Positions 1-64,000 of a stretch of DNA of 64,000 bases are shown piece by piece (the stretch's first letter is position 1; every line of letters starts with the position of its first letter). The notes beneath the pieces were generated by a model. The model was not told where the DNA came from and did not search any database. It worked only from the letters and a program-made list of their open reading frames with translations. The position numbers were made by a program, and so were the translations under genes. Location of the stretch: the NCBI RefSeq assembly GCF_036880985.1, contig NZ_JBAJNO010000009.1, positions 62,001 to 126,000 on the forward strand, in the 5' to 3' direction. The stretch comes from Limibacter armeniacum (GTDB lineage: Bacteria > Bacteroidota > Bacteroidia > Cytophagales > Flammeovirgaceae).

Positions 1-1
1 A

Positions 2-2410
2 AGCATCACGCTTTTAGGTGGGTTAACAAAAGTACAGTTACAGACAAAAGAAGGCATTTTGAAAGGACGATTCCATAACGATTACACCGTCATTAGGCAT
101 CCTTACCTTTCTGAAGATAAAGAACAACCAATGGGTTGGGGTTCACTTCAAACGTCCATGAATCAACTGGACTTTATTTTCCCTGACAGTTCTCATACTG
201 CCACGATTTATAACCTTAAAATTAATGATAATACAGCCAGCATTAAGTTCAGAAAAGGACTAATTACACCGTTGTCCATATCCAATAATATTGCAATTGA
301 CAATAACATACTTATTGAAGCACGTGATGTTAAGTTGGACGGTATCAGGTCTGATGTCATATTTTCGGACCTTCCTATTGAACTGGACTTATTCTCTATA
401 AAATCCCTTAAAGGCATTTTATACCTTAATCAACAGGGGCAAAACAACTTTGTAAAACCGATCAACATCAAAAAAGTCATTGCAGGAATTGATGGGCTGG
501 AAGTCTACACTGAATTCAAAAACCCTACTTATTCAGACATTGGACATGGAGATGTGATCCTTGAAAATTTTCAGGTTGACTCTACAGGTTTAGATGCAAG
601 TCAGGTTAAGCTAACCCTGAATAAAATGGTTCATAGTCAGGAGGCGACTGGAAAACTATTCAAAATTGAGCAACTGTACTTTGATGAAATGGACAAGGAT
701 TCTCTCAATATCAAAGGCTTTGAGACAGTTCCATTTGAGGATGACGGAAGTGTTCCTGATAGCATTTATATCGAAGAGCTTACAGTTTCAAATACTGGGC
801 TGAGAAGTCTAAGAAAAAACATGGCTTGGCATATTAGAAGCATCGATATCAAGAAACCTTACTGGATCACCTACATTCCTGACAAGCCCACAGGTAAATG
901 GGATGCCTCACAGGTTGAAGCTAAACTGGAAACACTTTGGCAACAGACTCCTTCATTTGCATGCAATGATATAGCTGTTTCCAATTCTACCTTAATATTG
1001 AGATCATCCAACAATTCAGGGAATGAAACCATTGAACTGGCGACAAATCAACCTACCAATAAGAAACGTGTAAGGAGACGGTCAAGAGATAAAAAGTCAA
1101 TGGATACCAAAATCAAACTTCAATCGTCTACCAATACTGAAAAGAAAATAAAGTCTCTTTACCATGACTTTAAGATCTACAATATCAATGTATCGGGTCG
1201 TAACCTCAAAGTAAACAGTACGCTACCTCCATCGGAAGTCATGAAGGCATTGGTAAAAAATATTGATATCAATGTCGGCGTAAATCAGTTTATGACACCA
1301 GACTCCTTATATACCTTCGGTTTTGACAGTGTTCAGCTTTCTACCAAAAGAAGGAATATCACCGTTGACTTGCCATACCTGAAACCTTTACTTGATAGAA
1401 GTGAGTTTGCACCTACCAAAGGGTATCAAACTGATTGTATTGAAATGAATGTAGGTCAACTTTCATTTGAGGACCTTGATTTTAACTTATTTGCTGCTGA
1501 CAGTGGATTGGTTGCGCAAAGTATGAACGTCAACAAGCTGGAGTTACAAGACTACCGTGACCGCACCATTCCAAGTAAAGCCGACAAGCAAGCACCAAAA
1601 TTACCTGTAGAGCTGCTGAAAGCAATCCCCTTCACTGTCAAGCTAGACACTGTTAAGATCCAAGATAGCCACATTAAATATGAGGAATATACAGGGTCAT
1701 TCAAGTTCAGGAGAAAAAAGAAAACAATCGAATATGAAAAAGTAGGGACATTTGAACTGACTGACCTGAGTGGGGAGATTCTGAATGTCACAAACGATTC
1801 TGCCTTTATAACTAAAAACAAGGTCATGCGTCTGAATGCCAATGCCAAACTGATGGGCGATGCTAAGGTCTTTATGAAGTGTAACTTTCTGCTTTCAGAC
1901 ACCAATAATGTACATACCTATGATATTTGGGTAGAAAAAATGGACCTTCAAAAGTTGAATCCTCTATTTGAAGGTTTAGCCATGATCCGCATTACTGAAG
2001 GAAAATCCAAAGGACTTTTTATGACTGTTGTAGCCAACAATGATTATGCTTACGGCAATATGCAATTCCGCTACAGTGATCTCCATGTCGCTGTATTGAA
2101 GGAAAAGCATAAAAGAAAGGAAGGTATTCTAAAGAAGAAGAAAATGTTCTCCTCTCTTGCCAATGCGGTTATAGATCAGGATAATCCAAAGCTCTTCAGG
2201 TTACGGGATGGGCAGGTTTACTTTGAAAGAGACAAGTCTAAATTTATTTTCAACTATTGGGCTAAGTCTATTCTTTCGGGCATTCTTTCGAGTACGGGAA
2301 CCAAGCAACCCAAAATTCAGGAAGATGGTGTAAAACAAAAGATAAGAGGCCTCCAAAAAAGCATGAACAAACGTAGAATCAGGAGGGAGTTCCATTTCCC
2401 TCCCAACTAA
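2..2410 (+). CDS. AsmA/TamB-like large envelope protein, 5' end outside window
   Basis: The frame is open from base 2 with no start, so the gene begins upstream and only about 802 C-terminal residues are visible. The sequence alternates short beta-strand segments with Asn/Asp turns and has no membrane segment in this part, as expected of the long beta-groove of AsmA/TamB/DUF748-type proteins. A basic patch (RRRSRDKK, just after base 1060) and a basic C-terminal tail (RRIRREFHFPP) stand out. Families of this fold span the periplasm and are linked to lipid transport or outer-membrane protein assembly; assignment here is by general pattern, not by a diagnostic motif. The stop codon directly abuts the stop of the convergent glycosylase gene. 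A TTG at 59 is an internal codon, not a convincing start. Confidence 0.6.
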   Translation, partial: SITLLGGLTKVQLQTKEGILKGRFHNDYTVIRHPYLSEDKEQPMGWGSLQTSMNQLDFIFPDSSHTATIYNLKINDNTASIKFRKGLITPLSISNNIAIDNNILIEARDVKLDGIRSDVIFSDLPIELDLFSIKSLKGILYLNQQGQNNFVKPINIKKVIAGIDGLEVYTEFKNPTYSDIGHGDVILENFQVDSTGLDASQVKLTLNKMVHSQEATGKLFKIEQLYFDEMDKDSLNIKGFETVPFEDDGSVPDSIYIEELTVSNTGLRSLRKNMAWHIRSIDIKKPYWITYIPDKPTGKWDASQVEAKLETLWQQTPSFACNDIAVSNSTLILRSSNNSGNETIELATNQPTNKKRVRRRSRDKKSMDTKIKLQSSTNTEKKIKSLYHDFKIYNINVSGRNLKVNSTLPPSEVMKALVKNIDINVGVNQFMTPDSLYTFGFDSVQLSTKRRNITVDLPYLKPLLDRSEFAPTKGYQTDCIEMNVGQLSFEDLDFNLFAADSGLVAQSMNVNKLELQDYRDRTIPSKADKQAPKLPVELLKAIPFTVKLDTVKIQDSHIKYEEYTGSFKFRRKKKTIEYEKVGTFELTDLSGEILNVTNDSAFITKNKVMRLNANAKLMGDAKVFMKCNFLLSDTNNVHTYDIWVEKMDLQKLNPLFEGLAMIRITEGKSKGLFMTVVANNDYAYGNMQFRYSDLHVAVLKEKHKRKEGILKKKKMFSSLANAVIDQDNPKLFRLRDGQVYFERDKSKFIFNYWAKSILSGILSSTGTKQPKIQEDGVKQKIRGLQKSMNKRRIRREFHFPPN

Positions 2411-3010
2411 TTACTCATTGTCCAACGACTTCCAAATCAATCGGCTTGCATAGGAACGGTATGGCGCCCAAGGCGCTGCTATTTCTTTCATTTTCTTATG
2501 CAGCTCTTTTCCTTTTCCCTCTAAGCCATAAAGCTTCACCATTCCATTCTGTATCCCCAAATCGCCTACCGGTAATACATCCTCCCTGCCAAGTCTGAAA
2601 ATCATAATCATATGCACAGTCCACTCTCCCACTCCTTTAATGCTTACTAGCTTTTTAAGCACTTCAGTATCTTCCAACTCTCTCCACGGCAGTTGTCTAT
2701 TCTCTTCCAATGAGAAAAAATCTGCTATGTTGTACAAGTATCCTGTCTTCTGCCTTGAAATGCCTACAGAACGCAATTCATCTTCCGTTAAGGCTAGTAA
2801 CTTCTCAGGTGTAGGCAAACCGCCTATCAGTTGTTCAAATCGCTTATAAATGGTTGCAGCTGCTTTTACGGACAGTTGTTGTGAAATGATAGAGCTGACC
2901 AATGACCCAAAAATGTCATCTCCTTTTTCAATCTCATGTAAATCAACTGTTTCTATCAGTCTAGCTAACTCTACATCCTGAGCCAAATGCACTCGAATTT
3001 CCTCAGTCAT
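2411..3010 (-). CDS. DNA-3-methyladenine glycosylase II (AlkA/HhH-GPD family)
   Basis: Base-excision repair glycosylase that removes alkylated purines from DNA in the cytoplasm. The 199-residue protein carries the helix-hairpin-helix (SIKGVGEWTVHM, about residues 123-134) followed by the Gly/Pro...Asp element with PVGDLG, where Asp150 is the expected catalytic residue. There is no FeS cluster cysteine set, which argues for the AlkA branch over the EndoIII/MutY branch. The length matches short AlkA-like enzymes that lack the N-terminal domain of E. coli AlkA. The ATG at 3010 is the only good start. It stands alone, convergent with the preceding gene with zero bases between stops. Confidence 0.88.
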   Translation of the reverse strand: MTEEIRVHLAQDVELARLIETVDLHEIEKGDDIFGSLVSSIISQQLSVKAAATIYKRFEQLIGGLPTPEKLLALTEDELRSVGISRQKTGYLYNIADFFSLEENRQLPWRELEDTEVLKKLVSIKGVGEWTVHMIMIFRLGREDVLPVGDLGIQNGMVKLYGLEGKGKELHKKMKEIAAPWAPYRSYASRLIWKSLDNE

Positions 3011-3121
3011 ATTTGCGCTTCAATATTTTAGCTTAAAAAAAGATCCAATGATAAAGACAGCAAGTTAAGTCAATCCATTAAAATTCATTAATTTTCAGAG
3101 AAATTATCAGCACAAGAAATA

Positions 3122-3142
3122 GCAGTAGCACTGTCCTACTGC
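3122..3142 (+). promoter_or_regulatory. Small perfect hairpin in the leader of ade
   Basis: GCAGTAG at 3122-3128 is repeated inverted as CTACTGC at 3136-3142 with a 7-nt loop, followed by AAGAC and a short T-run, 38 bases before the adenine deaminase start. It could be a leader structure or weak attenuator. It does not resemble a purine riboswitch. Confidence 0.3.
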
Positions 3143-3179
3143 AAGACTATTTTTCAAAACAATTAACAATAACTATCCT

Positions 3180-4820
3180 ATGCCTGCATCTTTTAATATT
3201 AAGGCTAATCTTGTTGACTTAAAAAACAAAGCAATCTATCCAGCTGAGGTAGTCGTGTCTCACGGCAAAATTTCACGTATATCCCGCATTCCAGAAAGCG
3301 AAATCCGAGAACATGGTTTTATGATGCCGGGCTTTGTTGATGCACACATTCACATAGAAAGCGCTATGCTTATTCCAAGTGAGTTTGCCAGAATGGCGGT
3401 TGTTCATGGAACTGTAGCGACCATTTCAGACCCCCATGAAATCGCCAATGTCATGGGAATGGAAGGTATCGAGTATATGATCAATAATGGGAACAAGGTA
3501 CCTTTCAAGTTCTATTTCGGAGCACCATCCTGCGTTCCTGCTACCAACTTTGAAACAGCAGGTGCTGAGATTACAGCTGATGACATCAGAACGCTTCTGA
3601 AGAGGGATGAAATCAAATATCTGGCAGAGATGATGAACTGGCCAGGTGTTTTGTTTGAAGATCCTGATGTGATGGAAAAAATCAAAATCGCACACGAGTT
3701 GAAAAAGCCTGTTGATGGTCATGCGCCAGGACTAAAAGGAGACAAAGCAACCAAGTATATCCAAGCTGGAATCACGACTGACCATGAATGTACTTCGGAA
3801 GATGAAGCACGTCATAAGCTTGAAAACGGCATGAAAATCCAGATTAGGGAAGGCAGTGCTGCCCATAATTTTGATGCTTTAGTTGGTTTGGCAAGACACC
3901 ATGCAGATCAAATGATGTTCTGTTCTGATGATAAGCACCCTCATGAGCTTCAGCATGGACATATCAACCAACTTGTCAAACGAGCTATTGAGCAGGATGT
4001 TGACTTGTTTGATGCCTTGGATATGGCTTCAAGCAACGTGATTTCGCATTATAACTTGGAGGTAGGTAAATTAACGGTTGGTGACCCTGCTGACTTCATT
4101 ATGGTCGAAGACTTAAAGGACTTTAATGTTCTAAGAACTTATATTGATGGAAAGCTGGTGGCTGAAAATGGCAAATCCCTGATCGAGACGGTACCAGAAA
4201 AATGCATCAACAAGTTCAATATCACTTACCTTGAGGAAAGTGCTTTCAAGTTGAAACCGAAAAGCGACAAGATCAATGTAGTGGTTGCTTTTGATGGTGA
4301 ACTGATTACAGAAAAACTTACGACTGACTGCCTTACAATTGACAATAATGTCGTTTCTGATGTCAAAAATGACATCCTGAAATACACTGTAGTCAATCGC
4401 TATGTTGAGAGTCATCCTGCTATTGGTTTTATTAAAAACCTTGGTCTCAAAAAAGGTGCTATCGCTTGTTCTGTGGCACATGACTCACATAATATTGTCG
4501 CTGTTGGAGTGGATGATGCCAGTATCTGTAAAGCCGTAAATCTACTTGTAGATGCAAAAGGAGGTTTAGCCATTTATACAGATGAAGAAGTGGCTGTATT
4601 ACCATTGCCGGTTGCGGGACTTATGACCAATGAAGATGCCTATAAAGTAGCAGAACAATACCAGAAATTGCTTGACAAGACCAAAGTATTAGGTTCAACA
4701 ATGCATGACCCCTTTATGACGCTTTCCTTTATGGCATTGCTGGTAATCCCATCTATCAAACTAAGTGATAAAGGTTTGTTTGATGGAGAAAAGTTTCAGT
4801 TTATTGATGTATTTGCGTAG
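3180..4820 (+). CDS. ade: Adenine deaminase
   Basis: Hydrolyses adenine to hypoxanthine and ammonia, feeding purine salvage. The 546-residue length and order fit the family: a short N-terminal beta domain, the amidohydrolase metal motif PGFVDAHIHIE (His56, His58), a second active-site stretch with DDKHPHELQHGH near residues 248-260, an imidazolonepropionase-like end of the barrel (VGDPADFIMVED), and the C-terminal adenine deaminase domain (VAHDSHNIVAVGVDD). ATG at 3180 sits right before the conserved N-terminus. The gene is monocistronic, preceded by a small leader hairpin and followed by a strong terminator. The deo nucleoside operon at the other end of the window is a functional relative but not linked. 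Confidence 0.95.
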   Translation: MPASFNIKANLVDLKNKAIYPAEVVVSHGKISRISRIPESEIREHGFMMPGFVDAHIHIESAMLIPSEFARMAVVHGTVATISDPHEIANVMGMEGIEYMINNGNKVPFKFYFGAPSCVPATNFETAGAEITADDIRTLLKRDEIKYLAEMMNWPGVLFEDPDVMEKIKIAHELKKPVDGHAPGLKGDKATKYIQAGITTDHECTSEDEARHKLENGMKIQIREGSAAHNFDALVGLARHHADQMMFCSDDKHPHELQHGHINQLVKRAIEQDVDLFDALDMASSNVISHYNLEVGKLTVGDPADFIMVEDLKDFNVLRTYIDGKLVAENGKSLIETVPEKCINKFNITYLEESAFKLKPKSDKINVVVAFDGELITEKLTTDCLTIDNNVVSDVKNDILKYTVVNRYVESHPAIGFIKNLGLKKGAIACSVAHDSHNIVAVGVDDASICKAVNLLVDAKGGLAIYTDEEVAVLPLPVAGLMTNEDAYKVAEQYQKLLDKTKVLGSTMHDPFMTLSFMALLVIPSIKLSDKGLFDGEKFQFIDVFA

Positions 4821-4899
4821 TGATTAAAGTCATGCAAATTATAAAACTATAACAATGCACTACTTGTTCTTTATTTACTGATTGACAACGTGTGAAAGC

Positions 4900-4944
4900 A
4901 AACGGGCAACAAGGTATTTATATCCTGTTGCCCGTTTATTTTTA
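4900..4944 (+). terminator. Rho-independent terminator of ade
   Basis: AAACGGGCAACA (4900-4911) pairs with TGTTGCCCGTTT (4926-4937) over 12 bases, followed by ATTTTTAT. It lies between convergent ade and the aldo/keto reductase gene and may serve both. Confidence 0.85.
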
Positions 4945-4959
4945 TCCTTAAAGACCTAG

Positions 4960-5952
4960 TTAATTCCAATCCAATTCTTTTCTACTGTTCCAATAGGTTT
5001 TTGGTTCCTCTACCAACCTTCTCAACTCATTCAAATCTTCTTCAGAAAACTGAACACCATTGGCTTTTAGATTACTTTCAAATTGATCGATATTAGAAGC
5101 GCCACTTAATACAACATCACACCAAGGCTGAGCCAGTACAAAAGCGATTGCAATTGCATCAATAGTGACTGCGTGTTTTTCAGCAAGACTTTGGAGTACC
5201 TGCTTTTTACCTGCAAATGAGGACTCCTGATTCCTATCAGTCAATCTTCCATTAGCTACACCCTCTTTTATAATTACACCCATACCAGCTTTTGAAGCTT
5301 TTTCAAGCATAACAGATGCAGATGTTTCTAGAATATTCCAAGTAGCCTGAACTGTATCAAACAATAGTTTACCAGCCCTTTTTACATTCAAAGCCTCATT
5401 TATGATCTCAGGTTGGTTTTTACCGCTGACAGACAAACCAATTTTCACACCTTCGTTTTTCAGTTCCCACAAGCGGTCTAACACTTCAATATTTTTCAAT
5501 ACACCACTGTCCAATGTAGCAGAGTGTATCTGGTATAGGTCAATGTATCCATCAAGGTTATCCTTTGTTTCCTCCCACTGTCTGTTTAGCACCTCCAACG
5601 AGTGGTCTTTTACTTCATGATGTATTGCCGTTACTTTCCAGTCTGCAGTATAAGTGTAACCCCATTTAGAGCCAACTGTCAACTCTGTTCCCTCTACTTT
5701 ATCTTTTAGCCATTTGCCCAAAAATTCCTCTCCTCTACCGTATGAACGAGCTGTATCAAAATACTTCACCCCAAAACTTAAGGCTATATCCAATACATCG
5801 AACATATTCTTTTCCATCAGGACAGGATCATATTCATGGTTCAAATCATCACCATGTCCTAAATTAATATATCCAGGCCTTCCTAAAGCCGCTGTTCCTA
5901 TTCCGATTCTGCTTACTTCCAAGTCTGTGTTTCCTAGTTTTCTGTAATCCAT
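4960..5952 (-). CDS. Aldo/keto reductase family oxidoreductase
   Basis: NAD(P)H-dependent carbonyl reductase of the AKR barrel family; the physiological substrate cannot be read from sequence. All four catalytic residues are visible: Asp66 (FDTARS), Tyr71, Lys96 (VGSKWG) and His143 (YQIHSA). The cofactor-binding end has the usual SGASN element near residue 285. The 330-residue length is normal. ATG at 5952 gives the standard MDYRKLGNTDLEVS start. It is flanked by terminators on both sides, so it is probably transcribed alone. It resembles the D-threo-aldose 1-dehydrogenase/fucose dehydrogenase-like group, but I would not name a substrate. Confidence 0.88.
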   Translation of the reverse strand: MDYRKLGNTDLEVSRIGIGTAALGRPGYINLGHGDDLNHEYDPVLMEKNMFDVLDIALSFGVKYFDTARSYGRGEEFLGKWLKDKVEGTELTVGSKWGYTYTADWKVTAIHHEVKDHSLEVLNRQWEETKDNLDGYIDLYQIHSATLDSGVLKNIEVLDRLWELKNEGVKIGLSVSGKNQPEIINEALNVKRAGKLLFDTVQATWNILETSASVMLEKASKAGMGVIIKEGVANGRLTDRNQESSFAGKKQVLQSLAEKHAVTIDAIAIAFVLAQPWCDVVLSGASNIDQFESNLKANGVQFSEEDLNELRRLVEEPKTYWNSRKELDWN

Positions 5953-5980
5953 TTATCAGTTATTTGGTAAAAGCCGAAAA

Positions 5981-6016
5981 TAAAAAAACCTCTTTAACCA
6001 TGTTGGCTAAAGAGGT
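5981..6016 (-). terminator. Terminator after the frameshifted TPR gene
   Basis: ACCTCTTTAACC (5988-5999) pairs with GGCTAAAGAGGT (6005-6016) with one mismatch. On the minus strand the stem is followed by seven T. Its position just beyond the C-terminal fragment (stop at 6041), not beyond the 6397 stop, indicates that the fragment belongs to the same transcript. Confidence 0.8.
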
Positions 6017-6040
6017 CAGTTTTTTACCTGAGTCTATATC

Positions 6041-6402
6041 TTAATTCACTTCTGAAACGACAACCCTATATCCTGCATAATCAGACAGGTCTGTTCCAAT
6101 AATTTTCCAAGTTCCGTATACAATTCTTCTTTCCCCTCTCAAAATACTGACAAATGAATTGACATTCAATGGATTTTCAGCAATCACATTTCCTTTCTTG
6201 TCTAACCACTGAATCAGTAACTTCATACTTTCAATAGGCAGGTTTCCTGTATTGGTTACTTCAAATGCCAACTTGTGGAAAAACGAAGTGTTTTTAAACT
6301 TATTCAGTTTACCTTCCCTTTGGTTGACTCTAATACTGATACCGTCAGGCTTATCCGTACCCCAGAAAACACTGACTGGTTTTACAGCAAAATCAGCTAC
6401 TC
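6041..6402 (-). CDS. C-terminal domain of the TPR protein, reached only by a -1 shift at an A10 run
   Basis: This frame is open without a stop from the A10 run down to the stop at 6041, although the first start-like codon is a TTG at 6271. It encodes about 120 residues (RVADFAVKPVSVFWG... to VVVSEVN). The segment FEVTNTGNLPIESMKLLIQW, followed by an Asp-Lys-Lys-Gly turn, looks like an FxLYD-type beta-sandwich. A related segment (GVVRVTDVDTEINNLKMRVE) ends the upstream frame, so the full protein would carry two tandem copies. Continuous coding and the terminator placement say this is the end of one 453-residue protein. The break could be a real mutation, a slippage site, or a sequencing error in the homopolymer. 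Confidence 0.65.
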
Positions 6403-7401
6403 TTTTTTTTTTGAGGTAATCTGTTGTACAGAAACCCTCACTTCCTTAAAGTCAGGCATTGATGGAGTTTGAATAAATTTACGGAAATGTAACTCCTGAG
6501 CATCACCTCCCATAATTGGTTGACCATATTGATCATCAATCAGGTCTATCACTTTAGAAACTCTGACTTTGTTTTCATCATCTACCAACTCAACTCTCAT
6601 TTTCAAGTTGTTAATTTCAGTGTCAACGTCGGTCACTCTTACTACCCCTTTCAGGCTGTAAGAATACTCATCTCCAAAATCTCTAAACTCCGAGCTTCGA
6701 ACTTCAAAAGAAAGCCCAGTAGCATCTTCATCATTAAGAAAACGGACAGGCACTTCAGACTCATCCATGACAATACCCGGCATTACTTCCCCAACAGTCC
6801 GTAACCCATTATCATGCTTAACGACACGAATTTCTTTGGCTGTATTTGGAGAGGTTCTATTGGACAAAGTATTGGATGTTGTCCATGACAAATAAGCCAA
6901 GCCAGCAAAAACAATAGCACCTAAAGAAGCAGCTACAAGCAAAGTCCTAAGAGACTCGCGTTCAGTTAGCCTTCTTTGGACATCTTCTTTCCTTAACGCA
7001 CTGATTAACTGCAAGGCTTGCTCATTGGCAGGATAGATTTCAAGACATTGTTTGGCATAATACTTTGCCATGCTCTTATCTACAGATCTTTCATGTTCAT
7101 GATACCTACAAGCAAAAGAAGAAGCTAATGTAAAGAGGGTTTGTTCATGGAAGGGATTAATAGCGGCAGCCTGTTCAAGCTCTTCAACGGCATCATCCCA
7201 ATTCTTGTATTTGTAATAGCCAATTCCACGGGTAAGGTGTGCGTCAAATGTATGTTGAATATGCTGCCAGTCCTGATCTGTCATACCGATCTCGAAAGCA
7301 AGTTGCTTGAGGTCGGCATTGTTCAGGTTTTCCTGCTGGTTATTCTGTATATCGCAAATTTTTTGCAGGTACCTTTCTAGGTTTCTCTGGTTGTCAGACA
7401 T
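6397..7401 (-). CDS. TPR-containing single-pass membrane protein, frame broken at its 3' end
   Basis: The 334-residue frame has an N-terminal region with TPR-like helices (about residues 55-135, including YKYKNWDDAVEELEQAAAINP), one membrane segment (about 152-173) and an extracytoplasmic beta domain (about 215-328). It ends in SKKKE directly after an A10 run (T10 at 6403-6412 on the plus strand). One extra A, or a -1 slip, joins it to the downstream frame, giving about 453 residues. The family is unnamed to me; the topology suggests a cytoplasmic TPR head with a periplasmic beta-sandwich tail. ATG at 7401 is the natural start. Function unknown. Confidence 0.75.
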   Translation of the reverse strand: MSDNQRNLERYLQKICDIQNNQQENLNNADLKQLAFEIGMTDQDWQHIQHTFDAHLTRGIGYYKYKNWDDAVEELEQAAAINPFHEQTLFTLASSFACRYHEHERSVDKSMAKYYAKQCLEIYPANEQALQLISALRKEDVQRRLTERESLRTLLVAASLGAIVFAGLAYLSWTTSNTLSNRTSPNTAKEIRVVKHDNGLRTVGEVMPGIVMDESEVPVRFLNDEDATGLSFEVRSSEFRDFGDEYSYSLKGVVRVTDVDTEINNLKMRVELVDDENKVRVSKVIDLIDDQYGQPIMGGDAQELHFRKFIQTPSMPDFKEVRVSVQQITSKKKE

Positions 7402-7756
7402 AGTAGTAGCAATATTTTAATAGCTGATACTCTCTATTTTCAATTTACAAAAGTTTTTTGGGATTAAACACCTCACTCCCCAACCAATCAGTTTGGTGCA
7501 ATAACTTCCTAAATAAAGTGACAATAAAAGTTGCCTATACATTGGTTATACGATAGTTATGAGCAACTTGTTAATAAATGATAGGTTTTAATTCTGATTT
7601 GATAATCCTTGGTAGATAAAACAAATATTGAGCAGTAATAGTGCTAATAACATTAAAGTATAAATTGTATTATTTTAATTTTAACCTTACATATATTAAT
7701 ACCTAAACACAATGTTATCAGATTAACAAGAAATATTGATACTTATGAAGCAGAAT
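7402..7756. other. Intergenic region upstream of the TPR gene
   Basis: An AT-rich gap that must hold the promoter of the leftward TPR gene. I see no ORF, no RNA gene and no convincing promoter boxes here. Confidence 0.5.
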
Positions 7757-7788
7757 AAAAAAGGCTGTAACTTTATTGTCACAGCCTT
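7757..7788 (-). terminator. Terminator of pyruvate carboxylase gene
   Basis: AAGGCTGT (7761-7768) pairs with ACAGCCTT (7781-7788); on the minus strand TTTTATT follows the stem, 26 bases after the pyc stop. Confidence 0.8.
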
Positions 7789-7814
7789 GAATTTATAGCA
7801 TCGATAGAAATTCC

Positions 7815-10800
7815 TTACTCAACTATAATCACGAGATCATTCTGTTCTACGATTTCCCCTGCCTGCAAGACGATCTCTTTGACAGTTCCTTCAGCAACTG
7901 AGGTGATGGTTGACTCCATCTTCATTGCTTCGATTACAAACAGTGGTGAGTTTAGTGCTACTTTTTGCCCTACCTTCACCAAAATATCTGAGAGTTTACC
8001 TTGCAGTGGTGCTCCTACTTCAGTTTCCTTGTCAGCATCCGCCTTACGATGTTGGGGTTTGTCAGGAATTACAGACTGATCTTTAACCCAAATCTGTCTG
8101 TTCTTACCATTCAAGGTAAAAGCAACTTGCCTCATACCATCTTCATTCGGCTTAGTCACATACAGTAGCTTGATGATAATTGTTTTACCTTTTTTCAACT
8201 GGAACTGAATTTCTTCTCCAGGTTGCATCCCATAGAAGAATGCAAGCGTTGGCAAATGCGCCACATTCCCAAAAACATCCCTATGGCTCTTGTACTCCGC
8301 AAAAACTTTAGGGTACAACTGATAGGAAAGGAAATCAAGGAACGTATAATGCTCGCCAAACTTCTCCCTGAACTCATCAAACTCCTTATCAAAGTCAATC
8401 GGTTCAAGATGCTTGTTAGGACGGTCTGTAAATGGCTGTTCACCTTTTAATACCATCTGTTGCAAATTAACTGGAAAACCTCCGTGAGGCTGTCCCAATT
8501 CACCTCTGAAAAGGCTTTTCACTGAATCGGGGAAAGCCAATGAGTTTCCTTTCTTCAAAACATCTTCGGGTGTCAGCTTATTAGAAGTCATAAACATGGC
8601 AAAGTCTCCCACAACTTTAGAACTTGGCGTTACTTTTACAATATCACCAAACAGTTTATTGGCTTCAGCATAATTATGCTTGATGGTCTCAAACTGGTCT
8701 TCCAAGCCCAAACCTCGCGCCTGTGGTCTTAAGTTAGAATATTGACCTCCTGGAATTTCATGTTCATATACTTCTGCAGTACCTGCTTTAAGCCCAGACT
8801 CAAATGGGTAATAATACTCCCTGACATCTTCCCAGTAATTAGAGAACTGGTTTAGAGACTTCAAGTTTACTTTTCTTTCCCGCTCATGTCCTTCCATAAA
8901 GGCCACTACCGAGTTAAAATTCGGTTGTGAAGTCAAGCCTGACATAGCTCCCAAAGACAAGTCTACAATGTCTACACCTGCCTCAATTGCTTTCAGGTAA
9001 GAAGCTGACTGTACAGAAGAAGTATCATGCGTATGAAGATGAATCGGTAAATCTACAGCTTTCTTTAGCTCTGTAACCAGTTTTTCAGCTGCATATGGTT
9101 TGAGTAACCCTGCCATATCCTTGATTGCCAGCATATGGGCTCCTTCATCTTCTAGCTGTCTAGCCAAATCCAGATAATACTGAAGCGTATATTTTGAGTT
9201 ATCAGGATTCAGTATATCACCTGTATAACAGATTGCCGCTTCCGCAATGGCATTGGTTCGCTCCCTAATGGTGCGAATACTGACTTTCATTGCCTCTACC
9301 CAGTTGAGTGAATCAAAGATGCGGAACACATCGATTCCTGTCTCCCATGATTTCTCAATAAATTTCTCTATTAGGTTATCAGGGTAAGCCTTATACCCAA
9401 CTCCGTTAGAGCCCCTCAATAACATCTGAAGCAAAATATTCGGCACTGCTTCCCTAACAAGTTGCAGTCGTTCCCAAGGGTTCTCTTTCAGAAAGCGCAA
9501 ACACACATCAAAGGTTGCTCCTCCCCATACCTCCATTGAAAATGTTTCAGGGTGATGTTTGGCAAAACTCTCCGCTACTGCAAGCATATCCAAGGTTCTG
9601 ACACGCGTAGCCAAAAGCGATTGATGTCCATCCCTGAAAGTGGTATCAGTATAGTGGATCTTAGGGTCATCCTTGATCATTTTAGCAAAACGCTCAGCTC
9701 CCATTTCATCCAAAAGCTGTTTCGTCCCTTTTGGATATGGTGCCTGTTTATCAAACAAAGGTACTTTTGGTGAACGGAACTGCTTACTCTTGTCAATAAA
9801 TTTAACATCAGGGTTTCCATTGACAATAACATCTGAAAGGTAGCGTAGTGTCTTAGTCGCACTGTCAAAAATGCGAGGCATCTTGAAAAGCTCCAAATGC
9901 TCTTCAATAAATTTGACTGTTGCTTTTCCTTCCCTAAAAATTGGATGTGAGATTACATTCTGAAGAAAACCTATGTTGGTCTTTACACCTCTCACCCTAA
10001 ACTCTTTCAATGTCCGTAACATTCGGTCACTTGCCTTTGGTAGGTTTTCTCCACGTGCCGAAATCTTTACCAGCATAGAGTCAAAGTAAGGAGACACTTT
10101 CACTCCTGGATATACATTCCCCTCATCCAATCGAATACCATAACCTCCTGCATTCCTATATTCCAGAATGCGACCAAAATCCGGACGGAAATTATTCTCA
10201 GGGTCTTCTGTTGTGATTCTACACTGTAAGGCAAAACCCTGACACTTAATACGGTCCTGACCTGTAATGTCAATGATTTCATCAGATAGTCGGTGTCCCT
10301 TTGCGACCAGCAATTGGGTTCTTACAATATCAATACCCGTTACTTCCTCTGTAATGGTATGCTCCACCTGTACCCTTGGATTTACCTCTATAAAGTAAAC
10401 CTGCTGATCTTCATCTACCAGAAATTCGACTGTACCTGCATTGTTATAATTAACCTGCTTACAAATCTTGAGTGCATAGGCATATAGCTTATCTCTCGTC
10501 TCCTGTTTCAGTGAAGCAGATGGTGCTACTTCCACCACTTTCTGGAACCTACGCTGGAGTGAACAGTCTCGCTCATACAAGTGAACCATATTACCATGAG
10601 AGTCAGCCAGAATCTGTACCTCAATATGTTTGGGATTTTCAATGAACTTCTCCATAAAGATCGTATCATCTCCAAACGCCTTGGCAGCTTCACTTTTGGC
10701 TTCAGACAATGCCTGTTGCAATTGTGACGCACTTCGGATGACACGCATTCCCCTACCACCACCACCAGCAGCAGCCTTTAGGATAACAGGAAAACCGATC

Positions 10801-11273
10801 CTTTGGGCTTCACTGTTAGCCGTTTCAAAATCTGTCAAACTAACCTGACTGTCTTCAATAACAGGTACCTCTGCCGCTCGGGCCACTTTTTTAGCTTCCA
10901 CCTTATCACCAAGGTGCTGCATTACCTCTGGTTCAGGCCCAACAAATATGATCCCCTCTTCCCTACATCTGGTTGCGAAAGTTACATTTTCAGAAAGGAA
11001 GCCGTATCCGGGATGAATAGCATCCACTTTTTCCCTTTTCGCTAAAGCAATAATTTCTTCGATATCCAGATAAGGTTTGAGTGCTGTATCCTCCTCCCCA
11101 ATCTGGTAGGCTTCATCAGCTTTAAATCGATGAACAGAATAGCGGTCTTCATGTGTGTAGAGCGCAACTGTCCTAACACCAATTTCTGAAGCAGCCCGCA
11201 TAATTCGAATAGCAATTTCCCCACGGTTAGCAATTAGCAGTTTGTCAAGCTGCTTGAGTTGAGTTAAGTTCAT
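7815..11273 (-). CDS. pyc: Pyruvate carboxylase
   Basis: Biotin enzyme that makes oxaloacetate from pyruvate, bicarbonate and ATP to refill the TCA cycle. One chain carries all parts in the usual order: N-terminal biotin carboxylase (LLIANRGEIAIRI at the start, Gly-rich ATP loop GGGGRGMR), the carboxyltransferase barrel beginning at YTDTTFRDGHQS (middle of the protein), the PYC tetramerisation region, and a C-terminal biotinyl domain with EAMKM, whose Lys lies 34 residues from the end. I chose the ATG at 11273 (1152 residues) because it sits just before the conserved N-terminus; the frame stays open to a TTG at 11330, which would add 19 unconserved residues. Monocistronic. Confidence 0.97.
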   Translation of the reverse strand: MNLTQLKQLDKLLIANRGEIAIRIMRAASEIGVRTVALYTHEDRYSVHRFKADEAYQIGEEDTALKPYLDIEEIIALAKREKVDAIHPGYGFLSENVTFATRCREEGIIFVGPEPEVMQHLGDKVEAKKVARAAEVPVIEDSQVSLTDFETANSEAQRIGFPVILKAAAGGGGRGMRVIRSASQLQQALSEAKSEAAKAFGDDTIFMEKFIENPKHIEVQILADSHGNMVHLYERDCSLQRRFQKVVEVAPSASLKQETRDKLYAYALKICKQVNYNNAGTVEFLVDEDQQVYFIEVNPRVQVEHTITEEVTGIDIVRTQLLVAKGHRLSDEIIDITGQDRIKCQGFALQCRITTEDPENNFRPDFGRILEYRNAGGYGIRLDEGNVYPGVKVSPYFDSMLVKISARGENLPKASDRMLRTLKEFRVRGVKTNIGFLQNVISHPIFREGKATVKFIEEHLELFKMPRIFDSATKTLRYLSDVIVNGNPDVKFIDKSKQFRSPKVPLFDKQAPYPKGTKQLLDEMGAERFAKMIKDDPKIHYTDTTFRDGHQSLLATRVRTLDMLAVAESFAKHHPETFSMEVWGGATFDVCLRFLKENPWERLQLVREAVPNILLQMLLRGSNGVGYKAYPDNLIEKFIEKSWETGIDVFRIFDSLNWVEAMKVSIRTIRERTNAIAEAAICYTGDILNPDNSKYTLQYYLDLARQLEDEGAHMLAIKDMAGLLKPYAAEKLVTELKKAVDLPIHLHTHDTSSVQSASYLKAIEAGVDIVDLSLGAMSGLTSQPNFNSVVAFMEGHERERKVNLKSLNQFSNYWEDVREYYYPFESGLKAGTAEVYEHEIPGGQYSNLRPQARGLGLEDQFETIKHNYAEANKLFGDIVKVTPSSKVVGDFAMFMTSNKLTPEDVLKKGNSLAFPDSVKSLFRGELGQPHGGFPVNLQQMVLKGEQPFTDRPNKHLEPIDFDKEFDEFREKFGEHYTFLDFLSYQLYPKVFAEYKSHRDVFGNVAHLPTLAFFYGMQPGEEIQFQLKKGKTIIIKLLYVTKPNEDGMRQVAFTLNGKNRQIWVKDQSVIPDKPQHRKADADKETEVGAPLQGKLSDILVKVGQKVALNSPLFVIEAMKMESTITSVAEGTVKEIVLQAGEIVEQNDLVIIVE

Positions 11274-11467
11274 AGTAAGTGTAAGTAAAAGTTGAGTTTT
11301 GGTTAAGTCCTGAGAAGGACTGTAAGTCAATGAATATTAATTGATTTCAAATCAAATTATTCATTTAATACAAAACAGAAAACGTTATATTGGATTTATT
11401 TCACAAATAATTGAATAATCATTCATTATAATATTAAATAGTTGATTACAGAACAAGTGAAATGAAA

Positions 11468-11498
11468 AAAGCCACCTTGTTTTTCACAAGATGGCTTT
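11468..11498 (-). terminator. Terminator of the trk gene
   Basis: AAAGCCACCTTGT (11468-11480) pairs with ACAAGATGGCTTT (11486-11498) with one mismatch, and T6 follows on the minus strand. It is 29 bases past the stop of the potassium transporter gene. Confidence 0.8.
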
Positions 11499-11526
11499 CC
11501 GTCTATAATGTAGACTTAAATATCTT

Positions 11527-13386
11527 TTAACCGATCATTACATGCTCTTCAGGGTACCTGAATGAATTGGTTTTCACAGTACTGCTCAATGCGAGTGCAA
11601 GCGTTAATGTACCTACCCTACCAATGTACATAGAAATAATAATGATCACTTTTCCCCAACTTGACAGGTCACTTGTAATCCCCATACTGATACCCGCTGT
11701 ACCGAATGCTGATACCTGCTCAAACGCAATCTGTAAAATCCCGATATCCGTATTTCCCGATTCTGTAATACTCAACAGAAAAATGGCAAATACGTTATAC
11801 GTTGTTGCAAACATCAAAATGGAGTAAGCTTTCCTGACGACAGTAGGTGAAATGGCTCGTCGCCCTATAATGATATTCTTTTGTCCTCTAATATCCCCAA
11901 TGGCAGAAAGAAGCAACACATAAAAGGTTGTACACTTAATACCACCTCCTGTAGAGCCTGGTGCAGCCCCAATAAACATCAAAAACATCATTATGATGAT
12001 AGTAGAGTCTTTCATACTGCCAAAGTCCATTGTATTGAACCCCGCAGTTCTGGTTGTTACGGATTGGAAAAAGGCGGTTATCAAAGCTTCAACTATTGTC
12101 TTGTCATGTCTGAGTTGGTCTACTTCTAATATAAAGACAGCCAAGGTTCCCAACAATAATAGCAACGCAGTAGAAACCAATGCCATCTTGGTTCCAATTC
12201 TCCAGTCTTTCCAAGGCTTTTTTACCCTATCATAAATCTTGGAGGGCGAAAGTACTTCCTCTATCGTGGTAAAACCCATACTACCAAATATGATTAATGC
12301 TGCCACCACCATATGCAAACCATACATTCTTCGAATATCTATTCGCATACCTGAGATAGCAAATTCAGTAGTATCATCAGAAAGAATCGAGGTATTCAAG
12401 CCATCAGGAAACAGACTGAATCCAGCATTACAAAACGCAGAAATGGAATGAAACAGTGAGTAAAAAAGCTTCTGTCCAAAGCTGTCAAAAACCAGTTCCT
12501 CACTCCAAGAAAAGAAAAGACCAACAGTACCTACCAGTTCAATCAATAGCGTCAGGAAGATGACTCTACGCAACAGCTGTGTTGCGGACGACAAATCTTC
12601 GCTGCTCAAAAAATCCTGAATAATTGACTGATGCTTCAGTCCTACTCCTTTTGACAAAAAAGTTGCAAAAAACGTCGCAAATGAAACAATACCTATCCCT
12701 CCAACCTGAGCCAAAAACAAGATCACCAACTGTCCTTTGAAAGTAAAGAACTGTCCTGTATCCACTACGGCAAGCCCTGTAACACAAGAGGCTGATACGG
12801 CTGTAAACAGGGCATCCAAAGTCTTCATACTATGCGGACCAACAGTGGAAGCTGGCAACATCAATAAAGAGGTACCGATCCCGATCAATAGTAAAAAACT
12901 AAAAATAAATGTAGTAGCTGGCTTTATATTAAGGTTGGATAGATGAGTGGAGAGCTTGGTTACCTCCGTCATCACCATCAGTAACAAATAACAGGAAAGC
13001 ACATGTTGGTACTGAAGTACAGGATTCGCATCACTGAACATCAAACTAAGGCTCAAAAGAAGCTTTACCCCAAAGAAATAGTTTACTGCCCCATGAATAA
13101 TAATAAAGAGGTTAAGTACCCCTTCTAACCAAGTACTTTTGATAAAAGCCCACCGATCCAACTGAAAAAGCAGCCGTGTCAGGTAAACCATACCAAAAAT
13201 CAGGAAGATCAAGTCGAAGCTTGCAAACAAATCCGCCGTTTCTTCTTCAGTCAAGAAAAAACCATATCTGTAAATCAATAAAGCGACGGCAGCCAGTGAA
13301 TTGACACCCGCTACACCACGCAACACAGGCATTGCGTGCTTTTCCCAGTCATAGATCAGCTTATTGATCTGTTCATCAAAATTCAT
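11527..13386 (-). CDS. TrkH/KtrB family potassium uptake protein
   Basis: Integral inner-membrane K+ (or Na+/K+) transporter subunit. The 619 residues are nearly all hydrophobic helices, with the pore-type loops typical of this family: SASCVTGLAVVDTG, HSISAFCNAGFSLF, TTRTAGFNTMD and SAFGTAGISMG, the Gly of each being the selectivity position. It is about 130 residues longer than usual TrkH/KtrB proteins because of an N-terminal block of extra membrane helices (about residues 1-165). No TrkA/KtrA regulatory subunit is encoded nearby. The gene starts 24 bases after the DUF2461 gene ends, so the two are probably cotranscribed. Confidence 0.92.
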   Translation of the reverse strand: MNFDEQINKLIYDWEKHAMPVLRGVAGVNSLAAVALLIYRYGFFLTEEETADLFASFDLIFLIFGMVYLTRLLFQLDRWAFIKSTWLEGVLNLFIIIHGAVNYFFGVKLLLSLSLMFSDANPVLQYQHVLSCYLLLMVMTEVTKLSTHLSNLNIKPATTFIFSFLLLIGIGTSLLMLPASTVGPHSMKTLDALFTAVSASCVTGLAVVDTGQFFTFKGQLVILFLAQVGGIGIVSFATFFATFLSKGVGLKHQSIIQDFLSSEDLSSATQLLRRVIFLTLLIELVGTVGLFFSWSEELVFDSFGQKLFYSLFHSISAFCNAGFSLFPDGLNTSILSDDTTEFAISGMRIDIRRMYGLHMVVAALIIFGSMGFTTIEEVLSPSKIYDRVKKPWKDWRIGTKMALVSTALLLLLGTLAVFILEVDQLRHDKTIVEALITAFFQSVTTRTAGFNTMDFGSMKDSTIIIMMFLMFIGAAPGSTGGGIKCTTFYVLLLSAIGDIRGQKNIIIGRRAISPTVVRKAYSILMFATTYNVFAIFLLSITESGNTDIGILQIAFEQVSAFGTAGISMGITSDLSSWGKVIIIISMYIGRVGTLTLALALSSTVKTNSFRYPEEHVMIG

Positions 13387-13410
13387 ATCCTTCGCTGCTT
13401 CTCAAAAAAT

Positions 13411-14073
13411 CTAATCTTCAGTTGATCGGTTCAAAAAATCGTTGAACGGTTTCATTTTTCTGAACAAGTCTACCGCTAGTTCTATCAAGTTTTCAGACTG
13501 TACTTCTTTGTCCGAGAGTTTATGCATGGCAATATAACTCTTGTAGCGTAACAGTTCTATCTCAGGGTGGTCAATCGCATATCCCTTCGGTGCTCTCACC
13601 AACTTATCACCCCAAACTTCACCAAAAGCACTTGTAAATTGAGTATCGTAAATAATTCCTTTATACTCATCCGTATTATAGTCAATTTCCTGACGGATTT
13701 TCTTTAGATGCTCGCCGGAGGGCATATATCTTCCGCCACCAACAAATGACTCACCATTTGGCTGAATATGCATATAATAGCCTGCGTCTTCAGCTTTTTT
13801 ACCACCCTTCGAAATTGACACACCAAAATTAAGTTTATAGGGTGTTTTATCAGGGCTAAAACGAGTATCTCTATGCAACCTAAAAATACATTCCTTCGGC
13901 TTTAGTCCTATAATGGTACTATCAAAGCTTTGAATACCTAGGATTAGTTGTTCAACAATTTCCTCGAAGGCTAACTTTGCTTCCTGATACTCAACCTTAT
14001 GGACTTGCATCCACTCCCTGTCATTGTTTGCAGCCAAGTCTTTTAGGAAAGATAAAATCTTCTTGCTTTGCAT
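13411..14073 (-). CDS. DUF2461 domain protein
   Basis: 220-residue cytoplasmic protein of the DUF2461/TIGR02453 family, whose function is not established. Family features seen are the start FLKDLAANNDREWMQVHK, the RLHRDTRFSPDKTPYK block near residue 70, and the middle GYYMHIQPNGESFVGGGRYMP. The length is normal. It is the first gene of a probable two-gene unit with the potassium transporter (24-base gap), but a functional link is not known. ATG at 14073 is immediately before the conserved N-terminus. Confidence 0.9.
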   Translation of the reverse strand: MQSKKILSFLKDLAANNDREWMQVHKVEYQEAKLAFEEIVEQLILGIQSFDSTIIGLKPKECIFRLHRDTRFSPDKTPYKLNFGVSISKGGKKAEDAGYYMHIQPNGESFVGGGRYMPSGEHLKKIRQEIDYNTDEYKGIIYDTQFTSAFGEVWGDKLVRAPKGYAIDHPEIELLRYKSYIAMHKLSDKEVQSENLIELAVDLFRKMKPFNDFLNRSTED

Positions 14074-14139
14074 AGTTTCAGTTATTCAGCTAATAATACC
14101 GTGAGTAATTCAAGCTGGCAAGGTAAAAAAAGGTTGGGT

Positions 14140-14169
14140 ACAAAAAAAGCCCAGAATTTTACTGGGCTT
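14140..14169 (-). terminator. Terminator of the 342-residue lipoprotein gene
   Basis: AAGCCCAG (14147-14154) pairs with CTGGGCTT (14162-14169), and on the minus strand seven T follow. Confidence 0.85.
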
Positions 14170-14204
14170 CTCTTTCTACTGTAAACATATAGATTTATCT
14201 ATTT

Positions 14205-15233
14205 TTACTCTTCGTCATTGTAAACCATTGTTTCAACAGCACTGGCAGAGCCATCACTCAAGGTCGTAGTCAATGGATACTTTTTATCATTAAACTCATG
14301 TGTATATGTAATGGTTGATGGGCCTGAAGCATAAGTAACTGTAGATGTTAACATTGCATCTTGTCTGGATTGTGGAGATAAAAATGGTCCAAATAAGTAA
14401 AAGATCACATCTGTATCTGATTCAAAACTAGGAATAGAATATAATAAAACATCTAGTGAAAATATATCTAGTGGACCTCCTATTTCTTTAAATGCCCTAT
14501 ACTTATTCCGATTTCCATTATCATAAGTATATTCAGCTTCATAATAGTCTGCTAAATTACCAGAACCAGAAATGTCTATTTTACTTACAACTGACGTGAT
14601 ATTTCCAGCATCATCATAAGTCATATCAACACCTAAAAAAGGTGTATTAGTTGCAAAATCTAAGACTTCATACCTTGTGAATACGCCACTTTCATTACTG
14701 CTAAAGTTTATTCTAAAAAAATCCTCAAATGCAGCAACCCTTGAATTACTGGTACTATATTCCATTGGCAATCTCTGAAGGTCTTGTAATGTTGGCAATT
14801 CTAACTTTTGATTTAATTTACCTAATCTTGCAGCAGCAGTAGTTGTAGTATCTGTTCCAAAAACAACATCATTAAATGATGCAACTGCACTAGATAATAC
14901 CCCTCCATCATACTCATAATCAACTTGCATTAATACAACTTCAGTTCCTTCAATAAATATACCCACCTCATAGCTATCCAACTGATCACCTGAATCATAT
15001 TTGTAGTTCCTAAATAGGAAGTCGTCACCATTTACTACCAAAGTTTGATCAGTAACCAATTGGCTTGAATTGTAAGAGTAAGTTAACTCAACATCAGTAC
15101 CACTATAAGCGTTAGTTGATTCAGAGTTTGGGGTCAATATCATATCTGCATCAGCATCGTCATCATCACTGCAACTCGTAGTAAGTGCCAGCAGACCTAA
15201 AATTGCCAGCAAGTAGATTTTAAGGTTTTTCAT
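14205..15233 (-). CDS. Hypothetical lipoprotein with repeated YD-like strands
   Basis: A type II signal peptide is clear: MKNLKIYLLA, hydrophobic core, then LTTSC with Cys21, followed by SDDDDADAD. The acidic run behind Cys is common in exported Bacteroidota lipoproteins. The mature 320 residues contain several strand pairs of the type YDSGDQLDSYEV, YEYDGGVLSSAV, YDDAGNITSVV and YTYDNGNRNKY, reminiscent of RHS/YD-repeat or DUF4595-like beta proteins that are common in Bacteroidetes. No enzyme motif is visible. It is flanked by terminators and an AT-rich upstream region, so it is a single-gene unit. Function unknown. Confidence 0.8.
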   Translation of the reverse strand: MKNLKIYLLAILGLLALTTSCSDDDDADADMILTPNSESTNAYSGTDVELTYSYNSSQLVTDQTLVVNGDDFLFRNYKYDSGDQLDSYEVGIFIEGTEVVLMQVDYEYDGGVLSSAVASFNDVVFGTDTTTTAAARLGKLNQKLELPTLQDLQRLPMEYSTSNSRVAAFEDFFRINFSSNESGVFTRYEVLDFATNTPFLGVDMTYDDAGNITSVVSKIDISGSGNLADYYEAEYTYDNGNRNKYRAFKEIGGPLDIFSLDVLLYSIPSFESDTDVIFYLFGPFLSPQSRQDAMLTSTVTYASGPSTITYTHEFNDKKYPLTTTLSDGSASAVETMVYNDEE

Positions 15234-15613
15234 ACTTCAAAGGATTTTAAAATTGTTATGAATTACAATGGAGAACTGGTTATGGAGAGGCAGAATTTGG
15301 GTTTTACTTATCCTAACGTAGTTTCCAGTTCAGATTGAAAGAAATAACACACGGAAATGATTTAACAAGCTCTCTTCTATATTGGGTTTTGCTATGAAGT
15401 TTGCATTAATATTGGAAGGCCTGTTAACGAACTGTAATATAATTAGTCATTTAAGGCTTGATTCGCAAATTATATCAAGTTAATCCAATCAAATACTTTG
15501 TATTTTTTAAAAAAATTTAAATCAGCATCAATATTATTATATTTTTAATAAAAATCGCCTTAGTATAATATTGATTAATTATCACTAACGATTAAACACA
15601 CCTGTTAAAACTG
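15234..15613. other. AT-rich intergenic region
   Basis: It lies upstream of the leftward lipoprotein gene and downstream of the CoA-transferase gene. Runs of A and T dominate between about 15440 and 15600. I found no ORF, RNA gene or repeat apart from the terminator that follows. Confidence 0.5.
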
Positions 15614-15648
15614 AAAAATCCCTATCAAGCTTAATGACAGGGATTTTC
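15614..15648 (-). terminator. Terminator of the CoA-transferase A gene
   Basis: AAAATCCCT (15615-15623) pairs with AGGGATTTT (15639-15647); it lies 29 bases past the stop of the leftward gene. Confidence 0.7.
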
Positions 15649-15676
15649 AATCAACTATTTAAATCTTTATAAAATG

Positions 15677-16372
15677 TTATGACCTAACGGTTCTTTGCTC
15701 TATACGCTTTTCATAATCTTTGCCTTGAAAAATTCTTTGAACAAAGACGCCTGATGTATGTATTTCATTTGGGTCTAACTCACCTGCCGGCACAAGTTCT
15801 TCGACTTCTGCCACAGTTATTTTACCTGCTGTAGCCATCATTGGATTGAAGTTACGGGCAGTACCTTTATAAATAAGGTTACCTGCTGTATCTCCTTTCC
15901 ACGCTTTGACAAATGCAAAATCAGCTTTCAGCCAACTTTCCATCAAATACTTTTTCCCGTCAAACTCTCTTACTTCTTTTCCTTCGGCTACCTCAGTACC
16001 TACTCCAGCAGGTGTAAAAAATGCAGGAATGCCTGCTCCTCCTGCCCTTATTCTTTCTGCCAATGTACCTTGAGGAATCAAGTCCACCTCCAACTCCCCA
16101 GCCAATAACTGTCTTTCAAACTCTGCATTTTCTCCCACATAAGAAGATATCATTTTTTTTACCTGATGGGTTTTTAGCAAAAGTCCAAGACCAAAATCAT
16201 CGACACCAGCATTGTTGGAAATACAAGTCAGGTTCTTGACCTCTGACTTAAGCAAGGCCTGAATCGCATTTTCAGGAATACCACAAAGCCCAAACCCTCC
16301 TAACATGAAGGTCATTCCATCTTCTACTCCTTTGATGGCCTCTTCGGCATTATTTACTACTTTATTGATCAT
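15677..16372 (-). CDS. 3-oxoacid (succinyl-CoA:acetoacetate) CoA-transferase subunit A
   Basis: Subunit A of a heteromeric family I CoA-transferase (ScoA/AtoD type), which moves CoA between succinate or acetate and acetoacetate in ketone-body or short-chain fatty acid use. Visible features are the family signature near the N-terminus ([10 protein letters not shown], residues 24-33), the [14 protein letters not shown] stretch, [19 protein letters not shown] and the [19 protein letters not shown] segment. The 231-residue length is complete for subunit A. The catalytic Glu is in subunit B, which normally lies directly beside it but is not in this window on either side. ATG at 16372. Confidence 0.93.
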
Positions 16373-16662
16373 AGTTATGTGCGCTTAATGGTTATTTATT
16401 AGTGTATGTAGTTAATTGTTATTTGTTATGGAATTAAATTGTTCCTGATAGAAAATCAAAGAAAAATCCAACTCCATTTATTCTGAAAGTAAAATAAGGT
16501 TCCACTTTATTTAATACAAAACTTCGATAAAGTAATTGACTGACAGTTTCAGGGATATAGTTTTCGTTACATGATTTCTAAAGAAAAAATTATTACCTTC
16601 GAGGTCCGAAGTAATTGAGCACTTGCTTCACGCTATAAAACATTATAATTCTCGAGTATAAT

Positions 16663-17028
16663 ATGTCTTTTGAAACAAGAGGTAAGATAGAGGTAATCTA
16701 TCCTGAGCAACAGATCTCAGAAAAATTCAAAAAGAGAGAGTTTGTCATCGAAATCCAAGATGGCATGTACCCTCAGTTTATAAAAATGCAGCTTACACAG
16801 GACAGATGTTCTTTGATCGACGGTTTCCAAGTTGGTGACCAAATCAATGTTACTTTTGACCTGAAAGGCAGACCGTTCCAAAAAGACGGTAAAACAATGT
16901 ATTTCACAAACGTGGAAGCTTGGAGAGTTTCTGGAGCTGATGCCCCTTCTGCTGGTTCAACTCCAGGAGATGTACCTCCTCCTCCCCCACCAGTTGGTGG
17001 TGATGTTGGTGGTGAATTACCATTCTAA
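16663..17028 (+). CDS. DUF3127 family protein with SSB-like C-terminal tip
   Basis: A 121-residue protein of the DUF3127 family, found in Bacteroidota and their phages. Residues 1-88 form a compact beta-rich domain (GKIEVIYPEQQISEKFKKRE..., VGDQINVTFDLKGR, MYFTNVEAWRV) that looks like an OB fold. Residues 89-115 are a Pro/Gly/Ala linker with a run of six prolines, and the chain ends in GGELPF. Single-stranded DNA-binding proteins have the same layout: OB fold, disordered Gly/Pro linker, then an acidic tip ending in IPF or LPF that docks partner proteins. A DNA-binding role is inference. It is followed by a strong terminator and is transcribed alone. Confidence 0.88.
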   Translation: MSFETRGKIEVIYPEQQISEKFKKREFVIEIQDGMYPQFIKMQLTQDRCSLIDGFQVGDQINVTFDLKGRPFQKDGKTMYFTNVEAWRVSGADAPSAGSTPGDVPPPPPPVGGDVGGELPF

Positions 17029-17058
17029 CCAACCAATCATCTCTTTTGAGGTAATAAT

Positions 17059-17097
17059 AAACCCCATCCAATCAACATGGATGGGGTTTATTTTTCT
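17059..17097 (+). terminator. Terminator of the DUF3127 gene, probably bidirectional
   Basis: AAACCCCATCCA (17059-17070) pairs perfectly with TGGATGGGGTTT (17078-17089), followed by ATTTTTCTT on the plus strand. It also lies just beyond the stop of the convergent amylase gene. Confidence 0.9.
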
Positions 17098-17114
17098 TAA
17101 TACCCGCTCAATTT

Positions 17115-18938
17115 TTAGAATTTCAGCATTAATGCTCCATAGGCTGGGATTTCCAATTTGGATCCTTTTCCAAGTTCAAACTCCAGTTCTTTGCCAGTCA
17201 ATAATTCTTCTGCTTTTACCTTCCCTACAGTCAATCCCATTTCTTTGATCAATGCCTCAGGAATATTTATTGAAGGCGAAACTGACTCACCCATAAAGTT
17301 AGTAACTACTAATACCCGCTCTTTACCAGTATAGCGTATATATATATACTGACGATCTGCATTAAATCCTTCAGCATTTTTATGATCTGCTTGGAGGTCA
17401 TACAATTTACCAGTCTTAAATACTTCCGAATTTTTCGTCACATTCAAAAGCTGTTTATAAAATGCTCTCAACTCCTTTTGTTCATCAGAAAGCTGACCTC
17501 CATCGTATTTATGATCATTCACCCATTTCTGATGTTCTGGAACACCCCAATAGTCAAAAATTGTTGTACGTCCATCATCTCCCCCAAAGCCTGATTCACC
17601 TCTTCCTGGCTCACCTACTTCCTGACCAAAATACACCATTACTGGTCCTGAGTTAAGCGTAGCACTCACCACCATGGCTGGTCTTCCTTTTATGGCTGAC
17701 CCTGCAAATTCTTCAGAAGCAATTCGCTGTTCATCATGGTTTTCCAGAAATCGCAACATATGGTTATTTACGCCATCTAGGTCTTTCCATACTTTTGTAA
17801 AATGCTTGGCTGAAGCCCCCTGCCTGTTTTCCATTACTGCACGAAGTGAGTCATACATCCCAACCTTGTCATACAGATAGTCAAACTTGCCTTGATCTAT
17901 ATATTCATTATATGCATTAGGGTTATAGATTTCTGCAATAAAGATTATCTCAGGATTAACTTCCTGAATTTTTGGAATTACCCAACCCCAAAATTCTGAA
18001 GGCACCATTTCTGCCATGTCACAACGAAAACCATCAACACCTTGCTCAGCCCAGTAGGCTAGAATCTGACGACACTTTTCCCAAGTTGAAGGAACTGGTT
18101 CAAAATGCTTTGTCCCATCTCCTACATGATCTACACCATAATTCAATCTTACTGTTTCAAACCAATCATTAACACTTGGCTGGCTTACAGCTGCTCCATT
18201 TCCACTTACTTTAGCTGGGTTTTCATCAAACTTCCCATCTTTTGTCGGAAATGAAGTATCACCTAAAGGAGTGTAACCTTCCGGCACTTTAAAAGGCTCA
18301 CCAGGGATATAGTAGAAATTATTTTGAGGGTCAAAAGCCAGAGATGTATTATCTGTTTCACCAAAATCCTTCACATTCTCTGGCTTAGCGTCTGAATGAT
18401 AAGCTCTTGCTACATGATTTGGCACAAAGTCTATTAACACTTTTAACCCATTGTCATGTGTCCGCTTTACCAGTGACATAAACTCCGCTTTTCTGTTCTT
18501 TACATCAATGGCTAAGTCTGGGTTGACGTCATAATAATCCTTGATAGCATATGGTGAACCAGCTCTACCCTTCACTACATCCGCATCATCAAGCTGTATC
18601 CCAAATTTAGTATAGTCTGTACAAACTGCATGTTCGAGTACACCTGTATACCAAACATGTGATGCCCCTAAGTCTTTTATAGACTTCAATGCGGCATCAT
18701 TAATATGATCAAACTTACCAACCCCATTTTCTTCCAATGTTCCCCAAGGCTTATTTGTGGAGTTGGTATTGCCAAAAAGCCTAGTCATCATTTGGTAGAT
18801 GATGATTTTGTGGTCTTCAGGAGTCTCTTTCTGCATCTGTTCCATCACTAATACACTTTCTTTTTTTTCAGTGTTACAACCTCCAAACAGTAAACAAACT
18901 GCTATAAAAACCAATACACGTTTATTTATTAATTTCAT
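17115..18938 (-). CDS. GH13 alpha-amylase family lipoprotein
   Basis: Alpha-glucan hydrolase or transferase anchored in the envelope. The lipobox is FGGC with Cys21. The catalytic triad of clan GH-H is intact: Asp307 in VDGFRCDMAE, Glu336 in FIAEIYNP and Asp402 in LENHDEQR; the region I motif is DFVPNHVARAYH (about residues 170-181). A C-terminal beta domain follows (YIRYTGKERVLVVTNF). The mature length is about 587 residues. The product specificity cannot be told. The gene is transcribed alone, not in a SusCD-type locus, and no regulator or transporter lies nearby. Another alpha-glucan enzyme, glgB, lies 5 kb further on. Confidence 0.93.
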   Translation of the reverse strand: MKLINKRVLVFIAVCLLFGGCNTEKKESVLVMEQMQKETPEDHKIIIYQMMTRLFGNTNSTNKPWGTLEENGVGKFDHINDAALKSIKDLGASHVWYTGVLEHAVCTDYTKFGIQLDDADVVKGRAGSPYAIKDYYDVNPDLAIDVKNRKAEFMSLVKRTHDNGLKVLIDFVPNHVARAYHSDAKPENVKDFGETDNTSLAFDPQNNFYYIPGEPFKVPEGYTPLGDTSFPTKDGKFDENPAKVSGNGAAVSQPSVNDWFETVRLNYGVDHVGDGTKHFEPVPSTWEKCRQILAYWAEQGVDGFRCDMAEMVPSEFWGWVIPKIQEVNPEIIFIAEIYNPNAYNEYIDQGKFDYLYDKVGMYDSLRAVMENRQGASAKHFTKVWKDLDGVNNHMLRFLENHDEQRIASEEFAGSAIKGRPAMVVSATLNSGPVMVYFGQEVGEPGRGESGFGGDDGRTTIFDYWGVPEHQKWVNDHKYDGGQLSDEQKELRAFYKQLLNVTKNSEVFKTGKLYDLQADHKNAEGFNADRQYIYIRYTGKERVLVVTNFMGESVSPSINIPEALIKEMGLTVGKVKAEELLTGKELEFELGKGSKLEIPAYGALMLKF

Positions 18939-19103
18939 TTGAGAAAATGGTGGTATTAAATGTAATTAATGATTTCAAAATGTAAATTTAATAAGGTGAG
19001 ACAAGCTTTATAATGTGAAAAATCATCTATATTCATCATAAGCCGCTATTAACAACCCAACTTCCTGATAGGAAGAGGTTAATAAACATGATAACTTTCC
19101 ACT

Positions 19104-19553
19104 ATGAATAAATTCAAAAAGTTTTTACTGATTACAATTGCTGTTCTGATTGCAATAGGAGCTATAGTGTTTCTTTTTCTTTATTATGGTAGCTATAGTT
19201 CAGGGTATCGCTCAGGAGTAGTCATGAAGATGAGTAAGAAAGGGTTTATTTTCAAGACTTATGAAGGTACCTTAAATATGGAAGGAATCGATACTTACCA
19301 AAAAGGTGGGTCCCTATCTTCTGTTTGGTACTTTTCTGTGGACCGAGACCAAAATGATCTATTAAAGAAGCTGGAACAAGCATCACTCAAAAAGCAACGA
19401 GTACAATTGAACTATGAAGAAAAGCTAGTTAAGTTCTTTTGGAGAGGAGACACAAGGTATTTTATAACTGATATAGAAGTACTCGAAGAGAATTCACCTC
19501 CCAAACCAAACGATAGTAAAAAAGAATCTGAAAAAACGACTGTTGAACTTTAA
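19104..19553 (+). CDS. Small membrane-anchored protein of unknown function
   Basis: 149 residues: a lysine-rich start (MNKFKKF), one membrane helix (about residues 7-27), then YYGSYSSGYRSGVVMKMSKKGFIFKTYEGTLN, which is a recurring pattern in Bacteroidota proteins. Some of those are labelled 6-phosphogluconate dehydrogenase in databases without any dehydrogenase motif; none is seen here. The C-terminal part folds as a small beta domain and ends in a charged Lys/Glu tail. It is 33 bases upstream of the SixA-like gene and likely cotranscribed with it. Function unknown. Confidence 0.8.
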   Translation: MNKFKKFLLITIAVLIAIGAIVFLFLYYGSYSSGYRSGVVMKMSKKGFIFKTYEGTLNMEGIDTYQKGGSLSSVWYFSVDRDQNDLLKKLEQASLKKQRVQLNYEEKLVKFFWRGDTRYFITDIEVLEENSPPKPNDSKKESEKTTVEL

Positions 19554-19586
19554 GCTATTTAAACCAAAAACCTTAATAACCTTCTT

Positions 19587-20069
19587 ATGAAACAACTCTT
19601 TCTGATCAGGCATGGAGAAGCTGAACTTAGCTATGCCGGAATTAGTGACCACGATCGTGAACTGACTCAAAAAGGAATTATAGATAGCACAAGACTTGGC
19701 TATTACCTAAAGAGTCATTATGCAACATTTGACAAAATCTTTCACAGTTCTGCATTTAGAGCATCTACTACGGCTCAATTAATTGCAGAACAAATGAAAC
19801 AAGAAAAAGACATCCTTGAAGTTGCTCCAATGCTGTATCAAACTTCAACGGGTGGTTTACACAACTTTATCTGTAACTTAGAAGACAGTCTAAAGAATGT
19901 AGCGATCATTGCCCACAACCCCACTCTGAACTATTTTTTGGAGTACATAACATGTGAATCTGGAATATCTTTTCCTCCTGCAGGGTGTACTGTTGTAGAG
20001 TTTGATGTGCAAAGTTGGGCTGAAATCACCCAAGGGATGGGATACCTAAAGTATACACAAGGCATGTAA
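19587..20069 (+). CDS. SixA-like histidine phosphatase
   Basis: 160-residue member of the histidine phosphatase superfamily, close in size and pattern to phosphohistidine phosphatase SixA. The phospho-accepting His9 lies in LIRHGEAE, with Arg8 beside it; SSAFRAS has the second Arg and IIAHNPTL carries the second catalytic His. SixA-type enzymes remove phosphate from His residues of phosphorelay or PTS proteins; the partner here is unknown. ATG at 19587. It probably forms a unit with the membrane protein gene 33 bases upstream. Confidence 0.88.
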   Translation: MKQLFLIRHGEAELSYAGISDHDRELTQKGIIDSTRLGYYLKSHYATFDKIFHSSAFRASTTAQLIAEQMKQEKDILEVAPMLYQTSTGGLHNFICNLEDSLKNVAIIAHNPTLNYFLEYITCESGISFPPAGCTVVEFDVQSWAEITQGMGYLKYTQGM

Positions 20070-20141
20070 TACGTTAAGATTGCAATGTATAAAGTAGGTT
20101 AAGGGTCACTCAAAGTACTTATGCTAATGATCTTTTTGTCA

Positions 20142-20258
20142 TCAGAAAAACACTTTACCCATAAAAATTTGATCAATTGCATTAACTGCCTGAATCGTTT
20201 CACCAGTTTTAATATGACTCAAAAATTTTCCTTCATGGAAAGTTAATTCTGCTGGCAT
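20142..20258 (-). CDS. Possible 38-residue ORF
   Basis: An ATG-started frame (MPAELTFHEGKFL... to MGKVFF) fills part of the otherwise empty 20070-20380 gap. Its composition is protein-like and its stop precedes a short AT-rich stretch. I do not recognise it. It may be a small gene, a remnant of a decayed gene, or chance. Confidence 0.2.
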   Translation of the reverse strand: MPAELTFHEGKFLSHIKTGETIQAVNAIDQIFMGKVFF

Positions 20259-20320
20259 TTTCTATAATAGCAAATTAAACTCTTCGATACTTATCATAGC
20301 AAGAGATTATACAAATACTA

Positions 20321-20352
20321 AAAAAGCCTGACATTCGTGTTGTCAGGCTTTA
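20321..20352 (-). terminator. Terminator of the Wzz-like gene
   Basis: AAAGCCTGAC (20323-20332) pairs with GTCAGGCTTT (20342-20351), and on the minus strand a T-rich tail follows. Confidence 0.85.
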
Positions 20353-20380
20353 AACTTGATCTATATATCAATAATTTCTA

Positions 20381-21424
20381 TTAAGCTTTAAGTTCCTTTT
20401 CCTTAGCTGACAGGAATTTATTCAGCTCTACAAGAACAATAATAACTAATACAATAGATAATGCAATCTGTAACCCAAGCAATGCCCTACTAGCTCCTGA
20501 AACTTTCACCTTTGACAAATCCTCAAAGTCATTTACAAAAACCAATGCATCTGAAAGGGCTATTTCTTTTTCTATTTCACCTATTCTATTCTGCATTTCA
20601 AGCTTCTCCTTGATTACTTTTATAGATAGGTCTCCTGAAGACTTTACTTTATCTTGTACTGCATCTAAAGTTAAGAAATTCGAAGATGAAGAAGTATTTG
20701 AATCTTTCAGTTGTCCCTTCAATACATCCTTCAATACAATATTTAAGGAATCGAGATTTTTCATTTCAGCAAGCAACTCTGAACGTTCTCTCATCAAATT
20801 CTGCTTTTCCACTTCTTGAGAAGCTGCAACAAATGAATTCTTTTGAAAGTACTTTTGAATTCCTTCTTTCAAAGCTATAGCTTCTATAGCATCAGATTCA
20901 GCACCGATTTCAATCATGAAACTCTCTCCTGACATTGCATCTTCCATTCGTAATGAGTCTGCACTTTCCTGCGACATACTCAAAACCATACTCTCATAAA
21001 TATGATTATAATCATTCAAATGAAAGGCTCCTACTTCTGTTATAGTTTTTGCTTGATCAACAAGAATTCCTAAATGCCTAGCTAATAATTGTTTAGCTTT
21101 CTCATCATCAGATTTAGCCAAAGAATTCAACTTTTCAAACTCTTTAATAAAAGTATTTCCTTTTAAGAATTTTGAATTTACTTGAGCACTTGTGCTGTAA
21201 TAAGATGATGTGATAAATTTGAAGGAATAACCTGCCAAGACACCTATAATTGTAAAAGTGACTATCAATTTATACCACCTTGAAATAAGGTTTTTCAGAA
21301 AAATTGCAGATTTTAATATTCCCCTCCCAACATTTCCAAAGAACTCTCCAGCCAGTTTAAAAAGCTCCTTCAGATCGATCTCGTCGTCATTGTGGTGGAC
21401 TGGTTTTCTAGAGTTGTCTACCAT
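20381..21424 (-). CDS. Wzz/chain-length determinant-like membrane protein
   Basis: 347 residues with the topology of polysaccharide copolymerases: a short cytoplasmic N-terminus with Asp/Glu, a membrane helix at about 51-72, a long periplasmic helical region rich in Glu and Lys, and a second helix near 310-333 followed by a short basic tail. The YYSTSAQVNSKFL stretch after the first helix matches the Wzz domain. No tyrosine kinase domain is fused and there is no polysaccharide gene cluster on either side, so it stands alone here. In other genomes such proteins set the length of O-antigen, capsule or exopolysaccharide chains. It is probably monocistronic. Confidence 0.82.
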   Translation of the reverse strand: MVDNSRKPVHHNDDEIDLKELFKLAGEFFGNVGRGILKSAIFLKNLISRWYKLIVTFTIIGVLAGYSFKFITSSYYSTSAQVNSKFLKGNTFIKEFEKLNSLAKSDDEKAKQLLARHLGILVDQAKTITEVGAFHLNDYNHIYESMVLSMSQESADSLRMEDAMSGESFMIEIGAESDAIEAIALKEGIQKYFQKNSFVAASQEVEKQNLMRERSELLAEMKNLDSLNIVLKDVLKGQLKDSNTSSSSNFLTLDAVQDKVKSSGDLSIKVIKEKLEMQNRIGEIEKEIALSDALVFVNDFEDLSKVKVSGASRALLGLQIALSIVLVIIVLVELNKFLSAKEKELKA

Positions 21425-21559
21425 TTTGTCAATATTTTGTGTTTTTGATGATATACAGAATCAGTATAGCAATGATTCTAGTAAGTGTGGATTACAATAA
21501 ATTAGTTAAATAAGATTATTAAATAATAACCTATAAGTAAGTGCATAATTTAGTTAATA

Positions 21560-21604
21560 GTTGAAAAAATTATGTCATCCTAGTTACCTAGAATGACATA
21601 ATTT
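21560..21604 (-). terminator. Long hairpin, likely terminator of the M1 peptidase gene
   Basis: AAATTATGTCAT (21567-21578) pairs perfectly with ATGACATAATTT (21593-21604). A further CTAG/CTAG pairing lies inside, after one mismatch. It is 53 bases past the peptidase stop, with a TTTTCAAC tail on the minus strand. Confidence 0.6.
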
Positions 21605-21657
21605 ATTTAACGAATCCAAAAATAATACTTTTTAACAGTATTTGACAAGAGTCTCTG

Positions 21658-23991
21658 TTAATTATTTTTCTTTTTCGCTTTCTGCATTGGGTTAGAACCT
21701 CTTCCAGCACCTCTTGCTGCCGAATCTCTCTTGTAGATTTCGAATCTGCTCATCTGAGGTTTTCTAGGGAAGTAGTTATTCTCAGTATCTACATCTGCAG
21801 TTTCACGGTGTGGATCCAACACAAATTGTTTTACTGGTTTTTCTGTAATAAATACTTTACTAACCACTACATCATCCATTTTCCAAATTTCTGCAGGAAT
21901 ACGCTTCAGCTCTTTTGAACCATCTTCATATTCTAGCTCAACGATGATTGGCATTACCAAACCTCCTTCATTTTTGAAGTCAACCTGATAGAAGAATCTA
22001 CGATCAGCAATATATTGCATTTCCTCTTTACCAACAGACTTCTTATAAGACTCATAGCCTTCTTTTGCATCAGCTGTCACATCCAATGGATCATAGCTGT
22101 TGTAGAAGTCTTTCAAGCCTGACTTAGTATCAATCTTTCTTGGAAGGTTTTCCTCCTTGTTTTTCACCTGAGTGATATTAGGACGAACTCCATCTCTTTC
22201 TTGCTTCAGTTTAGCCAATTCAACTTGAGGGTTCTTTGAATCGATTTCAAACATCTCAACATTTTCGATTGTGATGTCTACGTGGTCAGTAGTATAGAAC
22301 CAACCTCTCCAGAACCAATCCAAGTCAACAGCTGAAGCGTCCTCCATTGTACGGAAGAAATCAGCAGGCTTAGGGTGTTTAAATGCCCAACGAGTAGAAT
22401 ACTCTTTGAATGCATAGTCAAACAACTCTCTACCCATTACTGTTTCTCTCAGGATATTCAATGCAGTCGCTGGCTTACCGTAAGCGTTATTGCCAAACTG
22501 CTTGATTGATTCCGAGTTAGTCATAATAGGCATGATATTGTTTTTGTCTCCTTTCATGTAAGGAACAATATTCTCAGGGAAACCTCTTCTTGAAGGATAG
22601 TTTTCATCCCACTCTCTCTCAGCCAAGAACTGCACGAATGTATTCAAACCTTCGTCCATCCAAGTCCACTGTCTTTCGTCAGAGTTGACAATCATCGGGA
22701 AGAAGTTGTGACCTACTTCGTGGATGATTACCGAGATCATACCATACTTGATTCTGTCAGAGTATGTACCGTCAGCGTTTGGACGACCGTAGTTGAAACA
22801 AATCATTGGATATTCCATACCGTTTGAAGCCTCTACTGAAATAGCTACAGGGTAAGGGTAAGGAATTGTGAATTTAGAATACACTTCCAATGTATGCACT
22901 ACAACTTCTGTTGAGTATTGTCCCCAAAGTGGATTACCTTCTTTAGGGTAATAAGACATTGCCATTACAGTTTTGCCATCAATCTCAACACCCATTGCAT
23001 CCCAAATGAACTTTCTTGAACTACCCCAAGCAAAGTCTCTTACATTTTCAGCATGGTAAACCCAAGTCTTTTTATCCTTGGCTTTTGTTTTTTCCTTTTT
23101 CTCAACTTCTTTTTGAGAAACAATCACTACAGGCTTTGAAGCTGTCTTAGACTGCTTGAACAATTCTTGCTGCTTTTCTGTCAATACAGTTTCTGGATTC
23201 TTAAGCTCACCTGTTGAAGCAACAATATGATCTGAAGGAACTGTAATTTCTACTTCATAATCACCGAAAGGCAATGCAAATTCTCCTCTGCCCAAGAATT
23301 GCTTGTGCTGCCATCCATTTACATCATCATAAACAGCCATTCTTGGGAACCACTGTGTGATGGTATAAATCGTGTTATCATCTTCAGGGAAGTACTCATA
23401 ACCACCACGACCACCCATCAGGTTACGGTCATTGATGTTGTAGTACCAGTCAATTTGGAAAGTATAAGACTCACCTGTTTTCAGAGGCTTCGGAAGATCT
23501 ACTCTCATCATTGTCTTGTTGACTGTATAAGTCAGATCTTTACCGTTAGCATCCTTTACAAGTTGAATCTTGTGACCACCATCATACTCAGGATAGCCAT
23601 CAATACCCTCCATCTGATCAACAGTAGCTTTGTCTCTCAGTTGGTTCTGGCTGATTTTATAAGTATCAGAATCAGTAGCACGCATATTCTGATCCAACTG
23701 CACCCACAGGTAAGTCAACTCATCAGGTGAGTTGTTAGTGTATGTAATTTTTTCAGAACCATTTAGTCTGTGGATACTTTCATCCAGTTCAGCTTTAATG
23801 CTGTAATCAGCACGCTGCTGCCAGTACTCATGTCCAGGAGCACCTGAACCAGTACGGTATACGTTTGGCGTAGGCAGTTCTTCATCTAACTGCTTGAACT
23901 TAGAGGTATTATAGTTCTGAGCAAAAGATAAAGTTACCGAAAAAATGAAGCTCAATGTGAAGAGCATTCGTCGTTGTACTTGACACTTCAT
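21658..23991 (-). CDS. Secreted M1 family metallopeptidase
   Basis: Exported zinc aminopeptidase-type protein. A signal peptide ends near SFAQ (residues 22-25). The zinc site is complete: His424, Glu425 and His428 in HEVGH, with Glu447 in MDEGLN exactly 18 residues later. The upstream exopeptidase motif reads NGMEY (GMEYP, residues 391-395) rather than the classical GAMEN, which is usual for this Bacteroidota subgroup. The 777 residues end in a basic Lys/Arg tail (KAKKKNN). There is no C-terminal T9SS sorting domain that I can recognise. Flanked by hairpins on both sides, so it is a single-gene unit. Confidence 0.93.
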   Translation of the reverse strand: MKCQVQRRMLFTLSFIFSVTLSFAQNYNTSKFKQLDEELPTPNVYRTGSGAPGHEYWQQRADYSIKAELDESIHRLNGSEKITYTNNSPDELTYLWVQLDQNMRATDSDTYKISQNQLRDKATVDQMEGIDGYPEYDGGHKIQLVKDANGKDLTYTVNKTMMRVDLPKPLKTGESYTFQIDWYYNINDRNLMGGRGGYEYFPEDDNTIYTITQWFPRMAVYDDVNGWQHKQFLGRGEFALPFGDYEVEITVPSDHIVASTGELKNPETVLTEKQQELFKQSKTASKPVVIVSQKEVEKKEKTKAKDKKTWVYHAENVRDFAWGSSRKFIWDAMGVEIDGKTVMAMSYYPKEGNPLWGQYSTEVVVHTLEVYSKFTIPYPYPVAISVEASNGMEYPMICFNYGRPNADGTYSDRIKYGMISVIIHEVGHNFFPMIVNSDERQWTWMDEGLNTFVQFLAEREWDENYPSRRGFPENIVPYMKGDKNNIMPIMTNSESIKQFGNNAYGKPATALNILRETVMGRELFDYAFKEYSTRWAFKHPKPADFFRTMEDASAVDLDWFWRGWFYTTDHVDITIENVEMFEIDSKNPQVELAKLKQERDGVRPNITQVKNKEENLPRKIDTKSGLKDFYNSYDPLDVTADAKEGYESYKKSVGKEEMQYIADRRFFYQVDFKNEGGLVMPIIVELEYEDGSKELKRIPAEIWKMDDVVVSKVFITEKPVKQFVLDPHRETADVDTENNYFPRKPQMSRFEIYKRDSAARGAGRGSNPMQKAKKKNN

Positions 23992-24173
23992 GTTGAATTG
24001 GGATTGTCAATGAAACTTACTTGAATAATTGATCTCTATCATACAAAAATAAAAACAGATCTTGAATTATTGATAATTATCGTTAAAAAACCGTTAACAA
24101 ATTGACTCAGATCATTGTTATTTCAATCAGAACATCATACACAATACAGCTCATGTATGATTTTATAGAGAAT

Positions 24174-24204
24174 AAAAAAAAGCTTCACAATTAATGTGAA
24201 GCTT
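24174..24204 (-). terminator. Terminator of glgB
   Basis: AAGCTTCACA (24180-24189) pairs with TGTGAAGCTT (24195-24204), and on the minus strand at least seven T follow. Confidence 0.88.
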
Positions 24205-24226
24205 CTTAGCTACCTCCTAATGGAGA

Positions 24227-26242
24227 TTAGTCAACTTTTCGGAAAACCTGTACTGTTCTATTTACATTATAGATTTTCAAGTGCTGTTTTTCGTCAGTAA
24301 AGAATCTTGAACCGTGACTTACACGTCCAAAACCTCCAAATTCTGGTGCATCCGAGTCCAATATCAACTCATAGCTTCCCCCATCTTGAATATTGAATTC
24401 ATAATCAGGTATCGAATTCGAAGGATCAAAATTGAACACATAAACCAACTCTCCTTTTTGGAATATTATGGTATGGTTGTTTGCATCCATATTCAAAATT
24501 TTCGCTTCCTGAGGAGCCAACACATGATATTTCTTGGCAAGATCAATCATTGCTTTCTCGAAGTTGTTCAGCTTCTGATAACGAAGGAATCCATTATCAG
24601 CCAATGACCACTGTCTTCTTGCGTAATGGTAACTCCAGTTGTTCCCTTCCCTTGGAAAGTCAACCCATTCTGGATGTCCGAATTCATTACCCATAAATGT
24701 CAAGTATCCCTCTCCACCTAAAGATAAAGTCAGGAATCGGATCATTTTATGCAAGGCAATTCCTCTATCGACAACAATATTGCCGCTAGCATTATCCATC
24801 CCTTCATACATCTCCTTGTCCATCAACCAGAATGCGATCGTTTTGTCACCCACAAGAGCCTGATCATGAGACTCTGCATATGCAATCGTTTTTTCGTTCC
24901 AACGACGGTTAACCATCACACTCCAGAAATCCCACACATTCCAATCTTCATCACGTTGCTCTTCAAGAATTTTAATCCAGAAATCAGGAATACCCATTCC
25001 CAATCGGAAGTCAAATCCTAGTCCACCTTCCAAGACAGGTCTACCCAATCCAGGCATACCACTCACATCCTCAGCAATGGTCATCACACCTTTTCTTACC
25101 TCATGAGCCAACTCATTGGCTAACTGTAGATAAGTGATAGCCTCAGTGTCAACCTGCATTCCGAAATAATCATCATAGCTTGCAAAGCCTGCATGACCAT
25201 GATGATGATAAAGCATAGAAGTAACTCCATCAAAGCGGAACCCGTCAAAGCGGAACTCCTCCAGCCAGTACCTGACATTAGAAAGTAAGAACTGTATTAC
25301 TTCCCACTTTCCATAATTGAAAATTTTTGAGTCCCAATCAGGGTGATCTCCCTTCCCTCCTGCATGAAAATACTGGTAGTCAGTACCATCATATTCATTC
25401 AGACCTTCATTCAGGTTCTTTACAGCGTGTGAATGAACAATGTCCATCACCACTGCAATTCCCATACTATGGGCTTTTTTAATTAAGCTTTTCAGCTCTT
25501 CAGGTGTTCCAAAACGGGAAGAAACCGCAAAGAAACTGGATACGTGATATCCAAATGAGGCATAATACGGGTGCTCCTGCACTGCCATCATTTGAATTGT
25601 ATTATAACCGAGATCTTTAATTCTCGGAAGCACATTGTCTTCAAACTCCTTGAATGTCCCGACACCTCCACTTTCTGTTGCCATTCCAATATGGCATTCA
25701 TAAATGATTGGTTCCGTTATTTTTGTCGGGTCAAAGCTATCCCCTTCCCATGAAAACGCTGTCTCAGGGTTCCAGAATAAACCAGAGAAGTTAGGAGAAC
25801 CAGGGTCCTGACCAACTCTTGTCATCATGGCAGGAATCCGCTCCACGGCTCCATTGGCAGCATGTACCAATACTTTTATCTTGCTGTTATGCTTGAGTGA
25901 GTGCGCATAAGTATCATCATCAAGAAAGATTTCCCATACTCCACCTTCAATCTGATGAAGCGGGTGACTATTCCGATTCCAGCCATTAAAATCACCTATC
26001 AAGAAAAGAGCATGAGCGTTTGGCGCCCACTCACGGTAGTACCACCCTCTTCTTTCCTTGTCATAGTTGAAGCCTAGGAATTTGTGGGCACCAGCAAAGT
26101 CGTAGATTGAGCCATAGTGCTGTTCAAGGGCACTTTTGAGCTTCACAAAACGGTCTATTCTGTTTTCGATCTCTTGCACATGCGGCTCCAGCCAAGGATC
26201 ATCCACCACCAGTTTTGGGAGCTTCTGTTTAGTTTCCTTCAT
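24227..26242 (-). CDS. glgB: 1,4-alpha-glucan branching enzyme, eukaryote-like GH13_8 type
   Basis: Cuts alpha-1,4 glucan chains and re-attaches them by alpha-1,6 bonds in glycogen synthesis. The order is a short N-terminal helical segment, a CBM48-like domain (YREWAPNAHALFLIGDFNGW), the catalytic barrel, and a C-terminal beta domain. The catalytic residues, numbered from the ATG at 26242, are Asp338 (GFRFDGV), Glu391 (IAEDVSG) and Asp460 (ESHDQA). The YYREWAPNA start and the VTSMLYHHHG loop resemble the eukaryotic enzymes more than E. coli GlgB. A TTG two codons upstream is an unlikely start. No other glg gene is linked. Confidence 0.93.
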   Translation of the reverse strand: MKETKQKLPKLVVDDPWLEPHVQEIENRIDRFVKLKSALEQHYGSIYDFAGAHKFLGFNYDKERRGWYYREWAPNAHALFLIGDFNGWNRNSHPLHQIEGGVWEIFLDDDTYAHSLKHNSKIKVLVHAANGAVERIPAMMTRVGQDPGSPNFSGLFWNPETAFSWEGDSFDPTKITEPIIYECHIGMATESGGVGTFKEFEDNVLPRIKDLGYNTIQMMAVQEHPYYASFGYHVSSFFAVSSRFGTPEELKSLIKKAHSMGIAVVMDIVHSHAVKNLNEGLNEYDGTDYQYFHAGGKGDHPDWDSKIFNYGKWEVIQFLLSNVRYWLEEFRFDGFRFDGVTSMLYHHHGHAGFASYDDYFGMQVDTEAITYLQLANELAHEVRKGVMTIAEDVSGMPGLGRPVLEGGLGFDFRLGMGIPDFWIKILEEQRDEDWNVWDFWSVMVNRRWNEKTIAYAESHDQALVGDKTIAFWLMDKEMYEGMDNASGNIVVDRGIALHKMIRFLTLSLGGEGYLTFMGNEFGHPEWVDFPREGNNWSYHYARRQWSLADNGFLRYQKLNNFEKAMIDLAKKYHVLAPQEAKILNMDANNHTIIFQKGELVYVFNFDPSNSIPDYEFNIQDGGSYELILDSDAPEFGGFGRVSHGSRFFTDEKQHLKIYNVNRTVQVFRKVD

Positions 26243-26248
26243 GGTCAA

Positions 26249-26755
26249 AAAATAAGTTGTAATGTTTTTAAGGACGATAAATGATATTTGTTAGTTCAGT
26301 TTAGCGTTGGGCTACTTAAAATTGAGTGAAAGACCTCTTCTTATTTATATTATTATCGCACTCAACAGATAGCTTAATTGATATCAAAAGACTGTCCTAA
26401 TAGGGTTAACGATCCAGCTTCTCTCTCAGAATATTACAAATCATCAAGTAAAAAGCTGTAAAACGACATTAATAGTACTTTTAATGCTTTACCATTAGGT
26501 CAAATAGCCTTTCGTTTCTCACAAGTTTACAATTTTAAATTTAATTAATAATAAAAAAGCAATAATCTGACTTAATACCAAATCGGTATTGTACTATTCT
26601 TTTCCCCAAACATCCATACATTTTCATACAAACAACCGATTGCAAGTTAAGTAAGCAAGATTCAACACTGTAGATACATCAATCACCTAATGATTGAGAC
26701 TTTTTTATTCTTTTTTTAAAATCTCTATTCTTAACAAATTCATATTACTACTTGG
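26249..26755. other. Gene-free AT-rich region between glgB and rpe
   Basis: It holds the start regions of divergently transcribed glgB (leftward) and rpe (rightward). Poly-A/T tracts are frequent. I see no ORF, RNA gene or repeat in it, apart from the rpe promoter at its right end. Confidence 0.5.
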
Positions 26756-26759
26756 AATG

Positions 26760-26792
26760 TTTGCACAACCCCCATCGATTCAACTATCTTTG
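26760..26792 (+). promoter_or_regulatory. Bacteroidota-type promoter of rpe
   Basis: TTTG at 26760-26763 and TATCTTTG at 26785-26792 are separated by 21 bases. This matches the known Bacteroides/Flavobacterium -33 TTTG and -7 TAnnTTTG pattern, and it lies 34 bases before the rpe start codon. Confidence 0.6.
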
Positions 26793-26826
26793 CCGTATTA
26801 TTTGAACGAGACTGAAGACTACGAGC

Positions 26827-27474
26827 ATGAAAACGATTATTGCACCATCAGTGCTGGCAGCTGATTTCGCCAACTTACAGCGCGATGTGGAAATGATTAA
26901 TGATAGCCAGGCTGACTGGTTTCATATCGATATTATGGATGGCGCATTTGTGCCAAACATTTCATTTGGTATTCCTGTGACTGAAGCGATTAACCGTCAC
27001 GCAAAGAAACCTCTTGATGTTCACCTGATGATCAACAATCCTGATCAGTACTTGGAGGCATTCAAGAATGCAGGTGCAGAGATGATCTCAGTACATATTG
27101 AGGCTTGTACACACCTACACAGAACTATTCAAAAGATCAAAGAATTGGGCTGTTGGGCAGGCGTTGCAGTAAACCCTCATACCTCTATTACACTTCTGGA
27201 AGACATCATCGAAGACCTTGACTATGTTTGTCTGATGTCTGTGAACCCTGGCTTTGGTGGTCAGAAGTTCATAGAGAAGACCTATGACAAGATCAGGGCA
27301 CTGAAAAAGATGATCGACGAGAAGGGCAGCAAAGCTCGTATCCAAATTGATGGAGGCGTGGATGAAGGTAACGCTGCCAAACTGATAGAAGCAGGTGCTT
27401 CGATTCTGGTTGCTGGTAGCTATGTTTTCAAAAACGAGAATCCGAAACTGGCAATTGAAAAGATCAAGATCTGA
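26827..27474 (+). CDS. rpe: Ribulose-phosphate 3-epimerase
   Basis: Interconverts ribulose 5-phosphate and xylulose 5-phosphate in the pentose phosphate pathway. The 215-residue TIM barrel shows the signature HIDIMDGAFVPNISFG (metal-binding His33 and Asp35, about residues 33-48), DVHLMI (second His/metal set), MSVNPGFGGQ for phosphate binding, and IDGGV with the catalytic Asp. The length is typical. It has its own promoter and a terminator 18 bases after its stop, so the following aspartate kinase gene is a separate unit. Confidence 0.96.
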   Translation: MKTIIAPSVLAADFANLQRDVEMINDSQADWFHIDIMDGAFVPNISFGIPVTEAINRHAKKPLDVHLMINNPDQYLEAFKNAGAEMISVHIEACTHLHRTIQKIKELGCWAGVAVNPHTSITLLEDIIEDLDYVCLMSVNPGFGGQKFIEKTYDKIRALKKMIDEKGSKARIQIDGGVDEGNAAKLIEAGASILVAGSYVFKNENPKLAIEKIKI

Positions 27475-27492
27475 TATAAGTAATCATAAAAT

Positions 27493-27528
27493 GGGTGTGT
27501 TGTCTAAGGGCAACACATCCTTGTTTTT
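27493..27528 (+). terminator. Terminator of rpe
   Basis: GGGTGTGTTG (27493-27502) pairs with CAACACATCC (27511-27520) with one wobble, followed by TTGTTTTT. Confidence 0.85.
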
Positions 27529-27596
27529 CACCCTATAACCTCCATTGAAGCAACCCCACCCTTTTTTTAATATTCAAAGCCCTTAATTGAAAAAAA

Positions 27597-28862
27597 ATGA
27601 AAGTATTTAAGTTTGGAGGAGCGTCTATCAAAGATGCAGATGCTGTTAGAAATGTAAAGACAATCATCAGCGAATATTCGGATAAAAGAAACCTTCTGGT
27701 TGTTGTATCTGCTATGGGCAAGTCCACGAATGGTCTAGAAGCTATTCTGGAAGCTTACCATAAGGGTGATGACTACAAGCCGCTGATTGAGGAAATGCGC
27801 AATTTCCACCTTGATATTTCTCGTGAGCTTTTCAACAACCAAGAAGCTACCATCTTCAAACAGCTGGATCAACTATTCTTCTTGCTGGAAAAGAAATTGA
27901 CATCAGGTATCGAAGATAAGGATGAACTTTATGACCAAATCGTATCTTTTGGTGAGCTGATTTCATCACATATCATTTCTGCTTACCTGAATCAAGAGGA
28001 CGTACCGACTCAATTTATTGATGCCCGTATCTACATTCAGACAAGTGAGACTTGGAGAGAAGGTCAAGTGGATTATGACTGGACAGAGCAGATGATCAAA
28101 GCTGAACTTCCTGCAATTCTTGATAAGCAAGTAATCCTGACTCAAGGTTTCATTGGCGGAACAATCAGCAACCGTACTACTACTTTAGGACGTGAAGGTT
28201 CTGACTTCAGTGCTGCCATTTTTGCACATTGCCTTGATGCTGATGGGTTGACTATCTGGAAAGATGTTCCCGGCATTATGAATGCTGATCCTAAACGTGT
28301 TCCTGATGCGACACTATATGATAAGCTGTCATACAAATATGCAGCGGAAATGACTTACTATGGAGCCTCAGTGATACACCCAAAAACGATCCGCCCATTG
28401 GCGGTAAAAGGCATTCCTCTTTACGTTAAGTCATTTGTACACCCTAGTGACCCCGGTACCGTAATTGGGGATGTGGAAATGAAAGACAATACCAAGACGG
28501 CTTATATTTTCAAGAAAAACCAATGTCTGATGCGCTTTGAGGAAAAGGACTTCCTAAACGTCAACAAGGCACACTTGGGAGTGGTTTTCAATGAACTTTC
28601 TAGGTACAATATTAAGCTGAACCTGACACGCAACAGTGCACTTTCATTCACAATCTGTGTAGATTACAATGAAAGCAACATCCAGCGTGTGATCAATGTG
28701 CTGTCAGACCATTTCTATATTTCTACCTTGAATCACCTAGAACTGATCACGGTCAGAAACTATACTGATGAAGCGATCAAAGGATTGGGCATTGACCCTG
28801 CTACTATACTGATCGAACAAAGAACAGATGACAATTATCAGGTTGTAAAAAAGGCAGATTAA
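27597..28862 (+). CDS. Aspartate kinase
   Basis: Phosphorylates aspartate, the first step towards Lys, Thr, Met and diaminopimelate. The kinase domain starts at KVFKFGGASIKD, and TLGREGSDFSAAIFA (about residues 195-210) is the substrate-binding part, with KDVPGIMNADP downstream. Two C-terminal ACT-type segments (about residues 300-410) would sense end products. It is a stand-alone kinase, not fused to homoserine dehydrogenase. The 421-residue length is close to the monofunctional type. I cannot tell which amino acid inhibits it, so I give no lysC/thrA name. ATG at 27597. Confidence 0.93.
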   Translation: MKVFKFGGASIKDADAVRNVKTIISEYSDKRNLLVVVSAMGKSTNGLEAILEAYHKGDDYKPLIEEMRNFHLDISRELFNNQEATIFKQLDQLFFLLEKKLTSGIEDKDELYDQIVSFGELISSHIISAYLNQEDVPTQFIDARIYIQTSETWREGQVDYDWTEQMIKAELPAILDKQVILTQGFIGGTISNRTTTLGREGSDFSAAIFAHCLDADGLTIWKDVPGIMNADPKRVPDATLYDKLSYKYAAEMTYYGASVIHPKTIRPLAVKGIPLYVKSFVHPSDPGTVIGDVEMKDNTKTAYIFKKNQCLMRFEEKDFLNVNKAHLGVVFNELSRYNIKLNLTRNSALSFTICVDYNESNIQRVINVLSDHFYISTLNHLELITVRNYTDEAIKGLGIDPATILIEQRTDDNYQVVKKAD

Positions 28863-28933
28863 TCCATCGCTTTTTTTAACTTTTCTGATAAAATCACATA
28901 TTTGTAATCATCGTCCTGACATTAGGACTTCCA

Positions 28934-28982
28934 ACATGGAGCAATTGACTAAGACATTATATCCTATTCTTTTGCTCCATGT
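28934..28982. repeat. 11-bp perfect inverted repeat upstream of the acidic-protein gene
   Basis: ACATGGAGCAA (28934-28944) recurs inverted as TTGCTCCATGT (28972-28982) with a 27-base spacer. No T-run follows, so a terminator is unlikely on the plus strand. It may be a regulatory hairpin or an operator pair 87 bases before the ATG. Confidence 0.4.
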
Positions 28983-29068
28983 ATTTAAGGAAATCACGTT
29001 GTCAAGTATGATAACCGATTTCCTATCAATCTCAATTTATCACACAACAAAAATGTCTCTGACATCTT

Positions 29069-29506
29069 ATGACCATGAACACCGAAGCTATTGAAAAGGC
29101 GCTGATTGAAATCATTAAAAAAAGATCTGAACTGAATCAACTGAGCTACGAGGACGAAAAGTACGACGAAACTGAGGATGCGCTCCATGATTTGGAAGAC
29201 GACTTTGTAGATGATCACGGTGACACACTTGAGGATATCCTTTCAGACGTACATGATGACCTATGCCCTGACATCGACGTTCTTTCTCCGTTGAGCTATA
29301 TTGCCCAACAATATGTTCAGACTGGCGAAAATGCAATGGGACCTGAGTATGACGTAACTTTTGACCAAGGCGTTTTCGTAGAGGTTGATGATTATTTAGG
29401 TAAACCAACCAAACTGGTAATCATCCCAAATCCTCTTAGAATCATCTTGAACATAGACCGCCAAAACAGAGAGCTTGTGTGGTCAAAAGAGACTAAAAAG
29501 CAGTAA
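29069..29506 (+). CDS. Acidic cytoplasmic protein of unknown function
   Basis: 145 residues with no signal peptide or membrane helix. The N-terminal half is strongly acidic (YEDEKYDETEDALHDLEDDF, then DDHGDTLEDILSDVHDDL), followed by SPLSYIAQQY and a beta-rich C-terminal half ending VWSKETKKQ. I do not recognise a named family, but the coding pattern is good and the start at 29069 (ATG ACC ATG) is unambiguous to within two codons. Its stop is 10 bases from the inferred end of the IS630 element, so the insertion has probably replaced the gene's native downstream region and terminator. Confidence 0.75.
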   Translation: MTMNTEAIEKALIEIIKKRSELNQLSYEDEKYDETEDALHDLEDDFVDDHGDTLEDILSDVHDDLCPDIDVLSPLSYIAQQYVQTGENAMGPEYDVTFDQGVFVEVDDYLGKPTKLVIIPNPLRIILNIDRQNRELVWSKETKKQ

Positions 29507-29522
29507 TCGCAATATTAAGCAA

Positions 29523-30215
29523 CTATTGAAATGAAATGGAGAATTTCTCTCCTATGTTTTCAAGGATATAGATTATCTGTTTTTCTAGGTCTTGTTTAGA
29601 GGTATAAGCATACTTAGGCAACCATGTATATTTTATTTCTTTCCAGAGTCTTTCAATCAAATTAAGCTCAGGAGAATAAGGAGGGATAAAGAAGAGTATA
29701 AGTCCTTTATCCCTCCATTTTTCGATTTGTTCCTTGAATCTATGACTTCGATGTGTAGGTGCATTGTCTAACACGACAATGGTTGGACGAATTATGTCAC
29801 TGGCAAAGCGATCAAAGCACTCAATAACTATTTCAGAGTTGGCAGCCCCTTGAAAGAGAAAAGACTTGAATGATTGTGTTCTACTCATAAACCCGAGTAC
29901 GGTCAGATTTGCACTTGGCACGGAAGGAAGCAATATCCTTTTACCTTTTAGTTGCCATGCATAAGGCACACTTGGGATAAGGTTGACGCCCATTTCATCA
30001 AAGAAATAAAGATCGATTCTTCCCTGCTCCTCCTTTTTCTTAAGTGTATTCAGCCATTGGTGGGCTTTTTCAAAGTCTTCCTGATTCCGTTTATGCAGCA
30101 AGCTTTTGCGGCTTCTTTTCCATCGGTAACCCCATTTCTTCATCCAACGTCGTAGCGTTGAGACTTTCACCCACTTTTGACAATGCTCCTTGATGTAGGT
30201 TTGAACTCTTGACAA
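29523..30215 (-). CDS. IS630 family transposase, DDE catalytic part
   Basis: This frame carries the DDE endonuclease domain of an IS630/Tc1-like transposase. The first Asp lies in LYFFDEMGVNL, the second in IVVLDNAPTHRS and the Glu in ELNLIERLWKEIK, so the catalytic triad is intact. The start-like TTG at 30215 is probably not used. The frame is open upstream to the A8 run at 30248-30255, where a -1 shift from the upstream ORF would join the two into a 334-residue protein, the usual size for this family. Confidence 0.9.
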   Translation of the reverse strand: MSRVQTYIKEHCQKWVKVSTLRRWMKKWGYRWKRSRKSLLHKRNQEDFEKAHQWLNTLKKKEEQGRIDLYFFDEMGVNLIPSVPYAWQLKGKRILLPSVPSANLTVLGFMSRTQSFKSFLFQGAANSEIVIECFDRFASDIIRPTIVVLDNAPTHRSHRFKEQIEKWRDKGLILFFIPPYSPELNLIERLWKEIKYTWLPKYAYTSKQDLEKQIIYILENIGEKFSISFQ

Positions 30216-30232
30216 GCGCTGTACGCCATCCT

Positions 30233-30526
30233 TTAGGAAATCAATGATTTTTTTTCCTCTGACGCCTTGAAACTTTTGCGGGGATGCTGCTGTGGCTTGC
30301 TATCATACAGACCTGAAAAGCCGTGCTGTTGCCAATGCTGAATCCAACGGCTAACCGTTTCGATTTTATTCACTTGCAAGATCTCAGTTAACTGTGTAAA
30401 GTTAAAGCCTTGGGCGTAAAGCAGGACTGCATGAGAACGGAGGCGTACCCGTGAGGAGGTATCGTACTTATACAGCTTTTCGAGCTTGCTGCGATCTTCT
30501 GGTGTCAGAGTCAGTTGTGGTTTCAT
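30233..30526 (-). CDS. IS630 family transposase, N-terminal helix-turn-helix part
   Basis: 97 residues with the DNA-binding helix-turn-helix typical of IS630 (LTPEDRSKLEKLY..., RLRSHAVLLYAQG, QLTEILQVNKIETVSRWIQHW). It ends 15 bases beyond an A8 run (plus-strand T8 at 30248-30255). The frame two bases on is open through the run into the catalytic ORF. Translational or transcriptional slippage by -1 on such runs is known in IS630 elements. Both ORFs lie on the same strand and share the element's ends. Confidence 0.88.
   Translation of the reverse strand: MKPQLTLTPEDRSKLEKLYKYDTSSRVRLRSHAVLLYAQGFNFTQLTEILQVNKIETVSRWIQHWQQHGFSGLYDSKPQQHPRKSFKASEEKKSLIS
30248..30255 (-). promoter_or_regulatory. 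A8 slippery site for -1 frameshifting of the transposase
   Basis: In the transposase sense strand, eight A follow GAGG, reading GAA AAA AAA TCA in the first frame. Rereading the last A gives ATC ATT GAT TTC and leads, without a stop, into the catalytic ORF. This is the sort of slippage site used by several IS families. Confidence 0.7.
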
Positions 30527-30578
30527 GATATCACAACAAAACTTCCGTTTTCAATTGTTCCTCTGCTTATTTGCACAT

Positions 30579-30617
30579 AAAAAAGCCCTGTTCAATACAA
30601 GATGAACAGGGCCTTTT
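30579..30617. terminator. Bidirectional terminator
   Basis: GCCCTGTTCA (30585-30594) pairs with TGAACAGGGC (30603-30612), with A-runs before and T-runs after. It lies 15 bases beyond the stop of the leftward redoxin gene and separates it from the IS element. Confidence 0.88.
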
Positions 30618-30632
30618 TATGATTTCATTATT

Positions 30633-31316
30633 TTATTGAGCCTTGATCGAACACCCAATAGCTTTAGTTTCTGCTACACTTACCTCAGTACCTGAAACCA
30701 ATGCCTCTACTGCATCAGCTACATACTTTTCAGTTGCCTTTGAAGCATCCTTGTAATTGTTGTCAATAGCACCAATGTATTTTACAACCAGCTTATTGTT
30801 TTCCTTATTCAGTAGGTAAACATGCGGTGTTCTTGTTGCTCCATAAACAGGGTAAACTTCCTGACCTTCATCAAACAGGTAAGGGAATGTAAAACCTTTA
30901 TCAGATGCTCTCTCCTTCATTTTATCAAATGAGTCTTCTGGTTGAAGAGAAGGGTCATTCGGGTTGATCGCAATTACTGGATATCCCTTGTCCTTGAACT
31001 GCTTGTCCAGCTCGATAATTCTATCTTCATATGCAACCGCATAAGGACAGTGGTTACAAGTAAAGATGACAATAAAGCCTTTTGCATCTGCAAAATCATT
31101 CATTGAGACCATTGTTCCATCTATATTCTTCAGACGGAAATCCGTAGCCTCATCCCCTACTGAATATCCAGCAGGCTGAGTTTCTTCAGCAGATGCTTCC
31201 GTTGCTGTTGCTACTTTAACTTCTTGCTCTTGGGTATCTGCAGATTTTTCCGCAGTCTTGCCGCAACCGACAATTGCCATTACAGCCACTGACAAGATTA
31301 ATGTTACTTTTTTCAT
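30633..31316 (-). CDS. Redoxin/AhpC-TSA-like thioredoxin-fold lipoprotein
   Basis: Exported thioredoxin-fold protein of 227 residues. A lipobox VGC places Cys18 as the modified residue, followed by a Ser/Thr/Glu-rich spacer. The redoxin domain begins around VGDEATDFRLKNIDG and contains the dithiol motif CNHC (Cys87, Cys90) with the PYAVAYEDR element after it, typical of a Bacteroidota subgroup annotated as thioredoxin family or peroxiredoxin-like. A cis-Pro is seen in TRTPHVYLL. The conserved C-terminal GCSIK is present. It lies 30 bases downstream of the TlpA-like gene on the same strand, so the two are likely cotranscribed and act in envelope thiol redox. Confidence 0.9.
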   Translation of the reverse strand: MKKVTLILSVAVMAIVGCGKTAEKSADTQEQEVKVATATEASAEETQPAGYSVGDEATDFRLKNIDGTMVSMNDFADAKGFIVIFTCNHCPYAVAYEDRIIELDKQFKDKGYPVIAINPNDPSLQPEDSFDKMKERASDKGFTFPYLFDEGQEVYPVYGATRTPHVYLLNKENNKLVVKYIGAIDNNYKDASKATEKYVADAVEALVSGTEVSVAETKAIGCSIKAQ

Positions 31317-31346
31317 TAGTTCTAGGAATTAAGGAGTTGATGATAA

Positions 31347-31883
31347 TTATAATTTTTTGTTCAATTCTTTTTCAAGCAATTCATAGTCAAACGACTGTTC
31401 ATAAAAAGAATAATCATTCCCTTTGTAGATCACAGTTGCAGGAATAGCCCCAGACCACTTTTCACTTACCTTATTGATCCATGCGTTGGCATCGGGATCA
31501 TCGAGCAGCAGCACTTCAGATGCTATATTTTTTTTCTGCATAAAATTACCCAGCTTCTTTTCTGCCTGTTCCTTAAAGTCAAGGCTTACCAGCATCACCT
31601 TTACAGGTTTACCTTTGTAAGTTGTGTTCAGTTGCTCAAAAGCAGGTAACTCTTCTACACAAGGCTTGCACCAAGTTGCCCAAAAATTCACAACATAGGT
31701 CGTATCGTTCTGCCTGTGTAACAAAGGCTCAAAAGTTTTAAAATCATATACAGGAACCTCACCTGCCTGTGTCGAAATATATTCAAGGGGTGTTGGTCTT
31801 TCCTGCTTTTGTTCCGACTGCTGACAGCTTCCTAAACAAACCATGGACAGCAAACAGAGTAAGAACAATTGTCTTTTCATCAT
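31347..31883 (-). CDS. TlpA/ResA-like thiol-disulfide lipoprotein
   Basis: Envelope thioredoxin with the active-site motif WCKPC (residues 71-75), the cis-Pro in GAIPATVIYKG and a Cys20 lipobox (LGSC). The 178-residue chain from the ATG at 31883 puts the signal peptide right at the N-terminus; an upstream in-frame start at 31940 would add 19 residues, so I reject it. Proteins of this type reduce disulfides in the periplasm, often for cytochrome c maturation. No such partner is nearby, only the second redoxin lipoprotein 30 bases downstream. Confidence 0.9.
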   Translation of the reverse strand: MMKRQLFLLCLLSMVCLGSCQQSEQKQERPTPLEYISTQAGEVPVYDFKTFEPLLHRQNDTTYVVNFWATWCKPCVEELPAFEQLNTTYKGKPVKVMLVSLDFKEQAEKKLGNFMQKKNIASEVLLLDDPDANAWINKVSEKWSGAIPATVIYKGNDYSFYEQSFDYELLEKELNKKL

Positions 31884-32065
31884 ATCAGTCAGGGTTATTA
31901 TAAGTTGGTTATTTGAGTATAACGCCTTTTTTATATTCAAATATATATTAGAAAATTTATATTATGAACATTCATTTCGCTTAAATGGATTTATTACATA
32001 TTAAACAAATGCTACTAAATAGTTATATATCATTATGTTAAAATACCAAAAGCTACCTGTAACAT

Positions 32066-32096
32066 ATTGCATTCACCTCATATATCCTTACTTTTG
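32066..32096 (+). promoter_or_regulatory. Bacteroidota-type promoter of the class C-like serine hydrolase gene
   Basis: ATTG (32066-32069) and TACTTTTG (32089-32096) are 19 bases apart. The second box is a perfect TAnnTTTG. The start codon follows 52 bases later. Confidence 0.55.
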
Positions 32097-32147
32097 TGAT
32101 CGCTTTATAGCCAACAAATTATCTCATGTCTCAAGCAAACATTAAGC

Positions 32148-33335
32148 ATGCATAGACTAAAGCAACTTACTTTACTAACCGCTTTTTCACTTTTCACTTA
32201 TGGATGCGTAGAGGTACACTCAGAAGGAAACCAGCAACATAACCTTACTAAAGATAGCCATGCTATCAATAAGGAAGATAGCCTCAAGGCAGCTGCTGAA
32301 GCCCACGCACTAGAACTCAAGAAAAGTAATTTAGACTCCATCTTTCAACATATCCACCAATACAGGCGATTCAATGGGACAGTACTCGTATCCCAAAAAG
32401 GCGATGTCCTATACAAGAATGCTTTTGGATATAAAGACTTCAGCAGTCGAGCTAAAATGGAAAGTCACGACATTTTCCAACTTGCTTCAGTTTCCAAGCA
32501 ATTCACAGCCATGGCAATCATGCTGCTGAAACAGCGAGGGCAGTTAGACTATGATGAGTCTGTCAAAAAATACTTACCTGACTTCCCTTACGATGAGAGC
32601 ATTACCATCCGACAATTGCTGACCCACCGTTCGGGATTGCCTAACTACATTTATGTGGCTGACAAGAAAGTGGATGACCAACGAGAACCAACCACAAATG
32701 AAGATATGCTGAAGTTTTTCTTTGAAGAAAAACCTAATATTTACGGTCAGCCAGATGGACGGTTCGATTACAACAACTCCAATTACTTCTTGCTGAGCTG
32801 TATCGTGGAGCATGTTGCTGATAAGCCCTTTTGGCAATTTATGAATGAGGAGTTCTTCGAACCTATTGGCATGGAGAATACATTTGCATGGAATGAAAAG
32901 CAAGCCGAAACACATCAAGACAAGCTCACAACTGGATACTCAGGAAGACGTAAAGCTTTCCACAGTTATTTTCTAGACTCTGTTCTCGGTGACAAAAGCA
33001 TCTACTCTTCAGCAGAGGACCTTTACAAATGGGATCAGGCAATCTTCGGGTATCAGATTATCAAAAAAGAGATCCTTGAAGAAGCTTTTGAAGACAGTAT
33101 AGATAAAACAAAGAGCCAAAGGAACTATGGGTTTGGCTACAGGCTTTTCCATTGTTCAGATGGAACCAAGGTAATCTGGCACAGTGGCTGGTGGAGAGGG
33201 TACGCAACATTGTTTGTCCACTACCCTGCCAACGAAACCACATTGATAGTATTGAGCAACTATGTAAACAAAAGCTATTTGAATCTCAACAGCGTACTGG
33301 ATTTACTTGAAATACCTGAGTTCAAAAGAGTATAA
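32148..33335 (+). CDS. Serine hydrolase of the class C beta-lactamase family (lipoprotein)
   Basis: Envelope serine hydrolase of 395 residues with a type II signal peptide (TYGC, Cys20). All three active-site elements are present: SxxK at Ser114-Lys117 (SVSK), YxN at Tyr208-Asn210 (DYNNSN) and the KTG-equivalent HSG at 345-347. RSGLPNY is the usual surface loop. It could be a D-amino-peptidase, carboxypeptidase or esterase; real beta-lactamase activity cannot be inferred. The coding region ends with a strong terminator before the class A-like neighbour, so these paralogous folds are adjacent but separately transcribed. Confidence 0.9.
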   Translation: MHRLKQLTLLTAFSLFTYGCVEVHSEGNQQHNLTKDSHAINKEDSLKAAAEAHALELKKSNLDSIFQHIHQYRRFNGTVLVSQKGDVLYKNAFGYKDFSSRAKMESHDIFQLASVSKQFTAMAIMLLKQRGQLDYDESVKKYLPDFPYDESITIRQLLTHRSGLPNYIYVADKKVDDQREPTTNEDMLKFFFEEKPNIYGQPDGRFDYNNSNYFLLSCIVEHVADKPFWQFMNEEFFEPIGMENTFAWNEKQAETHQDKLTTGYSGRRKAFHSYFLDSVLGDKSIYSSAEDLYKWDQAIFGYQIIKKEILEEAFEDSIDKTKSQRNYGFGYRLFHCSDGTKVIWHSGWWRGYATLFVHYPANETTLIVLSNYVNKSYLNLNSVLDLLEIPEFKRV

Positions 33336-33362
33336 TAATATCATTTTGACTCACAATAACTT

Positions 33363-33430
33363 AAATGGTTGTATAGCCTTCTGTGATAAGATTCTTTAAA
33401 CTCAATCACAGCCTATACAACCATTTTTAG
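33363..33430 (+). terminator. Very long hairpin terminator of the serine hydrolase gene
   Basis: AAATGGTTGTATAG (33363-33376) pairs with CTATACAACCATTT (33413-33426), and inside it CTGTGAT (33381-33387) pairs with ATCACAG (33405-33411). A TTTAG tail follows. With 21 paired bases it is unusually long for a terminator. Confidence 0.75.
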
Positions 33431-33538
33431 TACATTGCATACCAAGACTTTTTAATTTATCCACATAACAGGCGCTTGCAGAATTTTTTGATTTCAACAG
33501 GGCAATTCAGCTGGTGTTTGTATACTATCTTGCAATCA

Positions 33539-34627
33539 ATGAAAAAAATGACACTGCTGTGCTTGGCTTTTTTTGTCTTTTTAAACGTCCAAGCAATTGC
33601 TCAGGAAAGTCCAACGGATATTATCCTCTCCTTCCTTAAAAACAATCCCAACAAAATGTCCCTAAGCTATTCAGTCAATGGGAAAGAGTATATCCATTAC
33701 AGTGATGACCTTTTGGTCACTGTCGGCCAGTTGAGCAATATGGTGATAGCCGTAGAATACGCCCGACAAGCTGCTGCTGGTAAGATCCAGCCAGAAAAGC
33801 CTGTTAAAATCAGTGACATTAATGTTTATAACCTCAACACCAACCGCTTCAATGTCTGGACGGACTACCTTACTTATACCAAGAAACTGAGAGGAGGAAG
33901 TATCAGGTTAAAGGATGTTGCAGCAGGAATGATTTCGTTCAGCTCTGAATCCTGTGCTGATTACCTGATAGACTTGTTGGGCATGGAAAACATCAACGAT
34001 AACCTTCAAAAGTTAAAACTGTATCAACATACTCAGATTTTCCCGATTGGTGCCGCTGATATGCTTTGCAGCAATCCTTACAACTCTCCTCCAGAATTGT
34101 ATATAGACAGCCTTTACAAGCTCTCACAGACAGACTTTATAGATGCTACAATCAAGCTAAGAGAGACACTGAAAAAAGACACTGTACTATTAAATCAGAT
34201 CAATTACGAGAGTGAGCACAAGCATGAGTACCTGTCATTACTTTCAGACAAAGCGCCTAAATCATCCACTCAGGAATACGTTTCCTTGGCTGAAAAAATC
34301 AACAGCCGAAATTACTTTTCCAAAGCGGAACAAGACCACCTCAATTATGTAATGGAGGCAATTCCGATGACCTCCCCTATCACCAGCAAACACTTTCAGT
34401 ATTGCGGTTTTATGACCAGTGCCAATATTGACATGGTAATGGCAGTTCTTTATGGTACCGACAAAAAAGGAAATAAGGTACAGTTGGCTTGTGTTTTCAG
34501 TGACCTATCCAGAAGTGAGCACATTGATATCGCAACCAACATCAACCATTTTATTTTTGACATTGCGGAAAACTTTGACCATATGCGCAAGTTCAAGTCA
34601 GAGCTAAACAATATTATCAGAAACTGA
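33539..34627 (+). CDS. Class A beta-lactamase-fold protein lacking catalytic motifs
   Basis: A 362-residue exported protein from the ATG at 33539 (signal peptide MKKMTLLCLAFFVFLNVQAIA); the frame is open further upstream to 33476, but only without a signal. The layout resembles class A beta-lactamase/transpeptidase-like serine hydrolases. The position of SxxK reads TVGQ (residues 61-64 of this start), SDN reads SES (136-138), and KTG reads YCG near residue 285. The whole active site is thus altered, so it is probably a non-catalytic binding protein or a much-diverged enzyme. A shared terminator at 34643 ends it. The function is unknown. Confidence 0.75.
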   Translation: MKKMTLLCLAFFVFLNVQAIAQESPTDIILSFLKNNPNKMSLSYSVNGKEYIHYSDDLLVTVGQLSNMVIAVEYARQAAAGKIQPEKPVKISDINVYNLNTNRFNVWTDYLTYTKKLRGGSIRLKDVAAGMISFSSESCADYLIDLLGMENINDNLQKLKLYQHTQIFPIGAADMLCSNPYNSPPELYIDSLYKLSQTDFIDATIKLRETLKKDTVLLNQINYESEHKHEYLSLLSDKAPKSSTQEYVSLAEKINSRNYFSKAEQDHLNYVMEAIPMTSPITSKHFQYCGFMTSANIDMVMAVLYGTDKKGNKVQLACVFSDLSRSEHIDIATNINHFIFDIAENFDHMRKFKSELNNIIRN

Positions 34628-34642
34628 TAAAAGCTGAACAAC

Positions 34643-34679
34643 AAAAAAGCCTCACAGAATACGCTGTGAGGCTTTTTTT
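34643..34679. terminator. Bidirectional terminator between convergent genes
   Basis: GCCTCACAG (34649-34657) pairs with CTGTGAGGC (34664-34672), with A6 before and T7 after. The T-run overlaps the last bases of the leftward coiled-coil gene's stop. Confidence 0.9.
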
Positions 34680-35184
34680 ATGTGTAAATTTCAAAGATCA
34701 ATGCCAAGGCAAGACTGATGGCTAGCAGTAATGAAAAGATCGAGATACGCCTTAAAGAAGCAAGCTGCTTGTCCTGTTCCAGTAACGCTTGCGAATTCTC
34801 ATCAAGCTGTTTCAAGATAGCCTGCACTACTTTTGATTGCTGTTGTTCCTTTCGGTCAACTTCCAACTTGTATTCATTAAATAGCTTTTGCTGATTCACT
34901 TTCTGCTCATCCAGCAGCCCTATGAGCTCATCCTTGCTGATTTGATCTTTTGATTGAAACTGCTTAAGCTTTTCCTCATAAGTGTCAGTCAAATTCTGGA
35001 GTTTGTGCTTGAGTTCATCCGAATCCTTGACTGCACTTTCAATCTTGATATAATGCTCCTTGAGAGTCTGCTCTTTTTCAGAAAATTCCTTTTGCATCTG
35101 CTCCCAAGCATTTCCATAAGAGTCTTTCAGGTCTTTGAAAGCATCTCCTAAGTTTTTGTCTTTTATAGAATCCCAAAATCCCAT
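34678..35184 (-). CDS. Tail-anchored coiled-coil membrane protein
   Basis: 168 residues, mostly heptad-like helices rich in Lys, Glu and Gln (about residues 20-140), followed by a single C-terminal membrane helix (about 146-165) and only three residues after it. There is no signal peptide, so this is a tail-anchored arrangement with the coiled coil in the cytoplasm. The start MGFWDSIKDKNLGDAFKDLK is amphipathic. I do not recognise a family. It sits upstream of sprA in neither operon nor shared promoter; its own terminator is the bidirectional hairpin at 34643. Confidence 0.78.
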   Translation of the reverse strand: MGFWDSIKDKNLGDAFKDLKDSYGNAWEQMQKEFSEKEQTLKEHYIKIESAVKDSDELKHKLQNLTDTYEEKLKQFQSKDQISKDELIGLLDEQKVNQQKLFNEYKLEVDRKEQQQSKVVQAILKQLDENSQALLEQDKQLASLRRISIFSLLLAISLALALIFEIYT

Positions 35185-35319
35185 TTCTGTATTGTATTGG
35201 TTTATAAAGTCAGGTCAGTTATCATCTTTTGCTGGTAACTGCTTTATTAAAAATAGTCATTTAAACCTCCATAGAAAAGTACGTATGGATAAGTAATTGG
35301 TTTAGTTCCTTAGCATTTA

Positions 35320-35351
35320 GACAAAAAAAGCCCCTTGCGTAGAAGGGGCTT
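35320..35351 (-). terminator. Terminator of sprA
   Basis: AAGCCCCTT (35328-35336) pairs with AAGGGGCTT (35343-35351); T-run on the minus strand. It is 28 bases beyond the sprA stop. Confidence 0.9.
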
Positions 35352-35378
35352 AATTCTTTGAACCTGTATAAGCTTAAT

Positions 35379-38300
35379 TTACTGCTGTGTCAGGTCGTAT
35401 CGTAACTGGAAGCCAAATGCTGTTGTCGTACGTCTAAAAGCGGTAGACACCTTCGGCTCATTGATTGTTCTCTCAAAGTATAGCTGCAAATTAGCACGAT
35501 CATTCAAAACGTAATTAACTGTTGGTTTCAGCTGGAAATTCCAGTTACCGGCAGTAATCACATCAGGCTCATCAATGATCCGTTGGAATGTCTCCGTATC
35601 TCTGATCGTAAATGCCATTCTGAATGTGACATCATTCTTCAGGAGAACTGTACGTCCCTGTGCCCTGAATGGTAACTTCATACCCGCCTTGGTATAACCC
35701 AAGTCCACCACAAAGTCATTATTTCTCAGCTCAGACACCTGTGCATTTGATAGGTTCAATGATAACCTTCTTGCTTTTTTGTAATCAAATTTCAGAGAGA
35801 AATCATTCATAAATCTCACCGAAACCCCTAGCAATGGACCAAACTGCTCATCAATATTTACTTGGTTCATTACAAAGATCGGGATATAACTACCTTGGTC
35901 ATCCACCTGACTCGACAGGCCTGAATGTGACTCATTCTTATCCAAACCAACTGTACCTGCTCCATATGTCAATGATGAAGTATAAGAACCTACATCATAA
36001 GTTGAACGATACTGGTGCGAGATAGTCACAGACTTAAACAGATCACTAAACAACGGTAACTTTGAAAGTCCATCATATGAGATCTGCCAGTTTGGAATTG
36101 GCACATCAGGGAATGGGTTAAAGTCTATTGTATTGACATCTCTACCTGTATAGGCTGCAATAAACGCTGGAATCAGTACATCCTGACTATTGGCATTGTA
36201 TGTACCACCAGGATTAGCTACTGAAAGGCGCTGCTGGATCACATCCCTATTTCTTACAAACTCTTCAAAAACAGGCGATACATTCCCTGCATCATCTTTT
36301 GTAAAGGCAGTTCTCAGTGTAAAGTATGAAATCCCTCGACTACCTGTTCTTTGTGGCGACTGGAATATGAACTCATTGTTCTGATCATCATAACGGATAA
36401 TTTCCGTATAAGCATTCTGTCTCGTTCTTGTCGCATCCAGTGTGATTTTCAGAGATGAAACAGGTTCAACTGACGCTCTAATCTGAATATCCTCCGACCT
36501 TCTTTGCTGGAATGGCGTACGCTGATTAGGATTCTGCACCAGATAAGGTTGGATTTCATTTCTGATTCCAAAGTCCTGACTACCTAATATGAATGGCAGC
36601 CCCGGTGAGTTCCAATCCTGGTCAAAACCAAACAGTTTTGGCGTTTCGTTATATCCTGGCAAAGTCGTGGAGTTATTCTGAGAATAGGTACCATTGACAT
36701 CTTTCACCATAGTCAGCAGTTTGGATGCTCCATCGGCGATTTTACCTCCGGCTCCTCTTCCATCACCACCTTCTTCTTTCGCTTTCTCTATATCAGCATT
36801 TACACCCTCAAGTTTTGCCTCCAGTTTTTCGATCTTCTTCTGGAGTCTAGTCTTTTCTCCTTCATTTTGGAACGCTTCCTGAAGACTTTCAAGTTCTTGC
36901 TCCAATTCAGTCACATCTTCGCCTGCAGATTGTTTTTCGGTAATTTTCTCGCTTACCTCGTTCATCTTCTCTTCGAACTTCTTAGCACTTCGATCATCAC
37001 GCTTCTTCTGCTTGTCCTTCAGCTTTCTGAGTTTGTCCTCTAGCTTTTGTTTCTTAAGCACAAGTGGATGGTCTGGTGCCAACCTATTGTTCCGCCTTCT
37101 ACTTGGCCTTGCATTACTGCTGTTAGGACGAGTTCGGGTTTCTTTGTTAACCCTTTTCAGGTAGGAAGACTTATTGTAAAGCTTTTTAAAGTCTAATTTA
37201 CCATTGACATTGAACTGTTGGTTATTCTGAAGTGTATTACCGAAATCCTCCAAGCCTTTTGTTGCGGCTACCCAGCTTGTACCACCAACATACCTAACAT
37301 CAGAACTCACCCAATCAATCGCAGGGATCTTATCAAGAGGCAACTGGTATGTTCCTGTAAAGGACTGCGTAAACTGCTTCATTCTACCAAAGTCAGACAA
37401 ATTGTCCCAAATAGTATCCCTTGCAGCCTGATTCATCTCCCCAAATGGTTCATCAATAATCGCATTGGCTGTTGCTGCATAATCCAGCTTCAGACTATTT
37501 GTCAAGTCCCAACTTACATTATAGTTCCTGTTAAAGAAAAAGGTCTTCTCGAAGAACAACTGACTTGGATCAATTTCAAGGTTACTGTCTCTCAACTGCG
37601 TACGGATATACCTTCTATCCAAATCACCTCTCACCGTAACCGATGTTGGCAATGGATTAAAGTTAAAGTCCTTGATCAGTTGGAGATACTTCCCATCAAA
37701 TGCTTTTATATTCTTGAATGGCTCAAAACCATCAAACGGTAACTGGTAAGTGTATGCAGCACCAATTTTCCACTGTACATCCTCCATGGAAGCGGTATTC
37801 ATATTACGTTGGAAACGCTTTGTATATGCCCCACTAAAAGTCCAGTTTTCAATATCCCAAGGGTATAGCTTGGCCCCCTCTCTCATCTTCTTCTTACGAA
37901 GTCCAGAAATATTGATACTGAATGCATCCGAATAGTCCTGTACAATTTTTCTGTAATCAGCTCCTGCCTCTGCCGTTTCAAAAGCTGCAATAGAAACATC
38001 AAGCGGTACATCAGGGTCTTTAGGGTCAAAGTATGGATCTGAAGTACTTCTGTCGTAACTCACATACAGCGGCATGGTAACACCAATCCTATTCAGCCAT
38101 AGTTTATCTACATTGATATTGGATGCTACACCATACATCATTGTTTCATCCATACTACGACTACCGATTTTGTCTTGAATACCACCAAAACCAACAGTTG
38201 TATACCTCACATTGGCTTGAAGCGTAGCAAAGTCAGCAAGTTTTGTATCCAGATTTGCATTTACTGCCCAACCTGAGAATGTATTATAATCAGTCACTCT

Positions 38301-41300
38301 CAATTCATTGGCCCAAATACAAACATCCCTCAGGCTATTATTGCTTTCTGGGTTTCTTACCCCGATAATCGCCATCTTGACAGCACTCAAGTCAGGACGA
38401 CCTACTACACTTATATTATAGTTTCTGATTTTTTCGGTATAAGGCTCTGTCGTCGAACTTCCTGACTTATCTCTTTTTGACTTAATCAGGTAAAGCTCTT
38501 CCAAGGCAACATCAATTTCATTGTCCCTTGGCCAAATAGCCTCCGCTGTATTGGAACCCCTTGGTGTTATATCCAAAGGCACTTCTATTTCATAATAGTT
38601 TTGCGTAAAGTCCGTACCCAATCTCAAATAAGCAGTCAATTCATCATCTCTTGCATTATCACTCTCAGCATGCAATTCCATTTTGATGCGCTTATAATTG
38701 ACCAAGTTCAAAGCAAAATTCTTAAAAACTGCCTGACTGGTTCCCGGTTCCAATCCACTCACACACATCTGAATAGATTGTTCGTTTATTCGTCTTGTAA
38801 CCGTTGAAGTAGCATCGTAATCTCTTTCAAAACCTGGAGGCAATACATAAGGAATACCTTCGCCTGTATCCAGACCGTTCTCTTCAATATTGACAGATGA
38901 AACTTCAACTGATGAGTTTGGCTGAGGTTTGGTTAGGTCTTCGAGACTGCTAGCAGTATAAGGTCTCCATTGCGCTCCTACCAACTGGAAGTTTACCATT
39001 CTCAAGACAACAGGCTGTTCCCAACCTGTCAGGAACATTCTCATAAAACGGATAGACTTATAGCTCAATCCGTTTCCTCCAATTTCCTCAACATGGCTTC
39101 CCCTAATCGGGATTCTAAACTGATACCACTTCACACGTTCACCTGACTCAGGTGCTTCTGCTTCTACCTCATCAACGATATAAGGATGAGACGTATTCAA
39201 CTGACTTGGTTTCAAGTCTAGTTCATACTGGAAATACTGATTCAGGTCTGAAACGGTATTATCCTTATTCAAATCTTCGTTGTCAGGCAAGTTAGAAGAT
39301 GATGCAGGAAAAGCGCTTCCCCCACTCAGTTCAGGAGAGTTTCCATCAGGACCATTGAAGCTCTTGTAACGTTGCAGGATAGAGAAGTCATTCTCATCAG
39401 CATAACTGCCTAGGTAATAGCGGAAGTCATCACCAGACGGGTCTTCTTCTATAGATGACCTGATTGAGCCTGGCAATGCTGATAAGTAATCACTCAAGAA
39501 TGTACGTTCCCTTTCTGAGCTCAATCCGTCAAAACCCACGTCCTGAGCATCACGAGGTACCGCTGAGTTAAAGGCATTATTCAAATACTGTGTATTTGGC
39601 GTAAAGCCCCAATCTTCTGTTTGGGACATTGCATCATCATTGGTAGTCAGACCATTTTCAAAGAAATGTCTTCCATCCGGCACCAAGTCTTCTGAAATAT
39701 TACCCAAGTTAAAGAACAGCTTACCACCTGTCGTATTGTTCTTTCCTTCTACCTGACCATTTTCTCCATCTAAGAACGGGTCCAACAACCAGAACTCTAT
39801 GTATTGGACATTGATATTATCAAAGTCAACATCGTGTGTAATGGCTTTCGTAATTGCACCAAAGTTCTCCGTTGGATTAGGAAGGCTACCATCCGAATTA
39901 AGGTCTGTCCTGTAGTTATAAGGACCTCTCTCATCAGGGTAATATGCAATGTCAAATGAAATCTCATTTCCAGTAATCTGCTCACGTTGCTTTCCTTGGA
40001 ATACCTCATTGTAAGGAATCAGACGAGAGTAATGATTCTGCAATACTTCTGAAGTAATATTACTAGGTCTTTGAGATGAGCCTGATCCGCCAGAAAAATA
40101 GAATACATTATCGATATTATACCAAGCCATCTTGGCACGCTTGTAATTGTAGCTTCTTTCATCAGTCGGGTCCACGTAGTCATTTAGTATATCTACTGGG
40201 GTTGAACCTATTGCCCACTGAGTTGGTGTACGTGTATAGTCGTATGGTACCTCAGCTCCCTCAAAATCATCAATGTATGATACGCCATCGGTCCCCACCA
40301 ATTTAGGTGCACTAGGTACCAACTGGGCAAACTCACCCTTAAATACAACTGTTGAATTTTCTGTTGTGGAAATACCTGGAATGGCATCTATAGCTTTAGT
40401 CAAAAACCTTGAATCTGTACGGTAGTCCACTGATGTACCCCATAGGGTATTTCGGGTTGGCTCGCTACCTACAGCAATCCTTCTAATCAAAGGCTTTTCA
40501 TTCAGGTGCAATAAGGTTGCGGACACTTTCAGGTCTTTACTGAAGTGGTATTCCAAATCAACACCAGCCAAGTTTCTTGTTTGGAAATTGAAAAGGTCAG
40601 CTCTTTCATATTGTATCTGAATATCCTTATTAGAGTTCAACACCCCTTCATTCAGGATTTTCACACGACCAAACTGGTAATCGACTGTATAGTCAACCCC
40701 TTCCGTCAAGGAGGTTCCTCCTACCGAAACCACTACTGAATTCTCTGAAATATTGATTCCTGGCAATGTGATATCTCCTGATGAACCGGACTGAACACTA
40801 CCCTTAATAAAGTATTTGTTCTGAAGCGTATTCAGCTTTGCATCAGCCTGAGTTTTATTATAAAGGTCTGTGAAAACGTATTTCTCCACCAGTGCAGACT
40901 CACTTGGCTCAAACAAATCGTCCAGTGTCTTACCAAAAGGCTCTAAAACAGGGAAGATAATCCGCCCTTCCTGAGGATGAATTGTGATGCCTTCTACATA
41001 GTCGTATTTACTGTCTGGCTGACGCTCCTGACTTGGGTTCAACTGGTCAGCATTCATCAGTCTTACCAATGGGATATTGGCTGTATTCTGACCATCTGGC
41101 AAGTTAGGGTTATCGACACCTGAAGCATCGTCCTTATAAACTACTCTCAGGTTAAAGTTCTCTTTCTGAATCTGCGTTGCCTGAAGTTGGTAGATGTTTT
41201 TCATCATCAGGTCCCAAGTTGGCAAGTCCGTTCTGATCGTAGAAGGACTTAGCATTTTCATATAGACTACCGCATTCGCATCCAGATTCGTATAGTCCTC

Positions 41301-42767
41301 ATTCAGTTCACCAACCTTAAATGTCTGTCCGTTGTAAGTGTATTCGTAAGCTACTGCCAGAATCTCGTCATTACGCAAAGGAGCATTCAGGGTAATGTAA
41401 CCCAACAATGGATCTAGAGTATATTCTGTAGATGTCAACTCCCTAGCAGAACGAAGTACTTCGAAGTCAGTACCGTTTGTCATGCCATTAAACCCTTCCA
41501 AAGAGCTTTTAACATTATCAGGGTTTCTTGCTCCACCAAGTTGGGCGATTTCATTGTACAGGCTATTGGCATTATTACCTGCTTCTCCATTAGGAGTTCC
41601 TCCACCTATCCAACTGCTGTTGTATGGTGTAGACTCACCAAGGTCGAGGAATGCCGCTAAACTTCTGAGGTTCTGCGTATCATTATTTCGGTTGGTAACA
41701 AAAACCTTTACCCTTGTAACAACAACCCCTGAATTGATAATTGGCAAATTCTGGAGTGCTCTTTCATAGTTGTCACGGAAAAACTGCGAAAGGAAGAAGT
41801 TTCTATTGGCTTCATAATTATCAGCTTGCATCTCAAACTCTGCTGCCTGAGATCCATTTCGAATGGTCATTGTTTCTACCGAACCTCGCTGACTTGAAAA
41901 AATACCACTAACGTATAGTTTACCAAATCGCATTTTGGTATAAACACCAAACAGGTTTTGCGCTCCTGTAATCAAGGAGTTGGAAACAGGAAAACTCACA
42001 TTACCCACCTGTACATCCTGAATGATATCATGGTCATATGCTGTATAGGACAGGTTATATCTTTGCTCAAACTGAAAGGCACTTTTGGTATCAAAATTAC
42101 CTGATACCGTCAGCTTGTCTCCAATCTTACCTTCCAACGCCATCCCGATCTGCTGATCGAAATTGAAGCCCCCGTTTCTTTGCTGACGAACAGGTATTTG
42201 AGGGTTGTCTACTCTTTGCCATAAGCCTCCAAAATCCAGCAGTACACTACCACTGGTCTTGAACTCCATCGTACTTCCGCCAAACAGCCTGTCCGCTACT
42301 TTACCCAAGTAAATTGGCGGAATCAACCTGCTCCCATCCTTACCGGGAAGGGCATCTCGTCCGTCCTGCTGAATCGAAAGGCTTCTCCAGTAATCCTGTT
42401 GTTGCTTCTGAAATAGGTATTTCCTGTATTCATTATAAGGAATAAGTGTAGGCGGACGGTACTCCATATCATTCAATGTTTCATTGACATTGAAATAAGT
42501 ACCACTTGAATCCAACTCAATATTCACATTCGAATTGGGAGGAGTATTCAGCAACAAAGGAGAGTTACTCCGTGGATTAGTCAACGGGTCTCCATATCGG
42601 TCTTGCTCATAAGGCTTGAGCTTTAGGTCTCTTTTCGTTGTGTCCTGGTCAACCTTTTGCTGAGCTGGTACCTGTAACACTCCAAGAGAGGCATTAGGTT
42701 TCGCCCACACAACATCATTCCCAGCAAAAGTAGCAGCACACAGCAACATCAATACCAAATAGCGCAA
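35379..42767 (-). CDS. sprA: Type IX secretion system outer membrane translocon SprA (gliding motility)
   Basis: SprA (Sov) is the giant outer-membrane beta-barrel through which T9SS cargo leaves the periplasm, and is needed for gliding. The 2462-residue length, the signal peptide (ending near VVWA, residue 22), the early SLSIQQDGRDALPGKDGSRLIPPIYLGKVADRLFGG block, and many barrel-type strands such as GISYFTLRTAF and LQLYFERT support the call. A lysine/glutamate-rich coiled-coil of about 130 residues lies near residues 1885-2015, an unusual insert for a barrel. The start is TTG at 42767; no ATG is in frame upstream, and the alternative ATG at 42749 would remove the positive signal start. Confidence 0.95.
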   Translation of the reverse strand: MRYLVLMLLCAATFAGNDVVWAKPNASLGVLQVPAQQKVDQDTTKRDLKLKPYEQDRYGDPLTNPRSNSPLLLNTPPNSNVNIELDSSGTYFNVNETLNDMEYRPPTLIPYNEYRKYLFQKQQQDYWRSLSIQQDGRDALPGKDGSRLIPPIYLGKVADRLFGGSTMEFKTSGSVLLDFGGLWQRVDNPQIPVRQQRNGGFNFDQQIGMALEGKIGDKLTVSGNFDTKSAFQFEQRYNLSYTAYDHDIIQDVQVGNVSFPVSNSLITGAQNLFGVYTKMRFGKLYVSGIFSSQRGSVETMTIRNGSQAAEFEMQADNYEANRNFFLSQFFRDNYERALQNLPIINSGVVVTRVKVFVTNRNNDTQNLRSLAAFLDLGESTPYNSSWIGGGTPNGEAGNNANSLYNEIAQLGGARNPDNVKSSLEGFNGMTNGTDFEVLRSARELTSTEYTLDPLLGYITLNAPLRNDEILAVAYEYTYNGQTFKVGELNEDYTNLDANAVVYMKMLSPSTIRTDLPTWDLMMKNIYQLQATQIQKENFNLRVVYKDDASGVDNPNLPDGQNTANIPLVRLMNADQLNPSQERQPDSKYDYVEGITIHPQEGRIIFPVLEPFGKTLDDLFEPSESALVEKYVFTDLYNKTQADAKLNTLQNKYFIKGSVQSGSSGDITLPGINISENSVVVSVGGTSLTEGVDYTVDYQFGRVKILNEGVLNSNKDIQIQYERADLFNFQTRNLAGVDLEYHFSKDLKVSATLLHLNEKPLIRRIAVGSEPTRNTLWGTSVDYRTDSRFLTKAIDAIPGISTTENSTVVFKGEFAQLVPSAPKLVGTDGVSYIDDFEGAEVPYDYTRTPTQWAIGSTPVDILNDYVDPTDERSYNYKRAKMAWYNIDNVFYFSGGSGSSQRPSNITSEVLQNHYSRLIPYNEVFQGKQREQITGNEISFDIAYYPDERGPYNYRTDLNSDGSLPNPTENFGAITKAITHDVDFDNINVQYIEFWLLDPFLDGENGQVEGKNNTTGGKLFFNLGNISEDLVPDGRHFFENGLTTNDDAMSQTEDWGFTPNTQYLNNAFNSAVPRDAQDVGFDGLSSERERTFLSDYLSALPGSIRSSIEEDPSGDDFRYYLGSYADENDFSILQRYKSFNGPDGNSPELSGGSAFPASSSNLPDNEDLNKDNTVSDLNQYFQYELDLKPSQLNTSHPYIVDEVEAEAPESGERVKWYQFRIPIRGSHVEEIGGNGLSYKSIRFMRMFLTGWEQPVVLRMVNFQLVGAQWRPYTASSLEDLTKPQPNSSVEVSSVNIEENGLDTGEGIPYVLPPGFERDYDATSTVTRRINEQSIQMCVSGLEPGTSQAVFKNFALNLVNYKRIKMELHAESDNARDDELTAYLRLGTDFTQNYYEIEVPLDITPRGSNTAEAIWPRDNEIDVALEELYLIKSKRDKSGSSTTEPYTEKIRNYNISVVGRPDLSAVKMAIIGVRNPESNNSLRDVCIWANELRVTDYNTFSGWAVNANLDTKLADFATLQANVRYTTVGFGGIQDKIGSRSMDETMMYGVASNINVDKLWLNRIGVTMPLYVSYDRSTSDPYFDPKDPDVPLDVSIAAFETAEAGADYRKIVQDYSDAFSINISGLRKKKMREGAKLYPWDIENWTFSGAYTKRFQRNMNTASMEDVQWKIGAAYTYQLPFDGFEPFKNIKAFDGKYLQLIKDFNFNPLPTSVTVRGDLDRRYIRTQLRDSNLEIDPSQLFFEKTFFFNRNYNVSWDLTNSLKLDYAATANAIIDEPFGEMNQAARDTIWDNLSDFGRMKQFTQSFTGTYQLPLDKIPAIDWVSSDVRYVGGTSWVAATKGLEDFGNTLQNNQQFNVNGKLDFKKLYNKSSYLKRVNKETRTRPNSSNARPSRRRNNRLAPDHPLVLKKQKLEDKLRKLKDKQKKRDDRSAKKFEEKMNEVSEKITEKQSAGEDVTELEQELESLQEAFQNEGEKTRLQKKIEKLEAKLEGVNADIEKAKEEGGDGRGAGGKIADGASKLLTMVKDVNGTYSQNNSTTLPGYNETPKLFGFDQDWNSPGLPFILGSQDFGIRNEIQPYLVQNPNQRTPFQQRRSEDIQIRASVEPVSSLKITLDATRTRQNAYTEIIRYDDQNNEFIFQSPQRTGSRGISYFTLRTAFTKDDAGNVSPVFEEFVRNRDVIQQRLSVANPGGTYNANSQDVLIPAFIAAYTGRDVNTIDFNPFPDVPIPNWQISYDGLSKLPLFSDLFKSVTISHQYRSTYDVGSYTSSLTYGAGTVGLDKNESHSGLSSQVDDQGSYIPIFVMNQVNIDEQFGPLLGVSVRFMNDFSLKFDYKKARRLSLNLSNAQVSELRNNDFVVDLGYTKAGMKLPFRAQGRTVLLKNDVTFRMAFTIRDTETFQRIIDEPDVITAGNWNFQLKPTVNYVLNDRANLQLYFERTINEPKVSTAFRRTTTAFGFQLRYDLTQQ

Positions 42768-43226
42768 AGTGACTTCGGTTTTTATTGTATGAAAAATGGA
42801 TTTAGTAGCCAGAGCCTTCTGGTCTAAATTATAGTAGAAAATAGCTGTTAAAGCTAAATCATTATCCCCAAAAAACCTTTGCTTGTCTAGTCAAGTAGAA
42901 GCAAACTAATTCGCAACAGGTAATTTGTAAAGTAGGCTCCTGAGTAGGAAGGTGGATTAACAATTCAGGTCAGACACCTCCCTGCTTTTGAGGTTATACA
43001 TGTTTTTATTGTAAGAAAATCTACATTACCCAAACAGCGTGTAACCTTTCTCAATTAGGAAAAAGAGCAACAGTATTACATTCATACAATGTTCAAAATT
43101 GATTATTTCAATATGATCATTCCTTGAATATAACATTTAAGACTTAAGTATTGTATATTCTTGATACGTAAGTACCTCAAAAGCAGTAGAAATCTAATCC
43201 TATAGGCATCAATTATTTGAATATCA
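42768..43226. other. Intergenic region between ruvA and sprA
   Basis: It must contain the sprA promoter. It is AT-rich, and I see no ORF, RNA gene, clear terminator for ruvA, or convincing promoter boxes. Confidence 0.5.
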
Positions 43227-43826
43227 CTAATTTTTTAAAGCAAGTTTGATCAACTGTTCTACACTTAACCCTGCACCATGTTTCTTCATAATGGTTTTCA
43301 AACTACGATCTGCCATCGGTTTTGAGAACCCAAGTTGCATCAGTGCCTCCAACGCTTCCTGTTTGTTTCGTTGATCATCAGAAGTCATACCAGCTACAGC
43401 CGCAACCTCTGCACCCTCAATTTCTAGTTTGCTTACCTTGTCCTTCAGCTCTATGATGACACGCTGGGCTGTTTTGGCTCCTACCCCTTTCACCGACTGG
43501 ATTGTGGCTACATCGTCTGACTGTATCGCCTGTTTAATTTCAGCAGCCGAAAGCGACGAAAGAAAAGCCAATCCGGTTGATGGCCCAATTCCCGAAATAC
43601 TGATCAGTAAAAGGAACAGGTCTTTCTCAGGTTTTTCAATGAAACCATAAAGCAGCTGCGCATCTTCTTTCACATAGAAATGGGTATGAAGCAAGCAACT
43701 TTCCTTGTCTCCGATCTTGGCATAGGTGCTAAGTGGAATATGCACTTCATATCCGATCCCCGCCACATCAATCACCGCATAAGTCGGTGACTTGACTACC
43801 AATTTACCGCTAATATAATTATACAT
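43227..43826 (-). CDS. ruvA: Holliday junction DNA helicase subunit RuvA
   Basis: RuvA binds Holliday junctions as a tetramer and loads the RuvB motor. The 199-residue protein has the N-terminal OB domain (MYNYISGKLVVKSPTYAVID), two helix-hairpin-helix motifs (SISGIGPSTGLAFLSSL and SVKGVGAKTAQRVIIEL, about residues 70-135) and a C-terminal UBA-like domain for RuvB (ALMQLGFSKPMADRSLK). The length is typical. ATG at 43826. RuvB and RuvC are not in this window. It is 162 bases downstream of the DUF4837 gene and may be cotranscribed with it. Confidence 0.95.
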   Translation of the reverse strand: MYNYISGKLVVKSPTYAVIDVAGIGYEVHIPLSTYAKIGDKESCLLHTHFYVKEDAQLLYGFIEKPEKDLFLLLISISGIGPSTGLAFLSSLSAAEIKQAIQSDDVATIQSVKGVGAKTAQRVIIELKDKVSKLEIEGAEVAAVAGMTSDDQRNKQEALEALMQLGFSKPMADRSLKTIMKKHGAGLSVEQLIKLALKN

Positions 43827-43988
43827 AACTTACAAAAGTACAAAGTAAAAAGGGAGAAGGAAATAAATCCCTGACAATCAGTGCAGGTATTTTTTCTCTT
43901 CTCCGATTTATATAATCAAAATCTTTATTTAAACAGTCATATTCATAATATCGAGGGATTATCCAACGACAACCTCTCTTCGCAAGAA

Positions 43989-45065
43989 TTAATCCACAGA
44001 CTGCAACATCACCTGCATTTCACGCATGTATTCACGTTTTTTCTGCTGAGGGGCATACACAAAACCTTCAATATAGTAAAGCATGTCTCCGCCATCATTA
44101 ACCATCACATAACTAACAAATGGTCCACCCATTGATATGTTATTGGTTTTCCAAAGTCCTTTAGCTTCTACAGCGTGATGTCCATCAAGCTCCATAGTCT
44201 TCGTTTTGACAGGAACCAGTTTTTCGGTCACTACAAATGACTCAGGATTATCAGGGTCTCCATATAGGTGTTCTTTTGCAATCTGGTTTCTCCAGTCAAT
44301 GATACTATCAGGCGAGAATTGCTCCTGCGATGTATAAGGTTTTTTCGCAATGAAAATGTTTTTATCCACTTTCAGTTCAGGGTGTCTCAACCAGATAAAG
44401 TCATCAGTCTCTTTCGCCAATTGGAAACCTGGCATCAGCTCTAGCGATATTCCAGTCGCTTTCTTCAGCTTGTTCTTCATGGTCTTGTCATAAACACCCC
44501 CGATACTTCTCATCAGGTTTTTGTTTTCCAAGTCATTGAATACCGAAGCGATTTTTCGCTGGTTTTCAGGATTCTCCAAAAACTCAAGCATCAGATCTTC
44601 TGAAGGTGCAAAAAGCATGACCATTGCCTGACCTTTTGCATAGACATCTCTATTGACTTGCATAAAAGCCTTGCCTTTCTTGCTTACTTCTTTCAGGGCA
44701 TCTTCTGAGAAAAACTGCTTCATTCTTTTGGTATCACTACTTTTGGAGTCAAGCGTAGTAACCATAACAACATTCCTTGCCTGTCTCAAGATACTTTCAA
44801 AACCTCCCGGTCTTACATGACTTATCGTAAACATCGGCTCGGGCTGCGGCAGAATATCCACAGTTTGTGCCAAAACACTATCATATACAATATCACCCAG
44901 CTTTCCTTTCCATTGAGCTGAGTCCATAATCAGGATCATTTCACCTGGTTTTCCTTTTGCTACTGGCAAATTCTTGCTACCCTCTTCTTTACTCTTGCTA
45001 CATGCTGTAAAAACACATACCAAAGCCAGAAGGGAAACCATTATTATCTTTACATTGAATTTCAT
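43989..45065 (-). CDS. DUF4837 family lipoprotein
   Basis: A 358-residue lipoprotein (VFTAC, Cys22 from the ATG at 45065) of the DUF4837 family, which is found in Bacteroidota and has no known activity. The mature chain has an N-terminal domain starting AKGKPGEMILIMDSAQWKG, the motif-rich SHVRPGGFESILRQARNVVMV, and a second similar half (FIAKKPYTSQEQFSPDSIIDWRNQIAKEHLYGDPDNPESFVVTE). A TTG four codons upstream would push the signal inside, so I prefer 45065. It precedes ruvA on the same strand. Function unknown. Confidence 0.85.
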   Translation of the reverse strand: MKFNVKIIMVSLLALVCVFTACSKSKEEGSKNLPVAKGKPGEMILIMDSAQWKGKLGDIVYDSVLAQTVDILPQPEPMFTISHVRPGGFESILRQARNVVMVTTLDSKSSDTKRMKQFFSEDALKEVSKKGKAFMQVNRDVYAKGQAMVMLFAPSEDLMLEFLENPENQRKIASVFNDLENKNLMRSIGGVYDKTMKNKLKKATGISLELMPGFQLAKETDDFIWLRHPELKVDKNIFIAKKPYTSQEQFSPDSIIDWRNQIAKEHLYGDPDNPESFVVTEKLVPVKTKTMELDGHHAVEAKGLWKTNNISMGGPFVSYVMVNDGGDMLYYIEGFVYAPQQKKREYMREMQVMLQSVD

Positions 45066-45184
45066 AAACTTCCTCAAGTTATTCTCCTAAAAACGATCTT
45101 CTAAATATCCACAACAGATCGGGTAACCTGTCAACAATATTAACCAAGTTCACAGAAAAGTTACAATTAAACCGTAAAATAATT

Positions 45185-45216
45185 ATTGCTGTCCCTCTTT
45201 TGAGGGAAAATATTTG
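45185..45216 (+). promoter_or_regulatory. Possible promoter of the DUF445 gene
   Basis: ATTG (45185-45188) and AATATTTG (45209-45216) are 20 bases apart, resembling the TTG...TAnnTTTG layout. A CCCTC/GAGGG hairpin lies within the spacer. It is weak evidence. Confidence 0.3.
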
Positions 45217-45257
45217 TATGTTGGCAAATCAACTCAAACGGTCAACCGCTAACATAC

Positions 45258-48200
45258 ATGTACTACTCATTTCTCCTCAAAATTTTTTCAGGTTCAATCG
45301 TTGGCTATACTACAAATGACCTCGCCTTAAGAATGCTATTTGAAAGAGTCGTTGGCATTCCCAGTGTAGTCGAGCAAACCAAAGATCAGTTTATCAAGAA
45401 CATCAGTAAACTAGTCGAATCCGAAATCATCCGACATGACAATATTAAAGTAGAGCTTCAGAAACCTGCATTCAAGAATGCATTGGTCAAGATGTTTGAA
45501 GAGCTGATTCAACATAGCATTAGCGAACAGCTACCTGACGGAATGCTACTGAAAGATATTCCGGGCATTGAAGCCTCGTTCAACAACTTGCTCGGCACAC
45601 TCTCAGATACAATTGAAAAACCTCTTTTTCATATCCTGAAAGACTTCACCAAACAAAATGTAATCGGTGAAGTAATCTCTCCTGAGCAAGCAGATGCTAT
45701 GGCCCGAAAGGTCTATGAAGCCATGAAACTGACTGTACTGACTCCCGGTCTGGCTGAAGACTTTACCGAAAAACTTTGGAAAGAACTAAGCGATGAAAAA
45801 CTGAGAACACTGCTTTCTGAAAAGCTTTTGGAAAACCTTAAATCCAATGCAAGCAAGATTTTCAAAGAGTTAAGTGTGGAACTACACCGCAACCACTACC
45901 CCCTAGACAGCCTACTCAGAAAGATTCTCCATCAACTAGAAATTGAAGGCCTGATGGGAAAAGTAGCTGACAGTGTTGCTCAAAAGCGAATCACCGAAAT
46001 ATTGGGTAGTGAGCAAGCCTCTTCTACAGCAAAAGAACTCATCAGCATATTCAAAACTTTGCTTGCTGACGAAAGTGCTGACAGCCCTATCAAGACACTG
46101 ATAAGGATTGTTGTCGATGTCGTTAGTCAGGAGCAGACGACTATCTTTGAGTTACTTCCTGAGGATAGTCGCCACAACTTTGAACAATTCCTTAAAAGCA
46201 AACTCCCATACCTAATTGAGACTGTAATTTCTTGGATAAGGGATAACAAAGAAGAGATTGACGAAATCGTCAATGAAGCTTTTGAAAAAAATGCATCACT
46301 GGTAGGCAACTGGCTAATCAGCCTATTTATTGAAAGCGTCAGTGACCGTTTTAGGATTGTAGAAGAAATTGTAGCCATCACCCGAAAGCAGCAGGAAGGC
46401 ATTCACTCCAAATCCATTGCCAAAAAAGGTGCTGAAGAGATTATCAAGTTTCTGAAAAACAATAGTATCAGTAACCTTTTTGCTGGAATTGATCGAGAGA
46501 AAATTGTAGACGTCCTTTTTAAGTCACTCCAACAGGTAGCAGACGACAAGCTACTCAATACAGAAAATGAGGCATTTGAGAAATTCTTCGACCAACAAAT
46601 CGGGAGTATCTGGCCCGCTAAACGAAGGGTTAATGACTTACAGGAAGTGCTAAACTACCTCTTGGATGAAGATCTGCTCAAGGAGTTCCTTAAAAGTGAC
46701 AAGGCCATTGACCGTGCTGAAGAGATTCTGGTCAATAAGATCAATGAACTCAAAGAGATCAGTATTTCTAAAATTGTATCTCCTGAGTTACTTACTCAAA
46801 ACATTGGTAACCTAAGGTATACACTTGAGGATGCACTTATAAAAAACAGATCCAGAGGTGAAGAACTACTCAAACAAATGGTTGAAGAACGTCTCAGGTC
46901 CAATACTTGGGACTTGTATGTCAAGGATACGCAACTTGAGAAAATTGTTCCTGAGTTAGCCGACAAGATCGTTGAAACTGTACAGAGAGAGTTCAAGCAT
47001 GTAATTGAATACCCTTTACAGAACATTACTGATTTTGTTGCCCAACAAGAAAACCTTCCTTACAAACTCACTGAAGAGTTAGCTGGGTTTACTGACCGTA
47101 ACCTGAATAAGCTGATGGAAGGACAGGTAAGCTCATTGGTTAAGGAAAACCTAGAAAAGAAACATAAAGACCTGCCTACCATGGTAAAGGGGTTTATGGG
47201 TAAAAACATGAAACCCATCACCTACTTTGGTGCTTTTCTGGGAGCAATCGCAGGTGGGCTTACAGCACTGCTTCCTGAAGGAGACATGACCACCAACACC
47301 ATGATAGCAGGAGCTGTGGTTTATGGAATCACTGGGTTGGGCACTAACTGGATTGCGATCAAGATGGTGTTCAGACCCTACCGAGAAAAAATGCTATTCG
47401 GTATCAGAATTCCTTTTACACCTGGTATCATGACCAAAAACAAGGAAAATTTTGCTGAACAGATGGGCAAATTTGTAGGCAAAGAACTCCTCAATCAACA
47501 GACTGTAGGTGAAGGAATGCACAAAAAGCTGCAAGCCATCAGACCTGTCATTGCCGAACGAGCCTCCAAGCATAACTTTGCACTGATCAATAGGATTGTA
47601 CTCAGTGACCGTAATACCATCACAAAAGCAATGTCCAAGCAGGTTGTACAGCAGTTTTACAAAAAAAGAGACTTACTATCCAGACAGGTCTTCAATTTTA
47701 TCGAAAACAAGGAAAAACAGCTGATTGGGGAGCAGTTTTCGGACTTGCAAGACTCATTTGCCAAACTAACTGAGCACCCAAACTTTTACAGAGGCTTGTC
47801 TTCTTTTGTTACAGAAAGAATCCAACAGCTCTTACATCAGGATGCACTTCTTAGAGACCTTATTCCTCCTCAACTGCTGGAATATATTTTCACTGGTATA
47901 GACAGTGTACTTGAAAAGCAATTAGACAAGGCTTATCAATGGGTGGAAGATGAAAAGTCTATTGAGAAAATAAATAAAGTCCTCCTTGAAAAAATGGAAG
48001 GATACAGGGAATACACCCTTTATGACATCCCTTTATTCAGAGACAGAAAAACACAGATTAAAGAAAAGTTATGGAACTTATCACAGGATAAACTTCAACA
48101 TGGAGAGCTCAAGGACATGATGTTTGAGTTCATTGACAAACAACTACTGAAGTTTATACACCCTGAACAGAAACTGTCAGAGACTTTTGACGGAAAAGCA

Positions 48201-49385
48201 TTTAAAGTACTTGAGAATAACATTGGCTTGCTGGTCAGTCATATCATCACCTCATTCTGTCAGCATTTAAGTCAAAATAAGGAGCAGTATGCTGATCAGG
48301 TATACCAAACGGCGCTAAAAAGGAATAAACTGGTTTTCCTTTACGAAGGAACAATTCGAAATGCCACCACTGACCTGCTTCAAAACAGTGTTCCCTTGTT
48401 CTTTGAACAGAAGGCTCCTGAGCTGCATCCTCTCCTTGCCTCTACCTTAAAAGAGATTGGGGATACCACCACTGTAGGGGAAATAGGCTTTGACCTTAAC
48501 AAAGACAAGCTGAAGCAAACTGTTGAGGAAATCCTATCCAATAAGCGTATTCTACTTTCACTTCAAAAAGTCTTGTACAATGTAGTAGATGAGCTATTCA
48601 GAATCCCTGTTAAGCGGTTGTTGGATTTAGGAAATCTGAACGAGAAAAAGGTTTATAGCCACTTGGCAACGACATTAGAACCTGAAGCCAAAGTCATTAG
48701 AGAGCACCTATACGAGCAGCTTTACACCCAACACAAAAATAAAGTAGTGCTGTCTGAAATTTCTGTATTGGTCAAAGGTATTGTAAGCGACTTGCTACTT
48801 GACAAGAAATGGGGTAGCCTGACTGAAGGCATGACTGAAAAAGAGATGAAACAATCCATCAGGTTTACGGTTGATGCCCTGCTCCGGACGAATGCTTTCA
48901 AGCAAAGTAAAGCCACAATAGTGAAAAGCCTCCTTAAAACTGCAGAGTCAAAAGGAATTGATGCACTCGTAGACAGGCAGCTTTTGGAGCGAGACATTCA
49001 GAATGGCATCAGGTTTATGCTGGCTGACAAGAACAATATCACTACGCTCAAACGTGAAATCAGAACCATCTGTAATTATATTCTCGATGGCTTGAACAAC
49101 AATCTCACACCCGAACTAAAAGGTTATGTACTTGACAAGCTGCTAAATGCGACCATGGCAGCTTCTGAGCAGCATATCAGTACCATTGTCAACAGTATTA
49201 ACTTCAGGGAAATTGTCGTGAATGAGATCAGCCTGATGGATTCCAAGAAAATTGAAGACCTTTTCTATGGGTTTGCTGATGTTTATTTCAACAGGCTTAT
49301 CATCTATGGTTTTATTCTCGGTTGGCCTTTAGGATTGGTGATTGATGTTGGACTAACGATGTTCATACAACGAATCACATCTTGA
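45258..49385 (+). CDS. Giant duplicated DUF445-family membrane protein
   Basis: A 1375-residue protein; ordinary DUF445 (YheB-like) members have about 200-450. The N-terminal helix runs into GYTTNDLALRMLFERVVG; the middle (about 655-720) has a helix pair, then GLGTNWIAIKMVFRPYREKM. The shared GxxTNxxAxxMxF pattern indicates an internal duplication of the DUF445 core, each copy followed by hundreds of residues of helical, charged sequence. A last membrane helix lies near 1345-1370 (LIIYGFILGWPLGLVIDVGL). The protein is probably in the inner membrane with large soluble helical regions. DUF445 has no established function. ATG at 45258. Confidence 0.85.
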   Translation: MYYSFLLKIFSGSIVGYTTNDLALRMLFERVVGIPSVVEQTKDQFIKNISKLVESEIIRHDNIKVELQKPAFKNALVKMFEELIQHSISEQLPDGMLLKDIPGIEASFNNLLGTLSDTIEKPLFHILKDFTKQNVIGEVISPEQADAMARKVYEAMKLTVLTPGLAEDFTEKLWKELSDEKLRTLLSEKLLENLKSNASKIFKELSVELHRNHYPLDSLLRKILHQLEIEGLMGKVADSVAQKRITEILGSEQASSTAKELISIFKTLLADESADSPIKTLIRIVVDVVSQEQTTIFELLPEDSRHNFEQFLKSKLPYLIETVISWIRDNKEEIDEIVNEAFEKNASLVGNWLISLFIESVSDRFRIVEEIVAITRKQQEGIHSKSIAKKGAEEIIKFLKNNSISNLFAGIDREKIVDVLFKSLQQVADDKLLNTENEAFEKFFDQQIGSIWPAKRRVNDLQEVLNYLLDEDLLKEFLKSDKAIDRAEEILVNKINELKEISISKIVSPELLTQNIGNLRYTLEDALIKNRSRGEELLKQMVEERLRSNTWDLYVKDTQLEKIVPELADKIVETVQREFKHVIEYPLQNITDFVAQQENLPYKLTEELAGFTDRNLNKLMEGQVSSLVKENLEKKHKDLPTMVKGFMGKNMKPITYFGAFLGAIAGGLTALLPEGDMTTNTMIAGAVVYGITGLGTNWIAIKMVFRPYREKMLFGIRIPFTPGIMTKNKENFAEQMGKFVGKELLNQQTVGEGMHKKLQAIRPVIAERASKHNFALINRIVLSDRNTITKAMSKQVVQQFYKKRDLLSRQVFNFIENKEKQLIGEQFSDLQDSFAKLTEHPNFYRGLSSFVTERIQQLLHQDALLRDLIPPQLLEYIFTGIDSVLEKQLDKAYQWVEDEKSIEKINKVLLEKMEGYREYTLYDIPLFRDRKTQIKEKLWNLSQDKLQHGELKDMMFEFIDKQLLKFIHPEQKLSETFDGKAFKVLENNIGLLVSHIITSFCQHLSQNKEQYADQVYQTALKRNKLVFLYEGTIRNATTDLLQNSVPLFFEQKAPELHPLLASTLKEIGDTTTVGEIGFDLNKDKLKQTVEEILSNKRILLSLQKVLYNVVDELFRIPVKRLLDLGNLNEKKVYSHLATTLEPEAKVIREHLYEQLYTQHKNKVVLSEISVLVKGIVSDLLLDKKWGSLTEGMTEKEMKQSIRFTVDALLRTNAFKQSKATIVKSLLKTAESKGIDALVDRQLLERDIQNGIRFMLADKNNITTLKREIRTICNYILDGLNNNLTPELKGYVLDKLLNATMAASEQHISTIVNSINFREIVVNEISLMDSKKIEDLFYGFADVYFNRLIIYGFILGWPLGLVIDVGLTMFIQRITS

Positions 49386-49570
49386 TATTTCCATTTGTTA
49401 ATGTTACTGAACGAAAATAAACCTCCATTCACCCATATGCATACTTTGTTAGCCGAAAAAATCAGCACGTTTACCGATGAAAACTTACCTTTGAGCGTAG
49501 CTTTTTAAAATATCAGTTACATGATATTCAAGCAGGATATTAAGGATTATTTGGTTTAATTGTTAAAACT

Positions 49571-49599
49571 AAAAGCACGGTAGCTTCTACCGTGCTTTT
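49571..49599. terminator. Bidirectional terminator
   Basis: AAAAGCACGGTAG (49571-49583) pairs perfectly with CTACCGTGCTTTT (49587-49599) with a 3-base loop. It lies between the DUF445 gene and the convergent phosphofructokinase gene. Confidence 0.9.
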
Positions 49600-49634
49600 G
49601 TTATTTATAGACCATTATATATGTAATCAGAATC

Positions 49635-50969
49635 TTACTTCATGTTCATTGGCTGACCTGTCGATTCCAACACACTCCACCACAACTCACCATTTACATC
49701 GATCTTCTTTCTTGTTTTTGTCGCTACAGGAATTGGCAAGTATGTAAAGACATTGTTCCATCGTCCTACTACAAACCCCGTTTTCCCTGCCATTGCACCA
49801 TGAATCGCATTCATCGCCAATGAAGTACAGAAAATGCTATCAGAAGGATTCGCTGGTTCAGAACGAATAATGTAAGACGGGTCAATATATTTCACCGTAG
49901 CTTCCATTCCCTGTTCCTTGAAGAATGCTCCAATCTCATCTTTCAGCAACAGTCCAATATCCTTGTGCTTGATATTTCCTGATGCATCTTTCACTACATC
50001 ACCTCCAGTAAACAGGTTTTGCCCTGCACCTTCAGCCACAACTACCAGTGCATGGTTGCGTTCCATTACACGTTGCTTCAGCGAATTCAAGAAGCCATTC
50101 TCACCTTTCAGCTCAAACTCATTTTCAGGAACCAACACAAAGTTTACATCTGGCATAGCAAGTGCCGCAGTTGCTGCAATAAAGCCTGAGTCACGACCCA
50201 TCAGCTTAACAATCGCAATACCATTGTACGCTCCTGTCGCTTCGTTGTGTGCATCTCTCAAAATTGGAGCAGCAGTGGTGAATGCCGTTTCAAAACCAAA
50301 TGTCTTCTGAATAAAGTTGACATCATTGTCAATGGTTTTAGGCAAACCAGCCAATGCAATCTTAAGCCCTCTTCTTTCTATTTCTTCAGCGATCACGTAG
50401 TTACCAGCCAATGTACCATCGCCACCAATCGTAAAGAGCATATTAATATTGTTGCGCTCAAGGGTGTCAACCATCATACTGATATCCTGACGACCTCTAG
50501 ACGAGCCCAAAATTGACCCACCAAAGAGGTGAATATCTTTTACAACTTCAGGAGTCAGGTTGATAAACTTGTGACCATACTCAGGGTTCAATCCCTGATA
50601 ACCGTAAGGAATACCAACGATGTTTTTCACACCGTATCGGTAATAAAGGCCCATCACAAGACTTCGGATAACGTTATTCAACCCCGGGCACAACCCACCA
50701 CAAGTAACAATGGCAGCTTTAGTATTGGCAGGATTGAAAAATAAGTCCTTCCTTGGTCCCGCCTTCTCGAATGAAATAGGCTCATTACCTGATTCCATTG
50801 CTTTTTTGAACGATTCAAGGCTAGCGTCATAGAGTACACGCTGATCGTCTTTAACAAACTCCTTTACGATTTCCGTACCGGAATATGATTTGTAAAGTGG
50901 AGATTCAACCTTGGTTTCACCCAAGGATTCCACGTAAAAGTCTTCTATTTTGAAACTGTTAATGTCCAT
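49635..50969 (-). CDS. 6-phosphofructokinase family (clade X-like)
   Basis: Makes fructose 1,6-bisphosphate from fructose 6-phosphate in glycolysis. At 444 residues it is longer than E. coli PfkA (320), with an extra N-terminal block of about 80 residues. The nucleotide site reads GGDG (182-185), the ATP type; PPi-dependent enzymes have GGDD. The next discriminating position is Lys211 in PKTIDND, as in PPi enzymes and trypanosome-type ATP enzymes. The combination points to an ATP-dependent clade X PFK, but the phosphate donor should be tested. ATG at 50969. Monocistronic with its own bidirectional terminator. Confidence 0.92.
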   Translation of the reverse strand: MDINSFKIEDFYVESLGETKVESPLYKSYSGTEIVKEFVKDDQRVLYDASLESFKKAMESGNEPISFEKAGPRKDLFFNPANTKAAIVTCGGLCPGLNNVIRSLVMGLYYRYGVKNIVGIPYGYQGLNPEYGHKFINLTPEVVKDIHLFGGSILGSSRGRQDISMMVDTLERNNINMLFTIGGDGTLAGNYVIAEEIERRGLKIALAGLPKTIDNDVNFIQKTFGFETAFTTAAPILRDAHNEATGAYNGIAIVKLMGRDSGFIAATAALAMPDVNFVLVPENEFELKGENGFLNSLKQRVMERNHALVVVAEGAGQNLFTGGDVVKDASGNIKHKDIGLLLKDEIGAFFKEQGMEATVKYIDPSYIIRSEPANPSDSIFCTSLAMNAIHGAMAGKTGFVVGRWNNVFTYLPIPVATKTRKKIDVNGELWWSVLESTGQPMNMK

Positions 50970-51124
50970 TGTATTGCAACTTTACCCGGATGTTTTCTAG
51001 TATAGATAGTTAATTAGTTTTCAATTTTAAGGCGAACACAAATTTGGCAGAATTGTCTCAGTAAAATAATGATATAGATTACCTAAAAAGAACAAACTGC
51101 ATTCACTCTGAAATAGAACAATTT

Positions 51125-51160
51125 AAAGACAAAAATAGTTATGAACTAACTTTTGTCTTT
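51125..51160 (-). terminator. Hairpin overlapping the end of miaA
   Basis: AAAGACAAAA (51125-51134) pairs with TTTTGTCTTT (51151-51160), with AGTT/AACT pairing inside. The right arm lies in the last codons of miaA. Confidence 0.5.
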
Positions 51161-52075
51161 ATTTTCAAGCCACATGACTGCTTTTTTGATTTTTTCTTCC
51201 ATTGATAATCTTGTATCCAGCCAATGAATCTCACTGCCATCCCGCTCCATTTTTCTAAACCAAGTCATTTGTCTTTTTGCAAACTGATGGATGGAAGTTT
51301 CTAACTTCTTTTTCATTTCCTCATAACTCATTTCCCCTTGCAGGTAAAGCGTTATGAATTTGTACTCAAGTCCATAGAATATCAGGTCTTCAGCATCAAC
51401 TGTTGTAAGCAACTCCTCCACTTCATTGACCATTCCTTCTTGGAATCTTTGTTCGAGCCTCTTAGAGATTTTCTTTCTCCTAACTTCCCTTTCGATCTCC
51501 ATTCCTATCACTAAAGCGGAAAGTTGTGGTTTTTCTGTCGTAGTTTCCTCTATTTCGGGATGTGCTTTCAGGTAAGTGGCTACTTCAATAGCTCTCAAGG
51601 TTCGTTTTCTATGCTTCCTATCAGTATAATATGAAGGTGCCCCAAGTTTATCCAGCAAGCTTAACAGTTCATTCAGTGATTTGTCTTCCAAAGATTCCCT
51701 CAAGTCTTCATCAACAGGTACAGCTTTCAATTCATAATCATTGAGTACCGCCTCAATGTACATACCTGTTCCCCCGCAAAGGATTGGCATTAATCCTCTT
51801 GAATGTATCTCCTTATAGACACGCCAAAAGTCTTCTACAAATTCACTTACATTGTACTTATAGCCCGGATCATGGATATCTATCAGATGAACAGGGACCT
51901 GCTTTCCATTAACTGTATAGTCCTGATAGTCTTTACCTGTTCCTATATTCATTTTTTTGTAAACCTGTCGGGAATCGGCACTGATGATCTCCCCTCCTAT
52001 CCGCTCAGCAAGTTGCGCCGCAAACGCTGTCTTACCACTTGCAGTAGGCCCTGTTACTACTATCAGATTGGTCAT
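51146..52075 (-). CDS. miaA: tRNA dimethylallyltransferase
   Basis: Adds a dimethylallyl group to N6 of A37 in tRNAs reading UNN codons. The 309-residue protein has Walker A GPTASGKT (residues 9-16), the conserved SADSRQVYKKMNIGTGK with the catalytic Asp34, and the middle GGTGMYIEAVL and RKHRKRTLRAIEV segments. The C-terminal RQMTWFRK is also present. The length is typical. It lies 68 bases downstream of the START-domain gene on the same strand, so cotranscription is possible. ATG at 52075. Confidence 0.96.
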   Translation of the reverse strand: MTNLIVVTGPTASGKTAFAAQLAERIGGEIISADSRQVYKKMNIGTGKDYQDYTVNGKQVPVHLIDIHDPGYKYNVSEFVEDFWRVYKEIHSRGLMPILCGGTGMYIEAVLNDYELKAVPVDEDLRESLEDKSLNELLSLLDKLGAPSYYTDRKHRKRTLRAIEVATYLKAHPEIEETTTEKPQLSALVIGMEIEREVRRKKISKRLEQRFQEGMVNEVEELLTTVDAEDLIFYGLEYKFITLYLQGEMSYEEMKKKLETSIHQFAKRQMTWFRKMERDGSEIHWLDTRLSMEEKIKKAVMWLENKDKS

Positions 52076-52143
52076 GAATGGCTTATCTTTAATTGTAAAA
52101 TTTCAGGATTCTATTTATTCGGCACAAAAATGGCGAACCCCAC

Positions 52144-52755
52144 TTATTCCTGCAAGACCTTATCCATATCATGCAATGTTGTATAGAGACCATGTGCTAC
52201 GATAGGCTGTGCTATCCAAGGAGGTAACCCGTAAGCGTGTGAGGCTACAGTATAAGTAAGCACTGAACTTTGCTCATCAAGGCTTTTAGCCGCCCAACTG
52301 GCATCCATATGTACAATACGGGCTTTGTTCTTTTCTTCTGGGATATGGTTAGGAACTGCATCCATTTTTATAAATGCACTATCCGGAGATTGATAAAACA
52401 CCCTATTGTAAGAAACCAAGTCTTTATTGTCAAAAGGCCATGGAATTTCTATTTCTGTGTAAGTATACCAACTGCTATCAGCTTCCTGATCGATAGTCTT
52501 GAACGCTACAGCTCTATTGATCCATTTTGTACCCAACTCATCGTTCTGAATCAGGTCAACAATCTCTTTTACAGAGACTTTAGTTACCATCTCAGCCTTA
52601 TACTCCCGATGCCCGTCACTTTTAACTCTATACCAGACTTTTATCTCTCCTTTCTCCTTGATTAATTGCCAATCTTTGACATTATTTTGACTGATTTTTG
52701 GGAAGAATATGAACCAAGCAGCCAACATTACGTAATAAATATTGTAAATATTCAT
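52144..52755 (-). CDS. START-domain lipid-binding protein, exported
   Basis: 203 residues with an N-terminal hydrophobic stretch (about residues 6-20), which is a signal peptide or anchor, and a START/SRPBCC-like domain: WQLIKEKGEIKVWYRVKSDG, VSVKEIVDLIQNDELGTKWINRAV, EIEIPWPFDNKDLVSYNR and a C-terminal helix HGLYTTLHDMDKVL. START-domain proteins hold a lipid or other hydrophobic ligand in a deep cavity; the ligand is unknown here. It precedes miaA on the same strand. Confidence 0.82.
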   Translation of the reverse strand: MNIYNIYYVMLAAWFIFFPKISQNNVKDWQLIKEKGEIKVWYRVKSDGHREYKAEMVTKVSVKEIVDLIQNDELGTKWINRAVAFKTIDQEADSSWYTYTEIEIPWPFDNKDLVSYNRVFYQSPDSAFIKMDAVPNHIPEEKNKARIVHMDASWAAKSLDEQSSVLTYTVASHAYGLPPWIAQPIVAHGLYTTLHDMDKVLQE

Positions 52756-53118
52756 TTTTGATTAATTTACACTTCATTCAAATCAAACCTAACTTTCCAC
52801 CCACACACAAAACATTATTTCCAATAAACAGTCATTCGTAAAATATTTAGACGAATATGACTTGTTTTTTAGCGTTAAATAAAATTTTATTTTAAAAACG
52901 TAAGTATTACACCTTTAAAAGATATTGCGTAACTTACAATTACCAATATTCTTATCTGTCAAATTGTAAAAATGGAAAATTTTCCTTTTCAGGGCATTGT
53001 GACCTGAATTTAATTAATAGGATTTTTTCTCTATTTTGCGAAAGATTTGGGAGAGTCCCAGCACAAGAAATGACGATTTTATTCACCAATTATATCTCAT
53101 AAAGTGGAAGTAAAAGAC
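52756..53118. other. Divergent intergenic region upstream of the fused E1 gene
   Basis: It holds the control regions of the leftward START gene and the rightward E1 gene. It is AT-rich. One exact inverted repeat, ATTCGT (52834-52839) / ACGAAT (52851-52856), could be an operator. No ORF or RNA gene is seen. Confidence 0.4.
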
Positions 53119-55509
53119 ATGATATATACGCCAACTTTCGTAAAGGAAGAGGTTCTCAATGATCTGCGTATTGCTTTGGAGAGCCGCCACGCAAGCTACA
53201 TGGGTAGAAAGGAAGTGTTCATGGGAAAAGCCAAGTTTGGCATTTTCGGTGACGGTAAAGAAGTAGCTCAAATTGCAATGGCAAAAGCCTTTAAGAACGG
53301 TGATTTCAGGTCAGGCTACTACAGGGATCAGACTTTCATGTTTGCCATTGGTGAGCTTACACTTGAAGCGTTCTTCGCTCAACTGTATGCCCATACTGAT
53401 GTAGAAGCAGATCCTTCGAGTGCTGGACGTTGTATGAACTCTCACTTCTCTACGCGAAGTCTCAACGAGGATGGTTCTTGGAAAAACCTGATGGAGCAGA
53501 AAAACTCCAGCTCAGACATCTCTCCTACTGCTGGACAGATGCCAAGACTGGTAGGTTTGGCTTATGCTTCAAAACTATATAGAGAAAATAAAGATCTGCA
53601 CCAATTTACGCAGTTCTCAAATAAAGGTAATGAAATTGCATTCGGTACGATTGGTAACGCATCTTCTGCTGAAGGACTTTTCTTTGAGTCTATCAATGCA
53701 GCAGGTGTACTGAAAGTTCCTATGCTAATGTCAGTTTGGGATGATGGCTACGGTATTTCTGTACCAAACAGCTACCAAATGACTAAAGACAATGTCTCTG
53801 AGGTATTGAAAGGTTTCCAAAGAGAAGAAGGTAGCAATGGTTACGAGATTATCCGTGCTAGAGGTTGGAACTACACAGAGCTGATTCAGGCATATCTTAC
53901 TGCTGAGAAAGTATGTCGTGACGAACATGTACCAGTACTGTTGCACGTACAGGAAGTAACACAACCTCAAGGTCACTCTACTTCTGGATCTCACGAGCGC
54001 TACAAGACAAAAGAGCGTTTGGAATGGGAAGCAGCACACGATTGTGTACTTCAGTTTAAGAAGTGGGTGATTGAAGAAGGCTTCGCTACTGAAGAAGAGA
54101 TTGAAAGCATCGAAAAAGCGGCCATTGATCGTGTGAAACAAGCTCGTAAGAATGCTTGGGATGCATTTGTAAAATCAATGAAAGCTGAGCATAACGAAGC
54201 ACTTGACCTGCTCAAGAGAGTTGCCAAGTCTATGCCTGAGAAAGCGGTATTGGTGTCATTGGCGAATGAGTTGGAAAAAACACTCAACCCAATCAGAATG
54301 GATGCTGTAAAGGCTGTTCGTAAGGCTTTGAGAGAGCTTCGTTTTGACAATGCGCCTATCAAATCAGAATTACAGAACTGGTTGACTAAGTCCCTTGAAG
54401 AAAACAAGGAACGTTTTAGCTCTTACCTTTACAGTGAGTCTGAGGAGTCTGCCATGAATATTGAGGCAATCACTCCTGAATATGATGACAACAGCCCAAT
54501 GGTAGATGGCCGTGAGGTAATGCAGGCTTGTTTTGATGACATCCTGAGCCGTGACCCACGTGTTTTTGCTATCGGTGAGGATGTTGGTAGAATCGGTGAC
54601 GTAAACCAAGGATTTGCTGGACTTCAGGAAAAACATGGTGAGCTGAGAGTGACTGATACAGGTATCCGTGAAGCAACCATCATCGGACAAGGTATCGGTG
54701 CTGCACTGAGAGGCTTGAGACCTATCACAGAAATCCAGTACCTTGACTATATATACTACGCTGTACAGACATTGGCTGATGACTTGGCTTGTCTACAATA
54801 CAGAACTAAAGGCGGTCAGAAAGCTCCTTTGATTATCCGTACAAGAGGACACAGACTGGAAGGTGTATGGCACTCCGGTTCACCGATCGGTATGTTGCTA
54901 AACAGCTTGAGAGGTATTTATGTATTGGTGCCAAGAAACATGACTAAAGCAGCAGGTTTCTACAACACCATGCTTAAATCTGACGATCCGGCTCTGATCA
55001 TTGAATGTCTGAATGGATACAGACTGAAGGAAAAAATGCCTAAGAATATCGGAGAGATCACAACTCCTCTTGGACAGCCTGAAGTAATCCGTGAAGGATC
55101 AGATATTACAGTAGTTACTTATGGTTCAATGTGTAGAATCGTGATGGATGCAGCTGAGCAACTATCTAAAGTAGGCATCAACATTGAAGTAATTGACGTT
55201 CAGTCACTGATTCCTTTTGACATTGACCACAGCATTGTTGAGTCAATCAAGAAAACTAATCGTGTCATCTTTGCTGATGAGGACGTACCAGGTGGTGCTA
55301 CTGCCTTCATGATGCAGAAAGTGGTGGATGAGCAGGATGCATACCGTTGGTTAGACTCAAAACCAGTATGTATTGCGGCTAAAGAACACCGTCCTGCATA
55401 TGCTTCAGATGGAGATTACTTCTCTAAGCCAAATGCTGAGGACATCTTCGATGCAGCTTATGAACTGATGAGCGAGTCAGACCCTAAGACTTTCCCAGCA
55501 CTTTACTAA
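53119..55509 (+). CDS. 2-oxoacid dehydrogenase E1 component, alpha and beta fused
   Basis: Thiamine diphosphate enzyme that decarboxylates a 2-oxoacid, of the branched-chain or pyruvate type, and passes the acyl group to E2. Residues 1 to about 440 match E1 alpha, including a TPP-binding region that reads GTIGNASSAEGLFFESINAA...WDDGYGISVP (GDG and NN of the classical motif are replaced). From about 450 the E1 beta half runs through VFAIGEDVGRIGDVNQGFAG, TEIQYLDYIYYAVQTLADDL and FADEDVPGGATAFMMQ. The fused form is common in Bacteroidota. I chose the ATG at 53119; a GTG at 53104 would add five residues. E2 and E3 are not linked. Monocistronic with its own terminator. Confidence 0.9.
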   Translation: MIYTPTFVKEEVLNDLRIALESRHASYMGRKEVFMGKAKFGIFGDGKEVAQIAMAKAFKNGDFRSGYYRDQTFMFAIGELTLEAFFAQLYAHTDVEADPSSAGRCMNSHFSTRSLNEDGSWKNLMEQKNSSSDISPTAGQMPRLVGLAYASKLYRENKDLHQFTQFSNKGNEIAFGTIGNASSAEGLFFESINAAGVLKVPMLMSVWDDGYGISVPNSYQMTKDNVSEVLKGFQREEGSNGYEIIRARGWNYTELIQAYLTAEKVCRDEHVPVLLHVQEVTQPQGHSTSGSHERYKTKERLEWEAAHDCVLQFKKWVIEEGFATEEEIESIEKAAIDRVKQARKNAWDAFVKSMKAEHNEALDLLKRVAKSMPEKAVLVSLANELEKTLNPIRMDAVKAVRKALRELRFDNAPIKSELQNWLTKSLEENKERFSSYLYSESEESAMNIEAITPEYDDNSPMVDGREVMQACFDDILSRDPRVFAIGEDVGRIGDVNQGFAGLQEKHGELRVTDTGIREATIIGQGIGAALRGLRPITEIQYLDYIYYAVQTLADDLACLQYRTKGGQKAPLIIRTRGHRLEGVWHSGSPIGMLLNSLRGIYVLVPRNMTKAAGFYNTMLKSDDPALIIECLNGYRLKEKMPKNIGEITTPLGQPEVIREGSDITVVTYGSMCRIVMDAAEQLSKVGINIEVIDVQSLIPFDIDHSIVESIKKTNRVIFADEDVPGGATAFMMQKVVDEQDAYRWLDSKPVCIAAKEHRPAYASDGDYFSKPNAEDIFDAAYELMSESDPKTFPALY

Positions 55510-55543
55510 TTGAGCATTTAGTCTTACAGACTTAAAAATATAC

Positions 55544-55580
55544 GCCCCTGCCATTCAATATGTGCAGGGGCTTTTTTTTT
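55544..55580 (+). terminator. Terminator of the fused E1 gene
   Basis: GCCCCTGC (55544-55551) pairs with GCAGGGGC (55564-55571), followed by nine T. Confidence 0.93.
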
Positions 55581-55626
55581 AGGTCAAATTCCTAAATAAC
55601 GTAAGTTTTGGATTTGCAGAACCATT

Positions 55627-55813
55627 ATTACGTCCTTTTAGGGTAAGATATTGGATACATCGTGTCGATGGGATAATCGCGCATGCAACAACCATCGCTA
55701 TTAGATAAAGCCCTTTCAGTGCAAAAATCCTGAAGGGACAAAATATATCAGCGATGGACTTTAGTCCTTCGCCATGCAAATGATATTTTCAGCCCTGAAA
55801 GGACGGTATTATC
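55627..55813. repeat. Inverted pair of degenerate palindromic intergenic repeat units
   Basis: The left unit (55627-55721) and the right unit (55728-55813, read on the minus strand) align over about 90 bases: both contain CGTCCTTT(T/C)AGGG, then AA(G/A)ATAT, a central GCGAT-rich hairpin (GGACTTTAGTCC in the right unit), CCATCGCT and CCCTTTCAG or CCCTTCAG. They read as two divergent copies of one structured element. Similar short GC-rich palindromic elements recur between genes in many Bacteroidota. No protein is encoded; a 66-residue frame here is spurious. Confidence 0.6.
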
Positions 55814-55973
55814 CGTAATCCACGTTAAATACTAATCCTCTATTCCGCTTTAAATCAACTTTGTCGCCTCTTTACAATGTCTTGTCTCCCATTATTAGGC
55901 AATTTTAAAATGCGAATAATTTATCAACCACTTTTTTGACTCACCCATTATACACTCATACTTAACTAAAACC

Positions 55974-57434
55974 ATGAAAACCAAATCCCTAATGCTTTTG
56001 GCTGTCTTGTTATTGGGTATATATGCCTGTAACAATTCTGACGACCCTAACCCCGATCAAGGATCACTTTCCCTCTCGTTTGTAAACCATGCACAAAACA
56101 ACTCAAGAATTGCAGAAGTGGTCAACTTCTATAATTTCTGGGAACATTTGGACCCTACCCTAAAGGATCGCCCACTTGTAATGCATTACAGCTTAGAGAA
56201 AGTAACAAGCTGCGACAGTGAAACCTTTATTGAAAAGAAATGGTACAGCAAGTCGGTAAAAGTTTACAATGGTAAAATCATTGCCTCCGAAATACAGAAA
56301 CTTGATGCAGGAGAATGGAGACTTACCAACTTATTAATCACAGTAGAACTGGAAGATGGAGAAGAAAATACGATAGCAGGTGCTATTTCCATCTCAGGTA
56401 AGTTTTACAAACCTATTTTTGCCAAGCCAACCATTGAAGACGAAGTCGCCAACCTGCTTTTCTTAGACGTTGCCCCAACATGTATCAGCATTCAAGCCCG
56501 CACCATCAATGAACAAAGAATATTGGTTTACTGGGTAGGTGAAATCAATTACAGCTTTGATTTTGGCATGTCAGGATATGAAGTTGGACTCCAAAAAATG
56601 TTGGATATTCAAATCAGTACACAATACTATGATTGTGGTTCCGAGGGGTGGAATAGTGTGCTTCCAGTACAGACAGGCTTCTCCGTTTACGGAGTTTTGG
56701 ATAACTATGGTACAATAACAGCCGATCCATTACCATTTGTTTACCTCAATGCAGATGGCTCTTTGTACACTGAAGGTACTTCAACAGAGAATACTTACCT
56801 AAGAATCAAATACGCCGACAATATCATTGGGATTCAAGTACAATATGAGATGGAAGGAAAGACTTCCATACAGTCCAATGCCATTTATATCAACGAACTG
56901 GATAGTTATACAGAAGTATTCCTGAACTCACCTGAAGACTGTACATCTGGAAGTTCCGATTGTTTAATCTGTAATGAAGAAGGGCTTATTGCAGCTGCAG
57001 ATGCTTCTTTAGGTGATGGTGTTCATGCCAATGTTGTTGGATGGGTAGACAATAGTGGCTTAGGACTCAGCAACAAGCTAGTGGTAGAAATCAACAACAA
57101 TACAAGTAACGAGAACATCATTGCACTATGCTCAGGAACAGGAACTTCAGAAACAGACGGAATTGTCGCCAAGGCTATGGATCCATATACCAAAATCACA
57201 ATCTGTATTGACTTGACTCCTGAGTTATTATCGGAAGGCCTGTACTTAAGACATGAGACAAAAACTACTTTAGGTGGCGGATTGCTTGGCGGAATTATAG
57301 GTAGCCTACTTGACTTCCTTGATGACGTCCTTACTTCCTTACTAGGTGACTTAGTCAATATCATTGAGTGTTTGACACCTGGGTTTGACCTTAACTCAAC
57401 AGAAGGACAAGATTTGAAAAAAGACGCTTGTTAA
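55974..57434 (+). CDS. Hypothetical lipoprotein, 486 residues
   Basis: Signal peptide with lipobox IYAC (Cys19) followed by NNSDDPNPDQG, the acidic stretch seen in exported Bacteroidota lipoproteins. The middle is beta-rich with several cysteines (TSCDSE, PTCIS, YYDCGS, DCTSGSSDCLICNEE), and a Gly/Leu-rich hydrophobic stretch near residues 435-470 (GGGLLGGIIGSLLDFLDDVL) is unusual for a soluble protein. I do not recognise a family. It is preceded by the palindromic repeats and is probably transcribed alone. A long-loop inverted repeat after the stop could be its terminator. Confidence 0.78.
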   Translation: MKTKSLMLLAVLLLGIYACNNSDDPNPDQGSLSLSFVNHAQNNSRIAEVVNFYNFWEHLDPTLKDRPLVMHYSLEKVTSCDSETFIEKKWYSKSVKVYNGKIIASEIQKLDAGEWRLTNLLITVELEDGEENTIAGAISISGKFYKPIFAKPTIEDEVANLLFLDVAPTCISIQARTINEQRILVYWVGEINYSFDFGMSGYEVGLQKMLDIQISTQYYDCGSEGWNSVLPVQTGFSVYGVLDNYGTITADPLPFVYLNADGSLYTEGTSTENTYLRIKYADNIIGIQVQYEMEGKTSIQSNAIYINELDSYTEVFLNSPEDCTSGSSDCLICNEEGLIAAADASLGDGVHANVVGWVDNSGLGLSNKLVVEINNNTSNENIIALCSGTGTSETDGIVAKAMDPYTKITICIDLTPELLSEGLYLRHETKTTLGGGLLGGIIGSLLDFLDDVLTSLLGDLVNIIECLTPGFDLNSTEGQDLKKDAC

Positions 57435-57465
57435 AAACGTTCTTTCATTCTAAAGTTCATCACTT

Positions 57466-57578
57466 AAGACAGCCTCAATTCAGTTTTACTAATCCAGCTG
57501 TAGTCTACTATCCCTCTTTTGGATGATCAATGAACTTAAGCTTAAAAGTACAACTCTATATGGGCTGTCTTTTTTTGT
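57466..57578 (+). terminator. Terminator-like structure with an 88-base loop
   Basis: AAGACAGCC (57466-57474) pairs with GGCTGTCTT (57563-57571), followed by T6. The long loop makes it unusual; it could be a terminator, or a structured small RNA closing with its own T-run. Confidence 0.4.
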
Positions 57579-57695
57579 AGAAGAAATTTGAACCTTACAT
57601 GTCTTGTCTTTCAAATAGTTGATGTGCTACAACTACATTTTGACGAACCCGTTTTGAGATAATATGATTTTTTCTATCACTCAAAACCCTACTTT

Positions 57696-58319
57696 ATGAA
57701 AACAAGATTATCACTAGCCTTAACCTTGTGCTTCCTTATTCTGATTTCCTCTGCTTCATTTGCGAAAAAGTTTTTACCTGCAACACTTTTCTACAAAGAC
57801 GGACATACCACAAAAGGATTTGCCAAACTTCCTGACCATGGAAACAAAGGCATAAAATTCAAACCTTCAGAGGATGGTAAGAAAATTATGGTTATGGGAG
57901 AGGAACTTGAAAAGGTTGCTTTCCATTTTGAAGATGGAACTTTAGAAATGGAGCAACAGAAAGTAAAATCCTACGTGCGCAAGAATAAGGTCTATGGGCC
58001 TTATTGGATGTTTGTATTAGAGAGAGGTCCAGCTACCCTTTACTCCTACAAAAAAGAAGATACCCGAAGTGGCACTTCTGTTATTCCAGGCTCTACATTT
58101 TACACTTGTTTCAGGAATGGAGAACCACACACTACTGTGATCGCAGAAGAAACGCATGCTACCTTTAATTTTGGGGAGGACAAGTGGTTTATCAAACAGG
58201 CAAGTAAATATTTTGAAGACTACCCCAAGCTTTGTGAGGACTTGAAAGCTAAAAAACACAAGAAGGATGATTTCCAGAAAGTTGTTCAAGTGTATAACAG
58301 CTGGAAAGCTAATAAATAG
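57696..58319 (+). CDS. Hypothetical secreted protein, 207 residues
   Basis: A type I signal peptide (MKTRLSLALTLCFLILISSASFA) is followed by a basic beta-rich domain, including FYKDGHTTKGFAKLPDHG, KSYVRKNKVYGPYWMFVLERGPATLY and a C-terminal helix rich in Lys (KAKKHKKDDFQKVVQVYNSW). Similar short exported proteins with the opening FYKDGHT...GF are found in Bacteroidota, but I cannot give a family name or function. It is transcribed away from the preceding lipoprotein gene by 261 bases and ends at a bidirectional terminator. Confidence 0.75.
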   Translation: MKTRLSLALTLCFLILISSASFAKKFLPATLFYKDGHTTKGFAKLPDHGNKGIKFKPSEDGKKIMVMGEELEKVAFHFEDGTLEMEQQKVKSYVRKNKVYGPYWMFVLERGPATLYSYKKEDTRSGTSVIPGSTFYTCFRNGEPHTTVIAEETHATFNFGEDKWFIKQASKYFEDYPKLCEDLKAKKHKKDDFQKVVQVYNSWKANK

Positions 58320-58340
58320 CATAGTAAAAAGAGAAAACAA

Positions 58341-58372
58341 AAAGACCTTGCTTCCAATAAAGCAAGGTCTTT
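58341..58372. terminator. Bidirectional terminator, end of the deo operon
   Basis: AAAGACCTTGCTT (58341-58353) pairs perfectly with AAGCAAGGTCTTT (58360-58372). It lies between the 207-residue protein gene and deoD, which are convergent. Confidence 0.9.
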
Positions 58373-58391
58373 CTGTTTTACAGGTATACGC

Positions 58392-59096
58392 TTAAGAAAT
58401 GGCCACTTCCAAAGCAATCTCCATCATTTCAGTAAATGAGTTCTGACGCTCTTCTGAAGTTGTTTCCTCTGAAGTCACCAAGCTATCACTTACAGTAAGT
58501 ATCGTCATTGCTTTAGCTCTCAGTTTGCTTGCAATTGAATACAATGCTGTTGTCTCCATTTCTACAGCCAACACACCGTACTTTGCCCAACGCTTCCACT
58601 CATCTGGATCATCCCCATAAAAAACATCGGAAGAAAGGATATTTCCTACGTGTGGCTTAATTCCTTTTTCTGTAGCCGTTTCATATGCCTTCATCAGCAT
58701 TCCGAAATCAGCTGTTGGTGCAAAGTCCATTCCCCTGAATGCATTCTTGTTCAGTGACGAATCCGTTGAAGCTGACATTGCAAATACAATATCCCTAATT
58801 TTCACATGAGGCTGGAAAGAGCCACAGCTCCCTACTCTAATCAGTTTCCTTACACCAAACTCAGTAATTAGCTCGTGGGCATAAATTCCAATTGAAGGAA
58901 TTCCCATACCTGACCCTTGAACCGAGATACGGTGTCCTTTATATGTTCCAGTAAAACCCAACATGCCTCTTACATTGTTGTATTGCACTGGGTTTTCAAG
59001 ATAGTTTTCAGCTATAAACTTTGCTCTCAAAGGATCTCCTGGCATCAGTACAACTTCTGCGATGTCTCCAGGATTCGCTCCAATATGTATACTCAT
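58392..59096 (-). CDS. deoD: Purine-nucleoside phosphorylase, DeoD type
   Basis: Cleaves purine (deoxy)ribonucleosides with phosphate into base and (deoxy)ribose 1-phosphate. The 234-residue chain shows the DeoD pattern: [22 protein letters not shown] at the start, the [17 protein letters not shown] segment, and RVGSCGSF (phosphate site). The catalytic Asp is in LTVSDSL. The length is typical of the hexameric bacterial enzyme. It is the last gene of the deo operon, 70 bases after deoB, and is followed by the operon's terminator. Confidence 0.96.
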
Positions 59097-59166
59097 CTCT
59101 ATGAAGATTTTTAGTAAAAGTAATTCAAGTTAAAATAGATAAAAGGGCATTTAACAGCAGCGATTA

Positions 59167-60315
59167 TCAGACAATATGGTCGGCAAAGCTGCCTGCTTTT
59201 TTCTCACCAAGAAGCAACTCCCCTACAGTATCTGCTATATCCTTAAATGATTGTCTGAAACCAATATCTACAGGCTTTACTTTAGGTCCAGCAACAATAA
59301 TCGGGATATGTTCCCTCGTATGGTCTGTTCCTTTAAATATAGGGTCATTGCCATGGTCTGCTGTAATGATCATCAAATCATCTTCCTTCATGGCTGCCAA
59401 TAGCTCTGGAAGCCTTGCATCAAATTCTTCCAAGGCATCACGGTAGCCTATCACATCCCTTCTGTGGCCAAAGTGCATATCAAAATCCACCAGATTGGTA
59501 AAAATCAACCCTTTATTATCCTGTTTTAGGTAATTGATGGTTGCATCTACCCCTTCCATATTGTTTTTGGTACGAGTACTTTGTGTAATGCCCTTACCAT
59601 CAAAAATGTCAGAAATTTTCCCTACTCCCATTACTTCCTGTCCAGCCGCCTTTAGGTCATCCAATACGGTGTGGTCAGGTTGTAAAGAATAGTCATGACG
59701 ATTGGAAGTACGAACATATGCACCACTTTCTCCCACAAAAGGTCGAGCAATTACACGCCCAACATCTGTCATTTCACGGGCAATCTGACAATAACGGTAA
59801 AGTTCTTCCAACGGCACCACTTCTTCGTGAGCCGCAATCTGAAACACCGAATCCGCAGAGGTATAAACAATCAGGCTTCCTGTCTTCACATGCTCATCAC
59901 CCAACTCCTGAATAATGGCAGTTCCAGATGCAACCTTGTTACCAATAGTACCTCTACCTGTTTTTTGTTCAAACTCCTTTATGATAGATTCAGGAAAACC
60001 ATCAGGGTATGTTGGGAATGCTTGCTCCAATACCTGACCGGCAATCTCCCAATGTCCAGTGGTTGTATCCTTTCCTTTTGATACCTCTTTCGCCTTGCCA
60101 TATGCACCTGTAGGTATTTGCGCAGGAAGAACGGTTTTCAGCTTGGCAATATTTCCAAGTCCTAAAGCTGCCATATTTGGCACACTCAGCCCTGCAGCTA
60201 CAGAAATATGCCCAAGGGTATTAGCCCCAAGATCATCATAATCTGCGGCATCCTCAGCAAACCCAATACCTACACTATCCAAAACGATTAGTGCAATTCT
60301 ATTGATCTTACTCAT
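59167..60315 (-). CDS. deoB: Phosphopentomutase
   Basis: Converts (deoxy)ribose 1-phosphate into the 5-phosphate using two Mn2+ ions. The 382 residues match the alkaline-phosphatase-like superfamily: ALIVLDSVGIGFA with metal Asp12, the Thr-based phosphoryl site in KGKDTTTGHWEIAGQ, and metal-binding residues in VDFDMHFGHRRD and TADHGNDP. The length is typical. It lies 31 bases after deoC and 70 before deoD, an operon arrangement that links nucleoside phosphorylases to DeoC. Confidence 0.96.
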   Translation of the reverse strand: MSKINRIALIVLDSVGIGFAEDAADYDDLGANTLGHISVAAGLSVPNMAALGLGNIAKLKTVLPAQIPTGAYGKAKEVSKGKDTTTGHWEIAGQVLEQAFPTYPDGFPESIIKEFEQKTGRGTIGNKVASGTAIIQELGDEHVKTGSLIVYTSADSVFQIAAHEEVVPLEELYRYCQIAREMTDVGRVIARPFVGESGAYVRTSNRHDYSLQPDHTVLDDLKAAGQEVMGVGKISDIFDGKGITQSTRTKNNMEGVDATINYLKQDNKGLIFTNLVDFDMHFGHRRDVIGYRDALEEFDARLPELLAAMKEDDLMIITADHGNDPIFKGTDHTREHIPIIVAGPKVKPVDIGFRQSFKDIADTVGELLLGEKKAGSFADHIV

Positions 60316-60346
60316 ATTCCTAATTTCAATTTCTAAATATTGCTAC

Positions 60347-61012
60347 CTAGTAGCTTCCTTCCCCAGCATTTTCACCTTTTACGATCTTGATACCGCTACT
60401 GGTACCCAATCGCTGTACTCCCATATCGATATACTTCTTGGCAGTCTCAGCATCTCTTACTCCACCTGAAGCTTTTACTTTCGCTTTTCCAGCTACAGTA
60501 TCCAACATCAGCTGTACATCCTCGTAAGTAGCACCACCTGTACCAAAACCAGTAGAAGTTTTCACAAAGTCCGCTTTTGCTTTTATCGAAAGCTCACAAG
60601 CCAACTTCTTCTCCTCATCAGTCAGGTAACATGTCTCGATAATTACCTTCAGTACATAGTCACCAATTGCTTCCTTGATCTGACGGATTTCCTCAAATAC
60701 ATATTCAGACTTGCCTGATTTAAGCATCCCAACGTTGATCACCATGTCAATCTCTTCTGCTCCATTGGCAACAGCTTGCTTGGCTTCAAATACTTTGGAA
60801 GCAGTATCCATTTGCCCTAGCGGAAAACCTACTACTGAACAAACTTTCACTTGAGAGCCTGCCAGTTCCTGTTTCGCCAATTTGACATATCCTGAATTGA
60901 CACAAACAGAGAAGAACTCATACTCTTTGGCTTCTGTACAAAGTTTCTTTACGTCTTCTTCGGTAGCATAAGCAAAAAGTACAGTATGGTCGATATATTT
61001 ATTCAAATTCAT
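60347..61012 (-). CDS. deoC: Deoxyribose-phosphate aldolase
   Basis: Splits 2-deoxyribose 5-phosphate into glyceraldehyde 3-phosphate and acetaldehyde. The 221-residue TIM barrel has the Schiff-base Lys in DFVKTSTGFGTGGAT and the second Lys in KVKASGGVRD; the start MNLNKYIDHT and VCSVVGFPLGQMD are also typical. The chain is complete. It comes after deoA and before deoB, with 31 bases to the latter. The product feeds glycolysis. Confidence 0.96.
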   Translation of the reverse strand: MNLNKYIDHTVLFAYATEEDVKKLCTEAKEYEFFSVCVNSGYVKLAKQELAGSQVKVCSVVGFPLGQMDTASKVFEAKQAVANGAEEIDMVINVGMLKSGKSEYVFEEIRQIKEAIGDYVLKVIIETCYLTDEEKKLACELSIKAKADFVKTSTGFGTGGATYEDVQLMLDTVAGKAKVKASGGVRDAETAKKYIDMGVQRLGTSSGIKIVKGENAGEGSY

Positions 61013-61133
61013 CTTCTTAATTATTTTGTTGAATGGTTTATCATTACCCGATCATAATTTCTACACTTCAGGTAATTCCTAACCCAAACAATTAACACTT
61101 ATCAATATACAGCTTTAAAGTAAAGCTAAACGG

Positions 61134-62438
61134 CTATTTCAAAATCTCTTTTATCACAAGTGGCGTAGAGGTCTCATGTGGTTCCACTTTGTAAGCTCCA
61201 AGTATCATCTTGTTAGCGCTATCTACATGTTCCATATCATTGTAATAGATTGTAGCCAAAGACTCTCCTGTCTGCACTGTATCACCAACTTTCTTTCTCA
61301 AAACAACTCCCACTCCATGATCAATGACATCATCTTTTGTAGCTCGCCCTGCACCTAAAATCATCGCAGCCTTACCAATATCTTCTGCCATGATTCGGTG
61401 TATATACCCTTCTTTCATGCTCACTACTTCTCTAGTCTCCCTTCCGATCGGCAACCTAGTATAGTCATTGACGATCTTCTCATCACCGCCGCATGCCTTG
61501 ATAAAAGCTTTTAGATTGTCCAAAACCACATCTGAATTGATCATGTCGTTGGCTTTTTCAATCCCTTCTTCCAAGGTCTTAACATCTTTCTTCATCAAAA
61601 GGGCAATACCCGCCAAAGTCACTACCAGTTCAGTGAAATCTTCAGGACCCAATCCTTTCAATGTTTCAATCGCCTCAATCACTTCCAGACTATTCCCAAC
61701 AGCATTCCCTAATGGCTGATCCATATTGGAAAGCACTACCATAATATTCCGGTCGAATCGCTTGCCAATTCTCAGCATGGTATCCGCCAGTTTCTTTGCC
61801 TGATCAATGTCTTTCATAAAGGCGCCATTTCCCACCTTTACGTCCAGTATAATGCCGTCAGCGTGTACTGCCAGCTTCTTACTCATAATACTGCTGGCTA
61901 TCAACGGAATACTTGGTACCGTACCTGTAACATCGCGTAAAGCATACAGCTGCTTATCCAATGGCACGATTGAATCTGAATAGCCCATGATTCCGATTCC
62001 TGTACTGTTGACTACATTTACCAACTCTTCTCTTGTTTGAGGAAAGCTAAAGCCAGCAATGGACTCAAACTTATCAATTGTACCACCTGTGTGCCCCAAG
62101 CCTTTACCTGACAGTTTTGCCGTTCCAATACCAAAAGCAGAAAGTAGAGGAGCCAAGGCAATACTGGTCTTATCTCCCACACCACCTGTGCTATGCTTGT
62201 CAATCAGGAACCTGTTAATGCCAGCAAAATCAATCAAGTCACCCGAATTCATCATAACATCAGTGAATTCAAATAACTCTTCATCATTCATCCCATTGAA
62301 ATACACTGCCATCAGAAATGCTGACAGCTGGTAATCAGGAACATCTCCTGACAAATAGTTTTCGAGCAAGAACCTGATTTCAGCATCTGAAAGTGGTTGC
62401 TTATCTCTTTTCTTTTGAATTATATCTACAACTCTCAT
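61134..62438 (-). CDS. deoA: Thymidine phosphorylase / pyrimidine-nucleoside phosphorylase
   Basis: Phosphorolysis of thymidine, and in the broader type uridine, to the base and (deoxy)ribose 1-phosphate. The signature KHSTGGVGDKTS (Lys81 onwards) is followed by the Gly-rich KLSGKGLGHTGGTIDKFES phosphate and nucleoside site, typical of this family. From the ATG at 62438 the protein has 434 residues, the usual length; an open frame to 62585 would add 49 residues without homology, so I reject it. Substrate preference (deoA versus pdp) is not decided. First gene of deoA-deoC-deoB-deoD. Confidence 0.93.
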   Translation of the reverse strand: MRVVDIIQKKRDKQPLSDAEIRFLLENYLSGDVPDYQLSAFLMAVYFNGMNDEELFEFTDVMMNSGDLIDFAGINRFLIDKHSTGGVGDKTSIALAPLLSAFGIGTAKLSGKGLGHTGGTIDKFESIAGFSFPQTREELVNVVNSTGIGIMGYSDSIVPLDKQLYALRDVTGTVPSIPLIASSIMSKKLAVHADGIILDVKVGNGAFMKDIDQAKKLADTMLRIGKRFDRNIMVVLSNMDQPLGNAVGNSLEVIEAIETLKGLGPEDFTELVVTLAGIALLMKKDVKTLEEGIEKANDMINSDVVLDNLKAFIKACGGDEKIVNDYTRLPIGRETREVVSMKEGYIHRIMAEDIGKAAMILGAGRATKDDVIDHGVGVVLRKKVGDTVQTGESLATIYYNDMEHVDSANKMILGAYKVEPHETSTPLVIKEILK

Positions 62439-62703
62439 GGATATATGTGGTTGTCGTTGTGTCTGAAAGATTTTAGTCACGAAAATAGATGTGGGCAGCA
62501 ATATAATTTTCGCCAAATGCAATGTTACTAAAACTTCATTTCGTGTAAAATGATTTTTCCTTTCAAAACTCATCTTGAAAAGCAAAGTTTTTCATTATCA
62601 GCACTCTATTTATTGTTAACAATTCCACATGAACATATATGTGTTTTATCCTATTTGAAATGAAAATATTACATTGCAGCATTGTTAACCAAATAACATA
62701 TTC

Positions 62704-63918
62704 ATGACTAAGAAAGAACTCGTTAAAAAAATTGCTGTAGCAGCATTTGCTACAGGACTAACATTTGGGGCAGCACATGCGCAGGAAGAGGTCAAATTAA
62801 CTAACAATGAGGGAAGTGAATACCAGTTTAATGTGGTAAAGTCTTTGGATGCGACAGCTGTCAAAAACCAAGGACGTTCCGGTACTTGCTGGAGCTTCTC
62901 AACGCTTTCTTTCTTCGAAACTGAAATGGAAAGAATGGGCAAAGAGAAAATCGATCTCTCTCCCATGTTCGTGGTAAGACATACCTACCCTGATAAAGCT
63001 GAAAAATATATACGCATGCACGGCAACCTGAACTTTGGTGCAGGTGGAGCCTTCCACGATGTGGCATATGTGATCAAAAATTACGGTATTGTTCCATTTG
63101 ACGTATACACTGGTCTTGACGAAAATGCCAAGCGTTATGACCATATGGAAATGGATGATGTACTGAAAGGCATTGTGGATGCTGTTGTAAAGCAAAAGCA
63201 ACCTTCTACCTATTGGAGAAATGCAGTTGAAGGAACACTGGACTCATACGTAGGAGCACTTCCTGAAAAATTTGAGTACAATGGCAAGGAATATACACCT
63301 GAGTCATTTGCCAAGGAAGTTGGACTGAACATGGATGACTATGTTTCGATCACTTCATATACACATCACCCTTTCTATAACCAATTTGCACTGGAAGTGC
63401 CTGACAACTGGATGGGACTGCAGTCTTACAACCTGCCACTAGACGAAATGATGCAGGTAATGGACAATGCCCTGATGAATGGTTACTCAATAGCCTGGGG
63501 TGCTGACGTTTCTGAAAAAGGATTTAACTACCGTGCAGGTTTGGCTATCATGCCTGAGGATGCCAACACATTGAGCGTTCAAGGAAAAGATAGCAAATAC
63601 TTCAACGATGCTGGGGCCCAAAAATATGGCGAAGCATTTATCCACCCTGTAAAGGAAAAGGAAATCACTCAGGAGATGCGTCAGGAAGCATTTGACAACT
63701 TCCAAACTACTGATGACCATGGAATGCACATTGTGGGTATTGCCAAAGACCAAAAAGGAACTAAGTACTACATCGTGAAAAACTCTTGGGGCAAGTCAAA
63801 CTACTGTGATGGCTACTTCTATGCTTCAGAAGCTTACACTAAGTACAAGACCATGAACTTTATGGTTCACAGGGATGCAATTCCTAAAGAACTGAAGAAA
63901 AAACTTGGAATCAAGTAA
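62704..63918 (+). CDS. Secreted C1B cysteine peptidase (bleomycin hydrolase/PepC-like)
   Basis: Exported papain-fold peptidase of 404 residues with a signal peptide ending near AHAQ (residues 24-27). The catalytic set is complete: Gln56 and Cys62 in KNQGRSGTCWSFS, His in DHGMHIVGIA (about residues 338-347) and Asn in VKNSWG (about 361). Layout and spacing match the C1B subfamily (bleomycin hydrolase, PepC). A signal peptide is unlike the cytoplasmic bleomycin hydrolases, so the enzyme acts in the periplasm or outside, probably as an aminopeptidase. It is divergent to deoA and ends at a strong terminator. Confidence 0.92.
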   Translation: MTKKELVKKIAVAAFATGLTFGAAHAQEEVKLTNNEGSEYQFNVVKSLDATAVKNQGRSGTCWSFSTLSFFETEMERMGKEKIDLSPMFVVRHTYPDKAEKYIRMHGNLNFGAGGAFHDVAYVIKNYGIVPFDVYTGLDENAKRYDHMEMDDVLKGIVDAVVKQKQPSTYWRNAVEGTLDSYVGALPEKFEYNGKEYTPESFAKEVGLNMDDYVSITSYTHHPFYNQFALEVPDNWMGLQSYNLPLDEMMQVMDNALMNGYSIAWGADVSEKGFNYRAGLAIMPEDANTLSVQGKDSKYFNDAGAQKYGEAFIHPVKEKEITQEMRQEAFDNFQTTDDHGMHIVGIAKDQKGTKYYIVKNSWGKSNYCDGYFYASEAYTKYKTMNFMVHRDAIPKELKKKLGIK

Positions 63919-63943
63919 TTTCAAGTCAAGATAAAGCAGAACG

Positions 63944-63982
63944 CACCTCATTAATTTCAATGATTAATGAGGTGTTTTTTTA
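63944..63982 (+). terminator. Terminator of the C1B peptidase gene
   Basis: CACCTCATTAAT (63944-63955) pairs perfectly with ATTAATGAGGTG (63963-63974), followed by T7. Confidence 0.92.
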
Positions 63983-64000
63983 TTTCCCGAACTCCAAAGG

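Follow-up and report, generated by a model that had tools for sequence, protein, structure and literature searches.

What does a bacterium use a DUF445 protein of 1375 residues for? The question is raised by an open reading frame in Limibacter armeniacum, found in a window of 64,000 nucleotides (the whole stretch of DNA analysed here). The frame occupies positions 45258-49385 of the forward strand, starts with ATG and encodes 1375 amino acids followed by a stop. The Pfam search matched the protein to DUF445 (PF04286) in three stretches with an E-value of 1.7e-39 and 137.2 bits, well above the curated cut-off of 33.8, in agreement with the family assigned by a first-pass annotation of this DNA. 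Nothing besides DUF445 reached a meaningful score, and ATPase, motor and signalling domains are absent from the matches. The same annotation had called the protein far longer than usual, which is borne out: the Pfam model has 368 positions and the related forms about 200 and about 400 amino acids, 200-400 amino acids being the usual size among the proteins compared here rather than a formal criterion. Instead of one such domain, the long form carries two complete domains per chain, with helical rods of about 588 residues each between membrane segments that are referred to here as caps. Its features, all on the forward strand, are the following.

45258..49385, forward strand: long tandem DUF445 protein, a lone gene (open reading frame; PF04286 match; no conserved neighbour seen)
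45258..45449, forward strand: N-cap 1, residues 1-64, comprising the first membrane segment, which contains GYTTNDLALRMLF, and a conserved stretch behind it (invariant residues; cap consensus)
45450..47105, forward strand: rod 1, residues 65-616, helical, predicted hairpin (AF2; VIA-align pairing about residue ~343; length)
46233..46352, forward strand: 40-residue conservation maximum of rod 1 (326-365), close to the rod midpoint and predicted to be the tip, in part with low confidence (conservation; AF2)
47106..47279, forward strand: C-cap 1, residues 617-674, second membrane segment, with glycine-rich GAFLGAIAGG (aligns with mini and single DUF445 C-caps)
47280..47507, forward strand: N-cap 2, residues 675-750, third membrane segment with GLGTNWIAIKMVF, FRPY and PFTPG (cap alignment; invariant residues)
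47508..49187, forward strand: rod 2, residues 751-1310, helical, putative hairpin by analogy with rod 1 (AF2; homology to rod 1; length)
48276..48395, forward strand: 40-residue conservation maximum of rod 2 (1007-1046), close to the rod midpoint and possibly the tip (conservation)
49188..49382, forward strand: C-cap 2, residues 1311-1375, fourth membrane segment, with YGFxxGxxxGLxxD (cap alignment)

The two halves of the single protein are not significantly similar by BLASTP (E 0.20 and 0.32), so an alignment of relatives was needed. Compared as profiles with hhalign, the halves align end to end over 593 columns with an E-value of 1.1e-23, against at least 0.079 in all 20 of 20 column shuffles and 1.8e-6 with the C half reversed. 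The two DUF445 copies proposed in the first-pass annotation are therefore a real duplication and align far better than chance, although self-alignment reveals it at the profile level and not by BLASTP, and what was duplicated is the whole domain with both of its ends, not a core motif alone. Since both DUF445 membrane ends are present in each half, the tandem is full: the protein is two complete DUF445 domains, head to tail. Reversed-sequence controls revealed that helical composition alone can produce E-values as low as 1.8e-6 when the halves are compared with each other and 3.5e-7 when a half is compared with itself, and weaker matches were consequently not taken as homology by E-value alone. 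The weakest same-side match beats the best cross-side match in 48 of 48 half-queries (24 rows); a single tandem event accounts for the 24 rows tested.

The pattern GxxTNxxAxxMxF, a DUF445 feature, lies in the N-terminal membrane segment of each half, as GYTTNDLALRMLF at residues 16-28 and GLGTNWIAIKMVF at residues 693-705. Its T, N, A, M and F are invariant across 24 long forms; in N-cap 1, G12, G16, T19, N20, A23, M26, L27 and F28 are invariant in 24 rows. The motif had been described as following a membrane segment, but the first copy sits inside the first one. It is also present in mini and single DUF445 proteins. The polar TN pairs lie within conserved membrane segments. Hydrophobic windows over 1.3 were found at residues 653-673, 683-701, 1162-1182 and 1344-1371; the third falls within rod 2 and has no hydrophobic counterpart in relatives on visual inspection, and the first membrane segment (2-28) stays below the threshold and is a helix in the AF2 model. 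The C-terminal segment of each domain is preceded by another DUF445 feature, an IVxxxVxxxxxxxLExL-like stretch (residues 617-672 and 1311-1368). Both caps align with those of 10 mini and 25 single DUF445 proteins. For the C-caps, profile E-values are 2.4e-7 and 1.3e-7 against minis and 7.5e-8 and 2e-5 against singles, near the level of the reversed controls; the matched positions nevertheless reach the C-cap, and the consensus lines are in agreement.

Three smaller kinds of relatives share this anatomy. The mini DUF445 proteins (about 200 amino acids, in the same genome and its relatives) possess both caps and match the long halves with profile E-values of 5.6e-13 and 1.9e-17; they differ in having a single domain and a rod of roughly 90 residues. 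Single-domain proteins such as E. coli YjiN (426 amino acids) and B. subtilis YheB, which we take to be another such member, resemble the long form in being capped at both ends and in having a charged helical rod. YjiN matches the C half with a profile E-value of 5.2e-7, near the reversed helical controls (3.5e-7 to 1.8e-6), and the N half weakly (E 0.0057), and has ADW at the position of the TN. The third relative, a short tandem of 406 amino acids in the same genome (C8:2443850-2445067; locus L006:859-2076), repeats the layout of the long form: cap, rod, cap, cap, rod, cap. Its halves are homologous to each other (E 1.3e-13, reversed control 0.07) and closest to the minis (E 5.5e-29 and 4.2e-30, versus 1e-6 to 1.3e-12 for the long halves), and it is thus read as a separate fusion. 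The occurrence of the tandem layout at both sizes suggests that the DUF445 domain may work in pairs. Searching those parts of the open literature that were accessible yielded no functional study of DUF445, UPF0754, yjiN or yheB; PMC3355149 was rejected as a DUF445 paper, its match being a prefix match to DUF4453/4454.

The long form occurs in 53 of the 241 genomes of Limibacter's order and is full-length in 48 of them, with open frames of 1359-1470. Outside the order it was detected in Orenia, Fusibacter and two Sulfurimonadaceae bins, with full-length frames of 1388-1433 in the Fusibacter and Orenia orders. It is present, then, in at least Bacteroidota and Bacillota, plus Campylobacterota bins. 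A single-sequence scan of genome contigs returned no relative, nor did two scans of viral contigs. DUF445 itself was found in 4 of 14 well-known control genomes (E. coli, B. subtilis, Synechococcus elongatus and Corynebacterium glutamicum). Of 148 order genomes, 26 carry the short tandem; a long-form match accompanies it in 25 of these, but shared ancestry confounds the co-occurrence. No conserved neighbour was seen across 13 long-form loci (listed ORFs of at least 150 amino acids compared with the window ORFs, 30-64 kb part). The sole non-DUF445 neighbour match among these was an ORF of locus L072, which resembles a gene 12 kb away, and by eye, the four non-Bacteroidota loci have neighbours in common only between the two near-identical Sulfurimonadaceae loci.

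The rods vary in sequence and hardly in length. Over 32 rows, some of them near copies, they average 589.4 (SD 8.9) and 586.3 (SD 8.5) residues. The SD amounts to about 1.5% among Bacteroidota, Bacillota and Campylobacterota rows whose sequences share 19-40% identity; the lengths of the two rods do not covary (r 0.06). Conservation is highest in the membrane ends and again around each rod's middle, and poor elsewhere. The peaks are centred on residues 346 and 1027, against rod midpoints of 338 and 1031, and 200 row bootstraps placed them at 308-357 and 1027-1031 (2.5-97.5%). The peak is less central in non-Bacteroidota rods: with eight rows, the window protein and seven non-Bacteroidota, it shifts to 312 and 968. 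No clear peak was found in the middle of minis, singles or the short tandem, except at about 325-348 in the C half of the latter.

AF2 models of the rods are mostly helix (pLDDT 74.6 for rod 1 and 75.9 for rod 2, pTM 0.33 for both), and residues 335-382 of rod 1, the presumed tip region, fall below a pLDDT of 50. In rod 1, VIA-align aligned 80 residues over 138-549 and 99 over 184-501; so few residues over so wide a range indicate that distant segments are paired, as in an antiparallel hairpin. With the rod 2 model, one row (95 residues over 12-736, rmsd 4.7) joins both ends, whereas most rows are contiguous stretches and show no hairpin; a 47-residue helix (385-431, about 1024-1070 of the window protein) runs alongside the presumed tip. 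According to these models, whose global confidence is low, the rods are probably hairpins, with better support for rod 1 than for rod 2. The best VIA-align Z-scores, 6.0 and 7.5 for the rod 1 and rod 2 models, are in the range that the tool calls common for helical repeats. Coiled coils such as SMC arms, the dynein stalk and chemoreceptor cytoplasmic domains fill these lists; no sequence relation to them was found, and any likeness may be one of working shape only. There was no clear solved relative (best E 0.0022, a chain named F4132-2 Chain A; best of the other search 0.19), and Foldseek gave no match at E <= 0.001 for either model. A recurring short bridge and helices in the models had raised the idea of a tandem of ~50-residue units, which was set aside but kept as a possibility, with no sharp spacing and nearly all units weak. 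Alternative matches at E<1e-4 in the rod self-alignments numbered 12 versus 3 reversed and 6 versus 2 reversed; the rod 1 unit profile found 5.2 units per C half at a score of at least 0, versus 2.2 reversed and 0.4 shuffled, and in relatives 0.7 per single form and 1.5 per mini.

The flanking charges bear on the side of the membrane to which the rods extend. The loop from C-cap 1 to N-cap 2 holds only 0.12 K/R per sequence, and the stretch after N-cap 2 has 7.67 K/R versus 1.71 D/E (24 rows each). Of the 25 single DUF445 forms, 24 possess one more membrane segment at the N-terminus, and the flanking charges of the single forms place the rod inside. Counter to cytoplasmic rods are the stretches after the first segment (6.04 K/R versus 5.17 D/E) and before the last one (3.96 versus 5.54; 24 rows each), as well as slightly basic C-tails (1.12 versus 0.46), that of Fusibacter ending in KRKKK. 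With these exceptions, the charge pattern indicates that the rods most likely face the cytoplasm. The opposite placement, in which periplasmic rods would connect the inner membrane with the outer membrane or with peptidoglycan, appears rather unlikely. The misfitting flanks speak for it, and most carriers found belong to Cytophagales, Halanaerobiales and Sulfurimonadaceae, which are diderm groups. It is also favored by E. coli yjiN, which PMC7774453 lists with a 5.96-fold increase in a mutant of the peptidoglycan endopeptidase gene spr. In the long form and the 25 single forms, however, the predominant charge pattern places the rod inside. Moreover, of 198 genomes in the Fusibacter order, which comprises Gram-positive Clostridia that lack an outer membrane, 6 encode the full-length form.

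It seems improbable that amphipathic rods act on lipid, either lying on the membrane surface or carrying lipid, instead of standing off as stalks. The TN pairs inside the membrane segments would agree with such a role, and human ApoB100 provides the best Foldseek rows for both models (E 2.7e-2 and 2.7e-3), but with TM-scores of 0.06-0.10 and rmsd of 38-57 A these rows carry no fold information, and the conserved rod middle and length better suit a stalk. There is a similarly small chance that the long form is just two fused DUF445 proteins with grown rods, having no more function than the ordinary ones. Poor conservation outside caps and middles would be expected then, and DUF445 at E <= 1e-5 is absent from 5 of 21 order genomes, where the family must be dispensable; the steady rod length in rows from three phyla and the narrow range of full-length frames within and outside the order argue against it.

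The best explanation, with a probability of about 0.42, is a covalent pseudo-dimer of membrane-anchored DUF445 stalks acting as a tether or scaffold. Both domains would be anchored in the inner membrane at either end, their long helical stalks, probably hairpins, projecting to one and the same side of it, most likely into the cytoplasm. The TN-bearing membrane bases would pack together and the stalks, near-equal in length, might pair; the conserved rod middles would form the hairpin tips, which could keep a partner at a constant spacing from the membrane. Counting against this explanation are the low pTM of the models, the contiguous VIA-align rows of rod 2, the shifted conservation peaks of the eight-row set, the lack of covariation in rod length, the misfitting charge flanks and the absence of a conserved neighbour. 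The membrane-bound scaffold or tether of the first-pass annotation fits the anatomy, with caps in both halves, length-conserved helical rods and no other Pfam domain; its role is conjectural. A doubled DUF445 giant kept at nearly the same size across phyla points to a cell-envelope scaffold.

A wider view of the family is possible but doubtful. DUF445 proteins would be paired membrane-anchored hairpin stalks of set arm length, and the 1375-residue form a double stalk of fixed length, with four arms of about 290-300 residues and conserved tips. Bacteria of at least the Bacteroidota and Bacillota, together with Campylobacterota bins, would possess a novel type of inner-membrane spacer or tether, often accompanied in Cytophagales by the 406-residue double stalk. 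The near-fixed rod length and the conserved rod middles lead to testable predictions on topology, hairpin and tip partner for the whole DUF445 family.

The long tandem DUF445 gene of Limibacter armeniacum lies in a genome of 8.04 Mb on nine contigs, which also encodes a short tandem and a mini protein of the family. Named relatives suggest that the genome belongs to the Bacteroidota order Cytophagales. The features concerned are the following, with positions in the window unless a contig is named.

45258-49385, + strand: long tandem DUF445 gene, 1375-residue ORF
35379-42767, - strand: SprA, 2462 aa (gliding/secretion), with a long charged internal stretch by eye
G000:C8:2443850-2445067 (locus L006:859-2076), + strand: short tandem DUF445, 406 aa, two fused mini domains
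G000:C9:215503-216057 (loci L002, L004, L066), - strand: mini DUF445, 201 aa

The long form matches Pfam DUF445 at E 1.7e-39 in three stretches, and none of the NCBIfam families reaches its own cut-off. The SprA and RuvA genes adjoin its gene, and the SprA gene itself has RuvA and DUF4837 genes as neighbours in the window; no conserved neighbour of the long form was seen in the loci compared. Further along, a 203-aa protein (52144-52755, -) is START-like by eye, without a Pfam match at 0.01, and an 801-aa ORF with a listed GTG start (53104-55509, +) resembles a fused alpha-beta 2-oxoacid dehydrogenase E1 component by eye.

The first-pass annotation had described two copies of the DUF445 core and proposed a self-alignment of the two halves as a check. 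Plain BLASTP of residues 1-672 against 673-1375 gave only E 0.20, but hhalign of the halves with their relatives aligned residues 4-663 with 681-1360 over 593 columns (probability 99.6, E 1.1e-23). Column-shuffled controls gave E 0.079 or worse in 20 of 20 runs. Because helical sequences may resemble each other without kinship, the C half was also reversed, which gave E 1.8e-6; the rods without their membrane caps matched at E 2.3e-13, against 1.1e-3 for the reversed control. By these profile comparisons the match is far above both kinds of control and bears out the duplication, which is not apparent from one protein alone and needs aligned relatives. When the 48 halves of 24 rows were compared with one another, the weakest same-side match exceeded the best cross-side match for 48 of 48. 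A single tandem event accounts for these 24 rows, with a doubling older than their spread.

The duplicated unit was compared with 10 minis (DUF445 proteins of ~200 aa) and 25 singles (one-domain forms of ~400 aa) from related genomes. Matches of the N and C halves to the minis start at the N-cap (E 5.6e-13 and 1.9e-17). Their second parts match the end of the minis (E 2.4e-7 and 1.3e-7) and also that of the singles (E 7.5e-8 and 2e-5). These values are close to the reversed-control level, but the aligned positions reach the C-cap and the consensus lines of the caps are concordant. Each half is laid out as cap-rod-cap. The first-pass observation was correct and understated. Membrane segments lie near residues 2-28, 653-672, 683-705 and 1346-1371, and an extra hydrophobic window inside rod 2 (1162-1182) is by eye absent from relatives. 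In YjiN of E. coli K-12 (L165:7967-9247, -) ADW stands in place of the TN of the GxxTNxxAxxMxF motif, so not every member of the family carries the TN pair.

Rod length is closely kept, while identity of the relatives to the window protein falls from 40 to 19%. In 32 rows, which include some near copies, rod 1 (columns 45-632) measures 589.4 residues (SD 8.9) and rod 2 (columns 732-1320) 586.3 (SD 8.5), with no covariation between their lengths (r 0.06). Relative-entropy profiles are high in the caps and low in the arms, and each rod has a single broad rise at mid-length. The peaks are centred at residues 346 and 1027, near the rod midpoints (338 and 1031), and lie at 357 and 1027 in the 20 rows left without the four non-Bacteroidota ones; 200 row bootstraps gave 308-357 and 1027-1031. 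In a set of eight rows (the window protein and seven non-Bacteroidota) they shift to 312 and 968, which makes the central position less sure outside Bacteroidota. Rods cut at the peaks give mean arms of 302, 288, 297 and 290 residues; this equality is partly a product of the cutting, and the actual finding is the central peak position.

AlphaFold2 predicted mostly helix for residues 1-715 (mean pLDDT 74.6) and 640-1375 (mean pLDDT 75.9). The overall shape is uncertain because of low model confidence, with pTM 0.33 in both and pLDDT below 50 at residues 335-382 of the first. Foldseek returned no match at E <= 0.001 for either model, and no clear solved relative was found by sequence. Several VIA-align rows of the first model spread few residues across a wide range (80 over 138-549, 99 over 184-501) and so must bring distant segments together about residue 343, as in an antiparallel hairpin. 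Most rows of the second are contiguous, without this pattern; one links both ends (95 residues over 12-736, rmsd 4.7). Next to the presumed tip of this model runs a helix of 47 residues. From the models we infer that the rods may be hairpins, with better support in rod 1 than in rod 2.

The side of the membrane can be read from flanking charges by the positive-inside rule. The loop that joins the two central segments has 0.12 K/R per sequence in 24 long forms; beyond the third segment the chain has 7.67 K/R against 1.71 D/E. An additional segment precedes the motif in 24 of the 25 singles, with K/R against D/E of 3.5 and 2.2 before it, 0.4 and 2.3 in the loop, and 6.6 and 1.3 after the motif segment. 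These patterns fit cytoplasmic rods. Counter to this stand the weak bias after the first segment of the 24 long forms (6.04 K/R against 5.17 D/E), the acidic stretch before the last one (3.96 against 5.54), and the slightly basic C-tails (1.12 against 0.46; KRKKK in Fusibacter).

A survey of phyla, already proposed in the first-pass annotation, found the long form in Cytophagales and also in Orenia, Fusibacter and Sulfurimonadaceae bins. Among 395 evenly drawn Bacteroidota genomes, few of them from relevant families, only the window's own genome carried it; it was clear among 58 relatives. In Cytophagales, matches at E <= 1e-20 occur in 53 of 241 genomes; of these, 48 have one full-length open frame (1359-1470), and in five it is fragmented or cut. 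No more than two candidates were scored in each genome, which makes copy number a lower bound; a PF04286 scan of ten carriers gave one long frame in each. An alignment-based scan of genome contigs, which relied on two peptide patterns and would overlook divergent carriers, gave 37 loci. Their carriers are Flammeovirga, Microscillaceae, Bernardetiaceae, Raineya, Thermonema, a Flexibacter-labelled bin and other Cytophagales bins, and elsewhere Orenia metallireducens, a Halanaerobiales bin, Fusibacter sp. 3D3 and two Sulfurimonadaceae bins. Further scans with the alignment gave full-length frames of 1390-1433 in 6 of 198 genomes from the order of Fusibacter and in 3 of 13 from that of Orenia; among 200 genomes of the phylum that holds Sulfurimonadaceae, the single one was the genome from which the scan had started. 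The Orenia phylum (149 genomes) gave a single full form, a gene that appears split into frames of 500 and 906 (G632:C17:6081-10186), and another three frames, of 1170-1259. Judged by name, the Orenia and Fusibacter carriers are isolates; Campylobacterota are the least certain group, because bins may include foreign contigs. In a quick tree the 18 named Bacteroidota rows, along with two unplaced ones, group on a single side (SH-aLRT 98); Orenia, Fusibacter and Sulfurimonadaceae fall outside this group, where long branches meet.

The halves of the short tandem are homologous (E 1.3e-13; reversed control 0.07) and both closest to minis, and we read it as a fusion separate from the long form. Its gene is convergent with one resembling a UbiB/ABC1-type kinase by eye. 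It occurs in 26 of 148 Cytophagales genomes at E <= 1.3e-91, of which 25 also match the long form, the exception being G395 (C1:4032183-4033367). The converse fails: in genomes G414, G423, G430 and G432 the long form is not accompanied by a short-tandem match. Shared ancestry may explain the co-occurrence. Four relatives of the same family (G397-G400) have only a mini-sized form (PF04286, E <= 1e-5).

In the portions of the literature searched, no functional study of DUF445, UPF0754, yjiN or yheB was found, the one datum found there being that an E. coli spr mutant has YjiN 5.96-fold up (PMC7774453). DUF445 is a known family, of which the long full tandem, with its conserved length, is a variant without description in those same portions. 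The most likely principle, to which we give a probability of about 0.42, is that the long form is a membrane-anchored pseudo-dimeric stalk and serves as a tether or scaffold.
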